This document shows positions 1 through 64,000 of a stretch of 64,000 nucleotides of DNA, in pieces (the first letter of the stretch is position 1; each line of letters starts with the position of its first letter). The stretch comes from Ammoniphilus oxalaticus (lineage in GTDB: Bacteria; Bacillota; Bacilli; Aneurinibacillales; RAOX-1): positions 62,001-126,000 of the forward strand of contig NZ_MCHY01000006.1 in assembly GCF_003609605.1 (NCBI RefSeq). The letters run 5' to 3'. The notes below the pieces were generated by a model. That model was not told the DNA's origin. It saw only the letters and a list, made by a program, of their open reading frames with translations, and did not search any database. A program made the position numbers and the translations under genes.

Positions 1-508
1 TTAGCGGAGTTTGAGCGATTGCAGACAGGTAGATGAGCAGCAAAATGATCTTAATGCCTCCCTCGATCAAGTTTTGCAACACGTTGTGTGTTACCCATTG
101 CTTGAACAACAAATCGGCTAACACCGCCGGAGCAATCGTAAAAATTAGCTTCCCGAAAATAAAGGAGAGGACACCGACAGCGGCAACACCAAGGATCATC
201 GATAAACTCCAACCACTTTTCTCTTCTTTGGCGGAATCTTCTTCCCCAGGTTCTATGTCATATCGTTCCGTTGCGAAATTTAAATGTTTAGAGCCTGTTG
301 CAGTGGCCTCAATAAGTCCGATCATCCCTCTTAAAAATGGGATCTTCTTCAATGTTTGTAAAATAGGATATTGTTTTTTTTCCTCATGAAAATATTCGAT
401 TGATTGATCCTGACGGCGAATGGCGGTCACAGTGACCTTTCTACCGCTAAACATAACCCCTTCAAGTACGGCCTGACCGCCATAGGCTATTGGCTTTTGA
501 GTGGACAA
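1..508 (-). CDS. yqhQ: DUF1385 membrane protein YqhQ, 3' end beyond window
   Basis: The reverse strand reads from a TTG codon (506-508) to the left edge without a stop. A GGAAGG ribosome site (515-520) lies six bases before the TTG. The product begins with the YGGQAVLEGVMFSG block typical of DUF1385 proteins, then a charged stretch and two hydrophobic segments (about residues 105-130 and 150-165). DUF1385/YqhQ proteins are conserved membrane proteins of unknown biochemical role in Bacillota. Its neighbours yqhR and yqhT are the same as in Bacillus, which supports the name. The gene is divergent from the cytochrome gene at 753. The C-terminus lies outside the window. Confidence 0.85.
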   Translation of the reverse strand, partial: MSTQKPIAYGGQAVLEGVMFSGRKVTVTAIRRQDQSIEYFHEEKKQYPILQTLKKIPFLRGMIGLIEATATGSKHLNFATERYDIEPGEEDSAKEEKSGWSLSMILGVAAVGVLSFIFGKLIFTIAPAVLADLLFKQWVTHNVLQNLIEGGIKIILLLIYLSAIAQTPL

Positions 509-700
509 AATGTTCCTTCCTTTCATTTGCGTGGTCTAGGCTTGCTATGCCTATCCCAATTTTTGAGAGTTTTATTTCCATTTTACAATACTTTGGGGTT
601 GTATACTAGTGGTAGTTCATATACAATATGTATGAATCTGACAGTTTGTGATCAAAAAAAGTTATTTTTGTGGATATTTTATGTCAATCCCTATTTACAC

Positions 701-730
701 TTGAAAAATATGGGATAAAATAGGTATAAT
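701..730 (+). promoter_or_regulatory. sigma-A promoter of the cytochrome c gene
   Basis: TTGAAA (701-706) and a perfect TATAAT (725-730) are separated by 18 bases, 22 bases before the ATG of the cytochrome c lipoprotein gene. The spacing and hexamers fit a housekeeping promoter. Confidence 0.65.
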
Positions 731-752
731 GAGGGGAAGGGGGTGAAACGAA

Positions 753-1175
753 ATGAAAAAGTTATTTACTTTTGCTATTAGCTTTGCGCTCGTTGCTGTA
801 TTGGCGGCTTGCGGTGGTGGTGGCAACAATCAATCACCTCCAGAGACGCCTCCAGCTACTGAAGAAGGCGAGCCAGGAGCAGATGGTGAAGCGCCAGCTA
901 CTGAAGAAGGAACGGACGAGCAATCCTCTGAAGATGGGACGGGGACTGTTGACGTTGCCGCGGCTGAGGAGCTTTACAATAACAACTGCTTAATGTGTCA
1001 TGGCAGAGACTTAACGAACGGCACTGCGCCTGAATTGGTTACGATCGGTTCCAAGTATAATAAAGATGAGATCGCTGACATTATTGTCAACGGAAAAGGA
1101 ACCATGCCGAAGGGTTTGATAAAAGATCCAGCGGATGTTGAGCTTGTTGCTACTTGGTTAGCTGATCACAAATAA
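753..1175 (+). CDS. cccB: cytochrome c-551-type lipoprotein
   Basis: A 140-residue exported monoheme cytochrome c. The signal peptide ends in the lipobox LAAC, so Cys20 should be lipidated and the protein anchored on the outer face of the membrane. A Pro/Glu/Gly-rich flexible linker (about 25-66) precedes a small class I cytochrome domain with heme site CLMCH (79-83) and a likely axial Met118 in TMPKG. Family members such as B. subtilis CccB (c-551) carry electrons at the membrane surface, probably to a terminal oxidase. It is a single-gene unit with its own promoter and terminator. The linker is longer than in the B. subtilis protein. The specific name cccB is less certain than the class. 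Confidence 0.85.
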   Translation: MKKLFTFAISFALVAVLAACGGGGNNQSPPETPPATEEGEPGADGEAPATEEGTDEQSSEDGTGTVDVAAAEELYNNNCLMCHGRDLTNGTAPELVTIGSKYNKDEIADIIVNGKGTMPKGLIKDPADVELVATWLADHK

Positions 1176-1185
1176 TGCTGTACAT

Positions 1186-1220
1186 AACCAGAATGGTGGC
1201 TATCCACTATTCTGGTTTTT
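1186..1220 (+). terminator. intrinsic terminator after cytochrome gene
   Basis: AACCAGAATGGTGG (1186-1199) and CCACTATTCTGGTT (1204-1217) form a long stem with a four-base loop and one T-T mismatch. The arm ends in a run of T residues. Confidence 0.85.
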
Positions 1221-1389
1221 TACTATTTTAGAATGGTTGTATAGATGGACATGGCTGCCTGGCTGCCAGCGCTAAAACTTGTTGTATGTTATCCGCATTA
1301 AACGAAAATACTACCTTTGAATGAGGAATAGATTCCAAAACGAAAAGGTGTTTACGCGCAGCGTGAGAGCTTACAAGGAGGTCGCGCCA

Positions 1390-1866
1390 TTGGCAGCAAA
1401 AGCACGGATGGAACAACAATTTGAAAAGATGAAAAAGGCCCTGGTCGTCGGGGCTGTCGGCGGTCTGTTTTGGTCTCTGCTCGGTTATGCTTTTTATTCC
1501 ATGAATTTTACGAAACTAGGTCCCGCCGTCGTAGTCAGCCCGTTTTTCGTTTCAAAAGCGGCGGACAAACCGCTGGCCCAATTCACTGGGATGGCTGTGA
1601 TCACGGCGTTGTCAATTGGGTTTGCTCTATTATATGTCTATCTGTTTTCAAAATATTACACGCCGTGGATTGGGATTGCTTCCGGTGTTGTTTTATTCGC
1701 GCTGTTCTTCTATGCGCTAAATCCACTCTTCCAATGGACAAAGAAACCACTGCATCAAATTGGGATGAATACGTTCTCGACGACGCTCAGTTTGTTTTTA
1801 TTATACGGTTTATTTGTCGGGTTTTCCTTGTCGGCTGAATTTTCAAGTAAAGAGCCAAAAATGTGA
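1390..1866 (+). CDS. yqhR: conserved four-helix membrane protein YqhR
   Basis: Read from TTG at 1390 because AAGGAGG (1376-1382) sits seven bases upstream. The frame is open back to 1321 but no good ribosome site is seen there. The 158-residue product has a short basic N-terminus and four hydrophobic helices (about 18-38, 55-80, 84-104 and 125-145), matching the YqhR family of unknown function. It lies between yqhQ and yqhT as in Bacillus. Its stop is only 72 bases before the yqhT start, so the two may be co-transcribed. It is not an obvious candidate for the OLE-RNA partner OapA, because yqhR occurs in species such as B. subtilis that lack OLE RNA. Confidence 0.75.
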   Translation: MAAKARMEQQFEKMKKALVVGAVGGLFWSLLGYAFYSMNFTKLGPAVVVSPFFVSKAADKPLAQFTGMAVITALSIGFALLYVYLFSKYYTPWIGIASGVVLFALFFYALNPLFQWTKKPLHQIGMNTFSTTLSLFLLYGLFVGFSLSAEFSSKEPKM

Positions 1867-1937
1867 GACAGTATTCAAAACGAGAAAAATTTGATAAAAT
1901 TGGCATGTTACAACAAGAAGGGCGGGAGGTGAAGGAA

Positions 1938-3005
1938 TTGAAGCAAAGACTGTTGCAACTAAGAAGTAAAATGACGGAACAAAACATCTCAGCGATGTTG
2001 GTGACGAGTCCGTACAATCGTCGTTTTTTAAGCGGTTTTACGGGCAGCGCGGGTTATTTGTTGATCACAGAACAACACGCCCTATTGATCACCGACTTCC
2101 GCTATGAAGAACAGGCGGCTCAGCAAGCGCCCGCTTTCGAAGTGATTCGACATGACGCCGCTATTCTAGACGAGGTCGGCAAGCAGTTGACACAATTGCA
2201 AGTGAAAAATGTGGGGTTTGAGAAACAGTTTGTATCCTATGCCTTATATGAAGCTTTGGGAGAGTGTCAAGCAGAGGTTGAATGGATCGGTATTGGCGGA
2301 TTAATAGAAGAACTTCGTTTGGTGAAAACGGCTGAAGAAATCGCGGTTATTAAGCAAGCTTGCCAAATTGCGGACAATACGTTCGAGCATATTTTAACGT
2401 ACATAAAGCCTGGTGTCACAGAACGGGATGTTTCAATGGAATTGGAGTTTCACATGAGAAAGCAAGGAGCGACATCTTCTTCATTCGACATTATAGTCGC
2501 TTCGGGTGAACGCTCCGCATTGCCGCATGGGGTTGCCAGCGATAAAGTGATCGAGTCGGGCGATTTTGTCACCTTAGATTTTGGGGCGTATTACAATGGC
2601 TATGTTTCCGATATTACACGCACGATCGCCGTGGGCGAACCTTCTGAGAAATTAAAAGAGATTTATGGTGTCGTGTTGAAAGCGCAATTGGCTGGTGTGA
2701 CGCAGATTAAAGCGGGCATGACAGCGAAGCAAGCGGATGCGCTCACAAGGGACATTATTACTGCCGCAGGCTACGGTCCGAACTTTGGTCACAGTACTGG
2801 GCATGGGATTGGACTTGAAGTGCATGAAGGTCCGCGTTTATCGTCAAGTAGCGTTGTGACGCTCCAAGCGGGCATGGTCGTTACGGTAGAGCCAGGCATT
2901 TATGTATCAAAAGTGGGCGGCGTTCGGATTGAGGATGATATTGTTATTACAGACGATGGATGCGAGATTCTGACCCAATCGCCAAAAGAACTGATTATTT
3001 TGTAG
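1938..3005 (+). CDS. yqhT: M24 Xaa-Pro aminopeptidase-type peptidase YqhT
   Basis: The start is TTG 1938 behind GGGAGGTG (1924-1931). The frame is open further upstream but there it overlaps yqhR. The 355-residue product has an N-terminal creatinase-like domain (1-130) and a pita-bread metallopeptidase domain. The five metal ligands are visible: two Asp in [17 protein letters not shown], His in [14 protein letters not shown], Glu in VEPGIYV and Glu in RIEDDIV. Such enzymes remove an N-terminal residue preceding proline in the cytoplasm. The gene directly precedes efp, an arrangement conserved in Bacillota. The exact substrate is unknown. Confidence 0.9.
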
Positions 3006-3027
3006 AAATGAAAGCGGGAGGAAAACA

Positions 3028-3585
3028 ATGATTTCAGTAAATGATTTTAGAACCGGTCAAACGATTGAAGTGGATGGGCGTCTGCTGCAAGTAATTGACT
3101 TCCAGCATGTGAAGCCAGGCAAAGGAGCCGCTTTTGTGCGGGCGAAATTACGCGATCTGCGCAGCGGTTCGATTACGGAGACGACATTTCGCGGCGGTGA
3201 ACGCGTTGCGCGGGCTAGAATTGAATCAAATGAGATGCAATACTTATACGCAAACGGGGATGAGCATGTCTTTATGGATACATCATCGTATGAACAGGTA
3301 TCGATCCCCGCAACGCGCTTGGAGCGCGAATTACAATACTTGTTAGAAAATATGATGGTTTCAATCATGACTCATAACGGTGAAATCATTGGGGTTCAGC
3401 TGCCGAACACGGTTCAATTAAAGGTGACTGAAACAGAACCTGGCATCAAAGGGGATACAGCGTCGGGCGGCAGCAAGACAGCCACGCTGGAAACAGGTCT
3501 CGTTGTGCATGTGCCGTTATTCATTAATGTCGATGATAAACTGGTGATTGATACGCGCGATGGGGAGTATGTGTCAAGAGCGTAA
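3028..3585 (+). CDS. efp: translation elongation factor P
   Basis: A 185-residue EF-P of standard length with three beta-barrel domains. The loop that reaches the ribosomal peptidyl-transferase centre reads KPGKGAAF with Lys32, the residue modified in Bacillus EF-P. The factor relieves stalling at polyproline stretches. The start is ATG 3028 behind GCGGGAGGAAA. It follows yqhT by 22 bases and is probably co-transcribed. The C-terminal block DGEYVSRA is typical of the family. Confidence 0.97.
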
Positions 3586-3601
3586 CCTTTCACTTAAACT
3601 A

Positions 3602-3645
3602 AACAAGGACTTCTACTAACATTTGTTGGCGGAAGTCCTTGTTTG
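3602..3645 (+). terminator. terminator after efp
   Basis: AACAAGGACTTC (3602-3613) pairs with GAAGTCCTTGTTT (3632-3644), followed by a mixed T/G tract. It lies between the converging efp and the reverse-strand DUF441 gene, so it may act in both directions. Confidence 0.75.
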
Positions 3646-3672
3646 TTGTCGTCCATTGCGAAAAACAGAGCG

Positions 3673-4128
3673 CTATCGAAAGAGGAGTTCCGAGAGCTTC
3701 ACAAACATCGCTGTAATTCCCGCAGCCATCAATGGGCCGACAGGGATCCCCCTCAAAAAAATAATGCCGAAGATCGAACCGATTACGAGTCCAATAATCA
3801 TTTGCGGTTCTGTCTGCAGCATGCCGAGTCCGCTTCCGTTAATGTAGGTGGCGAGGGCGCCGCCGCATAAGGCCATCCAACCGTAAGGCGTGTTGAAAAG
3901 AGGGGTAACGTCGCGCCAGCGAATGTTTCCATTGGCAAAAGGGACTAATACAGCCATCGTCAAGAACAATAGTCCCAACTCTAATCCTCTTCGTTCCACA
4001 GCGGGAAAATAGTGCTCTAAAGAAGTTAGTTTAAGAATAAGCAGCAGACTTGCGGCGGTCGCAATCACATTCGAACGGCCGATGAGCCCAATGATAATTA
4101 AGGTGACTAAGATCATTTCTCCATTCAT
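3673..4128 (-). CDS. ytwI: DUF441 family membrane protein (YtwI-like)
   Basis: A 151-residue, very hydrophobic protein with about four to five membrane helices and GxxGxxPxGP-type loops near the end ([14 protein letters not shown]), a hallmark of DUF441. No biochemical role is known for the family. I chose the internal ATG at 4128 with AGGGG about ten bases upstream. A TTG at 4149 would add seven residues. It lies downstream of comA-comB on the same strand, with a 67-base gap that contains a hairpin overlapping its ribosome site. Confidence 0.75.
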
Positions 4129-4137
4129 ATGTACATG

Positions 4138-4185
4138 ACCCCTGTCCAAAGATCTCTTTTAGTACTTATGAGTGGACAAGGGGGT
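4138..4185 (-). promoter_or_regulatory. hairpin covering the DUF441 ribosome binding site
   Basis: On the reverse strand, ACCCCCTTGTCC (4185-4174) can pair with GGACAGGGGT (4147-4138) with one bulged base. The second arm holds the AGGGG that would serve as Shine-Dalgarno for the DUF441 gene. No T run follows, so it is not a simple terminator. It could limit translation of the downstream gene. Role inferred only. Confidence 0.4.
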
Positions 4186-4195
4186 TTATACCAGT

Positions 4196-4915
4196 TTAAA
4201 ACGGGTCCGCGGGGATGATGATCGCGTCTTCAACAAGCGTGGGAACAAAAGAATAAATATCTTTTTGGGCGCAATAGGCGACATCGTCTTCTTGACCCGA
4301 TTGAACAAGACGTTTCCCTGCGGCGCTTGTTTTTAAGACGGCGGGTAAATGTTCGTCAACGTATCTATAAGCGGCGCTTAACGTTTTGCCTAAGTCATTG
4401 ACAAAGAGATGGGGGACCTGCGCTTCGATCAATGAGACGATGTAGCCCGCGCAAAGACCATCTTCAAAAGAGAATTGTTGGCGGGACCCCGCGCACAAGA
4501 TCGTCAAATCACGCTTCAATTGCATTGCTAACTGAGCGCATGCATTACTGTTTAAGAAAGATCCGATGAGCGTAGAAGCGGCCTTCCAACTTTTTTGAAT
4601 CGCCCTCGTTCCATTTGTTGTAGTCAAGACGAGCGCGTTGCCTTTCAACGGAGCCTGCGTCATTTCAATCGGAGAATTTGTGAAAGGAAATCCGATCACC
4701 TTTTTTCCGTACCGCTCGCCAGCCAATAGATAGCCTTCTTGTCGAAACAGGTTAGCTTGACCAATCGTATCCACAGGTATCACTTTGGTCGCGCCATGAG
4801 CCAATGCGGTGGCGATTGTGCTGGAAGCCCGTAAAACATCGATTACGATGACTGTTTTATGTTTAATATGCTCGATCATCACCTCGTCAACTGTCGATAT
4901 GACTTCAATTCTCAA
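4196..4915 (-). CDS. comB: 2-phosphosulfolactate phosphatase
   Basis: A 239-residue ComB family enzyme, which dephosphorylates 2-phosphosulfolactate to sulfolactate. Family features seen include VIVIDVLRASSTIATALAHGA near the N-terminus, TTTNGTRA in the middle and the late ED-rich block. The start is TTG 4915 with GGGAGGG (4929-4923) overlapping the comA stop codon, indicating translational coupling. An in-frame extension to 5005 would lie inside comA. In methanogens the step belongs to coenzyme M synthesis. In sporulating bacilli the known end product is sulfolactate stored in spores. Confidence 0.9.
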   Translation of the reverse strand: MRIEVISTVDEVMIEHIKHKTVIVIDVLRASSTIATALAHGATKVIPVDTIGQANLFRQEGYLLAGERYGKKVIGFPFTNSPIEMTQAPLKGNALVLTTTNGTRAIQKSWKAASTLIGSFLNSNACAQLAMQLKRDLTILCAGSRQQFSFEDGLCAGYIVSLIEAQVPHLFVNDLGKTLSAAYRYVDEHLPAVLKTSAAGKRLVQSGQEDDVAYCAQKDIYSFVPTLVEDAIIIPADPF

Positions 4916-4928
4916 CCGAGTTCCCTCC

Positions 4929-5723
4929 CTAAATTTGCAGGAAAAAAGTGTCTGAACGCAATCCGCGGCGAAGCGACTCGACGGCGTAGATTTCTTCTGG
5001 AGCAATATTTCCTAAATGAACGTTCGGACCAAACCACTTCATTAATTCAACTTGTTGCTTCTTTTTAGGCGCTTCCCAAATGACGACTTCCCGATAGGCG
5101 CTAACCGCTTGCGCAATGTGTTCAAATTCCGATTGAATCTTCCCATCATTTTTAAAAATACCGACATTTTCTCCAGATTCGCGGCCCTCAATAATGACGT
5201 AGCTGGCCCCGGCCTCAAGATCGGATTGAATCGTTTGAACCATTGCCTCCAGTTCGACTTCAGAACCGTCTGTTTTCTTCCCATATTCTGTAATGACATC
5301 GAACGCCAATTCTTTTGCTAGTGTGATCGCTTGTAGTCGGTCTTGTTCAGGAAGTTCGATCGTTCCGTCGGAAACTTCTATTTTTTTGAACCCTAACCGT
5401 TTCATCAACTTTAAATATGCTTTTACTTTGCCTTGATAAAAAGCGACTTCAAAAAAAGTTCCGCCTGGATAGAGCCCAACTTGAAATTGCTCCGCTAACG
5501 CTATTTTTTCGTTGAGAATAGCAGCGGGATACAAAGCCGTCGTGCCAAACCCGAGTTTAATGTAGTCAATGTAGTTCGCGGCCGTTTCCAGTAAATCTTT
5601 AAATTGCCGGATGCCAAGTCCTTTGTCGATGATCATCGTCTTGCCGTTTCTCGGATTGCTCTCTCTTGCTTTCAACGGATCGGATAAAGCTATTTCGTGA
5701 AAGGAACCATTTAATTCGGTCAT
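4929..5723 (-). CDS. comA: phosphosulfolactate synthase
   Basis: A 264-residue TIM-barrel enzyme of the ComA family, which adds sulfite to phosphoenolpyruvate to give 2-phospho-3-sulfolactate. Motifs include IDKGLGIRQFKDLLE, IDYIKLGFGT, LYPGGTFFEVA and IEVSDGTIELP. The start is ATG 5723 with AGGAGAG five bases upstream. It is the first gene of a comA-comB (probably plus DUF441) unit placed between efp and yqhV, where B. subtilis has no such insertion. No later coenzyme M gene (comC, comDE) is present here, so the product is probably sulfolactate. Confidence 0.92.
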   Translation of the reverse strand: MTELNGSFHEIALSDPLKARESNPRNGKTMIIDKGLGIRQFKDLLETAANYIDYIKLGFGTTALYPAAILNEKIALAEQFQVGLYPGGTFFEVAFYQGKVKAYLKLMKRLGFKKIEVSDGTIELPEQDRLQAITLAKELAFDVITEYGKKTDGSEVELEAMVQTIQSDLEAGASYVIIEGRESGENVGIFKNDGKIQSEFEHIAQAVSAYREVVIWEAPKKKQQVELMKWFGPNVHLGNIAPEEIYAVESLRRGLRSDTFFLQI

Positions 5724-5880
5724 CGCGCTCTCCTCGCTTGTTCAATAATCTAATTTCACGGTAGTCCGACTGCAATCACTATATGCGTATTTGCCTACTT
5801 CAGGAACTTGTCTTACTTCGGGGACATGCCGCATACAAATAGAGGTAGAAAGCTATGCGGGATAAGAGGAGGAAGAGGCA

Positions 5881-6156
5881 ATGTGGCAAGTGTTTGAGAA
5901 GGCTGTGCTGGGAATGGCCCTACTGCGAATCATGTCCGGCAGCATTGAAGTTTTTGCGGCTTTGATGATGTTGAAAGTGAATCAAGTGGAAAAAGCGATG
6001 ATGATCAACGGTTCGTTGGCGTTGGTCGGTCCGCTCGTGCTCATTTTGACCACTTCAATCGGGCTTGTGGGAATTGCAGATAAAGTATCGTTTACAAAGA
6101 TCATGTGGATCTTGCTTGGTGTCGCGTTTATTTTAATTGGCGTTAAAAGTCGATAG
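5881..6156 (+). CDS. yqhV: DUF2619 membrane protein YqhV
   Basis: A 91-residue protein with three hydrophobic segments (about 10-30, 38-58 and 68-88) and the family-typical RIMSGSIEVFAALMML start region. YqhV/DUF2619 proteins lie next to spoIIIA in many spore formers and have no known activity. The ribosome site GAGGAGGAAGAGG is strong. It is divergent from comA across 157 bases, a stretch in which I see no certain promoter. Confidence 0.85.
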   Translation: MWQVFEKAVLGMALLRIMSGSIEVFAALMMLKVNQVEKAMMINGSLALVGPLVLILTTSIGLVGIADKVSFTKIMWILLGVAFILIGVKSR

Positions 6157-6225
6157 CGAGTGTAAATGGTTTTGCAATGAGACATACTAAGTTTTAGACC
6201 CTATGAAAAAGGAGGATGGCTGAAA

Positions 6226-6831
6226 ATGGAGAAGCTGCGTGAGCGTATGTCTTATTTGCATGGTATGGCCGATGGTCTTGGAATTTCAAACCAGTCTAAA
6301 GAAGGTCGCATCGTAATAGAACTGATGCATGTCATGGAGGAAATGGTCGCTAAGCTGGATACGATGGATAACCGCATCGAAGAACAGGATGAATATCTAG
6401 AAGCTGTTGATGAAGATTTGGCGGATCTTGAAGAGTATGTTGGAGCGATCGACGAGGATTTAGACGACGTCGAAGATTTTTTGTTCTTAGAAGACGACGA
6501 TGATGAGTTGATCATTGAGCTTGACGATGATGACGACGAGTTTACTGCTCGCGCCCTCAGCAGACGCCAGCGCTTGCATGGTGATTTGGCGGTCGGTGAT
6601 AATATCATTGTTGTTGATGGGACCTATGATGAAATGGAAGGTTACGATGACGATGATCTGGGCTACTTTGAAATGGAGTGCCCCAATTGTCAAGAGCTGG
6701 TCAGTATCGACCAAGATGTGTTCGATGACGATATGATCGCAGAGGTGCTCTGTCCAGATTGCCATGAAGTAATCCTTGTGAACGACGATGTTCAGGAAGA
6801 AAATGAATTCGATTATTATGTCACGGACTAA
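6226..6831 (+). CDS. acidic zinc-ribbon protein, CD1247-N-terminal-domain type
   Basis: A 201-residue, strongly acidic cytoplasmic protein. Residues 1-75 form a predicted helical coiled coil (LRERMSYLHGMADGLGI, then a Glu/Asp-rich heptad region). The middle holds runs of Asp (FLEDDDDE, LDDDDDE). The end carries a zinc ribbon CPNC...CPDC (about 153-181). Proteins of this architecture sit directly upstream of spoIIIAA in several Paenibacillaceae-type genomes. Function is unknown. The zinc ribbon and acidic tail suggest an RNA-polymerase- or ribosome-associated role, but that is a guess. The start ATG follows AAAGGAGGATGGC. Confidence 0.7.
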   Translation: MEKLRERMSYLHGMADGLGISNQSKEGRIVIELMHVMEEMVAKLDTMDNRIEEQDEYLEAVDEDLADLEEYVGAIDEDLDDVEDFLFLEDDDDELIIELDDDDDEFTARALSRRQRLHGDLAVGDNIIVVDGTYDEMEGYDDDDLGYFEMECPNCQELVSIDQDVFDDDMIAEVLCPDCHEVILVNDDVQEENEFDYYVTD

Positions 6832-6845
6832 AAAATGTTGCGCAA

Positions 6846-6878
6846 AGCAGGCGAGAAAAATTCTCGCCTGCTTTTTTG
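6846..6878 (+). terminator. terminator between zinc-ribbon gene and spoIIIAA
   Basis: GCAGGCGAGAA (6847-6857) and TTCTCGCCTGC (6861-6871) form an 11-bp stem with a three-base loop, followed by TTTTTTG. It isolates the spoIIIA operon from upstream transcription. Confidence 0.92.
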
Positions 6879-6911
6879 TGTTTAAAAAAATAGACAAGTT
6901 ATGTTTGACAG

Positions 6912-6940
6912 TCATATTCAGAACAGGTCGCCCATAAGAT
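6912..6940 (+). promoter_or_regulatory. probable sigma-E promoter of the spoIIIA operon
   Basis: TCATATT (6912-6918) matches the sigma-E -35 consensus KMATATT. CATAAGAT (6933-6940) matches the -10 consensus CATACAMT at six of eight positions. The 14-base spacing is right, and the spoIIIAA start is 43 bases on. In B. subtilis spoIIIA is transcribed by sigma-E in the mother cell. Confidence 0.7.
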
Positions 6941-6982
6941 GAAGGTAACATGGGACAAACTTTGTAGCAGGAGTGATAACAA

Positions 6983-7942
6983 ATGGATCAGCTACTTTTA
7001 TCGATGATGCCCCAAGCGTGGCGGGAGAAAATGAGGAAATTACCGATCGATGTCATCGATCAATTAGAAGAGATACGAGTTCGAAAACAACAACCGATTG
7101 AGTTTATTTACAATAATATGTCGCGGTTCTTAACAAAAGAGGCGACGCTTACAGCTCATCCTGGTAAAGGGTGGATTCCTACAATTGGCGATATGGAAAA
7201 AATGATTAATCTGATCAGTCAGCATTCCATCTATGCCTTAGAGGAAGAGTTGCGTAGAGGCTATGTCACGATCACGGGTGGTCATCGCATTGGGATTACA
7301 GGGAAAGTCGTGCTCGAAAAAGGCGAAATCAAGACGATGCGAGACATCTCAGGGTTAAATATTCGAATTGCGAAAGAGATGAAGGGTGTCTCGTTGCCTG
7401 TTCTGCCTTACTTGATCGACAAAGGTCAGTTGCTGAACACATTAATCATCTCTCCGCCGCAATGCGGTAAAACGACCTTGCTTCGCGATTTAGCGCGCGT
7501 GATCAGTTACGGAAATCTTCATTTGTCAGGCAAAAAGGTATCGATTGTCGATGAACGGTCTGAAATCGCGGCATGTGTGCGAGGGGTTCCCCAACGTGAT
7601 GTTGGACCGCGCGCGGATATTCTCGATGCGTGTCCAAAGGCGGAAGGAATTATGATGTTGATTCGATCGATGTCGCCCGATGTGATTATCGCCGATGAAA
7701 TCGGCAGGCCAGAAGATGTCGCCGCGATCCAGGAAGCGCTCAATGCAGGGGTGTGTATTATGACCAGTGTTCATGGGGCCAGTTTGGCTGATATTAATCG
7801 GAGACCAACGTTAAGTCGGATGATTGGACAAGGCATGTTTCAACGCTATATCATTTTAGGCCGATCCAAAGGGGTCGGGACGGTTGAAGGAATTTTCAAT
7901 GATCAGTGTCTTCGTTTGCAAGAAGAGGCGAGTGTTTCCTAA
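6983..7942 (+). CDS. spoIIIAA: stage III sporulation protein AA, AAA+ ATPase
   Basis: A 319-residue ATPase resembling type II/IV secretion motors. The Walker A site reads SPPQCGKTT (about 156-164) and Walker B reads VIIADEIGR (about 233-241). SpoIIIAA powers or assembles the mother-cell half of the SpoIIIA-SpoIIQ channel that links mother cell and forespore. The start is ATG 6983 behind GCAGGAGTG. It is the first of eight genes, and its stop overlaps the spoIIIAB start as TAATG. Confidence 0.97.
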   Translation: MDQLLLSMMPQAWREKMRKLPIDVIDQLEEIRVRKQQPIEFIYNNMSRFLTKEATLTAHPGKGWIPTIGDMEKMINLISQHSIYALEEELRRGYVTITGGHRIGITGKVVLEKGEIKTMRDISGLNIRIAKEMKGVSLPVLPYLIDKGQLLNTLIISPPQCGKTTLLRDLARVISYGNLHLSGKKVSIVDERSEIAACVRGVPQRDVGPRADILDACPKAEGIMMLIRSMSPDVIIADEIGRPEDVAAIQEALNAGVCIMTSVHGASLADINRRPTLSRMIGQGMFQRYIILGRSKGVGTVEGIFNDQCLRLQEEASVS

Positions 7943-8457
7943 TGAAGTTGATTGGCGCGTGCATCTTGTTGTTTTCAGCGACCATGCTCGGGTTCCACAC
8001 TGCAACACGCTATGCCAAGCGTCCGCAACAGATTCGCGAATTAGGGATTGCTTTACAACTGCTTGAAACCGAGATTTGTTATGGGGCGACCGCCTTGCCG
8101 CTCGCCTTAGATTATGTCTCGAAGCGGGCCCGCGGTGAAGTCGGGCGATTGTTTCAACAGGCTGCGCAGCGTTTGCTGGCGGAGGATGGACGCTCAACGG
8201 CTGAATGCTGGGAGCAAGCGGTCGAGCAGGTGTGGTCCAGCATGACAATGAAAAAGGCAGAAAAGGAAATTATGCTGCACCTCGGCTCTGTGCTAGGGAA
8301 GAGCGAGAAAGAAGATCAACGGAAGCACATTCGGCTTACCTTAATGAACCTCCAACAGGAAGAAATGGTCGCAAGAGACGAACAACAGAAATATGAAAAG
8401 ATGTGCAGAAGCTTAGGGATATTAGGTGGCATTTTAGCCGTTATATTGATGTATTAA
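7942..8457 (+). CDS. spoIIIAB: stage III sporulation protein AB
   Basis: A 171-residue membrane protein, the normal length for the family, with hydrophobic segments at both ends (about 5-22 and 153-170) and a helical middle related to GspF/TadC-type secretion proteins. The start ATG 7942 overlaps the spoIIIAA stop by one base. A longer in-frame reading from 7906 lies inside spoIIIAA and is not needed. It is part of the feeding-tube-like SpoIIIA complex in the outer forespore membrane. Confidence 0.96.
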   Translation: MKLIGACILLFSATMLGFHTATRYAKRPQQIRELGIALQLLETEICYGATALPLALDYVSKRARGEVGRLFQQAAQRLLAEDGRSTAECWEQAVEQVWSSMTMKKAEKEIMLHLGSVLGKSEKEDQRKHIRLTLMNLQQEEMVARDEQQKYEKMCRSLGILGGILAVILMY

Positions 8458-8470
8458 GGGGTGGAGGAAC

Positions 8471-8674
8471 ATGCCTTACGACGTGAATACCATATTTCAA
8501 ATCGCCGGCATCGGAATCATTGTCGCGATGATTCACACCGTTTTAAAACAGGCGGGCAAAGGGGATTGGGCCGATTGGATCGCGCTCGTTGGGGTCGTGA
8601 TCGTATTGTATATGGTTGCTTCGTATGTCAATGATTTATTTCAAGAGATCAAGCGCGTATTTTTATTCAAGTAG
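8471..8674 (+). CDS. spoIIIAC: stage III sporulation protein AC
   Basis: A 67-residue protein with two membrane helices (about 7-27 and 35-55) and the family start MPYDVNTIFQIAGIG. It is a small subunit of the SpoIIIA channel. The ribosome site GGGGTGGAGG lies just before the ATG. The gene follows spoIIIAB by 13 bases. Confidence 0.96.
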   Translation: MPYDVNTIFQIAGIGIIVAMIHTVLKQAGKGDWADWIALVGVVIVLYMVASYVNDLFQEIKRVFLFK

Positions 8675-8722
8675 CAGCTTAGCTTAAATCAATACGAACG
8701 CGCGGATAGCGGGGGAAGGCCT

Positions 8723-9112
8723 ATGGACATCATACAAATTGTTGGACTTGGACTGATCGCAACGATTCTTACACTTGTCATAAAAGAACAGAAGCCTATG
8801 TTCGCTTTCCTGATCGCCTTGGTCACCGGGATCGTTATTTTTTTGTTTGTGATTGGCAAGATTTCAGAGGTGATTCGAATCATTGAGAGAATCGCGATTC
8901 AGGCCAATCTGAACATGATCTATTTAGAGACGATTCTGAAAATTATCGGAATTGCTTATATTGCCGAATTTGGGGCGCAAATTACAAGGGATGCGGGACA
9001 AGGCTCAATCGCTACAAAAATTGAACTCGCGGGGAAAATTTTAATTTTGGTGATGGCTGTGCCAATCATTACGGTCATTATTGAAACCGTGATCGGATTA
9101 TTCCCCTCATAA
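8723..9112 (+). CDS. spoIIIAD: stage III sporulation protein AD
   Basis: A 129-residue membrane protein with the family block MDIIQIVGLGLIATIL and about four hydrophobic segments. It is a paralogue-like partner of SpoIIIAC in the SpoIIIA complex. The length matches relatives. The gap from spoIIIAC is 48 bases with GGGGGAAGG before the start. Confidence 0.96.
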   Translation: MDIIQIVGLGLIATILTLVIKEQKPMFAFLIALVTGIVIFLFVIGKISEVIRIIERIAIQANLNMIYLETILKIIGIAYIAEFGAQITRDAGQGSIATKIELAGKILILVMAVPIITVIIETVIGLFPS

Positions 9113-9126
9113 AGGAATGATACCCA

Positions 9127-10296
9127 TTGAGACAAGTACTGCTTTTCATCTTTGCGCTACAGACGATCTGCGCTGTGTATCCCGCTTCAGCTGAGGCTGC
9201 CATTCAGGATTCGGTCGTACAGTCTCAGGTGGAACGACTGGATCTTAGCCAGGTCGAGGCGTATTGGAAAGATTTAATGAATGACTACAAAGGGTATTTG
9301 CCTGGCAGCGAACTCGAGGGGATCGGGGCGCTGATTCTGAATGAAGACGGCAAATTTTCAATAAAACAGTTGTTCGTCGGATTTATGAAATACTTTTTCC
9401 ATGAGATTGTCGTCAACGGAAAGTTGTTAGGTTCAATTATTATCATCACCGTATTCGCGATGATTTTAGAAACGATGCAAAGCGCTTTCGAAAAAAATAC
9501 GGTCAGTAAGACCGCTTATGCCGTTTCGTATATGGTGCTTATTATTTTGGCGATCAACAGTTTTCGAATCGCGATCGGTTATGCCCAAGACGCAATCACA
9601 AATATGGTTGGTTTTATGCTCGCCCTAATGCCACTCGTGTTGGCGATGCTGGCGGCGATGGGAAATTTGACGTCTGTGGCGATGTTTCATCCGCTTATTA
9701 TCTTCATGGTCAATGTCAGCGGCACCGTCATTTCCAATGTCATCTTTCCGTTGTTGTTCTTGTCGTCCGTGTTGTCGATCGTTAGCAGCTTTTCGGAAAA
9801 ATACAAAGTGACGCAATTAGCGAATTTACTGCGCAACATTAGTATGGGACTGCTAGGCGCCTTTCTTACCGTGTTCCTCGGCATCATTTCGGTGCAAGGA
9901 GCAACGAGCGCGGTTGCTGATGGGGTGACGATCCGCACTGCTAAATATGTGACTAGTAATTTTGTGCCTGTCGTCGGACGGATGTTTTCAGATGCGGCGG
10001 ATACGGTGCTTGGCGCCTCATTACTCGTCAAAAACGGGGTGGGGATGGTCGGAGTGATCGTGCTCATTTTGCTTAGCGCCTTTCCTGCCTTGAAGATATT
10101 AACACTTAGCCTTGTCTATCATTTCGCATCGGCGATCATGCAACCGCTAGGCAATAGCCCCATCATCAGTTGTCTGTCGACGATCGGCAAAAACTTGGTG
10201 TTCGTGTTCGCCGCATTAGCGACCGTTTGTTTAATGTTTTTTCTCGCCATTACGATTATTATTACAGCCGCAAATATATCTGTCATGGTTCGGTAG
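9127..10296 (+). CDS. spoIIIAE: stage III sporulation protein AE
   Basis: A 389-residue multi-spanning protein with an N-terminal signal-like helix ending near ASAEAA, an extracytoplasmic segment to about residue 70, then about eight membrane helices. It is the largest membrane subunit of the SpoIIIA channel. The start is TTG 9127 with AAAGGA about ten bases upstream. No better in-frame start is seen. It follows spoIIIAD by 14 bases. Confidence 0.96.
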   Translation: MRQVLLFIFALQTICAVYPASAEAAIQDSVVQSQVERLDLSQVEAYWKDLMNDYKGYLPGSELEGIGALILNEDGKFSIKQLFVGFMKYFFHEIVVNGKLLGSIIIITVFAMILETMQSAFEKNTVSKTAYAVSYMVLIILAINSFRIAIGYAQDAITNMVGFMLALMPLVLAMLAAMGNLTSVAMFHPLIIFMVNVSGTVISNVIFPLLFLSSVLSIVSSFSEKYKVTQLANLLRNISMGLLGAFLTVFLGIISVQGATSAVADGVTIRTAKYVTSNFVPVVGRMFSDAADTVLGASLLVKNGVGMVGVIVLILLSAFPALKILTLSLVYHFASAIMQPLGNSPIISCLSTIGKNLVFVFAALATVCLMFFLAITIIITAANISVMVR

Positions 10297-10307
10297 GTGA
10301 ATAGATC

Positions 10308-10991
10308 ATGATTGAAGCGATAAGCCATTGGTTACAAGAAATCATCTTACTCGTTCTGATTGCGACGATCCTGGACATGCTGTTGCCGAGCACATCGATT
10401 CAGCGTTATGTGAAGTTTGTAATGGCTTTGCTCATTTTGCTCAGTATGATCTCGCCCGTCATTCATTGGTTTCAAAAAGATCTCTCACTGGAGAAGATTT
10501 ATTTGAGAATTTTAAACTACAACGAGGATGCTGAACAGGATTGGGCCCATTTAAAACAATATAGTGAGCAGCTGATGAGGGATCACGAACAAGAAACGAC
10601 TGGTTTCGTTAAAAGTCAGTTGGAATCCCTCATTACAGCGAAGGTGGAAGAGCAACATGGCATGAAAGTGGACTTCGTTAAAATCGAAATTGAACAAAAA
10701 AGTTCGGGTGAACAGTCATATCCTGTTATTTCCTCCGTACAATTAATATTGGACAAAGATATTCGGGACAAGGGCCACGGCGAAGATGAGGATCGGATCC
10801 AAATCCAACCTGTTGAGCCCGTCACGATCGATGTCGGTGGAGAAACGACGACGCCAGTCTCATCCTTGGTTGAACTTTCCGCCGCAGAGCGCAAAACGCT
10901 AGAAGACATTGCAACAGATATCGCCCAAACATGGAGTATTGATCGCAGTAAAGTGACGACGAAATTGAAAGGGAACCAAGAGGAGGGATGA
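10308..10991 (+). CDS. spoIIIAF: stage III sporulation protein AF
   Basis: A 227-residue protein with two N-terminal membrane helices (about 12-30 and 37-55) and a soluble extracytoplasmic domain carrying charged, partly coiled segments. It is part of the SpoIIIA complex. The family-typical PSTSIQRYVKFVMALLIL block is present. The TGA stop is three bases before the spoIIIAG ATG. Confidence 0.95.
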   Translation: MIEAISHWLQEIILLVLIATILDMLLPSTSIQRYVKFVMALLILLSMISPVIHWFQKDLSLEKIYLRILNYNEDAEQDWAHLKQYSEQLMRDHEQETTGFVKSQLESLITAKVEEQHGMKVDFVKIEIEQKSSGEQSYPVISSVQLILDKDIRDKGHGEDEDRIQIQPVEPVTIDVGGETTTPVSSLVELSAAERKTLEDIATDIAQTWSIDRSKVTTKLKGNQEEG

Positions 10992-10994
10992 GGA

Positions 10995-11636
10995 ATGGGC
11001 AACGGATGGTTTTCCAAACTCAAGCAGAAATGGGGCAAGGGAGAGGAGGGGAAAAAACGGATTGGCGCCGTACAAAAACTGATTGTGCTTGGAGCAATCG
11101 GCGCTGCGGTGATGATCTTTTCTTCATTTCAGACCGATCGCCAACCCTGGACGGCGACGAACCAGCAACCTGAATCGCCGCCAGACGAGCAAGCGGTGTT
11201 CTCCGCCAAGTCATCGAACAAAGACGAGCCAAGCATGGCAGACTACGAGGCCCAATACGTGGGGCAATTGAAAGAAATTTTAGAGGAAGTGATTGGCGTC
11301 GGTGAGGTTTCGGTCATGGTTAACTTGGAATCGACAGAAGAGGTCATCGTGCAAAAAGACACCAACGAGCGCTCACAAGTGACAAAAGAGGTGGATAAAG
11401 AGCGGGCCACCCGCGATATTCAAGATTCATCGAAAGATGAGAAGGTTGTGTTGGTCCAAGGCTCCCAAGGCGAGCATCCGATCATCGTGAAAAAGGTCAA
11501 GCCCAAAGTGAGGGGCGTCGTAGTCGTCGCTCGCGGGGCGGAAAACATGAAAGTGAAAGCTTGGATTCATGAAGCGGTTCAAAAAGCGCTCCACGTCGAA
11601 CCGCATAAAATATCTATTTTACCTAAAAAAGGATAA
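10995..11636 (+). CDS. spoIIIAG: stage III sporulation protein AG
   Basis: A 213-residue protein with one membrane helix (about 30-48) and a ring-building-motif domain (about 85-213; EEVIGVGEVSVMVNLES and RGVVVVARGAENMKVK). In B. subtilis SpoIIIAG forms a large ring resembling secretion-system rings. ATG 10995 follows spoIIIAF directly, with GAGGAGGGATGAGG as ribosome site. Confidence 0.96.
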   Translation: MGNGWFSKLKQKWGKGEEGKKRIGAVQKLIVLGAIGAAVMIFSSFQTDRQPWTATNQQPESPPDEQAVFSAKSSNKDEPSMADYEAQYVGQLKEILEEVIGVGEVSVMVNLESTEEVIVQKDTNERSQVTKEVDKERATRDIQDSSKDEKVVLVQGSQGEHPIIVKKVKPKVRGVVVVARGAENMKVKAWIHEAVQKALHVEPHKISILPKKG

Positions 11637-11650
11637 GGAGGGTTTCGAGA

Positions 11651-12223
11651 ATGGTCTTAAAAAAACAAACGGTTTGGCTCTTATCAATGCTCACAATCAT
11701 GGTGGTGTTATCAGCTTATTATTTGGCGCAAGGTCCTGTCGAACAAGTTCCCGTCGCTTCCGAAGTAACAGAGGATGAGGCGAAAACTAAGGCTGAAGCG
11801 GAAGTCGACAGTAAGCAAGTGATGGAACAACCTGAGCAGGTAGACGGGAATGTAGAAGTTGTTTCTGAGAAGAACGCGGACTATTTTGCGGAAGTGAAAA
11901 TGAATCGCGAAGCTTGGAATTCTCAAACGTTAGAAAAATATATGGATGTATGGGCCAATTCTGACGCAAGCGCGGAAGCGATCGCCGAAGCAAAACAGAG
12001 TTATGACGTATTATTAGGGAAGCAAGACGCGGAATTAAATGTGGAAAACTTGATCAAAGCGTTGGGTTATGAAGAAGCAGTGATCGTAACCAACGAAGAC
12101 CGCGTTAGTGTTGTCGTGCAAGCTGACAAGCTTGAGCGCAAGCAAGCGGTAGAGATCGTCTCATTGATTAACAAACATTTGGAAGTGCCGAGCAAAAACA
12201 TTGTGGTCAGTTTCAAGCCATAA
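11651..12223 (+). CDS. spoIIIAH: stage III sporulation protein AH
   Basis: A 190-residue protein with an N-terminal membrane helix (about 7-25), an acidic linker (35-75) and a C-terminal YscJ/FliF-like domain (about 80-190). SpoIIIAH binds forespore SpoIIQ to bridge the two membranes. It is the last gene of the operon. ATG 11651 sits behind AAGGAGGG. The operon is closed by a terminator at 12244. Confidence 0.96.
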   Translation: MVLKKQTVWLLSMLTIMVVLSAYYLAQGPVEQVPVASEVTEDEAKTKAEAEVDSKQVMEQPEQVDGNVEVVSEKNADYFAEVKMNREAWNSQTLEKYMDVWANSDASAEAIAEAKQSYDVLLGKQDAELNVENLIKALGYEEAVIVTNEDRVSVVVQADKLERKQAVEIVSLINKHLEVPSKNIVVSFKP

Positions 12224-12243
12224 TTAAAAAGAAAACTCAGTTT

Positions 12244-12290
12244 AAAGAGGGATTCGAGCGAAAAGCTCGACCCTCTTTTGTTGTTTTTTG
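12244..12290 (+). terminator. terminator of the spoIIIA operon
   Basis: AAAGAGGG plus CGAGC (12244-12259) pairs with GCTCG plus CCCTCTTT (12265-12278) around an A-rich loop, followed by a T-rich tract. Confidence 0.88.
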
Positions 12291-12304
12291 ATGCCAGGAA
12301 TACC

Positions 12305-12333
12305 GTGTCATTCCAAGGAGAGTATGTTATAAT
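12305..12333 (+). promoter_or_regulatory. promoter upstream of accB
   Basis: A perfect TATAAT (12328-12333) lies 17 bases after GTGTCA (12305-12310), which matches the -35 consensus at four of six positions, 51 bases before the accB ATG. Confidence 0.5.
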
Positions 12334-12384
12334 GGCAAAAATAAACTTTTGGAAGAATGATACGCGCGGTGAGGAGTGTAAAGG

Positions 12385-12912
12385 ATGCTTAAGATTCAGG
12401 ATTTAAGGGAATTAATTAAACTGATCGATCAATCGAGTTTACAAGAATTCGAATTAGAAAGTGAAGGCACGAAATTAACGATTCGTAAAAACGGACTGAC
12501 TTTGCAACAACAAGGAAGCGGAGATGTGACAGCATCGGTTTTCCAGAGTCCTCCAACCTCTGTTGAGTCCGTATCGGTTCCACATGCAGAGTCGCTCAGT
12601 TCATCCTCTGCTCCGCAATTGGCAGTAACGACTCCTGCGGATTCGACAGCTGACGCAACTGCAGATGATCTTTTACATAAAATTGTATCACCGATGGTTG
12701 GAACTTTTTATTCAAAGCCAGACCCAAGCGCGGATCCTTTTGTTCAAACTGGGGACACGGTCAGATCAGATTCTATCGTTTGCATAGTTGAAGCGATGAA
12801 GTTGTTCAATGAGATTGAGGCGGAAGTTTCGGGTGAGATTGTCAAGATGCTTGTCACGGACGGACAGCTTGTAGAGTATGGCCAGCCGTTGTTTTTGGTT
12901 AAGAAAGAGTAG
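12385..12912 (+). CDS. accB: biotin carboxyl carrier protein of acetyl-CoA carboxylase
   Basis: A 175-residue BCCP. The N-terminal region (1-40) and a Ser/Pro/Thr-rich linker (about 50-95) precede the biotinyl domain with [12 protein letters not shown], whose Lys is the biotin site. It carries CO2 between biotin carboxylase and carboxyltransferase in the first step of fatty acid synthesis. In Bacillus and relatives accC follows at once. Here the next gene is the Asp23 protein after only 94 non-coding bases. The gene itself looks intact. Confidence 0.95.
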
Positions 12913-13006
12913 AGAAAAACGAACGACGTAGACGGAAATTGGAAAATGGGGTATGATTGTTAAATAATGCCTCACTTGTTTATAAATCCCAGGAGGTGCT
13001 TGCTTA

Positions 13007-13411
13007 ATGGAAATGATTGCAGACTTTGAAAAGACGGAATTAGGAAGAATCGAAATCGCTCCGGAAGTGATTGAAGTGATCACAGGACTAGCGGCAGCAG
13101 AGGTAGATGGAGTTGCCCATATGAGCGGTGGTTTTGTCGGGGATATTGCTGAACGTTTGGGTAGAAAGAACCTTGCAAAAGGGGTTAAAGTTGAGGTCGG
13201 CCAGAAAGAAGCGGCTGTCGATGTCTTTTTAATCGTTGAATATGGTTACAAGATTCCTGAGGTAGCTAGAAAAATTCAAGAAAATGTGCAAAATGCAATT
13301 GAAAACATGACAGGCCTAAAAGTAGTTGAAGTCAATGTTCATATTGTTGATGTTGAATTCAAGTCTGAGAAAAAAACAGAACCTGAGGAACAGCCTCATC
13401 GCGTACGTTAA
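13007..13411 (+). CDS. yqhY: Asp23/Gls24 family protein YqhY
   Basis: A 134-residue Asp23/Gls24 family protein (GRIEIAPEVIEVITGLAAAEVDGVAHMSGG is the family signature region). YqhY lies beside accB-accC in Bacillus, and the family is implicated in balancing acetyl-CoA carboxylase activity and in cell envelope stress. Here it follows accB directly, with accC absent. The ribosome site CCAGGAGGTG is strong and the start is ATG 13007. Confidence 0.93.
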   Translation: MEMIADFEKTELGRIEIAPEVIEVITGLAAAEVDGVAHMSGGFVGDIAERLGRKNLAKGVKVEVGQKEAAVDVFLIVEYGYKIPEVARKIQENVQNAIENMTGLKVVEVNVHIVDVEFKSEKKTEPEEQPHRVR

Positions 13412-13429
13412 TAACCGAGATGGACTTCG

Positions 13430-13456
13430 GACCCCTTTCTATAGAGGGGTCTTTCG
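13430..13456 (+). terminator. terminator after yqhY
   Basis: GACCCCT (13430-13436) pairs with AGGGGTC (13445-13451), followed by a short T tract. The rest of the 256-base gap to amaP shows no clear gene. Confidence 0.65.
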
Positions 13457-13667
13457 TTCTTCATGCCATTCCTCTGGCTCATACATATTAATTGAATTCA
13501 GAAGCAGTCTCCTATTTTTGTTAAGTAGGGATGAACACGCGAATTGTATTGAATTCGATAAGGGTTTTAACCCCAGCTGAATGAAATTAATGTCCAAGGC
13601 GGATGTCACATGTTTTTTGGGAAGCTGTTCGACGAGGCGTGATTGATTCGAAGGAGGAGATCTAAGT

Positions 13668-14240
13668 TTGAATTTATTTGATCGATTTATATTGACGCTG
13701 TACAGTCTCGCTTTGACGATTGTATCAGTTGTTGTCATGGCCGTGACCGTTCAGATTGTTCCCTACCGTCTTGTGTTAGAAAATTTGCAAGCGGTCTATA
13801 GTGTTGGAAATATTCGCTATACTTATTTTACGGTCGCCTTTATTTTTTTCCTGATTAGTCTTAAGTTTTTGTTCCAAGGGTTTCGTGTTAGAGGAAAGCG
13901 GGACAGCAAAACGGGGAAAGCAGCGATCGCTCAAAATACAGAGATAGGGCAAGTGCGTATCTCTACGAATACATTAGACAGTATCATTTTGAAAGCGACT
14001 CGGCGCGTCAGAGGGGTTCGCGAAGCGAAGAGTACGGTCACAACCGATGAAACGGGCACTACTATATTATTGCAGGTAGCGGTAGACGGAGAAACGTCGA
14101 TTCCGACGATTGTGGAAGAAACGCAGAAAAATGTAAAAGAACAAGTAGAAAAGATCGTTGGTATTGAAGTGAGACAAATCGATGTAAAAATTACAGAAGT
14201 GGCCCAACAAGCGTCGACTCGGTTAAGTCGAGTGGAATAG
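13668..14240 (+). CDS. amaP: alkaline shock response membrane anchor protein AmaP
   Basis: A 190-residue protein with two membrane helices (about 10-32 and 50-68) and a C-terminal Asp23-like domain (about 95-185; VRISTNTLDSIILKATRRV). AmaP anchors Asp23-type proteins at the membrane in Staphylococcus. The start is TTG 13668 behind GAAGGAGGAG. It pairs functionally with the preceding Asp23 protein and is followed closely by a DUF2273 gene, the usual trio. Confidence 0.9.
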   Translation: MNLFDRFILTLYSLALTIVSVVVMAVTVQIVPYRLVLENLQAVYSVGNIRYTYFTVAFIFFLISLKFLFQGFRVRGKRDSKTGKAAIAQNTEIGQVRISTNTLDSIILKATRRVRGVREAKSTVTTDETGTTILLQVAVDGETSIPTIVEETQKNVKEQVEKIVGIEVRQIDVKITEVAQQASTRLSRVE

Positions 14241-14251
14241 GGGGAGTGAAT

Positions 14252-14470
14252 ATGTTCAGGCAATTGCTTACAGATCATCCTGGAAAATCCTTGGGAGCGC
14301 TCGCCGGCCTTGTGTTTAGCTTACTGTATATTTGGTTAGGATTTATCGATACCGTCGTTGTGCTTGTGTTTGTTTCAACAGGTTTTTATTTAGGAAGAAA
14401 ATTCGATAATCGGGAAGATTTGACCGATGTGTTGGACCGTATTTTACCGGGAAAGTTTACGCGATTTTAA
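14252..14470 (+). CDS. DUF2273 small membrane protein
   Basis: A 72-residue protein with two hydrophobic segments (about 15-32 and 34-52) and the typical LLTDHPGKSLGALAGLVF start and GFYLGRKFDNREDL end. DUF2273 genes accompany Asp23/AmaP genes. ATG 14252 sits eleven bases after the amaP stop behind GGGGGAGTG. Confidence 0.88.
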   Translation: MFRQLLTDHPGKSLGALAGLVFSLLYIWLGFIDTVVVLVFVSTGFYLGRKFDNREDLTDVLDRILPGKFTRF

Positions 14471-14473
14471 AAT

Positions 14474-14497
14474 AGGGCGAGGAAGCCCTTTTTTCTT
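14474..14497 (+). terminator. weak terminator after DUF2273 gene
   Basis: AGGGC (14474-14478) pairs with GCCCT (14485-14489), followed by TTTTTTCTTTT. The stem is short, so read-through into nusB is likely. Confidence 0.55.
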
Positions 14498-14547
14498 TTG
14501 CCAAAGTAGGAAAAGCTATATAGAAACAACAGATAGTAGGTGATCAT

Positions 14548-14961
14548 ATGTCAAGACGTGAAGCCCGCGAAAAAGCGGTTCAAGTTTTGTATCAATTGGA
14601 TCTGACAGAGGTTGAAGTAGAAGCGGCGATGCAAACCGTTTTAGAGGAAGATACAACGTTTCAAGAAATCGCGTTTTTAGAGCAGTTGGTCATGGGCGTT
14701 CGCTCCCACCAGGCAAAGTTAGATCAAGCGATTCAGCGTTATTTACGGGACTGGACGTTTGAACGTTTAGCCCCTGTCGATCGGGCTGTGTTAAGAATTG
14801 CAGCGTATGAAATTTTATATTTGGCGGATGAAATTCCTGGGAAAGTCTCGTTGAATGAGGCCCTAGAACTAACGCGGTCGTTTGGAATGGAACAATCGGT
14901 CAAATATATTAACGGTGTGCTCGCTAACTTAGTGGAAGGGATTAAAGTCGGCGATGAGTAA
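14548..14961 (+). CDS. nusB: transcription antitermination factor NusB
   Basis: A 137-residue all-helical NusB of normal length with the conserved start SRREAREKAVQVLYQLD and the block LAPVDRAVLRIAAYE. It acts with NusE/S10 in rRNA antitermination. Its last eight bases overlap the start of the next gene. Confidence 0.96.
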   Translation: MSRREAREKAVQVLYQLDLTEVEVEAAMQTVLEEDTTFQEIAFLEQLVMGVRSHQAKLDQAIQRYLRDWTFERLAPVDRAVLRIAAYEILYLADEIPGKVSLNEALELTRSFGMEQSVKYINGVLANLVEGIKVGDE

Positions 14962-15922
14962 GAGCGTGATTTTGGGCGTGGATACGAGTAATTATCGGAC
15001 TTCGCTCTGCTTGCTTGACCTGGATGGAGAAGTGGTCGCCGAGCAAAAGCGACTATTGACAGTCAAACAGGGGGAACGGGGCTTGCAACAATCGGAAGCC
15101 GTGTTTCAACATACGCAACGTTTACCCGGATTGGCGGAGCAAATGGAATGGGATGGCTACAAGTTAACCGCTGTTGCCGTTAGTGTGAAACCGCGTCCTG
15201 TGGCGGATTCGTATATGCCAGTGTTTAAGGTCGGCGAAAGTTGGGCGCGGGGCATTGCCGCGTTTGCGCGGGTTCCCCTGATCGAGACGAGTCATCAAGA
15301 GATGCATATTGCGGCGGGCGAGTACTCAGTTAGCGAACGCCCCGAAAATGACGTTTTTTTAGCGTTTCACTTATCCGGCGGGACGAGTGAATTGCTCGCC
15401 TGTGAAAGGACTGAAGAAGGGTATCGCATCGAAAAACTCGGCGGTACCTTGGATCTGCACGCGGGGCAATTGGTTGATCGGGTTGGCGTTGCTCTCGGTC
15501 TGCCTTTTCCCGCGGGTCCTTATCTGGAGCAACTCGCGAACAAGCCTCACAACGATGAATTTCAAGTTCCGACGACGATGAAAGGATACGATTTTCACTT
15601 ATCGGGGGCGGAGACGCAACTGCTTCGTCATATTGAACAACAGCGTTTTTCAAAAGCGGCGATCGCCCGAGCGACCGAACGTTGTGTGGCGAGAAGTTTG
15701 GAAAAAACGATTCGCTATGCGGTCGAACAAGGTCACCCCAAAGAAGTGTTAATCGTCGGCGGTGTGGCCGCCAATCGCTATATCAAGGATCGATTGCAAG
15801 AACGATTAGAGCACCGCGCAGTTGGGTGCCGTCTCTATTTTGCGGAGCCTGAATATTCAGGAGACAATGCGTTCGGCGTCGCTTATATCGGTTTGAATAG
15901 ATGGAGGAAAACAAATGCGTAA
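14954..15922 (+). CDS. Kae1/TsaD-like (peptidase M22 family) protein
   Basis: A 322-residue member of the ASKHA-fold Kae1/TsaD superfamily (VDTSNYRTS at the N-terminus; SHQEMHIAAG resembling the metal-binding HxxxH; LSGGTSEL; VGGVAANRYI). It is a second, divergent paralogue found next to nusB/folD in several Bacillota and is distinct from tsaD proper, which makes t6A in tRNA. Its own substrate is unknown. ATG 14954 overlaps the nusB stop, indicating coupling. Confidence 0.75.
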   Translation: MSKSVILGVDTSNYRTSLCLLDLDGEVVAEQKRLLTVKQGERGLQQSEAVFQHTQRLPGLAEQMEWDGYKLTAVAVSVKPRPVADSYMPVFKVGESWARGIAAFARVPLIETSHQEMHIAAGEYSVSERPENDVFLAFHLSGGTSELLACERTEEGYRIEKLGGTLDLHAGQLVDRVGVALGLPFPAGPYLEQLANKPHNDEFQVPTTMKGYDFHLSGAETQLLRHIEQQRFSKAAIARATERCVARSLEKTIRYAVEQGHPKEVLIVGGVAANRYIKDRLQERLEHRAVGCRLYFAEPEYSGDNAFGVAYIGLNRWRKTNA

Positions 15923-16009
15923 CAGGCTGAAAGCGCGATATATGTTGATAACCTTTACAATTTTCCCATCAACCACTAAACTTAGAAAAAAGATGAGGAG
16001 GATGGGACG

Positions 16010-16864
16010 ATGATTATTGATGGAAAACAAGTAGCGCAAGATATACGCAATGAATTGAAACAGGAAGTAAGCGAGTTAAATGAAAAAGGGTTGAAACCGG
16101 GATTGACCGTTATTTTAGTCGGCGAGGATCCAGCTTCCCAATCGTACGTCAAAGGGAAAGAAAGAGGCTGCGAGGAAGTTGGTATTGTTTCGAATGTGAT
16201 TCGAAAGCCAGCGACGACAACAGAAGAAGAAGTATTAGGGCTTGTTCAACAATTGAATGAGGATCCTGCCGTACACGGGATTTTAGTGCAATTGCCATTG
16301 CCTAACCACATCTCTGAAGACCTTGTAATTCAAGCAATTGATCCGGACAAAGATGTTGACGGTTTTCACCCGATTAACGTCGGTAGAATGATGATCGGAC
16401 AACCGTGCTTTTTACCGTGCACGCCACATGGGGTCATTGAAATGATCAAACGGACAGGAACAGAAATTTCAGGAAAACATGCGGTTGTGATTGGACGCAG
16501 CAATATCGTTGGAAAGCCGGTTTCGATGTTGTTGTTGCAAGAAAACGCAACGGTTTCTATTTGTCATTCGCGCACGGCGGATTTAGCGGCGATCACCCGT
16601 CAAGCGGATATTCTTGTCGTTGGCGTTGGGGCTGCTCATATGATCGGAGCCGAGCATGTGAAACCTGGGGCGATTGTGATCGACGTTGGCGTGAACCGAA
16701 TTGAAACAGGCAAGTTGGTTGGAGACGTTCGTTTTGATGAAGTGAAAGAGATTGCGAGCCACATCACACCTGTTCCAGGCGGCGTTGGACCGATGACGAT
16801 TACGATGCTGTTGAAAAACACAGTGGAAGCTTGCAAAAATCAAGCCGTGACACAAGAGGCGTAG
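16010..16864 (+). CDS. folD: methylenetetrahydrofolate dehydrogenase/cyclohydrolase
   Basis: A 284-residue bifunctional FolD. Motifs visible are [16 protein letters not shown] (catalytic Lys region), [10 protein letters not shown], the Rossmann segment [12 protein letters not shown] and the C-terminal [15 protein letters not shown]. It interconverts one-carbon units on tetrahydrofolate. The start ATG follows GATGAGGAGGATGGG. Confidence 0.97.
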
Positions 16865-16870
16865 GAAGTT

Positions 16871-18226
16871 TTGGACAAGCGCATCTTTTCCGTCGGCGAC
16901 ATTAACCGCTATTTAAAACACACATTAGAAACGGATGACCAATTGCAAAATGTATGGGTAAGGGCGGAAATCTCCAATTTTACGCATCACAGCCGCGGTC
17001 ACATGTATTTTACGTTGAAAGATGAGGACGGCGTTTTAAAAGCGGTGATGTTTGCCGGTTCAAATCGGTACCTCAAGTTTATTCCGAAGAACGGAACGAA
17101 AGTGTTGGCGCGAGGCAATATTACGGTTTATGAACAGGGCGGTCAATATCAACTGATTGCCAGAGAAATGCAACCGGACGGGATTGGTAGCTTGTATTTA
17201 GCGTTTGAGCAATTGAAGAAAAAGCTGGAAGAGGAAGGGTTGTTTAAGCAAGACATCAAAAAACAGCTCCCCGTCTATCCAAAAGCGATCGGGGTCATTA
17301 CGAGCCCGACGGGGGCGGCGATTCGCGACATCATTACGACGTTGCGCAGAAGGTATCCGCTCGTTCGAATTATTTTGCTGCCTGTGCTTGTGCAAGGCGA
17401 TCAGGCGCCACAGTCGATCAGCGACGCCATTGAATTGATGAATCGTTCCGAATTCATCGATGTGTTGATCGTTGGCCGCGGCGGAGGTTCAATAGAGGAA
17501 TTGTGGGCGTTTAATACGGAGCTTGTCGCCCGCAGTATTTTTGAATCAGACATTCCCGTCATTTCGGCGGTCGGTCACGAGACAGATTATACGATCGCCG
17601 ATTTCGCGGCGGATATGCGGGCGGCCACACCGACTGCGGCCGCGGAATTAGCGGTGCCTCATATTGCTGAATTAAGGCAAAAGCTAAATTGGTTGGAAGA
17701 GAAGCTGCAAAAACAGTTTCTAGGCCAGGTTGTTCAACTTCAAGAAAGATGGGACCGAGCGCATCGAACGTTGTTGGCCCGACACCCGCGTAAACAAGTT
17801 GAAACCGCGAATCAGACGTTAGATCGAACGATCAGTCGACTGCAAATGACGATGCAGCGGTTTGTAAGTGATCATCAGATGCGGCGACAAAACCTCACTC
17901 AACGGCTCGCGTTTCAAAATCCCCGAAAGCAACTTCAATCGTATCGAGAGCGCCTTGAACGTACCCAATCCACTTTAACAAAAATAGGAAAAACAACAAC
18001 GGAACCCGCTCGAAATCGATGGTTATACGCGATGACCAAGTTGGATGGGCTGAGTCCTTTAAAAATTATGGGGCGTGGGTATTCGCTCGTATACAAAGAT
18101 AAGCAATTGGTCAAGTCGATTGACCAGCTTGACCCTGGAGATGGCCTGAAGGTAGAATTGATGGATGGCGCAATAGATTGCTCGGTTTGGGCGATAGAGG
18201 AGAGGGAGAACGATGGAAAAAAGTGA
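16871..18226 (+). CDS. xseA: exodeoxyribonuclease VII large subunit
   Basis: A 451-residue XseA with an N-terminal OB-fold (about 1-100), the catalytic core with GRGGGSIEELWAFN (about 203-216) and SAVGHETDYTIADFAADMRA, and a long coiled-coil C-terminal half that binds XseB. The start is TTG 16871 behind TAGGAAG, six bases after the folD stop. It degrades single-stranded DNA. The end overlaps xseB by 14 bases. Confidence 0.96.
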   Translation: MDKRIFSVGDINRYLKHTLETDDQLQNVWVRAEISNFTHHSRGHMYFTLKDEDGVLKAVMFAGSNRYLKFIPKNGTKVLARGNITVYEQGGQYQLIAREMQPDGIGSLYLAFEQLKKKLEEEGLFKQDIKKQLPVYPKAIGVITSPTGAAIRDIITTLRRRYPLVRIILLPVLVQGDQAPQSISDAIELMNRSEFIDVLIVGRGGGSIEELWAFNTELVARSIFESDIPVISAVGHETDYTIADFAADMRAATPTAAAELAVPHIAELRQKLNWLEEKLQKQFLGQVVQLQERWDRAHRTLLARHPRKQVETANQTLDRTISRLQMTMQRFVSDHQMRRQNLTQRLAFQNPRKQLQSYRERLERTQSTLTKIGKTTTEPARNRWLYAMTKLDGLSPLKIMGRGYSLVYKDKQLVKSIDQLDPGDGLKVELMDGAIDCSVWAIEERENDGKK

Positions 18227-18458
18227 TTTGCTTGCCTTAACTTTTGAGGAAGCGATCAAACGACTAGAAGATGTCGTTGATACGCTTGAATCAGGGGAAG
18301 TTCCATTAGAAAAAGCGATTGATTTATTTCAAGACGGTATGCTTCTCTCCCAAGTTTGCAATCAGAAATTAGAGATAGTGGAACAGAAGATCGAAACCCT
18401 TTTAGAAGGAAATGACGGTCTAGAAGTGAAGTCTATCGAGCTTGAGGAGGAACGTTAG
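18213..18458 (+). CDS. xseB: exodeoxyribonuclease VII small subunit
   Basis: An 81-residue helical protein with the family core TFEEAIKRLEDVVDTLESG. It is the small subunit that wraps the XseA stalk. ATG 18213 lies inside the xseA end and the stop overlaps the ispA start (TAGTG), showing tight coupling. Confidence 0.95.
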   Translation: MEKSDLLALTFEEAIKRLEDVVDTLESGEVPLEKAIDLFQDGMLLSQVCNQKLEIVEQKIETLLEGNDGLEVKSIELEEER

Positions 18459-19354
18459 TGAAGGAATCATTTCAGCTGCAAGACTATTTAACAGAGAAAA
18501 AACAACGCCTTGAGCGGGCATTACCTGACTACTTACCGACGTCGGGCGTCCCCCCATTATTGAAAGAGTCGATGGAGTACTCGCTGCATGCGGGTGGAAA
18601 ACGGATCCGTCCGATCCTCATTTTTGCGACGTTAGAGTCGTTTGGCAAAGACCCGATGATCGGCATGCCTGTTGCTTGCGCCGTTGAAATGATTCATACG
18701 TACTCATTGATACACGATGATTTACCAGCGATGGACGATGACGATTTTCGTCGGGGAAAACCGACTAATCATAAGCAATACGGGGAAGCCACTGCGTTGT
18801 TGGCGGGGGATGGACTGTTGACTGAAGCGTTTCGAACTGTTTGCGGTTTGGATCAGCTTGGCGTTGAGTCGAAAACGATTTTAAAAGTTGTCCGTGAACT
18901 ATCGCGTTACGCGGGCCCGCAGGGGATGGTCGGGGGACAAATGGCCGATTTATTAGGCGAAGGCAAACAACTGCAACTCGCAGAGCTTCAATATATTCAT
19001 CAACATAAAACAGCTGATTTACTTATCTTTTGCATTCGAGCAGGGGCTCATTTGAGCGGAGCGAATAAAGAGCAACTGGAATTGCTTACGACATTTGGCC
19101 GCAACATCGGACTTGCTTTTCAAATTCAAGACGATCTGTTGGATATTTTCGGCGAAGAATCGAAGTTGGGTAAACCGGTTGGCAGCGACGAAGCGAGCGA
19201 CAAATCTACCTATCCGGCTTTGCTCGGTTTAGAGGAAACCAACCGACAATTAGATCAGCTGATCGCCGAAGCAAAATCGGCCTTAAATCAAACCGGGATT
19301 AACGTTGAAATCTTACATGCGTTAGCCGATTTTATCGTCCAGCGGGATCGTTAA
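18458..19354 (+). CDS. ispA: farnesyl/geranyl diphosphate synthase (polyprenyl synthetase)
   Basis: A 298-residue short-chain trans-prenyltransferase. The first Asp-rich motif is DDLPAMDDDD (about 88-97) and the second is DDLLD (about 225-229). It condenses isopentenyl diphosphate units to farnesyl diphosphate, feeding undecaprenol and quinone synthesis. The start is GTG 18458 behind GAGGAGGAACG, overlapping the xseB stop. It stands immediately upstream of the OLE RNA, which separates it from dxs of the same isoprenoid pathway. Confidence 0.95.
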   Translation: MKESFQLQDYLTEKKQRLERALPDYLPTSGVPPLLKESMEYSLHAGGKRIRPILIFATLESFGKDPMIGMPVACAVEMIHTYSLIHDDLPAMDDDDFRRGKPTNHKQYGEATALLAGDGLLTEAFRTVCGLDQLGVESKTILKVVRELSRYAGPQGMVGGQMADLLGEGKQLQLAELQYIHQHKTADLLIFCIRAGAHLSGANKEQLELLTTFGRNIGLAFQIQDDLLDIFGEESKLGKPVGSDEASDKSTYPALLGLEETNRQLDQLIAEAKSALNQTGINVEILHALADFIVQRDR

Positions 19355-19419
19355 GGAATAGGGATTCTGTCTGGATTGGGGTTGGCGTTGTTTACCGCTT
19401 CAATCTTAGCGGAAATGAA

Positions 19420-19448
19420 TTGAGCGTTGTTTTAAGATGTGATATACT
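19420..19448 (+). promoter_or_regulatory. sigma-A promoter of the OLE RNA
   Basis: TTGAGC (19420-19425) and TATACT (19443-19448) are separated by exactly 17 bases. A start about seven bases later falls at the 5' edge of the OLE closing stem (19460). This indicates that the RNA can be made from its own promoter besides read-through from ispA. Confidence 0.7.
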
Positions 19449-19454
19449 TATCTT

Positions 19455-20070
19455 TCGCTGAGGAGTGGCGCAGTATTCTAGTCGGTCTACTTTCTCTGAA
19501 GGCGGGGCTAAAAATCCGCTAAAGGGCACATCGATGAAGTCCCTGGTGCAGGCTTATGACGCCCAGTCAGGGGTCTGTGCTGGGGGTTAAGGTTTCGGGG
19601 CGATCCACAATGGCATGTGGGCGTTGACCCTGATTCCGTGGAGGCCCAAGTGCGTAGTAAAGCGTTGCGCGCGTTTATGCTATGGCTTGGGGTATGAACC
19701 TGGATGTCGGCTCATGCGCGAGTCGACGCACAGCGTAGCCTGCCTTGCGTGGTGTCGGGAGGGAGTATGGGATTCAGTGCGCTCGGGTCTTGGCCAGACC
19801 CAGCGTTCCAGTGCCGTATGAAACCTGCACTGCAAAAGAGGCTAGGGGACTGTTCAAGGCTGTTGAGGAAATCTCCTAGACTGTTCGCTTTGCGCGTAGT
19901 TTTGCAGGGATTAAAGTGTGGACTAAGTGGTAATCCAGTCCAATACATGGTGACAGTATTGATGTCTGAATAAGGGGAAACCGCCTGAACGGCGACGTTT
20001 AGGTTCGGGCATGGGAAAACCTACTGGACCTAAGCCACAGTGTTTACTTGCAAAATGGCCACTCCTCGTT
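19455..20070 (+). ncRNA. ole: OLE RNA (ornate, large, extremophilic)
   Basis: The region between ispA and dxs holds no convincing coding sequence but has the hallmarks of OLE RNA. GAGGAGTGGC (19460-19469) is perfectly complementary to GCCACTCCTC (20058-20067), closing a 608-nt element, the size known for OLE. The interior is GC-rich and structured; for example CCCTG near 19541 can pair with CAGGG near 19567. The location beside ispA/dxs in the nusB-folD-xseAB cluster is the published OLE context. OLE RNAs form a membrane ribonucleoprotein with OapA and affect tolerance of short-chain alcohols, cold and magnesium in Halalkalibacterium halodurans. A sigma-A promoter precedes it and a terminator follows it. 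The usual oapA gene is not next to it. Confidence 0.9.
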
Positions 20071-20105
20071 TACAGCATGATGATAAGCAAATCAGCATGA
20101 AATAG

Positions 20106-20146
20106 GAAGCGGATCTGAATTTCAGATCTGCTTCTTTGTTGTTTTT
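20106..20146 (+). terminator. terminator after the OLE RNA
   Basis: GAAGCGGATCTGAA (20106-20119) pairs with TTCAGATCTGCTTC (20121-20134) with one G-T wobble, followed by TTTGTTGTTTTT. It lies 39 bases past the OLE closing stem. Confidence 0.88.
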
Positions 20147-20158
20147 GGGGGATGTTGC

Positions 20159-20389
20159 CGTCGATGAACGCCCGCGTTTGGTCAAAATTGATCTGTGCGG
20201 GTCTTCATGCCGTCGATGAATGCCGGTATTTGGTCGAAATTGATCTGCACGGGTCTTCATACCGTCGATGAACGCCCGCGTTTGGTCGAAATTGATCTGT
20301 GCGGGTCCTCATGCCGTCGATGAACGCCCGCATTTGGTCGAGATTGATCTGTGCGGGTCTTCATGCCGTCGATGAACGCCCGTTTTCGA
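20159..20389 (+). repeat. 52-bp direct tandem repeat, about 4.4 copies
   Basis: A unit starting CGTCGATGAACGCCCG begins at 20159, 20211, 20263, 20315 and 20367, an exact 52-base period, with a few substitutions per copy and a partial fifth copy. There are no unique spacers, so it is not a CRISPR array. The period is not a multiple of three and open frames across it are not gene-like. Confidence 0.93.
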
Positions 20390-20600
20390 TTAGACTCCCG
20401 CTCTTAGGTCCTGATGGCGTTCTTCACGACGCACCCTCCCCTAAATTCCCCGATCCCGCGTTCTGATCGTGTCGCTCATGACGCGCATTCCGCTTAAATG
20501 TCCGATCTCGTGTCCTGATGGCGTACTTCACAACGAGCTCTCCCTTAAATTCTTCGATCTCGGGTCTTGATCGCCAGCATTCGCGCTTGCGCCATCTCCA
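20390..20600 (+). repeat. second, diverged 52-bp repeat block
   Basis: Three to four degenerate units share CCTGATGGCG or TCTGATCGTG, then CTCATGACG or TTCACGACG, then a CTTAAAT-type core and a GATC close. GATCCCGCGT, GATCTCGTGT and GATCTCGGGT begin successive units 52 bases apart. The CCGCTTAAAT-like core also occurs in the repeats near 48.7 and 56.7 kb. Nothing else is seen between here and the dxs promoter. Confidence 0.6.
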
Positions 20601-20695
20601 ATGGGCGTAAAACGGCGCCCCGCTAGGGATTGCCTCTTATCCTTTTGCCACTCTATAACTTTTTCTCAAAATTTAACGAGTAAATATATGAAGAT

Positions 20696-20724
20696 TTGAT
20701 CGAAATATGTTAGGATGTTAATAT
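20696..20724 (+). promoter_or_regulatory. candidate dxs promoter
   Basis: TTGATC (20696-20701) and TAATAT (20719-20724) are 17 bases apart, 81 bases before the dxs start and after the repeat block. dxs therefore need not depend on transcription from ispA or OLE. Confidence 0.45.
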
Positions 20725-20805
20725 TGCTTGTCCATTCTTTCATTTATTAGTAACATAAAAAATGGTAACCATATAGATAGATGATACGGAAAGTGAGGAG
20801 TTACG

Positions 20806-22692
20806 TTGTTATTACAAAAAATCAACTCTCCTGATCAATTAAAAACATTATCTTTGCAAGAGATGGAACAGCTTGCTCGCGAGATCCGACAATTCTTAGT
20901 TGAAAAGCTGTCTAGGACTGGGGGGCATTTAGCGTCTAACCTTGGGGTTGTTGAGCTGACGATTGCTCTGCACTATGTTTTCAATAGTCCGCAAGATAAA
21001 TTGATTTGGGATGTCGGACATCAGTCCTATGTGCATAAGATTTTAACGGGTCGCATCGATTTGTTTGATACATTAAGAAAGTATAAAGGGTTATCTGGAT
21101 TCCCTAAGCGCAGCGAAAGTGTCCACGATGTTTGGGAAACTGGGCATAGCAGCACATCTTTATCAGCGGCGATGGGGATGGCGATAGCCCGTGACTTGAA
21201 AAAGGAAGACAGTCAAGTTGTCGCGATTATTGGTGATGGCGCTTTGACCGGGGGAATGGCCTTGGAAGCGTTAAACCATATAGGTCATGAACAAAAGAAT
21301 TTAATTGCTATTTTAAATGATAACGAAATGTCGATTGCGCCGAACGTCGGCGCGTTGCATAATCACTTGGGCAAATTACGCACAGATCAACACTATAAAA
21401 AGGTGAAAGAAGATCTGGATCATTTATTACGTAAAATTCCAGCTGTGGGCGGGAAGTTATTAAAAACAGCAGAACGAATTAAAGATAGTCTAAAATACTT
21501 AGTCGTGTCAGGTATCCTATTTGAGGAACTTGGTTTTACTTATCTCGGACCGATCGATGGGCATAACCTGCCAGAATTATTAGAGTGTCTCAACCAGGCG
21601 ACCCATACGGAAGGACCTGTGCTCGTACATGTCGTTACCAAAAAGGGGAAAGGATATGCGCCAGCCGAAGCGGACTCCTACACGTGGCATGGGGTTAGTC
21701 CTTACAAAATCGAATCCGGAGAAATGATGAAAAAGGCGGGACCGCCTTCGTATGCTAAAGTATTTGGCGACACGATGATTAAGATGGCGGAACAAGAACC
21801 GTCGTTGGTCGCAATCACACCGGCAATGCCTGGCGGATCGGGCTTAACCTCATTTTCAGAACAATACCCAGAGCGCTTTTATGATGTCGGAATCGCGGAA
21901 CAACACGCGGTTACACTTGCCGCTGGACTTGCGACGCAAGGGATGAAACCTGTATGTTCTATCTACTCTACATTCCTGCAACGCGGTTATGATCAAGTTG
22001 TTCATGACGTTACACGACAAAACTTAAATGTTATTTTTGCGATTGACCGATCCGGTTTTGTTGGTGAAGACGGAGAAACTCATCATGGTTTATATGATAT
22101 TGGTTTTCTGAGAAGTCAACCTAACATTGTAATCATGATGCCAAAAGACGAAAATGATTTTCAACATATGTTATATACGAGTATGAAATATTCAGACGGT
22201 CCAATCGCTGTTAGATATCCTCGCGGCGGTGGGCTAGGTATCCCGATGGACGAACAGCTTCAAGAAATTCCGATTGGAAAATCGGTCATTGTGGAAGAAG
22301 GCAGCCAAGTTGCGATCCTGGCGTTAGGTAATATGGTGGAATTGGCTTTAGAAGCGGCCGATCACGTGAAGCAAGAAGGGATTCAGCCGATGGTGATTGA
22401 TGCCCGTTTTGTAAAACCATTGGACCACGATTTATTGATTCGTTTGGCGAAAGAGCGCTATCACCTCATTACGGTTGAGGAAGCGACTGTGGCGGGCGGA
22501 TTTGGATCTGCGGTGCTTGAGTTTTATGCGGAACACGGTTACCACGATATGACTGTGGAAATGATCGGCGTGCCGGATGTGTTGGTCGAACATGGCAGTT
22601 CCACAGAACAACGCAGGGAAATTGGGTTAACGGCGGAAGCGATTGCGAAAAAGACAATCCAATTATGGCCCAGAAAAAGGCAGCGGGCGTAA
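20806..22692 (+). CDS. dxs: 1-deoxy-D-xylulose-5-phosphate synthase
   Basis: A 628-residue thiamine diphosphate enzyme that condenses pyruvate and glyceraldehyde 3-phosphate, the first step of the MEP isoprenoid pathway. The ThDP motif is [15 protein letters not shown] (about 142-156). [16 protein letters not shown] and the transketolase-like middle ([18 protein letters not shown]) are intact. The start is TTG 20806 behind GTGAGGAG. The next gene begins at the base after its stop codon. Confidence 0.97.
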
Positions 22693-23508
22693 ATGAGTAA
22701 AAAGGAACGAATCGATGTGCTGCTCGTCAAACAGGGCTTCTTTTCCAGTCGGGAGAAAGCGCAAGCGGCGATTATGGCGGGGCTTGTGCTTGTCAATGAT
22801 GAGCGATGCGATAAAGCCGGCACAAAGGTGGACGAGGCCTCTCACATCCGATTGAAGGGTGAGGTGCATCCTTACGTTAGTCGCGGTGGACTCAAACTCG
22901 AAAAGGCGATTGAAGTGTTTGATTTATCGCTTGAACAAGCCGTCGTGCTCGACATCGGGGCCTCGACAGGCGGGTTCACGGATTGCGCTCTGCAAAATGG
23001 GGCGAAGCAAGTGTATGCGATTGATGTTGGATACGGTCAACTCGATTGGAAATTACGCTCGGATGAGCGTGTGATCGTGATGGAACGGACCAATTTCCGC
23101 CATCTGGAACCGACGGATTTAAAGGGGGAAGCGCCGAATTTTAGCGTGATTGACGTCTCCTTTATTTCCCTGAAAATCATCCTGCCGGTCTTAGCGCGGT
23201 TTTTGCCCTCTGGGGGGCAGGTGGTTGCACTTGTGAAACCACAGTTTGAAGCGGGCCGAGATTCGGTTGGAAAAAATGGGGTTGTGCGCGATCCGCAGGT
23301 TCATTTTGAAGTGTTGCAAGCGATGATTACGTTTGTGACATCGAATGGCTACGAAGTGAAAGGATTGGATTACTCGCCGATCACCGGCGGTGAAGGAAAT
23401 ATTGAGTTTTTATTACATTTAGAGCGAGTGGCGCAAGCGGCTCCTCTTACAATTGATAAACAACAGATTGAGCAGCTCGTTGCGAAAGCGAGCCAAAAAC
23501 TGACTTAA
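22693..23508 (+). CDS. tlyA: TlyA family rRNA 2'-O-methyltransferase (YqxC)
   Basis: A 271-residue protein with an N-terminal S4 RNA-binding domain (1-62; RIDVLLVKQGFFSSREKAQ) and an FtsJ-type methyltransferase domain with the SAM site LDIGASTGGFTDCAL (about 86-100). Relatives methylate ribosomal RNA or are described as hemolysin-like. ATG 22693 abuts the dxs stop with no gap, so the two are co-translated. Confidence 0.93.
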   Translation: MSKKERIDVLLVKQGFFSSREKAQAAIMAGLVLVNDERCDKAGTKVDEASHIRLKGEVHPYVSRGGLKLEKAIEVFDLSLEQAVVLDIGASTGGFTDCALQNGAKQVYAIDVGYGQLDWKLRSDERVIVMERTNFRHLEPTDLKGEAPNFSVIDVSFISLKIILPVLARFLPSGGQVVALVKPQFEAGRDSVGKNGVVRDPQVHFEVLQAMITFVTSNGYEVKGLDYSPITGGEGNIEFLLHLERVAQAAPLTIDKQQIEQLVAKASQKLT

Positions 23509-23519
23509 AAAAGAAACAC

Positions 23520-23560
23520 GGGCTGACTTGCGCATTGGGGGGTCAGCCTTTACTTTTGTA
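23520..23560 (+). terminator. terminator after tlyA
   Basis: GGGCTGAC (23520-23527) and GTCAGCC (23542-23548) form a stem, followed by a T-rich stretch. A TATAAT at 23590-23595 with no strong -35 suggests a weak new promoter for nadK. Confidence 0.65.
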
Positions 23561-23626
23561 TCTTTATACACTTTTCGTGAAAAATATGTATAATATGCGT
23601 ATAGGCTTTATTGGGGAGGTTCTTTT

Positions 23627-24484
23627 GTGAAAACGGTTGGTATGGTAGTGAATCAGAGCAAACCAGGAGCGATTGAATTCGCTAAGGGTCTAATCCAGCT
23701 TTTAGAAGACAAAGGTATAAAAGTGTTGATTGAACCTTTTGTAGGAGAATACGTCAAAAGGGACGACCTTGCTATTCCGCTCCATGAATTTCATCAACAG
23801 GCAGAATGTGTTTTTGTGTTAGGCGGGGATGGGACGTTACTCGGTGTCGCTCGAGAATTTTCCGTTCACAATATACCTTTGTTAGGGATCAACCTTGGGA
23901 ATCTCGGGTTTCTGTCCGAAGCGGAACCTGATCATTTACCGGATGTGATTGATAAGATTAACCGTGGCGATTATTATTTGGAAAAAAGAATGATGATCCA
24001 AGCAGAGCTTATTCAGAATGGAATGACAAAGGCGGTCTATCATGCCTTAAACGATATATGTATCGCAAAAGGAACATTCAGTCGGATTATTAATTGCGCG
24101 GTACATGTGGGCGATCAATATGTTTCCACTTTTAACGGAGATGGAATGATCGTTTCTACACCGACGGGTTCCACGGCCTATTCATTGTCCGCCGGAGGAC
24201 CGATTGTTTCGCCATCGATCCATGCCATTTTATTAACGCCGATTGCTCCACATTCGTTATCAGTAAGGCCGATGGTGCTCGCGATTGAACAAGAAATACG
24301 GATTACGGTCTCTGCAACGCATGAAGACATGGGACTGACGGTGGATGGACAATTAGGTATTCGTTTACAAGTCGGTGATCAAATCGTGTTGAAAAAATCT
24401 CCTTATAAAACGTCATTAATTAAATGGAAAGAGCGCAGTTTCTTTGACGTTGTACGAAAAAAGCTGATGGGGGATCAAGCATGA
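23627..24484 (+). CDS. nadK: NAD kinase
   Basis: A 285-residue ATP-NAD kinase with [11 protein letters not shown] (about 66-76), [12 protein letters not shown] and [16 protein letters not shown]. It phosphorylates NAD to NADP. The start is GTG 23627 behind GGGGAGG. Its stop overlaps the argR ATG by four bases (ATGA), so nadK-argR are coupled. Confidence 0.96.
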
Positions 24485-24930
24485 GCAAAGGACAACGACA
24501 TATAAAGATAAGGGAAATTATTGCGAATCATGATATCGAAACACAAGATGAACTGGTTCATATGTTAAAAGAGTTAGGTTATAACGTGACACAGGCGACG
24601 GTATCGAGAGATATTAAGGAATTGCATCTCGTAAAAGTGCCGACGCAAGATGGGCATTATAAATATTCGCTGCCGGCAGACCAACGTTTTAACCCACAAC
24701 AAAAGTTGAAACGAACGTTGATGGACAGCTTTATTAGTATTGATCAAGCGGATAATTTATTAATCATGAAAACAATGCCAGGGAACGCTCACGCGGTCGG
24801 CGCTTTGATTGATAACCTGGATTGGCAAGAGTTATTAGGCACGATTTGCGGCGATGATACGATCCTCATTATTTGCCGTAACGGGGCAGGCGCCAATGAA
24901 ACTTCTCAAAGATTTTTAGACATGCTCTAA
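24481..24930 (+). CDS. argR: arginine repressor ArgR/AhrC
   Basis: A 149-residue arginine-responsive regulator with an N-terminal winged helix ([20 protein letters not shown]) and a C-terminal hexamerisation and arginine-binding domain ([13 protein letters not shown]). It represses arginine synthesis and activates catabolism. It lies in the conserved tlyA-argR-recN order. Confidence 0.96.
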
Positions 24931-24949
24931 ACAGCTAGGGGGAGTGGAG

Positions 24950-26686
24950 ATGATTGTTGAACTTACGATAAAAAATGTGGCTGTCATTAAAGAGGTCACG
25001 ATTCGGTTTCAACGCGGGCTGAACATTTTGACAGGGGAAACAGGGGCCGGTAAATCGATTCTCATTGATTCCATTGGACTGCTGCTTGGCGGCAGAGGAT
25101 CGGCTGAATATGTGCGTTATGGGGAAAAAAAGGCGGAGATCGAAGCGTTGTTTGAACTCGACGATGAGCAACCCGCGCTTGAATTATTGGGTGGATTAGG
25201 CATTGAGCCGCCAGAGGATCGTATTTTAATTTTGAAGCGGGAAGTATCAGCTCAAGGTCGAAGCATTTGTCGTGTGAATGGACAACTTGTGACGTTGGCC
25301 ACGCTACGGGAAATCGGACCGTGGTTGGTCAATATCCATGGGCAACATCAACATCAATCATTGATGATGACGGACCGTCATTTGGACTGGCTTGACGCGT
25401 TTGCGGGCGAAGAACTTAAGTCTGTTTATGAAGAATATAGGCAAGTGTATCGACGATACCGAATTGCGAAACAAGAGTGGGAGCGTTTTGCGAAAAATGA
25501 AGCGCAGTTAGCTCAACGGCAAGATATGCTGACCTTTCAGCTGCAAGAAATTACGGAAGCGGAACTAAGTCCGTTGGAAGATGAGGAGCTCGTCAAAGAA
25601 AAAAGTCGTTTGATGCATAGTGAAAAACTTTTTTCCGGATTAGATGATGCCTACATGGCTTTAACGGCTGAACAAGCCTCATTGGATTGGGTCGGACTGG
25701 CCCTGTCCCATTTGGAAAGTATTGCAGAGCTTGATGAGCCGCTTAGGGAAATGTTCGCTCAGACTGAATCCGCTTTTTATCAGTTAGAGGAAACGGCCCG
25801 AAGTTTGCGCGACTATCGGGATCAGATCGAGTTTGATCCGAATCGGTTAAATCAAATTGAAAATCGGTTAGTTGAGATTCAGCGTCTGAAGCGTAAGTAT
25901 GGCGTGGATGTCGAAGAAATTTTGGAGTATGCGGCCCAGATTGAAGATGAATTAGATACATTGCTCAACCGTGAAGAACGCTTAACGATGATGGAAAGAA
26001 AAGTAACAGATCTAGCGAAAGATTTAGCATTGGAAGCATTGGAATTGTCCACGCAACGACGCAAAGCAGCCGATTTGCTGGCTCAACAAATCGAAAACCA
26101 GTTGCAGGATTTGCAAATGGATAAGGCTAAGTTTGCTGTTGACGTTCGCCAGCAAGTGGACCCGCAGGGCATTGATTTTGTCGATCAAAAAGTGAAGGTG
26201 ACGTCGACAGGCGCGGATTTTGTTGAATTTATGATTGCGGCTAACCCTGGTGAACCGTTGCGGCCCGTCGCTAAAGTGGCATCAGGCGGAGAACTTTCGC
26301 GGATCATGCTGGGCATGAAAGCTACTTTAGCGGAACTGGAACCAACGGAAACGTTAATTTTTGACGAAATCGATACGGGTGTCAGTGGAAGAGCTGCTCA
26401 AGCGATTGCGGAAAAGTTGGTCGCTGTGTCTCGTCATAAGCAGGTATTGTGTATTACACATTTACCGCAGATGGCTTGTATGGCAGATGCTCATTTTTCG
26501 ATCATGAAAGAGACGACGGAAGATCAGACGCAAACGAAAGTGACCTATTTAGAAGATGAACAGCAGGTCGCCGAATTGGCGCGTCTGCTTGGCGGGGTTG
26601 AAGTGACGGAAACGACACGTGAGCATGCTAGAGAAATGATGCGAATGGCGAGGGAAAACAAACGAAAACAGGTTATCCTAATGTAA
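24950..26686 (+). CDS. recN: DNA repair protein RecN
   Basis: A 578-residue SMC-like ATPase with Walker A GETGAGKS (about 29-36), two long coiled-coil stretches, the signature SGGELSR (about 444-450) and Walker B TLIFDEIDTG. RecN helps double-strand break repair. ATG 24950 follows GGGGGAGTGG. A GTG six bases upstream is in frame but lies on the ribosome site. Confidence 0.96.
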   Translation: MIVELTIKNVAVIKEVTIRFQRGLNILTGETGAGKSILIDSIGLLLGGRGSAEYVRYGEKKAEIEALFELDDEQPALELLGGLGIEPPEDRILILKREVSAQGRSICRVNGQLVTLATLREIGPWLVNIHGQHQHQSLMMTDRHLDWLDAFAGEELKSVYEEYRQVYRRYRIAKQEWERFAKNEAQLAQRQDMLTFQLQEITEAELSPLEDEELVKEKSRLMHSEKLFSGLDDAYMALTAEQASLDWVGLALSHLESIAELDEPLREMFAQTESAFYQLEETARSLRDYRDQIEFDPNRLNQIENRLVEIQRLKRKYGVDVEEILEYAAQIEDELDTLLNREERLTMMERKVTDLAKDLALEALELSTQRRKAADLLAQQIENQLQDLQMDKAKFAVDVRQQVDPQGIDFVDQKVKVTSTGADFVEFMIAANPGEPLRPVAKVASGGELSRIMLGMKATLAELEPTETLIFDEIDTGVSGRAAQAIAEKLVAVSRHKQVLCITHLPQMACMADAHFSIMKETTEDQTQTKVTYLEDEQQVAELARLLGGVEVTETTREHAREMMRMARENKRKQVILM

Positions 26687-26687
26687 A

Positions 26688-26720
26688 GGGATCACGAACT
26701 TCCAGTGATTCCTTTTTTTT
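26688..26720 (+). terminator. terminator after recN
   Basis: GGGATCAC (26688-26695) pairs with GTGATTCC (26705-26712) and is followed by eight T residues. Confidence 0.85.
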
Positions 26721-26735
26721 ATGGGTGATTTTCAG

Positions 26736-26765
26736 TTATAAATGCGGGGACGCGGGGCAAAATTA
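26736..26765 (+). promoter_or_regulatory. candidate forespore (sigma-F/sigma-G) promoter of spoIVB
   Basis: GGCAAAATTA (26756-26765) fits the -10 consensus GGNNANAHTR at every defined position. TTATA (26736-26740) fits GYATA at four of five positions with a 15-base spacer. B. subtilis spoIVB is transcribed in the forespore by sigma-F and sigma-G, so the position is as expected. Confidence 0.5.
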
Positions 26766-26819
26766 TAAATACAGTAACGATGGAGGTGTAGGTAGGGGAA
26801 AGTAGGAGTGTGATACTCG

Positions 26820-28142
26820 TTGACGCAACAACCAAAGAAAAAATGGCTAGGGTTTATGTTATTAGTTCTTTCTGTCTGTACCTTTTATTCCACGCCTTTT
26901 CAGGAATTTGCTTCTCTTCCCAATGAAATTCGCCTGTTCAAAGGCTCGGTGGAGCAATTAAAGTTTTCTATGCCTTTCACCGGAAGTGTTACTGCGAGTA
27001 ATCCCGATGTCGTCGACGTAAATGGGTTGGCTGCGTCTAAAGCTGAAGTGAATTATCGATCTCCTGTCACGATTAACTCAAAGCAGACGGGAGAAACCGA
27101 ACTACAGTTAAAAGTAGCGAATGTACCCATTAAAACAGTCAAAGTCAACGTGTTAGATGATTTTAAAATTTACCCAGGAGGTCAATCGATTGGCGTGCAA
27201 TTGCAGACTGCTGGCGTGCTTGTCGTTGGCCACCACTTAGTAGATACGGGTGGAGAAAAAGCTTCCCCGGGTGAAACATCCAAAATAAAAGTGGGGGATA
27301 CAATCCTTAAGATCAACGGAAAACCAATCCGTGAGATGAAAGAGGTTGGCAACATGGTCAAACAAGCAGGTGAAAACAACAAACCTCTTTCGATCTTAGT
27401 CGCGCGCGGTGGTGAGCAGCTAGAACTTGAATTGACTCCCGCCTATGACGCTAAAGATAAAGCCTATAGGATGGGGCTTTATATACGAGATAGCGCGGCG
27501 GGTGTAGGGACCCTTACTTTCTATGATCCAATTAGTAAAAAATACGGCGCGTTAGGTCATGTTATTTCTGATGTTGATACAGGTAAACCGATTGTCGTTG
27601 GCGGTGGTCACATTATTCAATCGCGCGTCACATCCATTGAACGCGGAACCAATGGGGCGCCAGGAGAAAAATTTGCTATATTTAAAGATGAGAACGATAA
27701 ATTGGGAACGATTACGAAAAATTCCCCATTTGGAATTTTTGGGAAAATGACCAAGTATCCAGAAAACAACATGGTGAAAGAGCCATTACCGATCGCGTTA
27801 TCGGAACAAGTTGAAGAAGGGCCCGCGCACATTTACACAGTTGTTGATGGGCAGAAAGTCGAGAAATACGAAATTGAAATCGTCAATGTCATCCAACAAC
27901 GTTTTCCCGCGACAAAAGGAATGATTATTAAAGTGACAGATCCTAAACTGTTGGAAAAAACGGGCGGAATTGTACAAGGAATGAGCGGTAGCCCGATCAT
28001 CCAAAAAGGCAAGCTCGTGGGAGCGGTCACGCATGTGTTTGTCAATGATCCCACATCCGGGTACGGTTTATTTATTGAATGGATGTTGCATGACGCGGGC
28101 ATTGATCTTCATGGCAATAAAAAGGAACTCAAGGCTAGTTAA
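26820..28142 (+). CDS. spoIVB: SpoIVB signalling serine peptidase
   Basis: A 440-residue forespore peptidase with an N-terminal membrane helix (about 9-26), a PDZ domain (about 125-205) and an S55 serine peptidase domain. The catalytic residues are visible as His in GALGHVISDVD (about 246) and Ser in QGMSGSPII (about 390). SpoIVB cleaves SpoIVFA to trigger pro-sigma-K processing in the mother cell. The start is TTG 26820, whose AGGAG lies a rather long 11 bases upstream. The terminator overlaps the 3' end of the gene. Confidence 0.95.
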   Translation: MTQQPKKKWLGFMLLVLSVCTFYSTPFQEFASLPNEIRLFKGSVEQLKFSMPFTGSVTASNPDVVDVNGLAASKAEVNYRSPVTINSKQTGETELQLKVANVPIKTVKVNVLDDFKIYPGGQSIGVQLQTAGVLVVGHHLVDTGGEKASPGETSKIKVGDTILKINGKPIREMKEVGNMVKQAGENNKPLSILVARGGEQLELELTPAYDAKDKAYRMGLYIRDSAAGVGTLTFYDPISKKYGALGHVISDVDTGKPIVVGGGHIIQSRVTSIERGTNGAPGEKFAIFKDENDKLGTITKNSPFGIFGKMTKYPENNMVKEPLPIALSEQVEEGPAHIYTVVDGQKVEKYEIEIVNVIQQRFPATKGMIIKVTDPKLLEKTGGIVQGMSGSPIIQKGKLVGAVTHVFVNDPTSGYGLFIEWMLHDAGIDLHGNKKELKAS

Positions 28143-28164
28143 CACTAGGCCTTGAGTTTTTTTC
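28126..28164 (+). terminator. terminator overlapping the spoIVB end
   Basis: CTCAAGGCTAG (28128-28138) pairs with CTAGGCCTTGAG (28145-28156) with one bulged G, followed by a T run. The first arm includes the last spoIVB codons. Confidence 0.85.
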
Positions 28165-28175
28165 TACGATAAAAA

Positions 28176-28275
28176 CATCGAAAAAGGGAGATAAACGTCG
28201 AAAAAAGGAAAAAACTAAAAATAATTAAAGAATTTGTTAATTTAAGCAGGAAACGTATTGCGGCTTGTCGAAAGG
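28176..28275 (+). promoter_or_regulatory. spo0A control region: sigma-H-like promoter and 0A boxes
   Basis: GCAGGAAAC (28246-28254) and GTCGAAAGG (28267-28275), 12 bases apart, resemble the sigma-H elements RNAGGAWWW and RNNGAATWW. A perfect 0A box TGTCGAA (28266-28272) overlaps the -10 element. CGTCGAA (28196-28202) and CATCGAA (28176-28182) are near matches upstream. In B. subtilis spo0A is driven by sigma-H and autoregulated by Spo0A-P through such boxes. Confidence 0.6.
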
Positions 28276-28344
28276 TAATTTAGTGAAGGAGCGCTCAAAA
28301 GCGCAAAGATGAAATGTGAGAATGACATCAAAGGAGAGGTTAAA

Positions 28345-29133
28345 GTGAATACCATTAACGTGGTTTTAGCAGATGATAATAAAGAATTTACTGAACTTTT
28401 GAAGGAGTATATTAATAGTCAAGAAGATATGGAAGTAACAGGTGTTGCTTTTAATGGAAATGAAGTATTGCAGATTTTTGAAAACGAGGGTATTCCTGAT
28501 GTGCTAATCCTTGATATTATTATGCCGCATTTGGATGGGTTAGCTGTCTTAGAAAGTATCCGCGATATGGATTCCGGTCGTCAACCCAAGGTCATCATGT
28601 TAACCGCCTTTGGTCAAGAGGAAGTAACGAAGAAAGCGGTCGAACTTGGCGCCTCTTACTACATTTTAAAACCATTCGATATGGATGTTCTCGCTAACCG
28701 TATTCGCCAAGTAGCGGGCAGCAGTAGTTCCTATACGATCAAACCGATTGTGAAAACACCGACAGCGGCGAGCACGGCAAAATCATTGGACCAAAACATT
28801 ACGTCGATTATCCATGAGATCGGGGTTCCTGCCCATATTAAAGGATATATGTACTTACGTGAAGCCATCACGATGGTCTACAATGATGTCGAGTTGCTCG
28901 GCTCGATCACGAAAGTATTGTATCCAGATATCGCTAAAAAGTTTAATACGACAGCAAGCCGTGTTGAACGGGCGATTCGTCACGCCATTGAAGTCGCTTG
29001 GTCTCGAGGAAACATGGATTCAATCGGCACGCTCTTTGGCTACACCGTCAGTAATACAAAAGCGAAGCCTACGAATTCAGAATTTATCGCGATGGTTGCT
29101 GATAAACTACGCATCGAGCATCAAGTTGGCTGA
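28345..29133 (+). CDS. spo0A: sporulation master regulator Spo0A
   Basis: A 262-residue response regulator. The receiver domain (about 1-125) has the acidic pocket VVLADDN, phosphorylatable Asp57 in [12 protein letters not shown], the switch MLTAFG and Lys in YYILKPFD. The C-terminal DNA-binding domain contains the recognition-helix region [20 protein letters not shown] 28345 follows AAAGGAGAGG. The frame is open to 28309 but that ATG lacks a good ribosome site. It ends the conserved recN-spoIVB-spo0A run. Confidence 0.98.
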
Positions 29134-29142
29134 AACGAACAG

Positions 29143-29175
29143 GACTAGCAACCATGGCTAGTCTAACATTTTCTA
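29143..29175 (+). terminator. probable spo0A terminator
   Basis: GACTAGC (29143-29149) and GCTAGTC (29157-29163) form a 7-bp stem, followed by a moderately T-rich tail. Confidence 0.5.
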
Positions 29176-29212
29176 AAAGAAAAAAAGCGTTCCAACTATA
29201 CTGGAAACGCTT
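29172..29212 (-). terminator. reverse-oriented terminator hairpin with no matching gene
   Basis: AAGCGTTCCA (29185-29194) and TGGAAACGCTT (29202-29212) pair with one unpaired A. The A run before the first arm reads as a long T run on the reverse strand, so the signal is a reverse-strand terminator. No reverse-strand gene lies nearby, so a small reverse RNA is possible. Confidence 0.5.
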
Positions 29213-29409
29213 AGGATAATAACCGCTCAACTCCAAATGAGGAAAGATTATCTATATTATAGCATGGATTGCCGTACATAAAAGGGGCAAGTCGGAGGAA
29301 CTTATTGGAAATGATAAATAACCTTCATTTTATCGCAACTTTTTCGATCTGAGCTGCGTCTATATAGATAAGCTTAAACTAAAACGGATAGTTTAGGTTT
29401 GAGAGTTTT

Positions 29410-29441
29410 CCCTTCCATGCAATTGGAAGGGATTTTTTTTG
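29410..29441 (+). terminator. forward terminator upstream of the CAP-domain gene
   Basis: CCCTTCCA (29410-29417) pairs with TGGAAGGG (29424-29431), followed by a run of T residues. It ends 25 bases before the CAP-protein ATG, so it must belong to an upstream transcript or act as an attenuator. The rest of 29213-29409 shows no gene. Confidence 0.75.
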
Positions 29442-29466
29442 TCTACAATCAAAGGGGAGCCAATGT

Positions 29467-30555
29467 ATGGTAAAAAAAGGGCTGACATTTGTTTTGTTGT
29501 GTTTGCTTGGGATGATGGCTTTTTTCGTAACGGATGGAATGGAATCATTTGAATGGGATGAGATTGAAACAAAGTTGTCAGCGCTATCTACGTTCGTTGA
29601 TGATGAACAAGAAAAAGCAAGCGAGCAGGTCATCCAAGATCCCGTGTTAGATGAGTCTGATTCGCGCGGTATTTATGGTGTGTATATTGGTCAATCGGCT
29701 AGTGAAGCGCTGACCATTCTTGGATCGCCGCAGCGGAAGGAACCGAGCGCGCTCGGGTATGAGTGGTGGGTTTATCAACGCGATGGTGTTCATTTCTTGC
29801 AAATTGGAGTGACAGATGACGGGCAAATCGTCGATCTTTACTCAGCTAGCGAAGACTGGCGCTATCAAGGCATTGCGCTTGGGACGTCGGAAGAAATACG
29901 TAACGAACAAATTTCGTTTGCTCCAAATATTTCATTTACGTATGATGGGGCTGACTTTACGTTGACAGATGCGATCAATGAACGGGCTCTAACGATCATT
30001 GACGACATCCCCGTTCTTTTTTACTTGGACCAACATGATGATAATAAAGTGGCGGGGATTCGATTTATCGCTAAGGAATATCTTGTAAAGAGCAAATTGT
30101 ACGCGATCCGTTGGACTTATTTTGCGACACAGCCTGACACGCAACCGCCTGCGCTAACAGCCGAACAGCAAGCGGATGTGGAACGCGGGATCGAACGACA
30201 GATCTTTGATTTAACGAATGGAACGCGGGCGCGCCTCGGATTGCCACTGTTGCAGTGGAATGAACAAGCGGCTGAAGTGGCGAGAGCGCATAGCGCGGAT
30301 ATGCGGCAAGGCGACTTTTTTGATCATGTGTCTGCCACGACGGGTCTTGATCCTTTTGAACGGTTGCGTCAACACGGAACGACTTTCCGCGCTGCTGGGG
30401 AAAATATCGCAATGGGCTATATGGATGCGATTGAAACCCATCACGGTTGGATGAACTCGCTTGGCCATCGTGAAAACATCATTCATCCCCAGTTTTCGAC
30501 ATTGGGGGTTGGTGTGGTCGGAATATACAGCGCCCAAAACTTTGTTACGCCGTAA
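29467..30555 (+). CDS. exported CAP-domain protein with CAP-associated N domain
   Basis: A 362-residue protein with an N-terminal membrane helix or uncleaved signal (about 5-22). A CAP-associated N-terminal domain follows (about 68-205; GIYGVYIGQSASEALTILG). The C-terminal CAP/SCP domain (about 235-360) has family motifs HSADMRQGDFFDH, AGENIAMGY and HRENIIHPQFSTLGVGV. The architecture resembles B. subtilis YlbC. Such proteins are extracytoplasmic and of uncertain activity. It stands alone, followed about 100 bases later by the next gene. Confidence 0.85.
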   Translation: MVKKGLTFVLLCLLGMMAFFVTDGMESFEWDEIETKLSALSTFVDDEQEKASEQVIQDPVLDESDSRGIYGVYIGQSASEALTILGSPQRKEPSALGYEWWVYQRDGVHFLQIGVTDDGQIVDLYSASEDWRYQGIALGTSEEIRNEQISFAPNISFTYDGADFTLTDAINERALTIIDDIPVLFYLDQHDDNKVAGIRFIAKEYLVKSKLYAIRWTYFATQPDTQPPALTAEQQADVERGIERQIFDLTNGTRARLGLPLLQWNEQAAEVARAHSADMRQGDFFDHVSATTGLDPFERLRQHGTTFRAAGENIAMGYMDAIETHHGWMNSLGHRENIIHPQFSTLGVGVVGIYSAQNFVTP

Positions 30556-30652
30556 AGCTTTGATTTTCCCCGCGCAATCGCATAGAATAAGTGTTAGTAT
30601 GTTTGTGAACGATGTTTATAAGCTATCTATTTCTAAAAAAGAGGGGTGTAGC

Positions 30653-31120
30653 ATGATGAAGAGATTTTTTGCGTTGTTTACAGCCGTTGTTCTTACATTG
30701 GCGCCGCTTGGCGTAATCACGCTCGGACTCGTCGATGATCATGCCGAGGCAAGACGAGGTGGCGGGGGTTACAAATCTGGACCAAGAAGTTTTAAACCGA
30801 GCGCGCCGCCTAAAAATTCATCGAATGTCACGCCAGGCAATACGCAGCGGAATTCGAATGTCAATCAGGGAACGAATACGAGAACGAATAACCCAGCAGG
30901 CGCGCAGTCTAATCGTGGCGGTGTCATGCGCGGGATGTTGTACGGCGGACTCGCAGGTTTATTGTTTGGCAGTTTATTCGCGGGCATGGGCGGATTTGGG
31001 GCATTGCTCGGTCTAGCGGTTAATGTTTTGGCTATTATGGTATTATTTATGGTTGCGCGAAGAGTGATTAGCTACTTCAAAGAAAAAAGAGACAAGGATA
31101 TGCGTTCATGGAGACCATAA
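30653..31120 (+). CDS. signal-peptide Gly/Asn-rich small membrane protein
   Basis: A 155-residue protein read from ATG 30653 behind AGAGGGGTGTAGC. The frame is open further upstream but that part overlaps the CAP gene. A signal peptide or helix (about 3-25) is followed by GGGGYKSGPRSFKPS and a low-complexity Asn/Thr/Gly stretch (about 40-85). A Gly-rich double membrane helix (about 88-137) and a basic tail (RVISYFKEKRDKD) follow. The pattern recalls the N-terminal part of proteins annotated as Tim44-like, but the Tim44 domain itself is absent. Function unknown. Confidence 0.65.
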   Translation: MMKRFFALFTAVVLTLAPLGVITLGLVDDHAEARRGGGGYKSGPRSFKPSAPPKNSSNVTPGNTQRNSNVNQGTNTRTNNPAGAQSNRGGVMRGMLYGGLAGLLFGSLFAGMGGFGALLGLAVNVLAIMVLFMVARRVISYFKEKRDKDMRSWRP

Positions 31121-31401
31121 AGCTTTCTGAACAAGACATTGTGAATGCGATTTGCCTTCACACTGCTGATAAAAAGCAAGTTGAACCGCAAGAAGTCGAA
31201 GTCGAACTCTTATGGGATGAACAATACGGGTTTTCCTCCGAAATATACACGCATGGCAGAAAGCAAGTGTTGATTGAGGCGAATATGCTTGAGGCCATCC
31301 GTTTTTGGATCGATCGTGAATTACAACGCGATCCCTTCTCTGCGGGAATTCAGTTGCAATTAGAAGATGAAGAAGGAATCGTCGCTTATCTTCGCTATTA
31401 A
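31108..31401 (+). CDS. yxcD: DUF2653 family protein (YxcD-like)
   Basis: A 97-residue soluble protein starting METIKLSEQDIVNAICLHTA, the DUF2653 signature, with EVELLWDEQYGFSSEI in the middle. Function unknown. The start overlaps the preceding gene by 13 bases, suggesting joint expression. Confidence 0.8.
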   Translation: METIKLSEQDIVNAICLHTADKKQVEPQEVEVELLWDEQYGFSSEIYTHGRKQVLIEANMLEAIRFWIDRELQRDPFSAGIQLQLEDEEGIVAYLRY

Positions 31402-31408
31402 TGTAAAA

Positions 31409-31437
31409 GGCGCCCGCATAGGGTGTCTTTTTTTGTT
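31409..31437 (+). terminator. terminator after yxcD
   Basis: GGCGCCC (31409-31415) pairs with GGGTGTC (31421-31427) using two G-T pairs and is followed by seven T residues. Confidence 0.7.
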
Positions 31438-31528
31438 TTTAACGCGCAAAGCTTCACCAAGAAAAAGACAGAAAAAATAAAAAAGCGCAAATACATTTCA
31501 AATGGGCGCGGGATGAGGTGAAATACAG

Positions 31529-32101
31529 TTGTATCAGACGATGATTTTGCCAATCTGGGGACTGATTGATCAAGTATATTATCACTGTAACCGACTGCAA
31601 TTTGTCGATCGACTGGAAGATAATATTTTTAGAGTGAGAATTACGAGGTACAGGGGATATCCGTTGCAACTGCGGGATGGCACCAAAATTGAAAAAGGGG
31701 ATTTACTTGTTAAAATCCATCTACATAATTATTCATTAGTAAAAAAGATGCGCCATCTAAAATCGGATGTCAGGAGAGCGCTATTTGTTTACGAAGCAGT
31801 TAAGCAGTCACTTCCAGGGTTAGCCAATTACCTTAAAGGACATCCGCTTGAAAGTCAAGTGAAGGGCATTTTAGGCGTAACGGTGCTCAATCGTGGCGTG
31901 AGACGACTCGGCTTTGACACGTTTAATTTGAAACATCCGCTCTATTCCGCGTGGAAGAAGTCGTATATGGTCCCGTTAACCGCGATTTGTCACGGTGATT
32001 TTAACCAGATTTTCACGGGGAAATACGAACCAAAGTATTTGGTGATGGGCAAGGAAACGTTATTTGATTTGTACAGCGACAAATCGATGGGAGAAAAATG
32101 A
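31529..32101 (+). CDS. YkoP-like domain protein
   Basis: A 190-residue soluble protein with LRDGTKIEKGDLLVKIHLHNYSL and HPLESQVKGILGVTVLNRG, resembling the YkoP domain found alone or fused behind polysaccharide deacetylases in Bacilli. The start is TTG 31529 after a GAGGTGA site. No membrane segment is visible. Biochemical role unknown; a link to envelope polysaccharide is inferred only from the family. Confidence 0.65.
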   Translation: MYQTMILPIWGLIDQVYYHCNRLQFVDRLEDNIFRVRITRYRGYPLQLRDGTKIEKGDLLVKIHLHNYSLVKKMRHLKSDVRRALFVYEAVKQSLPGLANYLKGHPLESQVKGILGVTVLNRGVRRLGFDTFNLKHPLYSAWKKSYMVPLTAICHGDFNQIFTGKYEPKYLVMGKETLFDLYSDKSMGEK

Positions 32102-32161
32102 ATATTAATGCCCTCGTTCGTTAACAATGTCAAAGAATGAGTCCTTTGGGGTGAGAATGGG

Positions 32162-32347
32162 ATGCGAACGTTAAAAAGCTTTACAGCAGACAACGAGTTT
32201 ATATTAACCGATCAAATCAATTTGTACGCCAAGGGAAATGAATTGCAGATCGTTTCGATCCAAACTCACGCGCTTGAAAAGGATGGCAAAACGACATTCA
32301 GCGCTTTTGTCCTCTACGAATGGACGGAGGAAGAAGCGGAAGCTTAG
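32162..32347 (+). CDS. small Spore_Cse60-like protein
   Basis: A 61-residue protein (TDQINLYAKGNELQIVSIQTHAL, then FSAFVLYEW) whose size and the late SAxVLYEW pattern resemble the sporulation-expressed Cse60 family. ATG 32162 follows GGGGTGAG. It lies 12 bases before steA and is probably co-transcribed. The family match is tentative. Confidence 0.5.
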   Translation: MRTLKSFTADNEFILTDQINLYAKGNELQIVSIQTHALEKDGKTTFSAFVLYEWTEEEAEA

Positions 32348-32359
32348 AAGGAGGGTGCC

Positions 32360-33505
32360 GTGTTGTTTTCCAAAAGGTTAAAACAGACCCTGCGGGGATA
32401 CGCGGTGGTTGACGCGAGAACCAAAAATCTCCTGAAAAGGATCCGTCCTGGACAGATTGCGATTTTGCGCCATGAGGACATCGATGAGATGGCCGCAACA
32501 GATTTGGCAATGGCAAAAGTGAAAGCGGTGATTAATACCGCGCCTTCGATTACAGGCAGTTATTTAAGTGTCGGAGCGAAAATTCTCGCGCAACGAAGAA
32601 TTCCGTTGTACGATTGTCTGACGCGTGATTTGATTAATGAGGTGCAAGACGGCGATTGGATCGAGTTAGAGGATGGGTACTTCATTACTGCGGATGGGAT
32701 CCGCCTGTGCCCGGTTACGGAAGTGACAGAACAAGAAATTGAGGTGAAATGGGAACTTGCGCGGAGAAATTTGGAAACGAGTTTAGAGCAATTTATCCAA
32801 AATACGTTGACGTATGCGCAACAGGAAAAGGATTATTACATTTCCGCGCTTCCATCATTACCGCTGCGTGTGAAGCTAGCCCGCAGACATGTGTTAATTG
32901 TCGTGCGCGGCAAGCGTTATCGGGAAGATCTCAAAGCGATCCATTCCTACATCCAAGACTATCAACCGATTTTGATCGGGGTCGATGGAGGAGCGGACGC
33001 TTTGCTAGAGAACGGTTGGAAGCCCGATTTGATCATCGGCGATATGGATAGCGTTTCGGATCAAGCGCTCTGTTGTGGGGCGGAAATTATTGTCCATGCT
33101 TATCCAGATGGCCGAGCCCCAGGTAAAAGTCGGGTGGACCAGCTCGGTGTTGCTTGCCATCTGTTACCGGCTCCAGGCACGAGTGAGGACGCGGCCATGC
33201 TATATGCTTATGAACATGGCGCCGAATGGATCGTTGCATTAGGGGCCCATTCGAACATGATTGACTTTTTAGAAAAAGGTCGCAAAGGGATGGCAAGCAC
33301 TGTGCTAGTGCGGATGAAGATTGGCACGCGACTGATTGACGCCAAAGGTGTCAGCATGCTTTATCAAAAACGCGTCCGTTGGAAAAACTTTATTTTGCTC
33401 AGCACAGCCGCTTCATTTCCGATAATCGCAGCTACGTTGATTAGCCCTGCTGTAAGACAATTTTGGCATTTACTATGGCTGCAGATTAAATACAATGTGA
33501 TGTAG
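32360..33505 (+). CDS. steA: SteA-like protein with thiamin pyrophosphokinase-type domain
   Basis: A 381-residue protein of the SteA family. It has an N-terminal domain with INTAPSITGSYLSVGAKIL, a thiamin-pyrophosphokinase-like nucleotide-binding domain (about 180-330; IGVDGGADALLENG, LIIGDMDSVSD) and one C-terminal membrane helix (about 348-370). In Corynebacterium SteA acts at the division septum with the membrane protein SteB. The start is GTG 32360 behind GAAGGAGGG. It is followed without gap by an MctB-like gene, then a glycosyltransferase and an MraY-like transferase. Confidence 0.8.
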   Translation: MLFSKRLKQTLRGYAVVDARTKNLLKRIRPGQIAILRHEDIDEMAATDLAMAKVKAVINTAPSITGSYLSVGAKILAQRRIPLYDCLTRDLINEVQDGDWIELEDGYFITADGIRLCPVTEVTEQEIEVKWELARRNLETSLEQFIQNTLTYAQQEKDYYISALPSLPLRVKLARRHVLIVVRGKRYREDLKAIHSYIQDYQPILIGVDGGADALLENGWKPDLIIGDMDSVSDQALCCGAEIIVHAYPDGRAPGKSRVDQLGVACHLLPAPGTSEDAAMLYAYEHGAEWIVALGAHSNMIDFLEKGRKGMASTVLVRMKIGTRLIDAKGVSMLYQKRVRWKNFILLSTAASFPIIAATLISPAVRQFWHLLWLQIKYNVM

Positions 33506-33508
33506 GTG

Positions 33509-34066
33509 ATGAGATTGATTAGTCTTCGCTATCACATAATCACAATCGCCGCTGTTTTTCTGTCGTTAGGTTTAGGTATTATCCTCGGGGGAAGTATTGG
33601 TCAAAATTGGATCAATGAAAAGCAGCAGACGTTACTGGTTGGATTAGAAGAGAAGTATGATCAAGCTTTACAAAGCAATGCCAAATTGCAAAATCAGATT
33701 CAAGAGTTGAGCGGACGAATTGAACAAGCGAACGAAGAGTTCAGCGCGTTTGTGAGCAAAGGGTTTATGCCTGATTTGCAGGAAAAGACGATTGGACTAT
33801 GGATGAATCAAGGATTGAAAGACGAATTCATTCGTCCATTTCTTGAGTCGGTCGGGATGAAGGTAATCTTGATTGACGAATCGCTTCCGTCGCCGTTGCC
33901 AGCTTATCCGATTTTGTTTGTCGGCGCGCAGCGGCCAAACTGGGCGCATGAATGGGCGGAGGAGCTAACCTTGCAAGTTGAAAAAGCGAACTTAACACCT
34001 GCGGAGCAAGGGAAATTGCTTGAGCGAATTCAGCAAGTGTATCAGGAGCAAAACCATGAATATTAG
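33509..34066 (+). CDS. MctB/SteB-like membrane protein (copper-transporter family annotation)
   Basis: A 185-residue protein with one N-terminal membrane helix (about 8-28), a coiled coil (about 38-80) and a small extracytoplasmic domain. It matches the family commonly labelled copper transporter MctB. The start could be GTG 33506, ATG 33509 or TTG 33515; the last has AGGTGA at the best distance. It touches the steA stop, as in actinobacterial steA gene pairs. A structural partner of SteA is more likely than a transporter, since a single helix cannot form a channel. Confidence 0.7.
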   Translation: MRLISLRYHIITIAAVFLSLGLGIILGGSIGQNWINEKQQTLLVGLEEKYDQALQSNAKLQNQIQELSGRIEQANEEFSAFVSKGFMPDLQEKTIGLWMNQGLKDEFIRPFLESVGMKVILIDESLPSPLPAYPILFVGAQRPNWAHEWAEELTLQVEKANLTPAEQGKLLERIQQVYQEQNHEY

Positions 34067-34727
34067 CGCGATTCTACCCGCTTATAATGAACAAAAACGA
34101 TTGCCGCAGACGATTGCCAGTTTAAGAGAAATCGATCAGATCGATCAGATCATTGTCGTTGACGACGGCAGCAATGATCAAACAGGACAAGTGGCGAGCC
34201 GGTTATCAGATCAGCTAATTCGTTTCCCTGTCAATCGTGGGAAAGGGGAAGCGTTGCGACAAGGCTGTCTGGCGTTCGATGCGGATATTTTTCTGTTTTT
34301 GGATAGCGATCTCGGCGATAGCGCTCGGTTGGCCGAACAGTTGTTGGCGCCCGTGTTGTGTGGACAAGCAGCGATGAGTATCGCCGCGTTCCCCCCCGCT
34401 CAACGTAAGGGCGGTTTCGGTTTAGTAAAAGGATTAGCGCGACAAGGGATCTTTCGCTTGACAGGCTTTCAATCACAATCTCCTCTTTCAGGCCAGCGCG
34501 CGTTGACGAAACAGGCGGTTGCGGCGATTCGAGATTGGGATGTTCGATTTGGGATTGAAGTGGGGATGACCGTCGACGTGTTGCGTTCGGGGCTGTCGAT
34601 TGTGGAGGTGCCGCTTCCGTTTACGCATCGCGAGACAGGGCGTGATTTGCCCGGTTTTTTGCATCGCGGTAGGCAAATGGTCGATGTAGGAAGGATGTTA
34701 GGAAAGAAATGGTTGATACAATCTTAA
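34056..34727 (+). CDS. family 2 glycosyltransferase
   Basis: A 223-residue GT-A enzyme with PAYNEQKRLPQTI, VVDDGSNDQTG and FLDSDLGDSARLA (metal-binding DxD). It resembles polyprenyl-phosphate hexose transferases but lacks C-terminal membrane helices. ATG 34056 lies inside the end of the previous gene behind CAGGAG. It probably transfers a sugar from a nucleotide donor at the cytoplasmic face, perhaps to a lipid made by its MraY-like neighbour; that pairing is inferred. Confidence 0.75.
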   Translation: MNISAILPAYNEQKRLPQTIASLREIDQIDQIIVVDDGSNDQTGQVASRLSDQLIRFPVNRGKGEALRQGCLAFDADIFLFLDSDLGDSARLAEQLLAPVLCGQAAMSIAAFPPAQRKGGFGLVKGLARQGIFRLTGFQSQSPLSGQRALTKQAVAAIRDWDVRFGIEVGMTVDVLRSGLSIVEVPLPFTHRETGRDLPGFLHRGRQMVDVGRMLGKKWLIQS

Positions 34728-35548
34728 TGAGCTCACTTCTGATGGCGGTTGGTTTGTGGTGGCTCCTGTCCGCCCTTTACCGACCGTTAATTTCATTTTT
34801 AGAGAAAAAAGGGATGGTGGCCTCTAATTACGAGGGAGCCATGATACCGCTTGGTGTCGGCGTCGTAATTCCTTTCGTCTACTTGTTATGTATCCCCTGG
34901 ATGATATTGATCGGTCACGGCAGCGCAAGCTTGTATTTGTTGCAAACGTTGTTCATGTTCGTGATCGCGTATGTGGGGTGGCGCGACGATCGGTTTGGAG
35001 GGAAGCAGACGAAGGGGATCCGCGGTCATCTCTCCCTTTGGTGGAAAACGGGTGAACGGAGCACAGGCCTGTGGAAAGCAGCGGTTGGATCATGGGTTGC
35101 GTTGTTTGTCGGCGGGCTATATGCGCGCGGATGGTGGGAGTGGCTGTTGCACGCAGGCTTGATTGCGTTGCTGATCAATCAGATTAACTTACTTGATTTG
35201 CGGCCGGGGCGGGCCTTGAAAGGCTTCTTTATCTATGCGCTGGTCCTCTTACCCTATTCTTTTGGCGTGATGCCGCTTCATTTATGGCTGCCGTTGCTCG
35301 TTACGGCTGGTTTTTTGTTTCAAAAGGATATTCGCGCTCAGGCGATGTTGGGTGACACAGGTTCAAATACGCTCGGCTTTACGTTAGCTATGTGGATTGT
35401 CGTTTATGGCTCGCTTGGTCTGAAACTCATCCTTTTTTCGATTAGCTTGTTAATTCAATTGTATGCTGAAAAAAAGTCAATTTCCGCGTTGATTCAGCGG
35501 AACGCGATCCTATCTTGGATTGATGGGCTGGGACGCAGAGAAACGTAA
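34709..35548 (+). CDS. MraY/WecA-like (GT4) membrane phosphosugar transferase
   Basis: A 279-residue membrane protein with about eight helices. Counterparts of the family motifs are WRDDRFGGKQTKGIRGH, NLLDLRPGRALKG and GDTGSNTLGF. Typical MraY and WecA proteins are longer (about 320-360), so this is a short, divergent branch. Family members link a phosphosugar to undecaprenyl phosphate. ATG 34709 overlaps the glycosyltransferase end by 19 bases. Confidence 0.75.
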   Translation: MVDTILMSSLLMAVGLWWLLSALYRPLISFLEKKGMVASNYEGAMIPLGVGVVIPFVYLLCIPWMILIGHGSASLYLLQTLFMFVIAYVGWRDDRFGGKQTKGIRGHLSLWWKTGERSTGLWKAAVGSWVALFVGGLYARGWWEWLLHAGLIALLINQINLLDLRPGRALKGFFIYALVLLPYSFGVMPLHLWLPLLVTAGFLFQKDIRAQAMLGDTGSNTLGFTLAMWIVVYGSLGLKLILFSISLLIQLYAEKKSISALIQRNAILSWIDGLGRRET

Positions 35549-35588
35549 AAAACCCTGAACAAGTGGCAAGCCTACCTGTCAGGGTTTT
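35549..35588. terminator. bidirectional terminator between the MraY-like gene and yqzF
   Basis: AAAACCCTGA (35549-35558) and TCAGGGTTTT (35579-35588) form a perfect 10-bp stem with T-rich ends on both strands. Confidence 0.8.
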
Positions 35589-35826
35589 CGTGTTGGGAAA
35601 GCAACAATTTCTTCTTTTTATCGCGATAAAGGAAGAAACCCGCTATAAAAAATGTGCCTAGTAAAAATAAAGTCAATCCGCCAATCAATTTTAAAACAGG
35701 AAAGGGTGTTCCCGCTGCGGTGAAATTGGCAAAGATTGCATCTCGCATCAGGTTCCATCCATATCCGGCCATAATTCCAGGGATAACAATAATTAATACA
35801 GCTAATAGACGCTGGGCTAGCAGCAT
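35572..35826 (-). CDS. yqzF: DUF2627 membrane protein (YqzF-like)
   Basis: An 84-residue protein with two membrane helices (about 5-25 and 43-68) and a Lys-rich tail. The start MLLAQRLLAVLIIVIPG and the length match DUF2627/YqzF. ATG 35826 with GGTGA six bases upstream is preferred; a reading from 35922 adds 32 poorly conserved-looking residues. In B. subtilis yqzF also lies just upstream of the bkd operon, but there bkdR is next to it; no bkdR is in this window. Confidence 0.75.
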   Translation of the reverse strand: MLLAQRLLAVLIIVIPGIMAGYGWNLMRDAIFANFTAAGTPFPVLKLIGGLTLFLLGTFFIAGFFLYRDKKKKLLLSQHENPDR

Positions 35827-35964
35827 TATATTCACCGCGCTTTCTGTTACATAACCTCTTCTCCATTTATGATAAAGAAAAAGATTGCTCTTGTCTACTT
35901 CTTGAAATTTCTCCACTTTCATTTTATGCTTAGATTAAGATCACCAATTTCTGGGTTCCGGGGT

Positions 35965-35993
35965 TTGGTTTATCCGCGCGCAACCTGTATTAT
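35965..35993 (+). promoter_or_regulatory. promoter of a short transcript upstream of bcd
   Basis: TTGGTT (35965-35970) and TATTAT (35988-35993) are 17 bases apart. A transcript from here would be about 80 nt before reaching the hairpin and T run at 36043-36083. Confidence 0.45.
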
Positions 35994-36042
35994 AAGTTTG
36001 AGAAGAATCGACTTGAATAAGGATCCGTCGCGTCGTTGAAAG

Positions 36043-36083
36043 AAGGTTCCCGCAATAAGTTGCAGGAACCTTTGATTTTTTTT
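36043..36083 (+). terminator. terminator of the short transcript
   Basis: AAGGTTCC (36043-36050) and GGAACCTT (36065-36072) are perfectly complementary, with a T run following. The inverted repeat lies about 100 bases upstream of a sigma-54 promoter, so it might instead, or also, be an activator site. Confidence 0.65.
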
Positions 36084-36152
36084 GCGGGGTGATCCCTCTG
36101 TGGCCCTTTTGTAAACACGAGCTAAAACGTTTAAAGGAGAATTTTTCCCCAT

Positions 36153-36170
36153 TTGGCATGATAATTGCTT
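36153..36170 (+). promoter_or_regulatory. sigma-54 (SigL) promoter of the bcd-bkd operon
   Basis: The sequence TTGGCATGATAATTGCTT has GG at 36155-36156 and GC at 36167-36168, exactly 12 bases apart, matching the -24/-12 consensus TGGCAC-N5-TTGC. It lies 69 bases before bcd. In B. subtilis the bkd operon is transcribed by SigL with activator BkdR. Confidence 0.88.
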
Positions 36171-36238
36171 ATTATCAATAGTAATGGATCAAGTTAATAG
36201 AATAGTATACGTTGATTCTAAATTAAGGGGGACAAAGC

Positions 36239-37333
36239 GTGATTTTCGAACAACTGGAAAAATGCGACTACGAGCAACTCATTTTTTGCCAAGATAAGAA
36301 CTCAGGATTAAAAGCGATTATCGCCATCCACGATACAACGCTCGGTCCGGCTTTGGGTGGAACGCGGATGTGGACGTATGAGAACGAACAACAAGCAATT
36401 ATCGACGCGATTCGATTATCGCGGGCAATGACTTATAAAGCGGCGGCGTCTGGATTAAATTTAGGCGGCGGTAAGGCGGTTATCATCGGTGATCCGAATA
36501 AAGACAAGAGTGAGGAATTATTTCGAGCGTTTGGACGCTACATTCAAGGTTTAAACGGTCGCTACATTACCGCTGAGGATGTCGGCACGAATGAAGCAGA
36601 CATGGATTTGATTCATCAGGAAACAGCGTTTGTGACAGGTGTTTCGCCGGCTTTTGGCAGTGGCGGCAATCCTTCGCCGGTCACCGCGTATGGCGTTTAT
36701 CGGGGGATGAAGGCTGCTGCTTTGGAAGCGTTTGGTTCAGATAGCTTGCAAGGGAAGACCATCGCTGTGCAGGGGGTCGGCAACGTTGCCTATCATCTCT
36801 GTGGTTATCTTCATGAGGAAGGGGCGAACTTGATCGTCACCGATATTAATCCAGCTCATGTCGAACGGGCCGTCGAAAAGTATGGGGCTCAGGCTGTTGG
36901 TATCGATGAAATTTACAGTGTAAATTGCGACATATTTTCTCCGTGCGCCCTTGGCGGCGTGATTAATGATGAAACGATTCCGCAATTGAAGGCGAAAGTG
37001 ATTGCTGGTTCCGCGAACAACCAGTTGCAAGAGAATCGTCATGGGGACAAAATTGCGGAACTGGGTCTTGTATACGCTCCTGATTATGTGATCAATGCGG
37101 GAGGGTTAATCAATGTGGCCGATGAACTGTTAGGGTATAATCGTGAACGGGCGATGAAAAAGGTGGAGACGATTTATGATACGATTCATCGCGTGTTTAA
37201 AATAGCCAAAAGAGACCAAATCCCATCTTATCTTGCGGCGGACCGCTTGGCCGAAGAACGGATCGCGTCCGTAAAAAGATCAAGGAACACTTTTTTATTA
37301 AATGAGAGACATCTCCTCAATCGCGGCCGCTAA
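36239..37333 (+). CDS. bcd: leucine (branched-chain amino acid) dehydrogenase
   Basis: A 364-residue Glu/Leu/Phe/Val dehydrogenase. The dinucleotide fold reads [12 protein letters not shown] and the catalytic Lys is in LGGGKAVI (about 80). It deaminates leucine, isoleucine and valine to the 2-oxo acids consumed by the Bkd complex encoded downstream. GTG 36239 follows AAGGGGGAC. It is the first gene of the operon; the ptb and buk genes that flank bcd in B. subtilis are absent here. Confidence 0.95.
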
Positions 37334-37373
37334 TCATGCTGATTTGAACGAAAGAGAGCGGGGGGTGCTGAAT

Positions 37374-38801
37374 ATGTCTTCGAATGAATATGACGTTGTT
37401 GTGCTCGGGGGAGGAACCGGGGGCTATGTCGCGGCAATTCGAGCGAGTCAACTGGGTTTGAAAGTAGCTGTCGTGGAAAAAGATCGATTAGGCGGAACAT
37501 GCCTGCATCGCGGCTGTATTCCTAGTAAAGCGTTACTTCGTTCTGCTGAAGTTTACCATACAATCAACAATGGCGAGGAATTTGGCGTAGAAGCAACAGG
37601 GATCCAATTTAATTTTTCCAAAGCGCAACAGCGCAAACAAAAGATCGTGGAGCAATTGCATCAAGGTGTTCAATACTTGATGGACAAAGGAAAGATTGCT
37701 GTTTTTTATGGCGAAGGTCGAATCATGGGGCCTTCCATCTTTTCTCCGCAGGCGGGGGCGGTCGCGGTTACGACTGAAACAGGCGAATCCGAAATTTTAG
37801 CGCCAAAATATTTGCTAATTGCAACGGGTTCGCGGCCGCGTTTGTTATCAGGCTTGGAAATCGATGGGGAATATGTATTAACGAGCGATGAAGCGTTACA
37901 ACTAGATCAATTACCGAACTCAATTCTGATTATCGGAGGCGGCGCGATCGGGATTGAATGGGCTTCGTTGTTGAGCGATCTTGGGGTTGCAGTTGAGTTG
38001 ATCGAAACTGCGGAGCGAATCCTTCCGTTAGAAGATGAGGCGATCAGTGATGAAATGACCCGTTTGTTGACGGCGCGCGGCATTAAAATTCATACTGTGG
38101 CTAAAGCGGAAGCGAACACGCTAACGAAAGAAAATGGGCGGGTTTCGATTGTAGTTGAAAAAAATGGACAGCAACACCGTCTTGAAGCGGATAAATTGCT
38201 CGTTTCCATCGGTCGTCAGGCAAATATCGAAAATATCGGCCTCGACAATACAGAGGTAAAGATAGAAAATGGTGTGATACGCGTAAATGATCAATATCAA
38301 ACCGATGAACAACATATATATGCGATAGGGGATGTTATCGGCGGGCTTCAACTTGCCCATGTCGCAGCTCATGAAGGGATTTACGCGATTGAACATCTGG
38401 CGGGGGTAGCCGACCGTCTGCTGATCGATCCGCTGCGGGCGCCAAAGGTGACGTATAGTCGCCCGCAAGTAGCCAGTATCGGGTTAACCGAACAACAGGC
38501 GAGACAACAAGGCTTTGAGATTAAGATCGGAACATTCCCTTTTCGAGCGATTGGAAAGGCTTTGATAGATGGGCAGGCGGATGGATTTGTAAAGTTGATC
38601 GCTAATGCCCGCACAGACGATGTGCTCGGCGCGCACATGATCGGTCCGAGTGTTTCCGAATTGATCTCGGAAGCGGCGTTGGCCCGTTTATTGGATGCGA
38701 CGCCTTGGGAACTCGGCAAAACAATCCATCCCCATCCCGCATTAAGTGAAATCATCGGGGAAGCCGCATTAGCGGTAGACGGCAAGGCGATTCATACGTG
38801 A
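37374..38801 (+). CDS. lpdV: dihydrolipoamide dehydrogenase, E3 of the branched-chain complex
   Basis: A 475-residue flavoprotein disulfide reductase with the FAD site VLGGGTGGYVAA, redox Cys pair CLHRGC (about 36 and 41), a second Rossmann motif IIGGGAIGIEWA and the C-terminal catalytic HPHPALSE. It reoxidises lipoyl groups with NAD. ATG 37374 follows GGGGGGTG; an in-frame extension to 37302 lies inside bcd and is not needed. Confidence 0.95.
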   Translation: MSSNEYDVVVLGGGTGGYVAAIRASQLGLKVAVVEKDRLGGTCLHRGCIPSKALLRSAEVYHTINNGEEFGVEATGIQFNFSKAQQRKQKIVEQLHQGVQYLMDKGKIAVFYGEGRIMGPSIFSPQAGAVAVTTETGESEILAPKYLLIATGSRPRLLSGLEIDGEYVLTSDEALQLDQLPNSILIIGGGAIGIEWASLLSDLGVAVELIETAERILPLEDEAISDEMTRLLTARGIKIHTVAKAEANTLTKENGRVSIVVEKNGQQHRLEADKLLVSIGRQANIENIGLDNTEVKIENGVIRVNDQYQTDEQHIYAIGDVIGGLQLAHVAAHEGIYAIEHLAGVADRLLIDPLRAPKVTYSRPQVASIGLTEQQARQQGFEIKIGTFPFRAIGKALIDGQADGFVKLIANARTDDVLGAHMIGPSVSELISEAALARLLDATPWELGKTIHPHPALSEIIGEAALAVDGKAIHT

Positions 38802-38814
38802 AGGAGGGTTCTGA

Positions 38815-39807
38815 ATGAGCGAAAACAGACATCAGGCAATGGGCTTGTCTGACCAGCAAGTACGAGATATGTATTACTATATGTTACTCTCGCGCAAGGT
38901 GGATGAACGTTTGTGGCTCTTGAATCGAGCGGGTAAAATCCCTTTTACCGTTTCCTGTCAAGGACAAGAAGCAGCCCAAGTTGGGGCCGCTTTCGCGCTG
39001 GACAGAGAAAAGGATTATCTCTGTCCGTATTATCGCGATGTCGGCGTGGTGACTGTGTTTGGAATGACAGCAAAGGATCTGATGCTAGCGGCGTTTGCTA
39101 AAGCGGAAGATCCGAGCAGCGGCGGACGTCAAATGCCCGGTCATTTCGGGGGGAAAAAGTATCGCATTTTAAGCGGTTCCAGTCCTGTGACAACACAAGT
39201 TCCGCATGCGGTCGGCCTGGCGCTAGCGGCCCGTATGCAAGGGGAAGATGCTGTCGTGTTTACTTCCTTTGGAGAAGGATCAAGTAACCAGGGCGATTTC
39301 CATGAGGGCGCTAACTTTGCTGGGGTTCATCAATTACCTGTTGTGTTATTTTGTGAAAATAATCAATATGCGATTTCTGTGCCGCTTTCTAAGCAAGTAG
39401 CCTGTGAACGGATCGCGGATCGGGCGATTGGCTACGGCTTTCCAGGGGTGACGGTTGATGGCAATGACCCGCTCGAAGTTTATCAGATGATGAAAACAGC
39501 AGTTGATCGGGCGCGACGCGGCGAAGGTCCAACGCTCGTTGAAGCGACCATGCACCGACTCGTTCCACACTCTAGCGACGACGATGATCGAGCCTATCGT
39601 TCGCCAGAAGAGTTAGAGGAAGCAAAGCGCAATGATCCGCTGCCAAAGTTTAAACGCTATTTGCAAGAAGTCGGGACGCTAGATGAAGCAGCGGAGAAAA
39701 AAATGATAGAACGAATTAATCGAGAAATAGACGAAGCGACCGAATATGCGGAGCAAGCTCCCTATCCAACGCCTGAGAGCGTTTTGCGTCAGGTGTATGC
39801 TGAGTAG
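38815..39807 (+). CDS. bkdAA: branched-chain 2-oxoacid dehydrogenase E1 alpha
   Basis: A 330-residue thiamine-diphosphate enzyme subunit with the ThDP motif GEGSSNQGDFHEGANFA...NN (about 155-182) and the phosphorylation-loop-like RLVPHSSDDDDRAYR. It forms the alpha2beta2 E1 with BkdAB that decarboxylates branched 2-oxo acids. The ribosome site is GAAGGAGGG and the gene is 13 bases from lpdV. Confidence 0.95.
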   Translation: MSENRHQAMGLSDQQVRDMYYYMLLSRKVDERLWLLNRAGKIPFTVSCQGQEAAQVGAAFALDREKDYLCPYYRDVGVVTVFGMTAKDLMLAAFAKAEDPSSGGRQMPGHFGGKKYRILSGSSPVTTQVPHAVGLALAARMQGEDAVVFTSFGEGSSNQGDFHEGANFAGVHQLPVVLFCENNQYAISVPLSKQVACERIADRAIGYGFPGVTVDGNDPLEVYQMMKTAVDRARRGEGPTLVEATMHRLVPHSSDDDDRAYRSPEELEEAKRNDPLPKFKRYLQEVGTLDEAAEKKMIERINREIDEATEYAEQAPYPTPESVLRQVYAE

Positions 39808-39821
39808 GAGGAGGATGAACA

Positions 39822-40805
39822 ATGCCAACGATCTCTTATATCGAAGCCGTCACCGCAGCGATGCGCGAAGAAATGCAACGAGATAAAAATGTTTTTGTGT
39901 TAGGGGAAGACGTTGGAGTTCGCGGCGGCGTCTTTCGAGCTACACAAGGTTTGTATGAGGAGTTCGGGGAACAACGGGTGATGGATACGCCGTTAGCGGA
40001 GTCGGCGATTGTCGGTGTCGCGATTGGAGCGGCGGCCTATGGGATGAAGCCAATTGCAGAAATTCAATTTGCCGATTTTATTATGCCCGCGGTGAATCAA
40101 ATTGTAAGTGAAGCGGCGAAAATGAGGTATCGTTCAAATGGCGATTGGACGTGTCCGCTCGTTGTGCGGGCGCCTTATGGCGGCGGGGTGAACGGGGCTC
40201 TGTATCACTCGCAAAGTGTGGAGGCGATGTTTTGTAATATTCCTGGATTAAAAGTTGTCGCCCCTTCAACGCCCTATGATGTCAAAGGATTACTAAAAGC
40301 AGCAATTCGCGATCCGGATCCCGTGCTATTTTTTGAACACAAACGTTGCTATCGTTTGATCAAAGGCGAAGTGCCAGACACTGATTATGTTGTGCCGATT
40401 GGTAAAGCGGATCTAAAGCGGAGCGGCGAAGACATTACAGTGATCTCATACGGTTTAACGCTCCATTTTGCTTTGGAGGCAGCGGAAAGGCTGCAAGAAG
40501 AAGGTTATAGCGCCCACGTTTTAGATCTGCGCACGTTGTATCCGTTGGATAAAGAAGCGATTGTTGCGGCGGCGAAACAGACAGGAAAAGTGCTCATTAT
40601 ACATGAAGATAACAAAGAAGGCGGCATCGCGGGCGAAGTGGCGGCGATCATTGCCGAAGAATGCTTATTTGAGCTCGATGCCCCGATCAAACGATTATGC
40701 GGCCCAGATGTCCCAGCAATGCCCTATAGCCCGCCGATGGAAAAGTTCTTCATGTTAAATCCTGACAAAGTGTATCAGGCGATGAAAGAACTGGCTGAAT
40801 TTTAA
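39822..40805 (+). CDS. bkdAB: branched-chain 2-oxoacid dehydrogenase E1 beta
   Basis: A 327-residue transketolase-like subunit (FVLGEDVGVRGGVFRATQGL; DTPLAESAIVGVAIG; RAPYGGGVNGALYHSQS). It completes the E1 active site with BkdAA. GGAGGAGG precedes the ATG and the gap from bkdAA is 14 bases. Confidence 0.95.
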   Translation: MPTISYIEAVTAAMREEMQRDKNVFVLGEDVGVRGGVFRATQGLYEEFGEQRVMDTPLAESAIVGVAIGAAAYGMKPIAEIQFADFIMPAVNQIVSEAAKMRYRSNGDWTCPLVVRAPYGGGVNGALYHSQSVEAMFCNIPGLKVVAPSTPYDVKGLLKAAIRDPDPVLFFEHKRCYRLIKGEVPDTDYVVPIGKADLKRSGEDITVISYGLTLHFALEAAERLQEEGYSAHVLDLRTLYPLDKEAIVAAAKQTGKVLIIHEDNKEGGIAGEVAAIIAEECLFELDAPIKRLCGPDVPAMPYSPPMEKFFMLNPDKVYQAMKELAEF

Positions 40806-40824
40806 AACCAACGAGGAGGGACCT

Positions 40825-42081
40825 ATGGCTGAGAAAGTATTGATGCCCCAGCTCGGAGAAAGTGTGACAGAAGGAACGATCTCCAAGTGGTTTGTCAATG
40901 TGGGGGACACCGTAAACAAATATGAGCCCTTGTGTGAAGTGAATACAGATAAAGTCAACGCGGAAATTCCCGCAACCGTTGCAGGCACGGTGACTGAAAT
41001 CATCGTCGCCGAGGGGGAAACGGTGAAAGTCGGTACGTTAATCTGCTACATTACGCCGGCTGAGCAGAAGAAAACGGAGGACGTGACAACGCGGAAGGAA
41101 ACAGAACCGAATGCGTCGGAGTCAGTGAGTGATCGTCAGCCAGATCGCTCAGCTAAAAAAAGATATTCACCAGCGGTATTTAAACTTGCGCAAGAACACG
41201 ATCTAGAGTTGAGTCAATTGACGGGAACGGGAGCGGGCGGACGGATCACGCGCAAAGACGTGTTAACCTTCATAAAACAGGGAGGAACAACCAACCAAGC
41301 GGAATCTGTCCCGTTGGCAGAAGTTGCGCCATCATCGCAGCAATCCGCTGCTGGAAAGTCGCCTCAACCGACGGACTTCGAAGCGGAGGATCGTGAAATC
41401 CCAGTGTCCGGTATTCGCAGAACGATTGCCAATCGGATGACGCAAAGTAAACAGGAAGTACCGCACGCGTGGATGATGATTGAAGCGGATGTGACGAATT
41501 TGGTTGCGTTTCGTAACCAAGTGAAGGATAAATTCAGAAGCGAGGAAGGGCTAAACTTAACGTTCTTTCCGTTCTTTGTGAAAGCGATTGTGGAAGCGCT
41601 AAAAGAATTTCCGATGATGAACTCGGTTTGGGCGGACGACAAGATTATCGTGAAAAAAGCGGTGCATATGTCGATCGCAGTGGCGACCGATGAAGCGTTG
41701 CATGTGCCTGTCATTCGCGATGCGGATCAGAAGAGCATTTTTGGAATTGCGAAATCAATCGACGCGTTAGTCCAAAAAGCGCGAGCAGGGAAGTTAACGT
41801 TGGCGGATACGGCGGGCGGGACCTTTACGTGTAACAATACAGGTTCATTTGGATCGATTCTATCAGGACCGATCATCAATCAACCGCAAGCGGCTATTTT
41901 GAGTATTGAAACGATTGTCAAACGGCCTGTCGTAATCAACAATATGATTGCTATTCGGGATATGGTCAATTTATGTTTGTCTCTGGATCATCGGGTATTG
42001 GACGGTCTCGTTTGCGGAAACTTTATGCAAAGTGTGAAACGTAAGTTGGAGAGTTATGGCCCAGACACAAACATTTATTAA
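40825..42081 (+). CDS. bkdB: branched-chain 2-oxoacid dehydrogenase E2 acyltransferase
   Basis: A 418-residue E2. The lipoyl domain (1-77) has lipoyl Lys in NTDKVNAE. An E1/E3-binding domain (about 112-148; AQEHDLELSQLTGTGAGGRITRKDV region) and a catalytic acyltransferase domain (about 185-418) follow, with the active site SLDHRVLDG. It makes branched acyl-CoA, which can prime iso/anteiso fatty acids. It is the last gene before a terminator. Confidence 0.95.
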   Translation: MAEKVLMPQLGESVTEGTISKWFVNVGDTVNKYEPLCEVNTDKVNAEIPATVAGTVTEIIVAEGETVKVGTLICYITPAEQKKTEDVTTRKETEPNASESVSDRQPDRSAKKRYSPAVFKLAQEHDLELSQLTGTGAGGRITRKDVLTFIKQGGTTNQAESVPLAEVAPSSQQSAAGKSPQPTDFEAEDREIPVSGIRRTIANRMTQSKQEVPHAWMMIEADVTNLVAFRNQVKDKFRSEEGLNLTFFPFFVKAIVEALKEFPMMNSVWADDKIIVKKAVHMSIAVATDEALHVPVIRDADQKSIFGIAKSIDALVQKARAGKLTLADTAGGTFTCNNTGSFGSILSGPIINQPQAAILSIETIVKRPVVINNMIAIRDMVNLCLSLDHRVLDGLVCGNFMQSVKRKLESYGPDTNIY

Positions 42082-42102
42082 CTGAATGCTATAGATATTT
42101 TT

Positions 42103-42160
42103 AAGAGCTGATCTAAAAAGTTGTGAACAAAAGCAACTTGGCGGGTCAGCTTTTTTATTT
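42103..42160 (+). terminator. terminator of the bkd operon
   Basis: AGCTGA (42106-42111) pairs with TCAGCT (42146-42151), with an inner stem AAGTTG/CAACTT, followed by TTTTTTATTTT. The base-paired segment is too short to be a riboswitch. Confidence 0.75.
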
Positions 42161-42171
42161 TCCTTTTTCTG

Positions 42172-42239
42172 TTGAAAAATCAAGAAGGCATGTTAGAATA
42201 AAGCTATATGTTAACTTGAATATGAATCTGGTTAACATA
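42172..42239 (+). promoter_or_regulatory. biotin operon promoter and BirA operator
   Basis: TTGAAA (42172-42177) and TAGAAT (42194-42199), 16 bases apart, form a promoter. TATGTTAAC (42207-42215) and GTTAACATA (42231-42239) are perfect inverted arms separated by 15 bases, matching the BirA-binding site of Firmicute biotin genes. The operator starts at the predicted transcription start, so biotin-loaded BirA would block initiation. Confidence 0.88.
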
Positions 42240-42260
42240 TAACTGAGGAAGGAGTCGACG

Positions 42261-45505
<3,245 letters not shown>

Positions 45506-45509
<4 letters not shown>

Positions 45510-46255
45510 ATACGTTTCTATTGTTACCGGGTTGGGGAATGGAAAGCGCGGTGTGGAGCCTATCTCGTTCGTTTCAGGATGGACTGGCGGAATTAGGTGA
45601 GCTGGTAATGGTCGATTGGCGAGGCGTGAGGAGCGAGGTTGATTTCATGGACCGCGTCGTAGAAAAAGCCATAGGTCGTCGCGCTCCTTTGATGGTGATC
45701 GGTTGGTCGCTTGGTTCGCTTGTGGCCCTCGATTTTGCCAAACGTTATCCATCCTTTGTTTCCAAACTGATTTTAATTGGCGGGACGAGTCGTTTTACGA
45801 TAACGGATGGGTATGAGCAAGCTGGTTATGCTCCACGCCGCTTACAAGGTTTGAAACGACAACTTGCTCGCGATCCGCAACAAACATTGCATGCTTTTTA
45901 CGAATCGATGTTTTCTGACTCAGAGCGGAGGAGAGGTTTCGACCAGCAATTTATCGCTGATGTTGAAGCTCAGTTTGCGGGGGATGAGGTGGCGTCGTTA
46001 GGGGGCGGTCTCGACTATTTGCGCGCGGCTGATGCGCGATTATCCTTGTCGGAACAGCCGCCCCTCTTATTGGTTCACGGGGAGCAAGATTCCGTTTGTC
46101 CGCTCGCGTCGGCCCAATTTATCGCTGAACAGGCGCCAATCGCTATGTTGCGAACGATTCCCGATGCGGGTCATGTCCCCTTTTATACGCAGCCGCAGAC
46201 TTGCTTGCATTGGATTCAATCATTTGTAAAAGGGGGTGCATTTGTTGATCGATAA
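45506..46255 (+). CDS. bioH: alpha/beta hydrolase, probable pimeloyl-ACP methyl ester esterase
   Basis: A 249-residue alpha/beta hydrolase. The nucleophile elbow GWSLGSLVAL holds the catalytic Ser (about 75), a late LLVHGEQDSVCP supplies Asp, and DAGHVPFYTQP supplies His. Its place between bioF and bioC strongly suggests the BioH role, removing the methyl group from pimeloyl-ACP methyl ester. Firmicute esterases with this role are diverse in sequence, so the symbol rests on context. Confidence 0.75.
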
Positions 46256-47051
46256 AACATTGCTTGAGAAACGTTTTAGCGCCAATGCGGCAACCTATGA
46301 TCGCTATGCTAACGTCCAAAAGATCATGGCTCGTCAGTTACTTGAAAGATTGCAGACTAAATCGATTGCGCCGCAGCGTATTTTGGAAGTCGGTTGTGGG
46401 ACAGGGTATTTGACGAAACGGCTTTGTCGACTCTTTCCGAACGCTCAAATTACAGCGGTCGATCTGGCGCCAGGGATGTTGGAAACGGCGCGGGCGCGAT
46501 TGGACGGTCAATCGGTAGAGTTCGTTGGCGGGGATATCGAAGAAATGGAACTATCCGGTTCGTTTGATCTGATCCTCTCCAACGCGACTTTTCAATGGTT
46601 CAATCAATTGCATCAAACGGTTCGGCGGCTTGTTGAATGTCTGTCGGTTGGCGGCGCGCTACATTTTTCCACGTTTGGTGATACGACTTTTCATGAATTG
46701 CATACATCCTTTGCAAAAGCTGCCGAGATGTTGGAAGCGCGTGTATCGGCGCCAGGGCAATCTTTTTATACATTGGGGGAACTGATTGCGCTTTGTGAAG
46801 GGGCTGCTGGTTGTTTCGGTCGGGTTAATGGTCAAGAATGGATCGAGATAGAAAAATTTGCGGATACGCGGGCTTTTTTTCACTCGCTTCGAAAAATAGG
46901 CGCGAACAATAGCAATGCGGCCGACTACTGTCAGCGTCCTTCGTTGTTTAGGAAAATGATGCGCATTTATGAGCGCGATTTCCGCGATGATCAGGATCTG
47001 GTTACTGCGACATATCATTGTTTATTTATCTCGATAGAAAAGAGAGGGTGA
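46245..47051 (+). CDS. bioC: malonyl-ACP O-methyltransferase
   Basis: A 268-residue SAM methyltransferase of the BioC family (FSANAATYDRYANVQ at the start; ILEVGCGTGYLTKRL SAM site, about 48-62; LSNATFQWF). It methylates malonyl-ACP so that fatty acid synthase can build the pimeloyl chain. The start is TTG 46245 (or TTG 46242) behind AAAGGGGG, overlapping the bioH end. Confidence 0.92.
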   Translation: MIDKTLLEKRFSANAATYDRYANVQKIMARQLLERLQTKSIAPQRILEVGCGTGYLTKRLCRLFPNAQITAVDLAPGMLETARARLDGQSVEFVGGDIEEMELSGSFDLILSNATFQWFNQLHQTVRRLVECLSVGGALHFSTFGDTTFHELHTSFAKAAEMLEARVSAPGQSFYTLGELIALCEGAAGCFGRVNGQEWIEIEKFADTRAFFHSLRKIGANNSNAADYCQRPSLFRKMMRIYERDFRDDQDLVTATYHCLFISIEKRG

Positions 47052-47058
47052 GCCGAAG

Positions 47059-48060
47059 GTGACACAAACGATTGAAGTAAAAAAAGATTGGCAATCGATC
47101 GCGAAAGAGGTTGTTGGTGGACGGAAGGTGACAAAGGAGGAAGCGCTGGCGGTCGTTCAGGCTGGAGATGAGGAATTGCTCGCTATTTTACAGGCCGCTT
47201 ATGTCATTCGTCACGCGTATTTTGGCAACAAAGTGAAGTTAAACATGATCATTAACGCAAAATCTGGGCTTTGTCCTGAAGACTGTGGTTATTGCTCACA
47301 GTCGATTGTATCGGAAGCGCCGATTGATGAATATGCCTGGTTGACGAAGGAGAAAATTTTGGAAGGGGCAGAGGAAGCGGTTCGTCGTAAGGCAGGCACC
47401 TACTGCATCGTTGCGTCCGGTCGACGTCCGACTGATCGGGAGATCGATCATGTAGTCAGCGCCGTTGAGGAAATTCGCGAAACGACCGATTTGAAGATTT
47501 GCTGTTGCCTCGGTTTCCTAAATGAAACGGCTGCGGCTAAACTTGCGGCGGCCGGGGTGCAACGCTACAATCACAATCTCAATACAAACGAAGGAAACTA
47601 TGAAAATATCGCCTCAACGCATACATATGAGGACCGTGTCGATACGGTTGAACAGGTAAAAGCAGCCGGCATTTCTCCATGTTCGGGGGTTATTTTCGGA
47701 ATGGGCGAAACGGATCAGGAAGCGGTCGAAATCGCTTTTTCCTTGAGGGAACTTGACGCGGACTCAATCCCGTGCAACTTCTTAAATCCGATCGATGATA
47801 CGCCAATGGAAGGACGCCGCGAACTGAATCCGCGCAAATGTTTGAAACTGTTGGCGATGATGCGCTTCGTCAATCCGACGAAGGAGATCCGCATCTCTGG
47901 TGGACGCGAAGTCAACCTACGTTCGATGCAGGTGATGGGGCTCTATGCGGCCAACTCCATTTTCGTAGGTGACTATATAACGACGTCGGGCCTGGAGGCG
48001 AGAGAGGATTGGGGCATGATCGAGGATCTCGGTTTTGAGATCGAGGAAAAGGCGGTCTAA
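47059..48060 (+). CDS. bioB: biotin synthase
   Basis: A 333-residue radical SAM enzyme with the 4Fe-4S motif CPEDCGYC (about 72-79), the 2Fe-2S ligand region and RISGGREVNLRSMQ. It inserts sulfur into dethiobiotin. GTG 47059 follows GAGGGTGAG. It is the last gene of the six-gene operon bioA-D-F-H-C-B, which is a complete route from malonyl-ACP to biotin. Confidence 0.96.
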   Translation: MTQTIEVKKDWQSIAKEVVGGRKVTKEEALAVVQAGDEELLAILQAAYVIRHAYFGNKVKLNMIINAKSGLCPEDCGYCSQSIVSEAPIDEYAWLTKEKILEGAEEAVRRKAGTYCIVASGRRPTDREIDHVVSAVEEIRETTDLKICCCLGFLNETAAAKLAAAGVQRYNHNLNTNEGNYENIASTHTYEDRVDTVEQVKAAGISPCSGVIFGMGETDQEAVEIAFSLRELDADSIPCNFLNPIDDTPMEGRRELNPRKCLKLLAMMRFVNPTKEIRISGGREVNLRSMQVMGLYAANSIFVGDYITTSGLEAREDWGMIEDLGFEIEEKAV

Positions 48061-48162
48061 GGTGATAGATGGAAGGCGAAGGGTGTGACTCTTAGTTCTT
48101 CTACTAGTCGGAGTCACTCCGCTTTAATTGATCCGCTGCCCTACTAGGGGAAAAGGATTTCG

Positions 48163-48197
48163 AAAAAGGAGAAGCAATTTTGCCTCTCCTTTTTTCG
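48163..48197. terminator. terminator between bioB and the lipoprotein gene
   Basis: AAAAAGGAGA (48163-48172) and TCTCCTTTTTT (48185-48195) enclose GCAA/TTGC and give T runs on both strands, serving the converging genes. Confidence 0.85.
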
Positions 48198-48210
48198 ATT
48201 AGCGGAGAAT

Positions 48211-48669
48211 TTAATCTAACGCATTGATTAGTTTCAAAACGTGTTCTTTGACAAGCTTTTTTTCATCTTCAGACAGCTCTTTTGAGGGTTCGGGTGATTC
48301 TGGCGGTCGATCTTCAGCTAAAATCGTTAGTGGATCGAACTCCATTTTTTCCTTCGAATCTTCAAAGTTTGAACTACCTCTGAACATCTCATATTTAACA
48401 GAACTGTTTATGTACACCCCATCGTTATTATAGTAATCAGCCACTTCATATAGTTTTGTCGTCATGCCGCTTCTCGACGAGGTTTCATAACGCAATACTG
48501 AGTTCACTTTTCTATACCCTTTCGGTTCAAAAAAACCATCGCTGTTAGGTGTATCTCCGAGATAATCCATAGTAAAGACTTCAACATGCTCAACGACTTC
48601 TACGCTTTCAGATGATGAACATCCCGCTAAAAACAAAGTGATTAAACTAACTATAAAAATATTTATCAT
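48211..48669 (-). CDS. hypothetical lipoprotein
   Basis: A 152-residue protein with signal peptide and lipobox (FLAGC, lipidated Cys about 17). ATG 48669 follows a strong GGAGG; an upstream ATG at 48702 lacks one. The mature part is polar, with FFEPKGYRKVNSVLRYETSS and an acidic Pro/Glu-rich segment before the end (ILAEDRPPESPEPSKELSEDE). I do not recognise the family. It is a lone gene facing bioB. Confidence 0.7.
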   Translation of the reverse strand: MINIFIVSLITLFLAGCSSSESVEVVEHVEVFTMDYLGDTPNSDGFFEPKGYRKVNSVLRYETSSRSGMTTKLYEVADYYNNDGVYINSSVKYEMFRGSSNFEDSKEKMEFDPLTILAEDRPPESPEPSKELSEDEKKLVKEHVLKLINALD

Positions 48670-48703
48670 GATACCTCCTTGTATTCTCAACCTCTGTTTC
48701 AAG

Positions 48704-49014
48704 GATCGAGTTTGGAATGCGCTGTGAGGGCACGAAATAGCAGGAGAAACTCCGTCTAAATGTTCCGCTTCTTCAGTTTTCCGATGATCGAGCTCGGGAC
48801 GTGTTGTGAGGGCACGAAATAGCAGGAGAAACTCCGTCTAAATGTTCCGCATCTCCAGTTTTTCGATGATCGAGCTCGGGACGTGTTGTGAGGGCACGGA
48901 ATAGCAGGAGAAACTCCGCCTAAATGTTCCGCTTCTTCAGTTCTTCGATGATCGAGCTTGGAACATGGTGTGAGGAAACGGAATACCAGGAGAAACTCCG
49001 CCTAAAAGTTTGCC
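48704..49014 (+). repeat. 82-bp tandem repeat, about 3.8 copies
   Basis: The segment from GATCGAG through GAGGGCACGRAATAGCAGG and AACTCCGYCTAAATG recurs with an exact 82-base period; the CACG landmark is at 48731, 48813 and 48895, and AACG at 48977. Each unit contains the short palindrome GGAGAAACTCC followed by a TCTAAAT core. There are no open frames across the copies. The same core appears near 20.5 and 56.7 kb. Confidence 0.93.
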
Positions 49015-49122
49015 ATCCTATATCTGCAATCTAATTAATTACAATCCGACGTGGCTTTTTCTCGCGACAGTCTACCAGAGTAGATTATAATAGACGCTAG
49101 ATTAGATTTAAAGGAGACCGAC

Positions 49123-49944
49123 ATGAAAAAATTACTTTCACTCTCTATGACGTTAGCATTACTCACCTCTTTTGCAATGTCCCCTTCCGTCCAAGTCCAA
49201 GCTGAATCGTCCCAACAACCGACACCAATCAAGGTGGCTATTAACGGAAATCAACTCGAACTTGAAAATGATCCTGTCGTGATCAATGGCCAAGCGATGG
49301 TTCCGGTTCGCGCGATTTTTGAAAAGTTGGGCGCGCAGGTGAGCTGGGATGACGCGGCAAAGACGATTACCGCCGTAAAGGGAATGGATCAGATCCGAAT
49401 GACTCAGCAAGAGAGGAGCGCTTCCAAAAATAACATCAACGTGATCCTTGAAGCCCCTCCCGTTAATCTCAATGGCCGCGTATTTGCGCCTGTTCGATTT
49501 CTCTCAGTCGCTTTCGGAGCAACAGTGGTTTGGGATGATGCGAATCGGACAGTCACCATCGAAACGAAAGAAAAAACACCGATCCCTGATGATCCACAAT
49601 CCCAAGAAATCGCGGGCTTAGCGGATATTTGGGCAACGGCCTTGCAAACGAGGGATGGCAAACCGCGCTATGAAATGATGTCAGCAAAAGCGAAAGAGAA
49701 ATTTGAACTAGAACAGATCGCTCGAGGCGGGGAAGACTGGAATTTCAACATTGGCGTTTCTAGTCCTTGGGTCGTAGAGTTTGATATCGCAATCGAAGGG
49801 ATGACGGCAGAAATCACTTATCTGACGCAAACGAGCAATCCCGCATTTTACGAAACGAAAGAAAAAGTTATCTTTACTGAAGACAACGGCAGATTCGTCG
49901 TCGATGATTACCAGACCATTTTAGAAGACGCACTAATTGAATAA
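49123..49944 (+). CDS. copper amine oxidase N-terminal (stalk) domain protein
   Basis: A 273-residue exported protein with signal peptide (1-27, ending VQAES) and two copies of the copper-amine-oxidase N-like fold (about 38-85 and 88-140; VPVRAIFEKLGAQVSWD and APVRFLSVAFGATVVWDD). A C-terminal domain (about 160-273) follows. These repeats are common in surface proteins of Paenibacillaceae and do not imply oxidase activity. The ribosome site is AAAGGAGAC. Confidence 0.85.
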   Translation: MKKLLSLSMTLALLTSFAMSPSVQVQAESSQQPTPIKVAINGNQLELENDPVVINGQAMVPVRAIFEKLGAQVSWDDAAKTITAVKGMDQIRMTQQERSASKNNINVILEAPPVNLNGRVFAPVRFLSVAFGATVVWDDANRTVTIETKEKTPIPDDPQSQEIAGLADIWATALQTRDGKPRYEMMSAKAKEKFELEQIARGGEDWNFNIGVSSPWVVEFDIAIEGMTAEITYLTQTSNPAFYETKEKVIFTEDNGRFVVDDYQTILEDALIE

Positions 49945-49954
49945 AACTAGCGTC

Positions 49955-49978
49955 GCCGCCTGATTAGGCGGTTTTTTC
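49955..49978 (+). terminator. terminator after the copper-amine-oxidase-N gene
   Basis: CCGCC (49956-49960) and GGCGG (49967-49971) form a compact GC stem followed by TTTTTTC. Confidence 0.8.
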
Positions 49979-50086
49979 TTTCTTTTGAGCGAAGCGCCAG
50001 CCAGTGTGAACCCCATGTACTTAAGGACTGGCTTAAATTATAATTGAATGTGATGAGCAGGGATGGGCAAAAGGGGGCGCAAAACG

Positions 50087-51118
50087 GTGGATGATTTACG
50101 CGAGAGCATCAAAAAGTTAACCGATGGCGAGGCGAGAACGCTGCTTTTAAACTTGATGTATCGTCTCCGTCACGGAAAGGAAGCGACAGGAATAGAGCAG
50201 GCAGAATTGCTGCGAGACTTGTTTTCTCTATTCGATGAAATCATTCGCTATGTTAACAATGTAGATCATGTTGAAACCAATTATACCGCTGTCCATCTCG
50301 TATGCGGAGAAGCAGCCGCTGGATCGATGAAGGTTGGACTCGGTCGCGCGAATCAGGTCATCGGCTATCCTGACTTTTTACAGATGGGACCGATTGAACA
50401 ATTGCATACAGAAGCAGGGCGGGTCAACCGATTCGAATGGCTACTGGATCATTTGAGCGATCCTGACGATTACTTTCAAGAGGAATATAGAAAAAAAGTG
50501 GCGGAGACGCTTTCCCAAATACAGGCGATCCCCAGTCATGCGCCAATCATACTATGGACAGCCGAAGACGCGAATGAACAAACAGGACTGCGTTTTTTGT
50601 TGTATTTATTAAGAGACAAAACGAACGAGATCTTCCTTATCAACGCAACGAAAGCCTATCAGGAATTATATAACACAGATGAAATTCAGCATTTTGTCCA
50701 AACAGACGGAATTGAACCGGAAAAATTAGCTGAGATCTATCAGACGAAACGAGGAGAGAGCCCGCTTACAGAGCAACAAAGAAGAGCGCTTGAACATGAG
50801 TGGTTGGTCTTGTCAAATTCAAAAGGGGTCGCGCGGGTATGGGAAGATGATCAAATTGCGGAAGTGGATGAAGTTTACTTCGACGAAGTGATCAAAAACG
50901 CGGTGAGTAGATTACATGCCGAGCAACCACAATCAGATTTTATCAAAGCGGCTCGCGTGATTGGTGAAGTGATCGGCCATATAGAGCAACAAATCGGGGA
51001 CTCCTTTTTGGAATATCGATTAAGAGTGTTGGTTTATCAGGGAACGCTTGAAATAAAAGGAGTCCCGAAGACGATGGGGGCATACCGTGTTCGCTTGAAG
51101 GAGGAATGCGGCGCATGA
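50087..51118 (+). CDS. DUF1835/DUF3658 domain protein
   Basis: A 343-residue soluble protein with an N-terminal helical region, a DUF1835 domain (about 65-190; VHLVCGEAAAGSMKVGLG and IILWTAEDANEQTGLRFLLYLL) and a C-terminal DUF3658 domain (about 225-325; VIGEVIGHIEQQIGDSFLEYRLR). Its function is unknown. GTG 50087 is preferred because AAAAGGGGG lies just upstream; ATG 50063 has a poor site. Its stop overlaps the following nucleotidyltransferase start by four bases, tying it to the MntA-HepT pair. Confidence 0.82.
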   Translation: MDDLRESIKKLTDGEARTLLLNLMYRLRHGKEATGIEQAELLRDLFSLFDEIIRYVNNVDHVETNYTAVHLVCGEAAAGSMKVGLGRANQVIGYPDFLQMGPIEQLHTEAGRVNRFEWLLDHLSDPDDYFQEEYRKKVAETLSQIQAIPSHAPIILWTAEDANEQTGLRFLLYLLRDKTNEIFLINATKAYQELYNTDEIQHFVQTDGIEPEKLAEIYQTKRGESPLTEQQRRALEHEWLVLSNSKGVARVWEDDQIAEVDEVYFDEVIKNAVSRLHAEQPQSDFIKAARVIGEVIGHIEQQIGDSFLEYRLRVLVYQGTLEIKGVPKTMGAYRVRLKEECGA

Positions 51119-51522
51119 CAACTTCAATGTATGATAAAATAGAAGAATTTCTAGTTCAAAAGTTAAATCCGGATTACATCATTGTATTTGGTTCTTACGC
51201 TAAAGGCTTTGCGCATCAGGAAAGTGATATCGATCTCGCTTTTTATACGAGAGATCAGACTCCGAATGCTTATGACTTGTTTCTGGTTGCGCAAGAACTA
51301 GCTGATTTGCTACAGGTCGAGGTTGATTTAATTAACATAGCGAACGCCTCCACCGTTTTTAAAGCGCAAATCTTTTCAACTGGCTCGCTCATTTATGCTA
51401 GAGATGAAGCGCTCTATTTAAATCACCGTATGACGGCCTTGAGCATGTACGTAAAACTGAATGAAGATCGCGCAGTCGTATTAAGGGAAATTAAAAAAGG
51501 AGGATCAATTTATGATGAATGA
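51115..51522 (+). CDS. mntA: MntA-type minimal nucleotidyltransferase (antitoxin)
   Basis: A 135-residue nucleotidyltransferase with the diagnostic GS-x10-DxD (Gly26, Ser27, Asp38, Asp40) and a third acidic position in VEVDLIN. MntA antitoxins neutralise HepT by adding AMP to it. ATG 51115 has GGAGG at the right distance; ATG 51106 is too close to it. The gene overlaps DUF1835 by four bases and hepT by eleven, so three proteins are made from one coupled unit. Confidence 0.85.
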   Translation: MTTSMYDKIEEFLVQKLNPDYIIVFGSYAKGFAHQESDIDLAFYTRDQTPNAYDLFLVAQELADLLQVEVDLINIANASTVFKAQIFSTGSLIYARDEALYLNHRMTALSMYVKLNEDRAVVLREIKKGGSIYDE

Positions 51523-51916
51523 TGTAATATTAAATAAAGTCAGTGTGATTGAACGTTGTATCCAACGGATCAAGCAGGTTTACGAGAATAATCCTTTCAA
51601 TCTTCAAGATTTCACGAAGCAAGATTCGATTGTCCTCAACATTCAACGCGCTTGTGAAGCCACGATCGATATCGCTATGCACATCGTCTCTGAAAAACGG
51701 CTTGGTTTACCGCAAACGAGTAGAGACGCATTTGATATGCTACAGTCTCATTCCATCATAGATGAAGAAATGGCGAAACGATTGAAAGCAATGGTCGGCT
51801 TTCGAAACATTGCTTTCCATGACTGCCAAACGATCAATCTTGAAATTTTAAAACAGATTGTTCAAAAACATTTGACCGATTTTACCGATTATACGAAACA
51901 AATTTTGAAAAGTTAA
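51512..51916 (+). CDS. hepT: HepT-like HEPN/DUF86 ribonuclease-type toxin
   Basis: A 134-residue helical HEPN protein of the DUF86 type. The RNase motif Rx4H is present as RNIAFH (Arg98, His103). The position that is usually Tyr in Rx4HxY, the residue AMPylated by MntA, is Cys105 (codon TGC). The ribosome site AAAGGAGG is strong. The pair is otherwise a standard type VII toxin-antitoxin module. Whether it is active, or regulated by another residue, cannot be told from sequence. Confidence 0.85.
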   Translation: MMNDVILNKVSVIERCIQRIKQVYENNPFNLQDFTKQDSIVLNIQRACEATIDIAMHIVSEKRLGLPQTSRDAFDMLQSHSIIDEEMAKRLKAMVGFRNIAFHDCQTINLEILKQIVQKHLTDFTDYTKQILKS

Positions 51917-51950
51917 ATCTTATAGATAGATTAGGGAGGGAGAAACAAAC

Positions 51951-52904
51951 GTGGTCTTTTTAAAACGGACAATCCTAGCGGCGGCTATACTATCTATGAG
52001 TATGACAGCTGTTCAGGCTGAAACAGCTGCTCCATTTAAAGATATAGCTGATTCATTTGCTTACTCATCGATTGCATCCTTACATCAAAAAGGTTTAATT
52101 AGCGGTGTGTCGAAAGATGAGTTTGCCCCGCAAGCGTCGATCAAACGAAAACATTTTGTGTTGCTGTTAGCGAAAACAATCGGGGTTCAGCCGATTACGC
52201 CGCTAGAACCGAGTTTTGTTGATGTTCCGATAGAGTCAGTAGAATTTGGTTATATTGAGGCATTTGCTAGATTAGGTTACATTCAAGGTTTTGATGACAA
52301 CACATTCAAAGGGGATGCCTTTATAAAACGGCAGGATGTCGCTGTGATTCTCGATCACATTTTTAAGCAAGCAACGACATTACAATCATTATCAACAGAG
52401 TCGATTACATTCAAAGATCAGGAACAGATTCATCCGTATGCGCGAGAAAGTGTTCAGCGTGTGGCGGCAATGTCGTTGATGAGAGGGTATCAACAAACTT
52501 TTTCCCCGCAAAAAAATGTGTCGCGAGCGGAAACAGCGGTGATTGCCCAGCAAGTGTATGAGCGGATTCGTCAGACGCAAGAAATTCGAAGACTTCCCGA
52601 AGTGAACCTGACGGTTGGTGATCGACAGCAAATTGTTTTACCGTTTACGAACACTACGTTTACATATACGCCTGTTTGGGGGTGGGATAACCCTGCGATT
52701 GGGACGATCAAGGCCGATGGGGAGTTCTCGGCAACCGCCGCTGGCAAAGGAGTGATTAGCTTAAACATCGGGAATAAAACGTATCAAATTCCTGTGAAAA
52801 TTGAACCAGCCAAGGAAATCGTAGAAGAAGTAGATCAAGAGACGGATCGCGAATTGGATCAGGAAGTAGAAAATAACGTGGAAGAGGAGGAGACGACGGC
52901 ATGA
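51951..52904 (+). CDS. S-layer-homology domain protein
   Basis: A 317-residue exported protein with signal peptide (1-23, VQAET), three SLH repeats (about 27-75, 85-135 and 147-200; typical FKDI, SFVDVP and ETAVIAQQVY features) and a small beta-domain (about 210-285). A highly acidic C-terminus (EEVDQETDRELDQEVENN) follows. SLH domains bind pyruvylated secondary wall polymer. GTG 51951 follows GGGAGGGAG. It is coupled by a four-base overlap to the DUF4855 gene. Confidence 0.88.
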   Translation: MVFLKRTILAAAILSMSMTAVQAETAAPFKDIADSFAYSSIASLHQKGLISGVSKDEFAPQASIKRKHFVLLLAKTIGVQPITPLEPSFVDVPIESVEFGYIEAFARLGYIQGFDDNTFKGDAFIKRQDVAVILDHIFKQATTLQSLSTESITFKDQEQIHPYARESVQRVAAMSLMRGYQQTFSPQKNVSRAETAVIAQQVYERIRQTQEIRRLPEVNLTVGDRQQIVLPFTNTTFTYTPVWGWDNPAIGTIKADGEFSATAAGKGVISLNIGNKTYQIPVKIEPAKEIVEEVDQETDRELDQEVENNVEEEETTA

Positions 52905-54454
52905 GATTTATTCGTTTAATGCTCGCAGTTATACTGTTGACAGTGATGCTTCCCATCACGGGAGCGCAAGCAAGCGCGTCTCCCGAATCTACGCTTGAGA
53001 ATTTTGCGTATGGCTCGACTTATACGGTCAAAGCGGATTTGCCCAACGCCACTTTTAGCGAACTCGAATATAAAACATACTCAGGACCAGTCGAAGGACT
53101 TGTTTCGAATGCGCCAACGTGGACAGGCTTTGCTCGCCAAGATGGCCGAGAAGTCGTCGTTGATCTGGGCAAACTTAAAACGATTGAACAGGTTTCGCTT
53201 GAATTCAGACAAGATCCTGCGCAAGCGATCATGTTGCCGCCCTATCTAAAAGTCGACGTTTCCCAGGACGGACAAAACTGGAGCGCGTTGGGGCAAATGC
53301 ATCACGCTGTTTCACCCGAAGAAACAGTGGAACGTACGTTCCAGTTTGTGTTTGCGCCATTACAGGCGCGCTATGTAAAAATGTATTTCCCCGTTGACAT
53401 TTGGACGTTTGCCCGAAACTTAAAAGTGTTGGGCGATCCCACTGCGCAAGAGAGCGGACCTGTCGTTTTGGAACCGAGCAAAGACGATCAAGCATCTGTA
53501 GGTTCGTACATGAATTTGCCGAATAATCAGGACATCCTTTTAATTTATACGGGCGCTCATGAAGAGAAAGGGATTTGGAATAAGGACGAATTTAAATCCG
53601 TCGTCGCCTACATGAAGGATGGCTCCGCGCAAGACACGATGTTTGATACGATGTTGTTTTTGCCTTATGAAGCCGTCGAGAGTACAGAAGCGGCTTGGAC
53701 TGCGTATATCGACGATTTGTTTCAAGATAAAACGCAATTAGGGGCGCTCAATCAAGCGGCGTCGGAAGTACATCGGAACCGTGATTTTAAACAAAAAGTG
53801 ATTTTAAGCATTCCGTTCCCAGATGCGACCAAACCTGATTTTTGGCTAGAAGAAGGAAAAGAGGGAATTGACACAGTTGACGGCCAGAAAAAGGCGATCA
53901 AGTGGTACTTAGATACGCTTATGGCAAAGTGGCATGCGGCCAATTATGAGCATCTTGAGTTATCCGGGATCTATTGGTGGAAAGAAAAAATCGAAATGCA
54001 ACATACGGACGAAGAGGCGCTCGTGAAACATACCGCTAGTCTTGTTCACCGACATCAGCAACCTTTTTTCTGGATTCCTTACTATGGCGCGAAAGGCTAT
54101 TCCGAGTGGAAGGAACTCGGCTTTGATCATGTCATTATCCAACCGAATTTTTATGCCAAAGAGGTGCCAAAGGATGATCGAATGCCAGATGTTGCAAACT
54201 TGGCAAGAAAATTTGAAATGGGTGTAGAAGTCGAAATCGATGAGTGGGTGTTGGTCAGCCGTTACCATTACGACGCGTTCTATAACCAATTGAACAAAGG
54301 ACACGAACTTGGCTTCGATGGGGAAGTGACCAACGCGTATTACGCCGGCAACAAAACGATCCACACCCTCGCCAACAGTGACATTCCAATGTTGCGAAAA
54401 GTGTATGATGATTTGTATCGTTGGATAAAAGGAAATTATCAACCGAAGAATTAA
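52901..54454 (+). CDS. exported DUF4855 protein with discoidin-like domain
   Basis: A 517-residue protein with signal peptide (1-26, GAQASAS), an F5/8 type C (discoidin)-like carbohydrate-binding domain (about 35-180; VVDLGKLKTIEQVSLEF, ARYVKMYFP) and a DUF4855 domain (about 205-510). The latter resembles a glycoside-hydrolase TIM barrel, with acidic residues in LSGIYWWKEKIE and EVEIDEWVL. It probably acts on cell-surface or extracellular glycans. The partner SLH protein may tether it. Activity unproven. Confidence 0.8.
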   Translation: MRFIRLMLAVILLTVMLPITGAQASASPESTLENFAYGSTYTVKADLPNATFSELEYKTYSGPVEGLVSNAPTWTGFARQDGREVVVDLGKLKTIEQVSLEFRQDPAQAIMLPPYLKVDVSQDGQNWSALGQMHHAVSPEETVERTFQFVFAPLQARYVKMYFPVDIWTFARNLKVLGDPTAQESGPVVLEPSKDDQASVGSYMNLPNNQDILLIYTGAHEEKGIWNKDEFKSVVAYMKDGSAQDTMFDTMLFLPYEAVESTEAAWTAYIDDLFQDKTQLGALNQAASEVHRNRDFKQKVILSIPFPDATKPDFWLEEGKEGIDTVDGQKKAIKWYLDTLMAKWHAANYEHLELSGIYWWKEKIEMQHTDEEALVKHTASLVHRHQQPFFWIPYYGAKGYSEWKELGFDHVIIQPNFYAKEVPKDDRMPDVANLARKFEMGVEVEIDEWVLVSRYHYDAFYNQLNKGHELGFDGEVTNAYYAGNKTIHTLANSDIPMLRKVYDDLYRWIKGNYQPKN

Positions 54455-54467
54455 TGGGGGAGATCAG

Positions 54468-54514
54468 GCTCGCATCTTTGCTTTAATGAAAGCAGGGATG
54501 CGGGCTTTTTTTGA
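54468..54514 (+). terminator. terminator after the DUF4855 gene
   Basis: GCTCGCATC plus TTTGCTTT (54468-54484) pairs with AAGCA plus GGGATGCGGGC (54489-54505), then seven T residues. Confidence 0.85.
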
Positions 54515-54534
54515 TGTTTAGGTAAAACGGGAAA

Positions 54535-54574
54535 TTGACAAGGTTGTATATACCGTATATAATCAGTATATACA
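54535..54574 (+). promoter_or_regulatory. promoter and GntR-type operator of the ABC operon
   Basis: A perfect TTGACA (54535-54540) and TATAAT (54558-54563), 17 bases apart, form a consensus promoter. TGTATATAC (54545-54553) and GTATATACA (54566-54574) are perfect inverted arms flanking the -10 box, 12 bases apart. Binding there by the GntR protein encoded 34 bases downstream would block polymerase. Confidence 0.85.
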
Positions 54575-54607
54575 GTTGTATTCTATTAATGATGTGTAGG
54601 TGTTTAG

Positions 54608-54985
54608 ATGAATATCATCATCTCGAAAAGCAATGATCAGCCGATTTATAACCAAATCAAGGAGCAGATTAAGGAGCAAATTTTGAACGGAGAACTGGTA
54701 GAAAATGTTGCTCTTCCTTCGATACGCAAGTTGGCAAAGGATTTACAAATCAGTGTGATCACAACGAAGCGCGCTTATGATGAATTGGAAAACGAAGGAT
54801 TTATCGAAACTTTTCCTGGTAAAGGCTCGTTCGTAGCGTCGCAAGATCGTGAATTATTAAAAGAAAATCAACTTAAGCTTATTGAAGAGAAGTTATCTGA
54901 GGTTTTGGCGCAAAGCAAAGCGTTTAATATTCATGTCGACGAAATAATTCAAATGCTTAAGTTGTTAAGTGAGGATGGACCGTGA
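54608..54985 (+). CDS. GntR family regulator, YtrA subfamily
   Basis: A 125-residue protein with an N-terminal winged helix (about 8-75; IKEQIKEQILNGELVENVALPSIR and KRAYDELENEGFI) and only a short helical C-terminal dimerisation tail. That short tail defines the YtrA subgroup, which usually controls adjacent ABC transporter genes. It is the first gene of a regulator-ATPase-permease operon and probably represses its own strong promoter. Confidence 0.9.
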   Translation: MNIIISKSNDQPIYNQIKEQIKEQILNGELVENVALPSIRKLAKDLQISVITTKRAYDELENEGFIETFPGKGSFVASQDRELLKENQLKLIEEKLSEVLAQSKAFNIHVDEIIQMLKLLSEDGP

Positions 54986-55857
54986 TGGAAAATATTATGG
55001 AAGTAAAAAGGGTTTCAAAGAGACTGAAAGATTTCAAGCTGGATCAGATTTCTTTCGAGTTTAAACGTGGCTTTATTATGGGCTTGATCGGTCCGAATGG
55101 ATCTGGAAAAACGAGCTTGATTCGCTGTTTGATGAATCTCAATCGGATTGATTCGGGGGAAGTAAAATTATTCGGGATGACCCATCAACAATATACGAGA
55201 GAAATTAAGCAACGAATCGGCTTTGTTTATGATCAATCCTACTTTTATGAGGATGTTTCGTTAAAGAAAAATAAACGAATTGTCGCCCCTTTTTACCGTG
55301 ATTGGGATGATGCCATTTTTTACAAATACGCTGAAATATTTGAACTGCCGTTAAAGAAGAAGGTAAAGCAGTTGTCCAAAGGGATGAAGATGAAATTTGC
55401 GGTTGCAATCGCGTTGTCCCACCATGCGGAACTCATCATTTTGGATGAACCAACGGCAGGACTGGATCCGATTTTCAGACGAGAATTGCTCGATATTTTG
55501 TTGGACGTCATCCAGGATGAAAATAAATCTGTATTCTTTTCAACACACATTACGACCGATTTAGAGCAAGTCGCTGATTATATTACGTTTATGAATCAGG
55601 GGAAGATCGTGTTCAGTAAGGAGAAGGAAGCGATGTTCGATGAATACTGTCTGGCGCGGGGGTCAACGGCGCTTGCGAAGGAAATCGAATCCCTTCAACC
55701 GATTGGAGTTAGAAAAACTGCTGTTAGTATCGAAGCGCTCATTGCCGATGTCGATAGGCAACAGGCTTCTAGTTTACAAGAGCGGGGCGTCCAACTTCAG
55801 CGACCGACACTTGAGGATATTATGTATTATACGGTGAAAAAGCCTGGAACCATTTAA
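54985..55857 (+). CDS. ABC transporter ATP-binding protein
   Basis: A 290-residue ATPase with Walker A GPNGSGKTS (about 36-44), a signature-like LSKGMKMKFAVA, Walker B LIILDEPTAGLDP and switch His in FFSTHIT. The signature is LSKGM rather than LSGGQ, as in YtrB-like and bacitracin-type exporters. ATG 54985 overlaps the GntR stop by one base. It works with the permease downstream; the substrate is unknown. Confidence 0.9.
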   Translation: MENIMEVKRVSKRLKDFKLDQISFEFKRGFIMGLIGPNGSGKTSLIRCLMNLNRIDSGEVKLFGMTHQQYTREIKQRIGFVYDQSYFYEDVSLKKNKRIVAPFYRDWDDAIFYKYAEIFELPLKKKVKQLSKGMKMKFAVAIALSHHAELIILDEPTAGLDPIFRRELLDILLDVIQDENKSVFFSTHITTDLEQVADYITFMNQGKIVFSKEKEAMFDEYCLARGSTALAKEIESLQPIGVRKTAVSIEALIADVDRQQASSLQERGVQLQRPTLEDIMYYTVKKPGTI

Positions 55858-55887
55858 AAAAAGACGTGTATAAAAGGTGGGAAATCG

Positions 55888-56481
55888 ATGTTAAATGTGA
55901 TGGGACTCGAAATGCGAATGATTAAACCATGGGAGTATCTCATATTCTTGCCAGCTGTGTTCTTTTTTGCGTTTGTCGTAAATCGTGACTTGATTCATCC
56001 TTTTTATATGAGTGTTTTTTTCTTTGCGTGGGGAATCACCAGTTTTTCCACGTTGAACACAAAACATGAAGCGACAAGAAAGCTTGTGTTGAGCCTGCCG
56101 ATTACGAAAAGGGAATATATTGGGGCCAAATATTTGCTTGCGATCGTTTGGTTTCTGATTTCAACAGTAGTAACCACTTTTTTCTTGTTACCGTTAGCCT
56201 TTTTTATCGGCTTAAGTATCGATTTTTTTTCGCTCGAATTGTGGATCGCAATGTTTTTGTTATACTTGATGTTAAACTCTGTTTACATTCCGCTGGCGTT
56301 GTTCATTAGATCCATTGGTTGGATTGTTCCTTTAGCTCTGGCTGCTTTTATCACCGCTGGACCCGACGTATTCAGCATGCCAAAGATTGCGTTTTATCCC
56401 ACTTTATTAGTAGCGCCCCTCCTTTTTTCGCTCTCGTATTATGGCTCTGTGAAGATAATGGAAGGGAAAGATGTGACATAA
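55888..56481 (+). CDS. ABC-2 type permease subunit
   Basis: A 197-residue membrane protein with about six helices (from about 18 to 188) and the pattern of small ABC-2 permeases (LNTKHEATRKLVLSLPITKREYIGAKY in the first cytoplasmic loop). It would form the membrane channel with the preceding ATPase. The gap is 30 bases with AAAAGGTGGG before the ATG. The substrate is unknown; related systems respond to cell-wall-active compounds. Confidence 0.82.
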   Translation: MLNVMGLEMRMIKPWEYLIFLPAVFFFAFVVNRDLIHPFYMSVFFFAWGITSFSTLNTKHEATRKLVLSLPITKREYIGAKYLLAIVWFLISTVVTTFFLLPLAFFIGLSIDFFSLELWIAMFLLYLMLNSVYIPLALFIRSIGWIVPLALAAFITAGPDVFSMPKIAFYPTLLVAPLLFSLSYYGSVKIMEGKDVT

Positions 56482-56638
56482 ATGCGGTCGTTGGACTGTG
56501 CAACTTAGGAAGTGGAATTTAACTAGAATAGCCAGCGCGGATCCCTAATGAACATAAAATCCCTAGGTCAACCGCGCCACTAACCATATCAAGGGGTGTA
56601 AGAGCTTATGGATATAAAATGAAGTATAACAGAAAGTC

Positions 56639-56800
56639 AAATTTAGGAGGTTCGCATAAGAGGGCGGCTGGGCCCATCGCACCCCTTCTGGGCGCGAGCA
56701 ATAGCAGGAGAACCTCCGCTTAAATCTCACTATTCCCTCGTTCGCTGTGTCAATTCAGCTGCGATCATCGAAATAACAGGAGAAATTCCGTCTAAATCCT
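56639..56800 (+). repeat. intergenic repeat element with inverted arms and TCCGCTTAAAT core
   Basis: Within the 616-base gap 56482-57097, AATTTAGGAGGTTCG (56640-56654) is inversely complementary to most of GAACCTCCGCTTAAAT (56710-56725), enclosing a GC-rich segment. A second core ACAGGAGAAATTCCGTCTAAAT follows at about 56776-56797. The core matches the 82-bp repeats at 48.7 kb and the degenerate block at 20.4 kb. No gene was found in the gap. Confidence 0.6.
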
Positions 56801-56988
56801 ATTTTCTCCGACCTCCTCGTCTTCGCCGCTTGAACCGCCTAATGCTTGGCGGCCCCTTTTCGTTCGGAAAACTCGCTCACTGTGGCGCATTTTACCTAAT
56901 CACCCCAAAGTCCCACGCAAACATTCACTCCACTTGAAACTGTTTTACATGCAAATAAGACATATTGAACAAGTTTCAAATGTCAAGA

Positions 56989-57017
56989 TTGAATTAGGCG
57001 GGTTTCAGGATTATAAT
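56989..57017 (+). promoter_or_regulatory. promoter of the amino acid ABC transporter
   Basis: TTGAAT (56989-56994) and TATAAT (57012-57017) are 17 bases apart, 80 bases before the binding-protein ATG. Confidence 0.7.
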
Positions 57018-57097
57018 AGACCTACTTATGAGGTTGTATCAATTTTTAAATAATAAAATAATAGATTGCTGGTTGTAGAAGGGAGAAGCATTATATA

Positions 57098-57919
57098 ATG
57101 AGAAAACTATCTATCTTTTTAACGATGGCTCTCTCGGCCGTCGTCTTGCTATCAGGATGCGGGTCGAGTGGTTCAAAAGGAGGATCGGACACGTTTAAGG
57201 TTGGGATGGAGGCGGGTTACGCTCCTTTTAACTGGACTCAAATGGACGATTCTAATGGAGCGGTCAAGATGGAAGGGAATGCTGAATTTGCGGGCGGTTA
57301 TGATGTGGAGATTGCTAAAAGAATTGCGGAAGGTTTGGGCAAGGAGCTGGTGATCGTCAAAACGGAGTGGACAGGTTTGCCGCCCGCGGTAACGTCGGGT
57401 AAAATTGACGCAATTGTGGCGGGCATGTCGCCAACTCCCGACCGAATGGAAACGATTGACTTTTCAGATAATTACTATCAATCTGATTTGGTAATGGTTG
57501 TGAAAACAGGCGGGAAATTTGAAAATGCCAAGACGCTTGATGATTTTAATGGGGCGAAAGTGACGGCGCAATTGAATACGTTCCACTATAGTGTGATTGA
57601 GCAAATTGAAGGGGTCAACAAGCAAACGGCAATGGACGATTTCCCTGCAATGCGGGTTGCTCTTGAGTCAGGTGTGATTGACGCCTATGTTTCGGAGCGT
57701 CCCGAGGGACTCAGCGCATCTGCCGCTAATTCAAACTTTAAAATGGTTGAGCTTGAAGAAGGTTTTGTCACCGCTAAGGACGAAACGGCCATTGCTGTCG
57801 GAATTAAGAAAGACAGCGAGTTAACGGACAAAATTAATGAAATTTTAGCTGGGATTTCAGAAGAAGAACGAACAGAAATTATGAATATGGCGATTAAGAA
57901 TCAACCAGCAGCAAAATAA
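57098..57919 (+). CDS. polar amino acid ABC transporter, substrate-binding lipoprotein
   Basis: A 273-residue lipoprotein with lipobox LLSGC (Cys about 21) and a family 3 solute-binding domain (KVGMEAGYAPFNWTQ; GGYDVEIAKRIAEGLGKE; IVAGMSPTPDRMETIDFS). These proteins bind polar amino acids such as glutamine, cystine or arginine. A terminator-like hairpin follows it, so extra binding protein relative to the permease and ATPase is likely. Confidence 0.92.
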   Translation: MRKLSIFLTMALSAVVLLSGCGSSGSKGGSDTFKVGMEAGYAPFNWTQMDDSNGAVKMEGNAEFAGGYDVEIAKRIAEGLGKELVIVKTEWTGLPPAVTSGKIDAIVAGMSPTPDRMETIDFSDNYYQSDLVMVVKTGGKFENAKTLDDFNGAKVTAQLNTFHYSVIEQIEGVNKQTAMDDFPAMRVALESGVIDAYVSERPEGLSASAANSNFKMVELEEGFVTAKDETAIAVGIKKDSELTDKINEILAGISEEERTEIMNMAIKNQPAAK

Positions 57920-57931
57920 ATAATAAAATGA

Positions 57932-57970
57932 AGCCGGCTGCGAACGTAATGCGGTCGGTTTTGCTTTTTT
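57932..57970 (+). terminator. partial terminator after the binding-protein gene
   Basis: AGCCGGCTGC (57932-57941) pairs with GCGGTCGGTT (57951-57960) with wobble pairs, followed by TTGCTTTTTT. The downstream permease and ATPase genes may rely on read-through; no clear promoter is seen in 57970-58127. Confidence 0.65.
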
Positions 57971-58127
57971 AAAACTACATTTAGTAAATAGTCCCTTCTT
58001 TTATAAAAAAAGGGAAGTAGGGAAAGAAACTGCTTTAGGTGTTAGAGCCTCCGACCGATGATCACACAGATGAAGCGAAAATCTGGATGTAGGTTACGCT
58101 GAGGTGGTAATGGATAGGAGGATAGAA

Positions 58128-58892
58128 ATGAGTTTAGAGTGGATCATTAGAATTATTACGGAATACTGGCCGATGTTTCTGCGAGGCGCGTGGGTGACGT
58201 TGCTCATCTCGATTACAGGGACGATTATCGGATCGATTATCGGCTTGTTGATCGGTGTTATTCGTACAGTCCCGATGCCAGAACGCGGGCCGAAGCGAGC
58301 CCTATTAAAAACGGTCAATGGATTGCTGTCCGCTTATATTGAATTTTTCCGAGGAACGCCGATGATTGTGCAGGCGATGGTTATTTATTACGGTTCGGCT
58401 CAAGCGTTTGGGCTTGATATTAATCGAATTGCGGCTGCGATCTTCATCGTTTCGATTAATACGGGAGCCTATATGGCTGAAATTGTGCGCGGCGGGATTG
58501 TTTCGATTGATAAAGGGCAATTTGAGGCGGCTCAAGCAATCGGGATGAATCATACGCAAACGATGTTTAATGTCGTCTTGCCGCAGGTCATTCGCAATAT
58601 TTTGCCTGCTACGGGAAATGAATTTGTCATTAATATTAAAGATACATCGGTGTTAAACGTAATTTCTGTCACAGAGCTTTATTTCCAGACGAAATCAATC
58701 GCGGGGAACAATTATCGCACATTCGAAGCGTTTTTGGTCACCTGTATCCTTTACTTTGTGATGACTTTCACCGTGACGAGAATTTTGCGCTACATTGAAC
58801 GAAGATTGGATGGGCCGGCAGACTTCATTCGAATTGGCAATCAGATGCAAGTGGAAACGGCGGAAGATCAGTTGCGCAGAACGAATTCGTAG
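58128..58892 (+). CDS. polar amino acid ABC transporter permease
   Basis: A 254-residue permease of the His/Glu/Gln/Arg family with about five helices and the conserved EAA loop (GQFEAAQAIGMNHTQTMFNVVLPQ). ATG 58128 follows a strong AGGAGG; an in-frame GTG upstream (58104) is not needed. It is the membrane subunit for the binding protein at 57098. Confidence 0.92.
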   Translation: MSLEWIIRIITEYWPMFLRGAWVTLLISITGTIIGSIIGLLIGVIRTVPMPERGPKRALLKTVNGLLSAYIEFFRGTPMIVQAMVIYYGSAQAFGLDINRIAAAIFIVSINTGAYMAEIVRGGIVSIDKGQFEAAQAIGMNHTQTMFNVVLPQVIRNILPATGNEFVINIKDTSVLNVISVTELYFQTKSIAGNNYRTFEAFLVTCILYFVMTFTVTRILRYIERRLDGPADFIRIGNQMQVETAEDQLRRTNS

Positions 58893-58922
58893 ATAAGTTT
58901 AGAAGGGAAGGAGGGGGAAACG

Positions 58923-59657
58923 ATGGAAAAGGTGATTGAGGTTCAACATTTGAGGAAATCGTTTGGTAGTCATGAAGTGTTAAGAGACATTAACTTTTCC
59001 GTAAACAAAGGGGAAGTCGTCTGTATCATCGGTTCCTCCGGATCGGGGAAATCGACGCTGTTACGCTGCATTAATTTACTAGAAAAGCCAAGTGGCGGGC
59101 AGATCATTTATAATGGTGAAAATATTCTCGACGACAACCACGATCTTCATAAATATCGCGCCCATTTGGGCATGGTTTTTCAGCAATTTAATTTATTTAA
59201 TAATCATAACGTAATGACCAATTGTGTAGTTGGACAAGTGAAAGTGTTAAAGCGGTCAAAAGAAGAAGCGGAGCAAATGGCTTTAAAATATTTAAAAGTC
59301 GTTGGGATGGATCAATTTGTGAACGCAAAACCGAAGCAGTTATCGGGGGGGCAAAAACAACGCGTCGCCATTGCCCGCGCGCTTTCGATGAATCCAGATG
59401 TGATGCTGTTTGATGAGCCAACATCAGCCTTAGACCCAGAGATGGTTGGGGAAGTCCTCAAGATAATGAAGGAACTAGCGGGAACAGGCTTGACGATGTT
59501 GATCGTCACCCATGAAATGGAGTTTGCCCGTGAAGTCTCAGATCGTGTTGTGTTTATGGACAACGGTGTTATCGCTGAAGAGGGTAGACCTGAACAAATT
59601 TTCAATCATCCAACACAAGAACGGACACGCGCTTTCTTGAAGCGTACTTTAAAATAA
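58923..59657 (+). CDS. polar amino acid ABC transporter ATP-binding protein
   Basis: A 244-residue ATPase of the GlnQ type. Walker A is GSSGSGKST (about 36-44), the signature [15 protein letters not shown], Walker [15 protein letters not shown] and the switch VTHEM. GGAGGGGG precedes ATG 58923. It completes the binding protein-permease-ATPase set. Confidence 0.94.
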
Positions 59658-59661
59658 AAAG

Positions 59662-59718
59662 AAAACAAGCCTGCTTTAATACCCCATTTTTAGAGAGGTA
59701 TGGAAGCGGGCTTGTTTT
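59662..59718. terminator. bidirectional terminator between the ABC ATPase and VWA genes
   Basis: AAAACAAGCCTGCTT (59662-59676) pairs with AAGCGGGCTTGTTTT (59704-59718) with one G-T pair. Both strands end in T-rich tracts, serving two converging genes. Confidence 0.88.
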
Positions 59719-59720
59719 TG

Positions 59721-61094
59721 CTATTGACTTCTTTGTTGTTCGCGTAAATCGATTCGTTCGTCGCGGGCTTTATCGCGAACTTGAATCCGAAGTTGACGCG
59801 CTGTTTCGCGGGCTTCAACCCGGATGTCCCTAAAGTGATCTTTCATGTGAACACGCATTCCTCTGGCGCGGTCTTGAATGAGCGGGCGAATTTGACGCCA
59901 TGGGATGTCCGCTCTAATTTCTTCCATCTCCCGAGTAAGGTTCACTAAAAACGTTTCTTCACTGTAACTTTGGTTAACCCCTTTTGACTCATGTGTATAG
60001 GAAGCGTTCAAGTAGTCAGCCTCCTCCGTATAAAATGTATTGACATTTTTTGAATCCCAAGTGTACCAAGCGTTGATTAGTTCCGTCGTTTCTTTTCGGA
60101 AAGAATCACGAAGCTGTTTACCGGTGTCGGCGTGAAAGTATTTACCGTTACCGGCTGAGGCGATCGCTTCTAACGCGGCGCGTTCATGGCTTTCAATATC
60201 AAACCCGATAATATTGACGACTGCTTCAATTTCAGATTCTTGAATTTGTCTGGCCGCTTCCACGGGATCGCCGCCACACGTTTCTTCGCCGTCACTGACA
60301 ACGTACATTACGCTTTTTACATTTGGGTTATCTACAGCGGCTGCTAGTAGGTCCTGGCCTCCTTCTTCAATCGCGCGGGCAAGCGGGGTAAACCCCGTCG
60401 GTTCAAAGCGGTTTAATGCCTCTGAAAATGCTTGTTGTTCGTATCCGCTCAATTGATAAATTTCTTCGGTTTTGGCGCACGATTCCTCTTTTCCCGCGGG
60501 CTGATTGGAACCTTTGTGACCGTATACGCGCAAGGATACGAGCGTGTTTTCGGGTAGTCCGCTGACAAACTCGGCAACCGCTTCTTTGGCGAGCTGCATT
60601 TTCGTTTTTCCATCTAGTCTACCCGCCATACTTCCACTCGCATCGAGTAAAATTTGTGTGTGTAAAAGCGGCGCGTCTCCCGCATCACCTGGAGCATTGA
60701 GACCGTCAGGTTGGTCGGTAATCGCCGAAAAGATGACTTCTGTTTCGTCTATGAATGTTTGATAGGGACGATAATCATCCGCAGTTAAGGCCATCAAGCG
60801 CGCGAAATATTCCTCCGCGCTTAATCCTTCTGGCCAAGCTTCGATTTCTTTTTTTATTGCTTCCGAGTCCCTTTCCTTTTCGCTGTACTTGCCAGGTTCG
60901 AGTCTCATCCACGCTTCAGCGTCATTCGTATCTAATGCATACATTTCAAACGATTCTTTCTCTTTTTGCTTCTTTTTATTTACTTCGCTCATCTCATCGA
61001 TTGGTCCATTGTCTTGGGTGACGGGCTGTTTGCCGCCGCATGCGCTCAGCAACAACAAGGCAAACAAACTGCTAAGTATCCATCTTTTTTTCAA
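59721..61094 (-). CDS. VWA-domain lipoprotein with 11-residue repeat tail
   Basis: A 457-residue lipoprotein with lipobox LLSAC (Cys about 19). A von Willebrand A domain (about 145-325) has the MIDAS motif DASGSMAG, VYVVSDGEETCGG and related blocks. A long C-terminal tail follows. From about residue 340 the tail is built of 11-residue units: four units of the pattern (I/V/L)Nxx(Y)(T/S)xE, then from about 402 five basic units of the pattern (I/M/L)Rxxx(R/K)(D/E). The start is TTG 61094 behind AAGGAGG; an in-frame ATG at 61121 lies upstream of that site. VWA domains bind protein ligands at a metal site. The ligand is unknown. Confidence 0.82.
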   Translation of the reverse strand: MKKRWILSSLFALLLLSACGGKQPVTQDNGPIDEMSEVNKKKQKEKESFEMYALDTNDAEAWMRLEPGKYSEKERDSEAIKKEIEAWPEGLSAEEYFARLMALTADDYRPYQTFIDETEVIFSAITDQPDGLNAPGDAGDAPLLHTQILLDASGSMAGRLDGKTKMQLAKEAVAEFVSGLPENTLVSLRVYGHKGSNQPAGKEESCAKTEEIYQLSGYEQQAFSEALNRFEPTGFTPLARAIEEGGQDLLAAAVDNPNVKSVMYVVSDGEETCGGDPVEAARQIQESEIEAVVNIIGFDIESHERAALEAIASAGNGKYFHADTGKQLRDSFRKETTELINAWYTWDSKNVNTFYTEEADYLNASYTHESKGVNQSYSEETFLVNLTREMEEIRADIPWRQIRPLIQDRARGMRVHMKDHFRDIRVEARETARQLRIQVRDKARDERIDLREQQRSQ

Positions 61095-61121
61095 CTTTTG
61101 CCTCCTTCTTATCTCATTCAA

Positions 61122-61217
61122 CTAAAGAAAAAATCCTACGCCCATAACTAAAGTCGATAAAACCATCGTGAATATAATGATATAAACAATAGCCTTTGTA
61201 TATTTTTGCGGTATCAT
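61122..61217 (-). CDS. prli42: stressosome-associated protein Prli42
   Basis: A 31-residue protein read on the reverse strand from ATG 61217 with GGAGGAC seven bases upstream to TAG at 61122. It starts MIPQKYTKAIVYIII, is basic at the N-terminus and has a single membrane helix ending at the C-terminus (VMGVGFFL). Length and pattern match the Prli42 miniprotein that anchors the stressosome to the membrane in Listeria and is conserved in Firmicutes. It lies 27 bases upstream of the VWA lipoprotein start and may be co-transcribed with it. Confidence 0.85.
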   Translation of the reverse strand: MIPQKYTKAIVYIIIFTMVLSTLVMGVGFFL

Positions 61218-61369
61218 CTTCAGTCCTCCGTCACATTATAGTCATACCTTTATTTTATCGATTTTTTGCTAGGAGGACAACGGGTCCTAAGCAGCAAACG
61301 GAATTTTGAGCGGTTTTCGGAATAGAATAAAGCAATTCAGTGAATTTACGGTGTGAGGAGTGAAGGAAA

Positions 61370-61807
61370 ATGAAGAGGGACGGGCCAAAGAAGATCGCTC
61401 ATATCGGAATTGCTGTCAGTAATTTGCGAGAGGCAGTCCATTTATATACAACTGTATTAGGGTTCACGTTGGAAGGATATGAAACAGTTGATAGTGAAAA
61501 GGTTCGAATCGCCTTTTTGAAAATTGGAGAAACGCGTCTGGAGTTGTTAGAGGCGACGAGTCCCGATAGTCCGATTGCTCGTTTTATTGAACGACGCGGG
61601 GAGGGAATTCATCATCTCGCTTTTCAAGTGGACAGTTTAAGCGAACGATTGCGCGCTTTACAGGAGCAAGGAATTAATTTGATTGACCCGACTCCAAAAC
61701 AAGGAGCAGACGGGAATCAGATCGCTTTTTTACATCCGAGCTCCACGCGCGGGGTTTTAATTGAACTGTGTGAATCGTTTCAAATGAGATCCGAATTTGA
61801 AAATTAA
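61370..61807 (+). CDS. mce: methylmalonyl-CoA epimerase
   Basis: A 145-residue VOC-fold enzyme with metal ligands in IAHIGIAVSNL (His), LELLEAT (Glu), IHHLAFQV (His) and LIELCE (Glu). It interconverts the (R) and (S) forms of methylmalonyl-CoA. The ribosome site GAGGAGTGAAGG precedes ATG 61370. In B. subtilis the homologue yqjC is followed by a carboxyltransferase gene (yqjD) and yqjE; here yqjE follows without yqjD. Confidence 0.9.
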   Translation: MKRDGPKKIAHIGIAVSNLREAVHLYTTVLGFTLEGYETVDSEKVRIAFLKIGETRLELLEATSPDSPIARFIERRGEGIHHLAFQVDSLSERLRALQEQGINLIDPTPKQGADGNQIAFLHPSSTRGVLIELCESFQMRSEFEN

Positions 61808-61820
61808 ATGTGGCATTTTT

Positions 61821-61850
61821 TTGGAGAAAGGCCTTCTAAAACGGTATAAT
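61821..61850 (+). promoter_or_regulatory. promoter of the PepT-like peptidase gene
   Basis: TTGGAG (61821-61826) and TATAAT (61845-61850) are 18 bases apart and lie between mce and the peptidase, so the latter can be expressed on its own. Confidence 0.6.
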
Positions 61851-61894
61851 AAATGGCGTACATATTTAGTTAGCAACGAGAAAGGGGTCTTACC

Positions 61895-63013
61895 TTGATT
61901 AATGAAGAAAGACTGCTCGCGGAATTTTTAGAACTGGTTCAAATCGATAGCGAAACGAAGTTTGAGCGGGAAATTTGCGATACGTTAAAGGAAAAGTTAA
62001 TTGCTATAGGAATGAATGTAGTCGAGGACGATACGATGAAAGTGACCGGCCATGGGGCGGGCAACTTGCTTGCGACGTTACCAGGGAATACGGATGGACC
62101 GACCATTTATTTTACATGTCATATGGATACGGTTACGCCAGGAAGAGGAATCAAACCCAAGATCAAAGATGGGTATGTCACGTCCGATGGAATGACGATT
62201 CTGGGCAGTGATGATAAGGCTGGGGTCGCGGCATTGTTAGAGGGATTGCGAGTCTTACGTGAACAGCAAATCCCACATGCGACGATTCAAGCGTTGATCA
62301 CAGCTGGAGAGGAATCGGGTTTAGTCGGGGCAAAGGCGTTTGATCCAAAGCAATTGCAGGCCGAGTACGGTTTTGCGTTGGACAGCAATGGAAAAGTAGG
62401 AGAGATTGTTGTCGCGGCGCCGACACAGGCGAAGATTAGGGCGGTTGTGCATGGGAAAGCGGCTCATGCCGGCGTCAATCCGCAAGATGGGATTAGCGCC
62501 ATTCAAGTCGCTAGTCGCGCGATTATGCGCATGCCGTTAGGTCGGGTTGATGAGGACACGACGGCCAATATTGGTGTCATTCAAGGCGGAGAAGCGACCA
62601 ATATTGTTTGCCCGCGGGTCGATATTGAAGCAGAGGCGCGAAGCATTGAACCCGACAAGATGAAGGTCCAGATCGACAAGATGAAGCAGGCATTCGCTGT
62701 CGCTGAGGAAGAATTCCAAACGAATATCGAAGTCGATGTGGAAGTAATGTATCCGGGATATCGTTACGGTGAAGAAGATGTCGTTACGCAAAAAGCGATG
62801 CAAGCGGTCCGAGCGGTTGGACGCGAACCGAAGTTGTTGGCGAGCGGCGGCGGTAGCGACGCCAATGTGATCGCGGGCTACGGGATCCCGACGGTGAACA
62901 TGGCGATCGGTTATGAAGAAATTCATACGACCAGCGAAAGAATGCCGATTGAGGAATTAAATAAAGCGGCGGAACTTGTCGTTGCTTTAGCCCGCGCCGC
63001 CATTGAAAATTAG
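61895..63013 (+). CDS. yqjE: M20 family peptidase, PepT/YqjE-like
   Basis: A 372-residue di-zinc aminopeptidase-type enzyme with FTCHMDTVTPG (His, Asp), GSDDKAGVAALLEG (bridging Asp), ITAGEESGLVGA (Glu pair), ALDSNG and a late GGGSDANV. It is probably a tripeptidase in the cytoplasm. The start is TTG 61895 behind AAAGGGG. The length fits YqjE. Confidence 0.9.
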   Translation: MINEERLLAEFLELVQIDSETKFEREICDTLKEKLIAIGMNVVEDDTMKVTGHGAGNLLATLPGNTDGPTIYFTCHMDTVTPGRGIKPKIKDGYVTSDGMTILGSDDKAGVAALLEGLRVLREQQIPHATIQALITAGEESGLVGAKAFDPKQLQAEYGFALDSNGKVGEIVVAAPTQAKIRAVVHGKAAHAGVNPQDGISAIQVASRAIMRMPLGRVDEDTTANIGVIQGGEATNIVCPRVDIEAEARSIEPDKMKVQIDKMKQAFAVAEEEFQTNIEVDVEVMYPGYRYGEEDVVTQKAMQAVRAVGREPKLLASGGGSDANVIAGYGIPTVNMAIGYEEIHTTSERMPIEELNKAAELVVALARAAIEN

Positions 63014-63016
63014 GAA

Positions 63017-63057
63017 GGAAAAGGAGCGTCTGGATAATCTATCAGGCGCTCCTTTTA
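63017..63057. terminator. terminator after the peptidase gene
   Basis: AAGGAGCG(TCTG) and (CAGG)CGCTCCTT pair as a long stem followed by TTATTT. The A-rich left side gives T residues on the reverse strand for the converging gene. Confidence 0.8.
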
Positions 63058-63058
63058 T

Positions 63059-63463
63059 TTACGGCTGTTCAGTGGGGTCCGCTTCATCGTCAAGCTTCTG
63101 GTAACGATGTAAAATATACGGTTCGATCAGCTCATAATCGCCATAGCCGAGATTTGCGTCCAAATAAGCGCGTGGGTCGACTAGGTTTGGTTCCATCTGT
63201 TGCTCGGGAATAGGTGGATCTTGTATTTGCTCCCCCTTACTTTGCTCATCCTCCAGGCCATAAATTTCGGCTATCGTCTGTTCCACATCGCCGCCGAGAC
63301 TATTTACAATTTCAAATGCGGCGATCCAATTCTCATCCACCGTTTCCATGATCAATTCGTTTTGCTCGATACGGATGCGCTCAAAACCTTGCTCATGCAA
63401 AACGTGTTGGGCCACGCGGGCGTCTTCTGCGGAACGAAAGGTAGTATGAATTTGTTTGCTCAT
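63059..63463 (-). CDS. hypothetical acidic protein
   Basis: A 134-residue soluble, acidic protein not assigned to a family. The first half (SAEDARVAQHVLHEQGFERIRIEQ) has the look of a ferredoxin-like alpha/beta unit resembling general-stress-type small domains. The second half is Glu/Pro-rich and ends with YLDANLGYGDYELIEPYILHRYQ. ATG 63463 follows GGAGGT. It is divergent from the DUF3866 gene by 80 bases. Confidence 0.65.
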   Translation of the reverse strand: MSKQIHTTFRSAEDARVAQHVLHEQGFERIRIEQNELIMETVDENWIAAFEIVNSLGGDVEQTIAEIYGLEDEQSKGEQIQDPPIPEQQMEPNLVDPRAYLDANLGYGDYELIEPYILHRYQKLDDEADPTEQP

Positions 63464-63543
63464 CTCATCATAACCTCCATATGAGAAACGTTTCTTTCAA
63501 TGTTCCCTAAATCGAAGACGCTTATGAGAGGAGTGAGCTAAAG

Positions 63544-64000
63544 TTGCTTCAGACGAGAAAAGCGGCCGTCATTAAAATTGTGTATGACAGCGATGAAATT
63601 CAAGAATTGGAGATCATTAGCCACGGAAAAATGGAAAAGGCGATTAATTATCCGATCTTAACGGGGAAAGTCGCGATTGGCGACCAAGTGTTGTTAAACA
63701 CGACCGCTGTCGAGTTGTCTCTGGGGACAGGGGGCTATCATTTTGTGCTGAAAGGACCGAATCCGCCAAGTGGTCCGATTTCGCGAGAAGGACACATTAT
63801 GAAGCTGCGTTATACGCCGTTGCAACTGGCTGTCGGTTCTTGTGAGGAGGAAGGCAGCCCGTATCACGCTGTTTTTTTAGAAGAGGATTCGATTGAAGGC
63901 ATGCCTGTGATCGTTGGCGGATTACATAGTATGACTCCTATTTTGGCGGGTTATTTTAAAAATGGCGATTGTGATCGTCGGGTGGCTTATATTATGACCG
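63544..64000 (+). CDS. DUF3866 family protein, 3' end beyond window
   Basis: An open frame from TTG 63544 (GAGAGGAGTGAG about ten bases upstream) to the right edge with no stop in 152 codons. The product begins with KAAVIKIVYDSDEIQELEI and contains INYPILTGKVAIGDQVLLNTTA, LGTGGYHFVL and VIVGGLHSMTP, which match DUF3866 proteins found near yqjE/spo genes in Bacillota. Function unknown. The remainder lies outside the window. Confidence 0.82.
   Translation, partial: MLQTRKAAVIKIVYDSDEIQELEIISHGKMEKAINYPILTGKVAIGDQVLLNTTAVELSLGTGGYHFVLKGPNPPSGPISREGHIMKLRYTPLQLAVGSCEEEGSPYHAVFLEEDSIEGMPVIVGGLHSMTPILAGYFKNGDCDRRVAYIMT

Follow-up and report, generated by a model that had tools for sequence, protein, structure and literature searches.

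Background

OLE is a large bacterial RNA that associates with the membrane. The systems closest to the locus described here are the OLE RNAs of the Halalkalibacterium halodurans and Clostridium acetobutylicum types, and 2,822 Bacillota genomes with OLE were listed by Fernando & Breaker in 2024 (PMC11332333). The ole and oapA genes nearly always stand in tandem, and a seemingly absent partner may be one that was computationally missed (PMC11332333). Another account words the arrangement as "almost always" tandem (PMC9723947), so exceptions were already known. OapA (OLE-associated protein A), the obligatory protein partner of the RNA, is a small CNNM-like membrane protein with a DxxxD motif. Four membrane helices are predicted for it (PMC12265935), and its membrane domain is distantly related to that of MpfA and CorB, which are CNNM-CBS-CorC Mg2+ exporters (PMC11332333).

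Several elements of the RNA have been tied to particular roles. In the cryo-EM structure from C. acetobutylicum, loops form an L4 A-A bridge and an L9.3 kissing loop, and GGCC/GAUC/AGCU covariation in L9.3 has been described (PMC12286853). OapC has been proposed to bind a kink turn located where P5 begins (PMC9723947, PMC12286853).

The OLE RNA of Ammoniphilus oxalaticus

The window analyzed is a 64-kb stretch (64,000 nucleotides) of the A. oxalaticus genome. A sequence-only reading had called a non-coding element at 19455-20070, between ispA and dxs, an OLE RNA. The element is present in the sequence, and a check with the Rfam model RF01071 (cmscan) gave a full-length match, model positions 1-616 of 616, at 19449-20078 on the plus strand, a span with which the earlier one agrees. 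The score, 501.3 bits (E 4e-144), is about ten times the gathering threshold of 50. No other Rfam family reached gathering level in the 64-kb window and no second OLE was found in the genome, leaving the window copy as the sole one. The features of the locus, in window coordinates, are as follows.

18458..19354, plus strand: ispA, the upstream neighbor, an open reading frame named from its context, the sequence and the earlier reading rather than from a family search
19420..19448, plus strand: sigma-A-type promoter TTGAGC-17-TATACT (9/12), with the position of the -10 box kept in relatives
19449..20078, plus strand: OLE RNA (cmscan, RF01071), the RNA proper probably running from about 19455 to 20067
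19460..19469, plus strand: 5′ arm of the closing stem, pairing with 20058-20067
19501..19520, plus strand: hairpin with a conserved CUAAAAAU A-rich loop, taken as P4/L4 from its order and the A-A bridge
19524..19540, plus strand: strongly conserved GGGCACAUCGAUGAAGU linker at the foot of the following stem, assigned to the J4a/5 strand in the kink turn of OapC
19540..19586, plus strand: stem taken as P5, with five of the six columns that mark the six-genome unlinked clade
19790..19797, plus strand: UUGGCCAG loop containing a palindromic GGCC, taken as the L9.3 kissing loop
20058..20067, plus strand: 3′ arm of the closing stem, pairing with 19460-19469
20104..20136, plus strand: intrinsic-terminator-like hairpin (15 pairs) followed by a T-run, just downstream of OLE
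20806..22692, plus strand: dxs, directly downstream of OLE with no oapA between them

The perfect end-to-end pairing reported earlier holds at 10 of 10 positions. Across 84 OLE RNAs the closing stem is paired in 89.5% of cells, with nine of the ten pairs changed on both sides and one invariant, and it is more than a chance pairing. Because the Rfam structure line shows both ends of the RNA unpaired, this stem was added to it for counting. The whole structure of 169 pairs is then paired in 89.6% of cells versus 75.8% in shuffles, with 2311 double-change cells versus 739, and its covariation score, computed on a set that includes the window sequence, is 0.433 versus 0.180 for shuffles and at most 0.125 for slid structures. 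The window sequence itself forms standard pairs at 145 of the 159 base pairs of the Rfam consensus. The hairpin at 19501-19520 (helix 2) is paired in 100% of cells. The names P4, P5 and so on are applied to the window from helix order together with the characteristic loops, and should be read as probable assignments.

Like the H. halodurans and C. acetobutylicum types, this RNA has the full-length fold, the invariant blocks and its own promoter, and it lies in an isoprenoid-gene neighborhood with ispA upstream and dxs downstream, in a genome that also carries genes for OapA, OapB and OapC. It differs from them in having no oapA downstream, in clade-specific changes within the stem taken as P5, and in a repeat array between OLE and dxs. 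The short or missing P7, P8 and P9 that characterize OLE variant 1 and variant 2 (TANB77, RF39) are absent, as all model helices were aligned with no large gap. The RNA is an ordinary full-length member of a known family. The idea that OLE is confined to a limited set of Bacillota should be toned down: 85 of the 399 sampled genomes of the class carry it, so it is not rare in the group. With OLE this common, in our sample and in the published list, one further sequence adds little to a covariation model whose family already has thousands of known members, contrary to what had been suggested for this one.

The 17-bp-spaced sigma-A promoter proposed for the RNA is indeed present. Taken alone the match is weak, since the shuffled region yields 1.7 such sites, but in 66 of 84 relatives the top -10-like box falls no more than about 4 bases from where OLE starts, and the scores are well above those of shuffles. 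A promoter in a conserved position and a terminator-like hairpin together make transcription of OLE from its own promoter likely, as far as DNA signals can indicate. The RNA would then be made from this promoter and ended at its own terminator. It is closed by the 10-bp end-to-end stem and is expected to dimerize through the A-rich L4 loop and the GGCC L9.3 loop.

Between the terminator and dxs, at 20156-20571, lie two adjoining tandem arrays of a 52-bp unit (4.4 and 3.2 copies). The arrays occur nowhere else in the genome, the family's other OLE loci lack them, and the OLE-dxs gap is 730 bp here versus about 190 bp at those loci. An 82-bp tandem repeat of 3.5 copies occurs elsewhere in the window, at 48723-49010.

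Unlinking of oapA from OLE

The gene that normally follows OLE is oapA, and its absence from this locus was overlooked by the sequence-only reading. In 399 genomes of the class (the window genome is G000), an OapA profile built from 18 sequences found OapA in 86, and full-length OLE was found in 85. The two sets are identical apart from G262, where OapA occurs without OLE; only about 110 bp of contig precede oapA there, and OLE has probably been cut off. OLE without OapA was not seen in any of the 399 genomes. One OLE fragment under the cut-off (G116, 22.9 bits) was left out of these counts.

In 78 genomes the OapA match begins 22-245 bp (median 59) after OLE. The remaining seven OLE genomes (G000, G001, G002, G003, G011, G033 and G025) have no oapA after OLE and encode it elsewhere. 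They include, besides the window genome, Ammoniphilus resinae and Ammoniphilus sp. YIM 78166, which belong to the same family as the window genome, as well as Aneurinibacillus tyrosinisolvens and a Bacillaceae metagenome-assembled genome. In the window genome the OapA profile matched an uninterrupted reading frame at G000:C6:14228-14752 (E 2.9e-42), on the same contig about 67 kb upstream of OLE and outside the window. Loss of OapA had been suspected when a Pfam search for CNNM domains returned only proteins of MpfA size, and this profile match refuted it. The presence of an unlinked partner in each of the seven genomes supports the published view that apparently absent partners may have been missed (PMC11332333).

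A diverged OapA with a relocated basic tail

All seven unlinked OapAs fall in one clade (support 100/100) whose branch is 2.1 changes per site long, and the protein of the window genome is 28-38% identical to tandem OapAs. No description of this branch was found in the open-access literature, to which the search was confined. Such divergence, together with the lack of any Pfam match, could mean that the protein is a CNNM-like relative rather than a functional OapA and that the true partner has been missed. This explanation is very unlikely. Profiles of the unlinked and tandem proteins match with 100% probability over 172 columns (E 8e-40, hhalign), and the DxxxD motif kept in all OapAs is present, as DVVGD in all seven unlinked proteins. 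Six unlinked genomes were searched up to E 10, and in every one the diverged protein is the sole OapA-profile match. Matches at E 1e-12 or better are confined to OLE genomes apart from the one contig-end case. An AlphaFold model of the unlinked OapA built from four sequences had a pLDDT of 48.5, too poor for a fold search.

The diverged protein is thus best regarded as an OapA: like other OapAs it is a small CNNM-like membrane protein with DxxxD, found only with OLE in this sample. It differs in being unlinked, in its low identity and in the position of its basic tail. Tandem OapAs have a long, basic C-terminal tail (+6 to +13) and a short N-terminal one (0 to +6). The unlinked proteins instead combine a basic N-terminal tail (+6 to +9) with a weakly basic C-terminal one (+3 to +5). 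As the seven proteins are related, this swap was counted as one evolutionary event. The basic tail is a plausible RNA contact. With four predicted membrane helices, both ends of OapA should face the same side of the membrane, and a swapped tail could therefore keep the RNA contact and the geometry of the RNP.

Neighboring CBS-pair gene and metal transporters

Unlike MpfA and CorB, OapA is without CBS and CorC domains, and MpfA is encoded separately here, in two copies. Six of the seven unlinked genomes have a stand-alone CBS-pair gene (PF00571, 1.9e-25) no more than about 3 kb from oapA, and in four it is the immediate neighbor. Since MpfA consists of CNNM, a CBS pair and CorC, and a proposal exists that OLE takes the place of the CBS/CorC part (PMC12265935), it was considered whether the relocated oapA and the nearby CBS-pair protein make up a split MpfA-like transporter served by OLE. 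The same CBS gene, however, occupies the same neighborhood in OLE-less relatives that have no oapA, so its adjacency to oapA is probably incidental. Moreover, other genes intervene between the two in two unlinked genomes, and the neighborhood in G025 is wholly different. A split transporter was rejected on these grounds and is very unlikely.

The two MpfA-type CNNM genes of this OLE-bearing genome are at G000:C7:58345-61004, and six CNNM-domain genes were found in the relative G002. In G025 (L071 4201-4872 and 4968-5645) the unlinked oapA faces a gene of the TerC family (PF03741), to which the metal transporter MeeY presumably also belongs. Overexpression of MeeY is reported to rescue OLE-defective H. 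halodurans (PMC11332333).

OapB, OapC and a probable complete RNP

The other two protein partners are also encoded in the genome. OapB (L117 4221-4529, minus strand) matches OLE-associated protein B, which has been crystallized (7k9b), at 9.5e-30, and OapC, which shares a contig with nusG at a distance of about 11 kb, matches YbxF at 1.8e-23. Orthologues of these two proteins are widespread, though not invariable, companions of OLE. With orthologues of OapB and OapC present, a complete OLE RNP in the window genome is likely, judging by its gene content.

OLE and MpfA are reported to be anticorrelated, OLE carriers usually having fewer MpfA proteins (PMC11332333). The two MpfA-type CNNM proteins of this genome, above the usual number for a carrier, and the strong divergence of its OapA could accordingly be taken to mean that the RNA is a relic: oapA would be gone from its side, with a distant CNNM-like protein in its place, and MpfA exporters would have taken over from an RNP that no longer works. 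The state of the RNA speaks against this, as it is intact and full length with a perfect closing stem and a promoter in place, and OLE has been retained in all four species of the family. The diverged OapA has also retained DxxxD and is accompanied by OLE wherever it occurs. A relic is very unlikely.

A functional full-length OLE RNP, to which OapA is supplied in trans by a diverged subfamily with a moved basic tail, is by contrast highly probable. OLE would be assembled with OapA, OapB and OapC at the membrane, following the H. halodurans pattern, with OapA arriving from another locus. Its basic tail is now N-terminal rather than C-terminal, and the RNP could keep its geometry. The RNP is expected to help the cell adapt to stress (Mg2+, cold, alcohol), a role shown in H. 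halodurans.

The RNA of the unlinked clade

The RNA side is far less changed than OapA, and by sequence the seven OLE RNAs appear near-ordinary. Six of these RNAs group in a clade with 97/92 support and a short branch, while the seventh, from G025, is unplaced. It was considered whether OapA had been replaced by horizontal transfer independently of the RNA; a single clade of all seven RNAs is neither supported nor rejected by the OLE tree (AU p 0.44).

Five of the six core columns diagnostic of the clade fall in the stem at 19540-19586, which makes up 42 of the 579 core columns, and no other clade of comparable size showed a like concentration in one stem. At pairs 95:139 and 104:130 of this stem the letters have changed while standard pairing is kept in all six RNAs. 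An explanation of these changes through an OapA site was set aside, and no claim of co-evolution is made, because the order of the loops makes the changed stem P5 and not P4a. The reported contacts of OapA are P2 and P4a, and the stem taken as P5 would instead adjoin the OapC kink turn.

Implications for OLE biology

Taken alone, the RNA adds one new member to a known family, and the RNP is a variant by virtue of its displaced, diverged OapA. It is tentatively suggested, with somewhat less than even confidence, that the Ammoniphilus family, Aneurinibacillus tyrosinisolvens and two others have rebuilt the OLE RNP around an OapA that was displaced, evolved fast and carries its RNA-contacting basic tail at the other terminus. 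Among structured bacterial RNAs that still lack an assigned biochemical function, OLE is one of the largest, and its association with OapA offers the best lead to that function. If the suggestion is correct, the rebuilt RNP and the RNA changes concentrated in one stem would amount to a natural experiment on recognition between OLE and OapA. The seven genomes also offer a diverged RNA-protein pair in which tandem-type and unlinked-type OapAs may be swapped.
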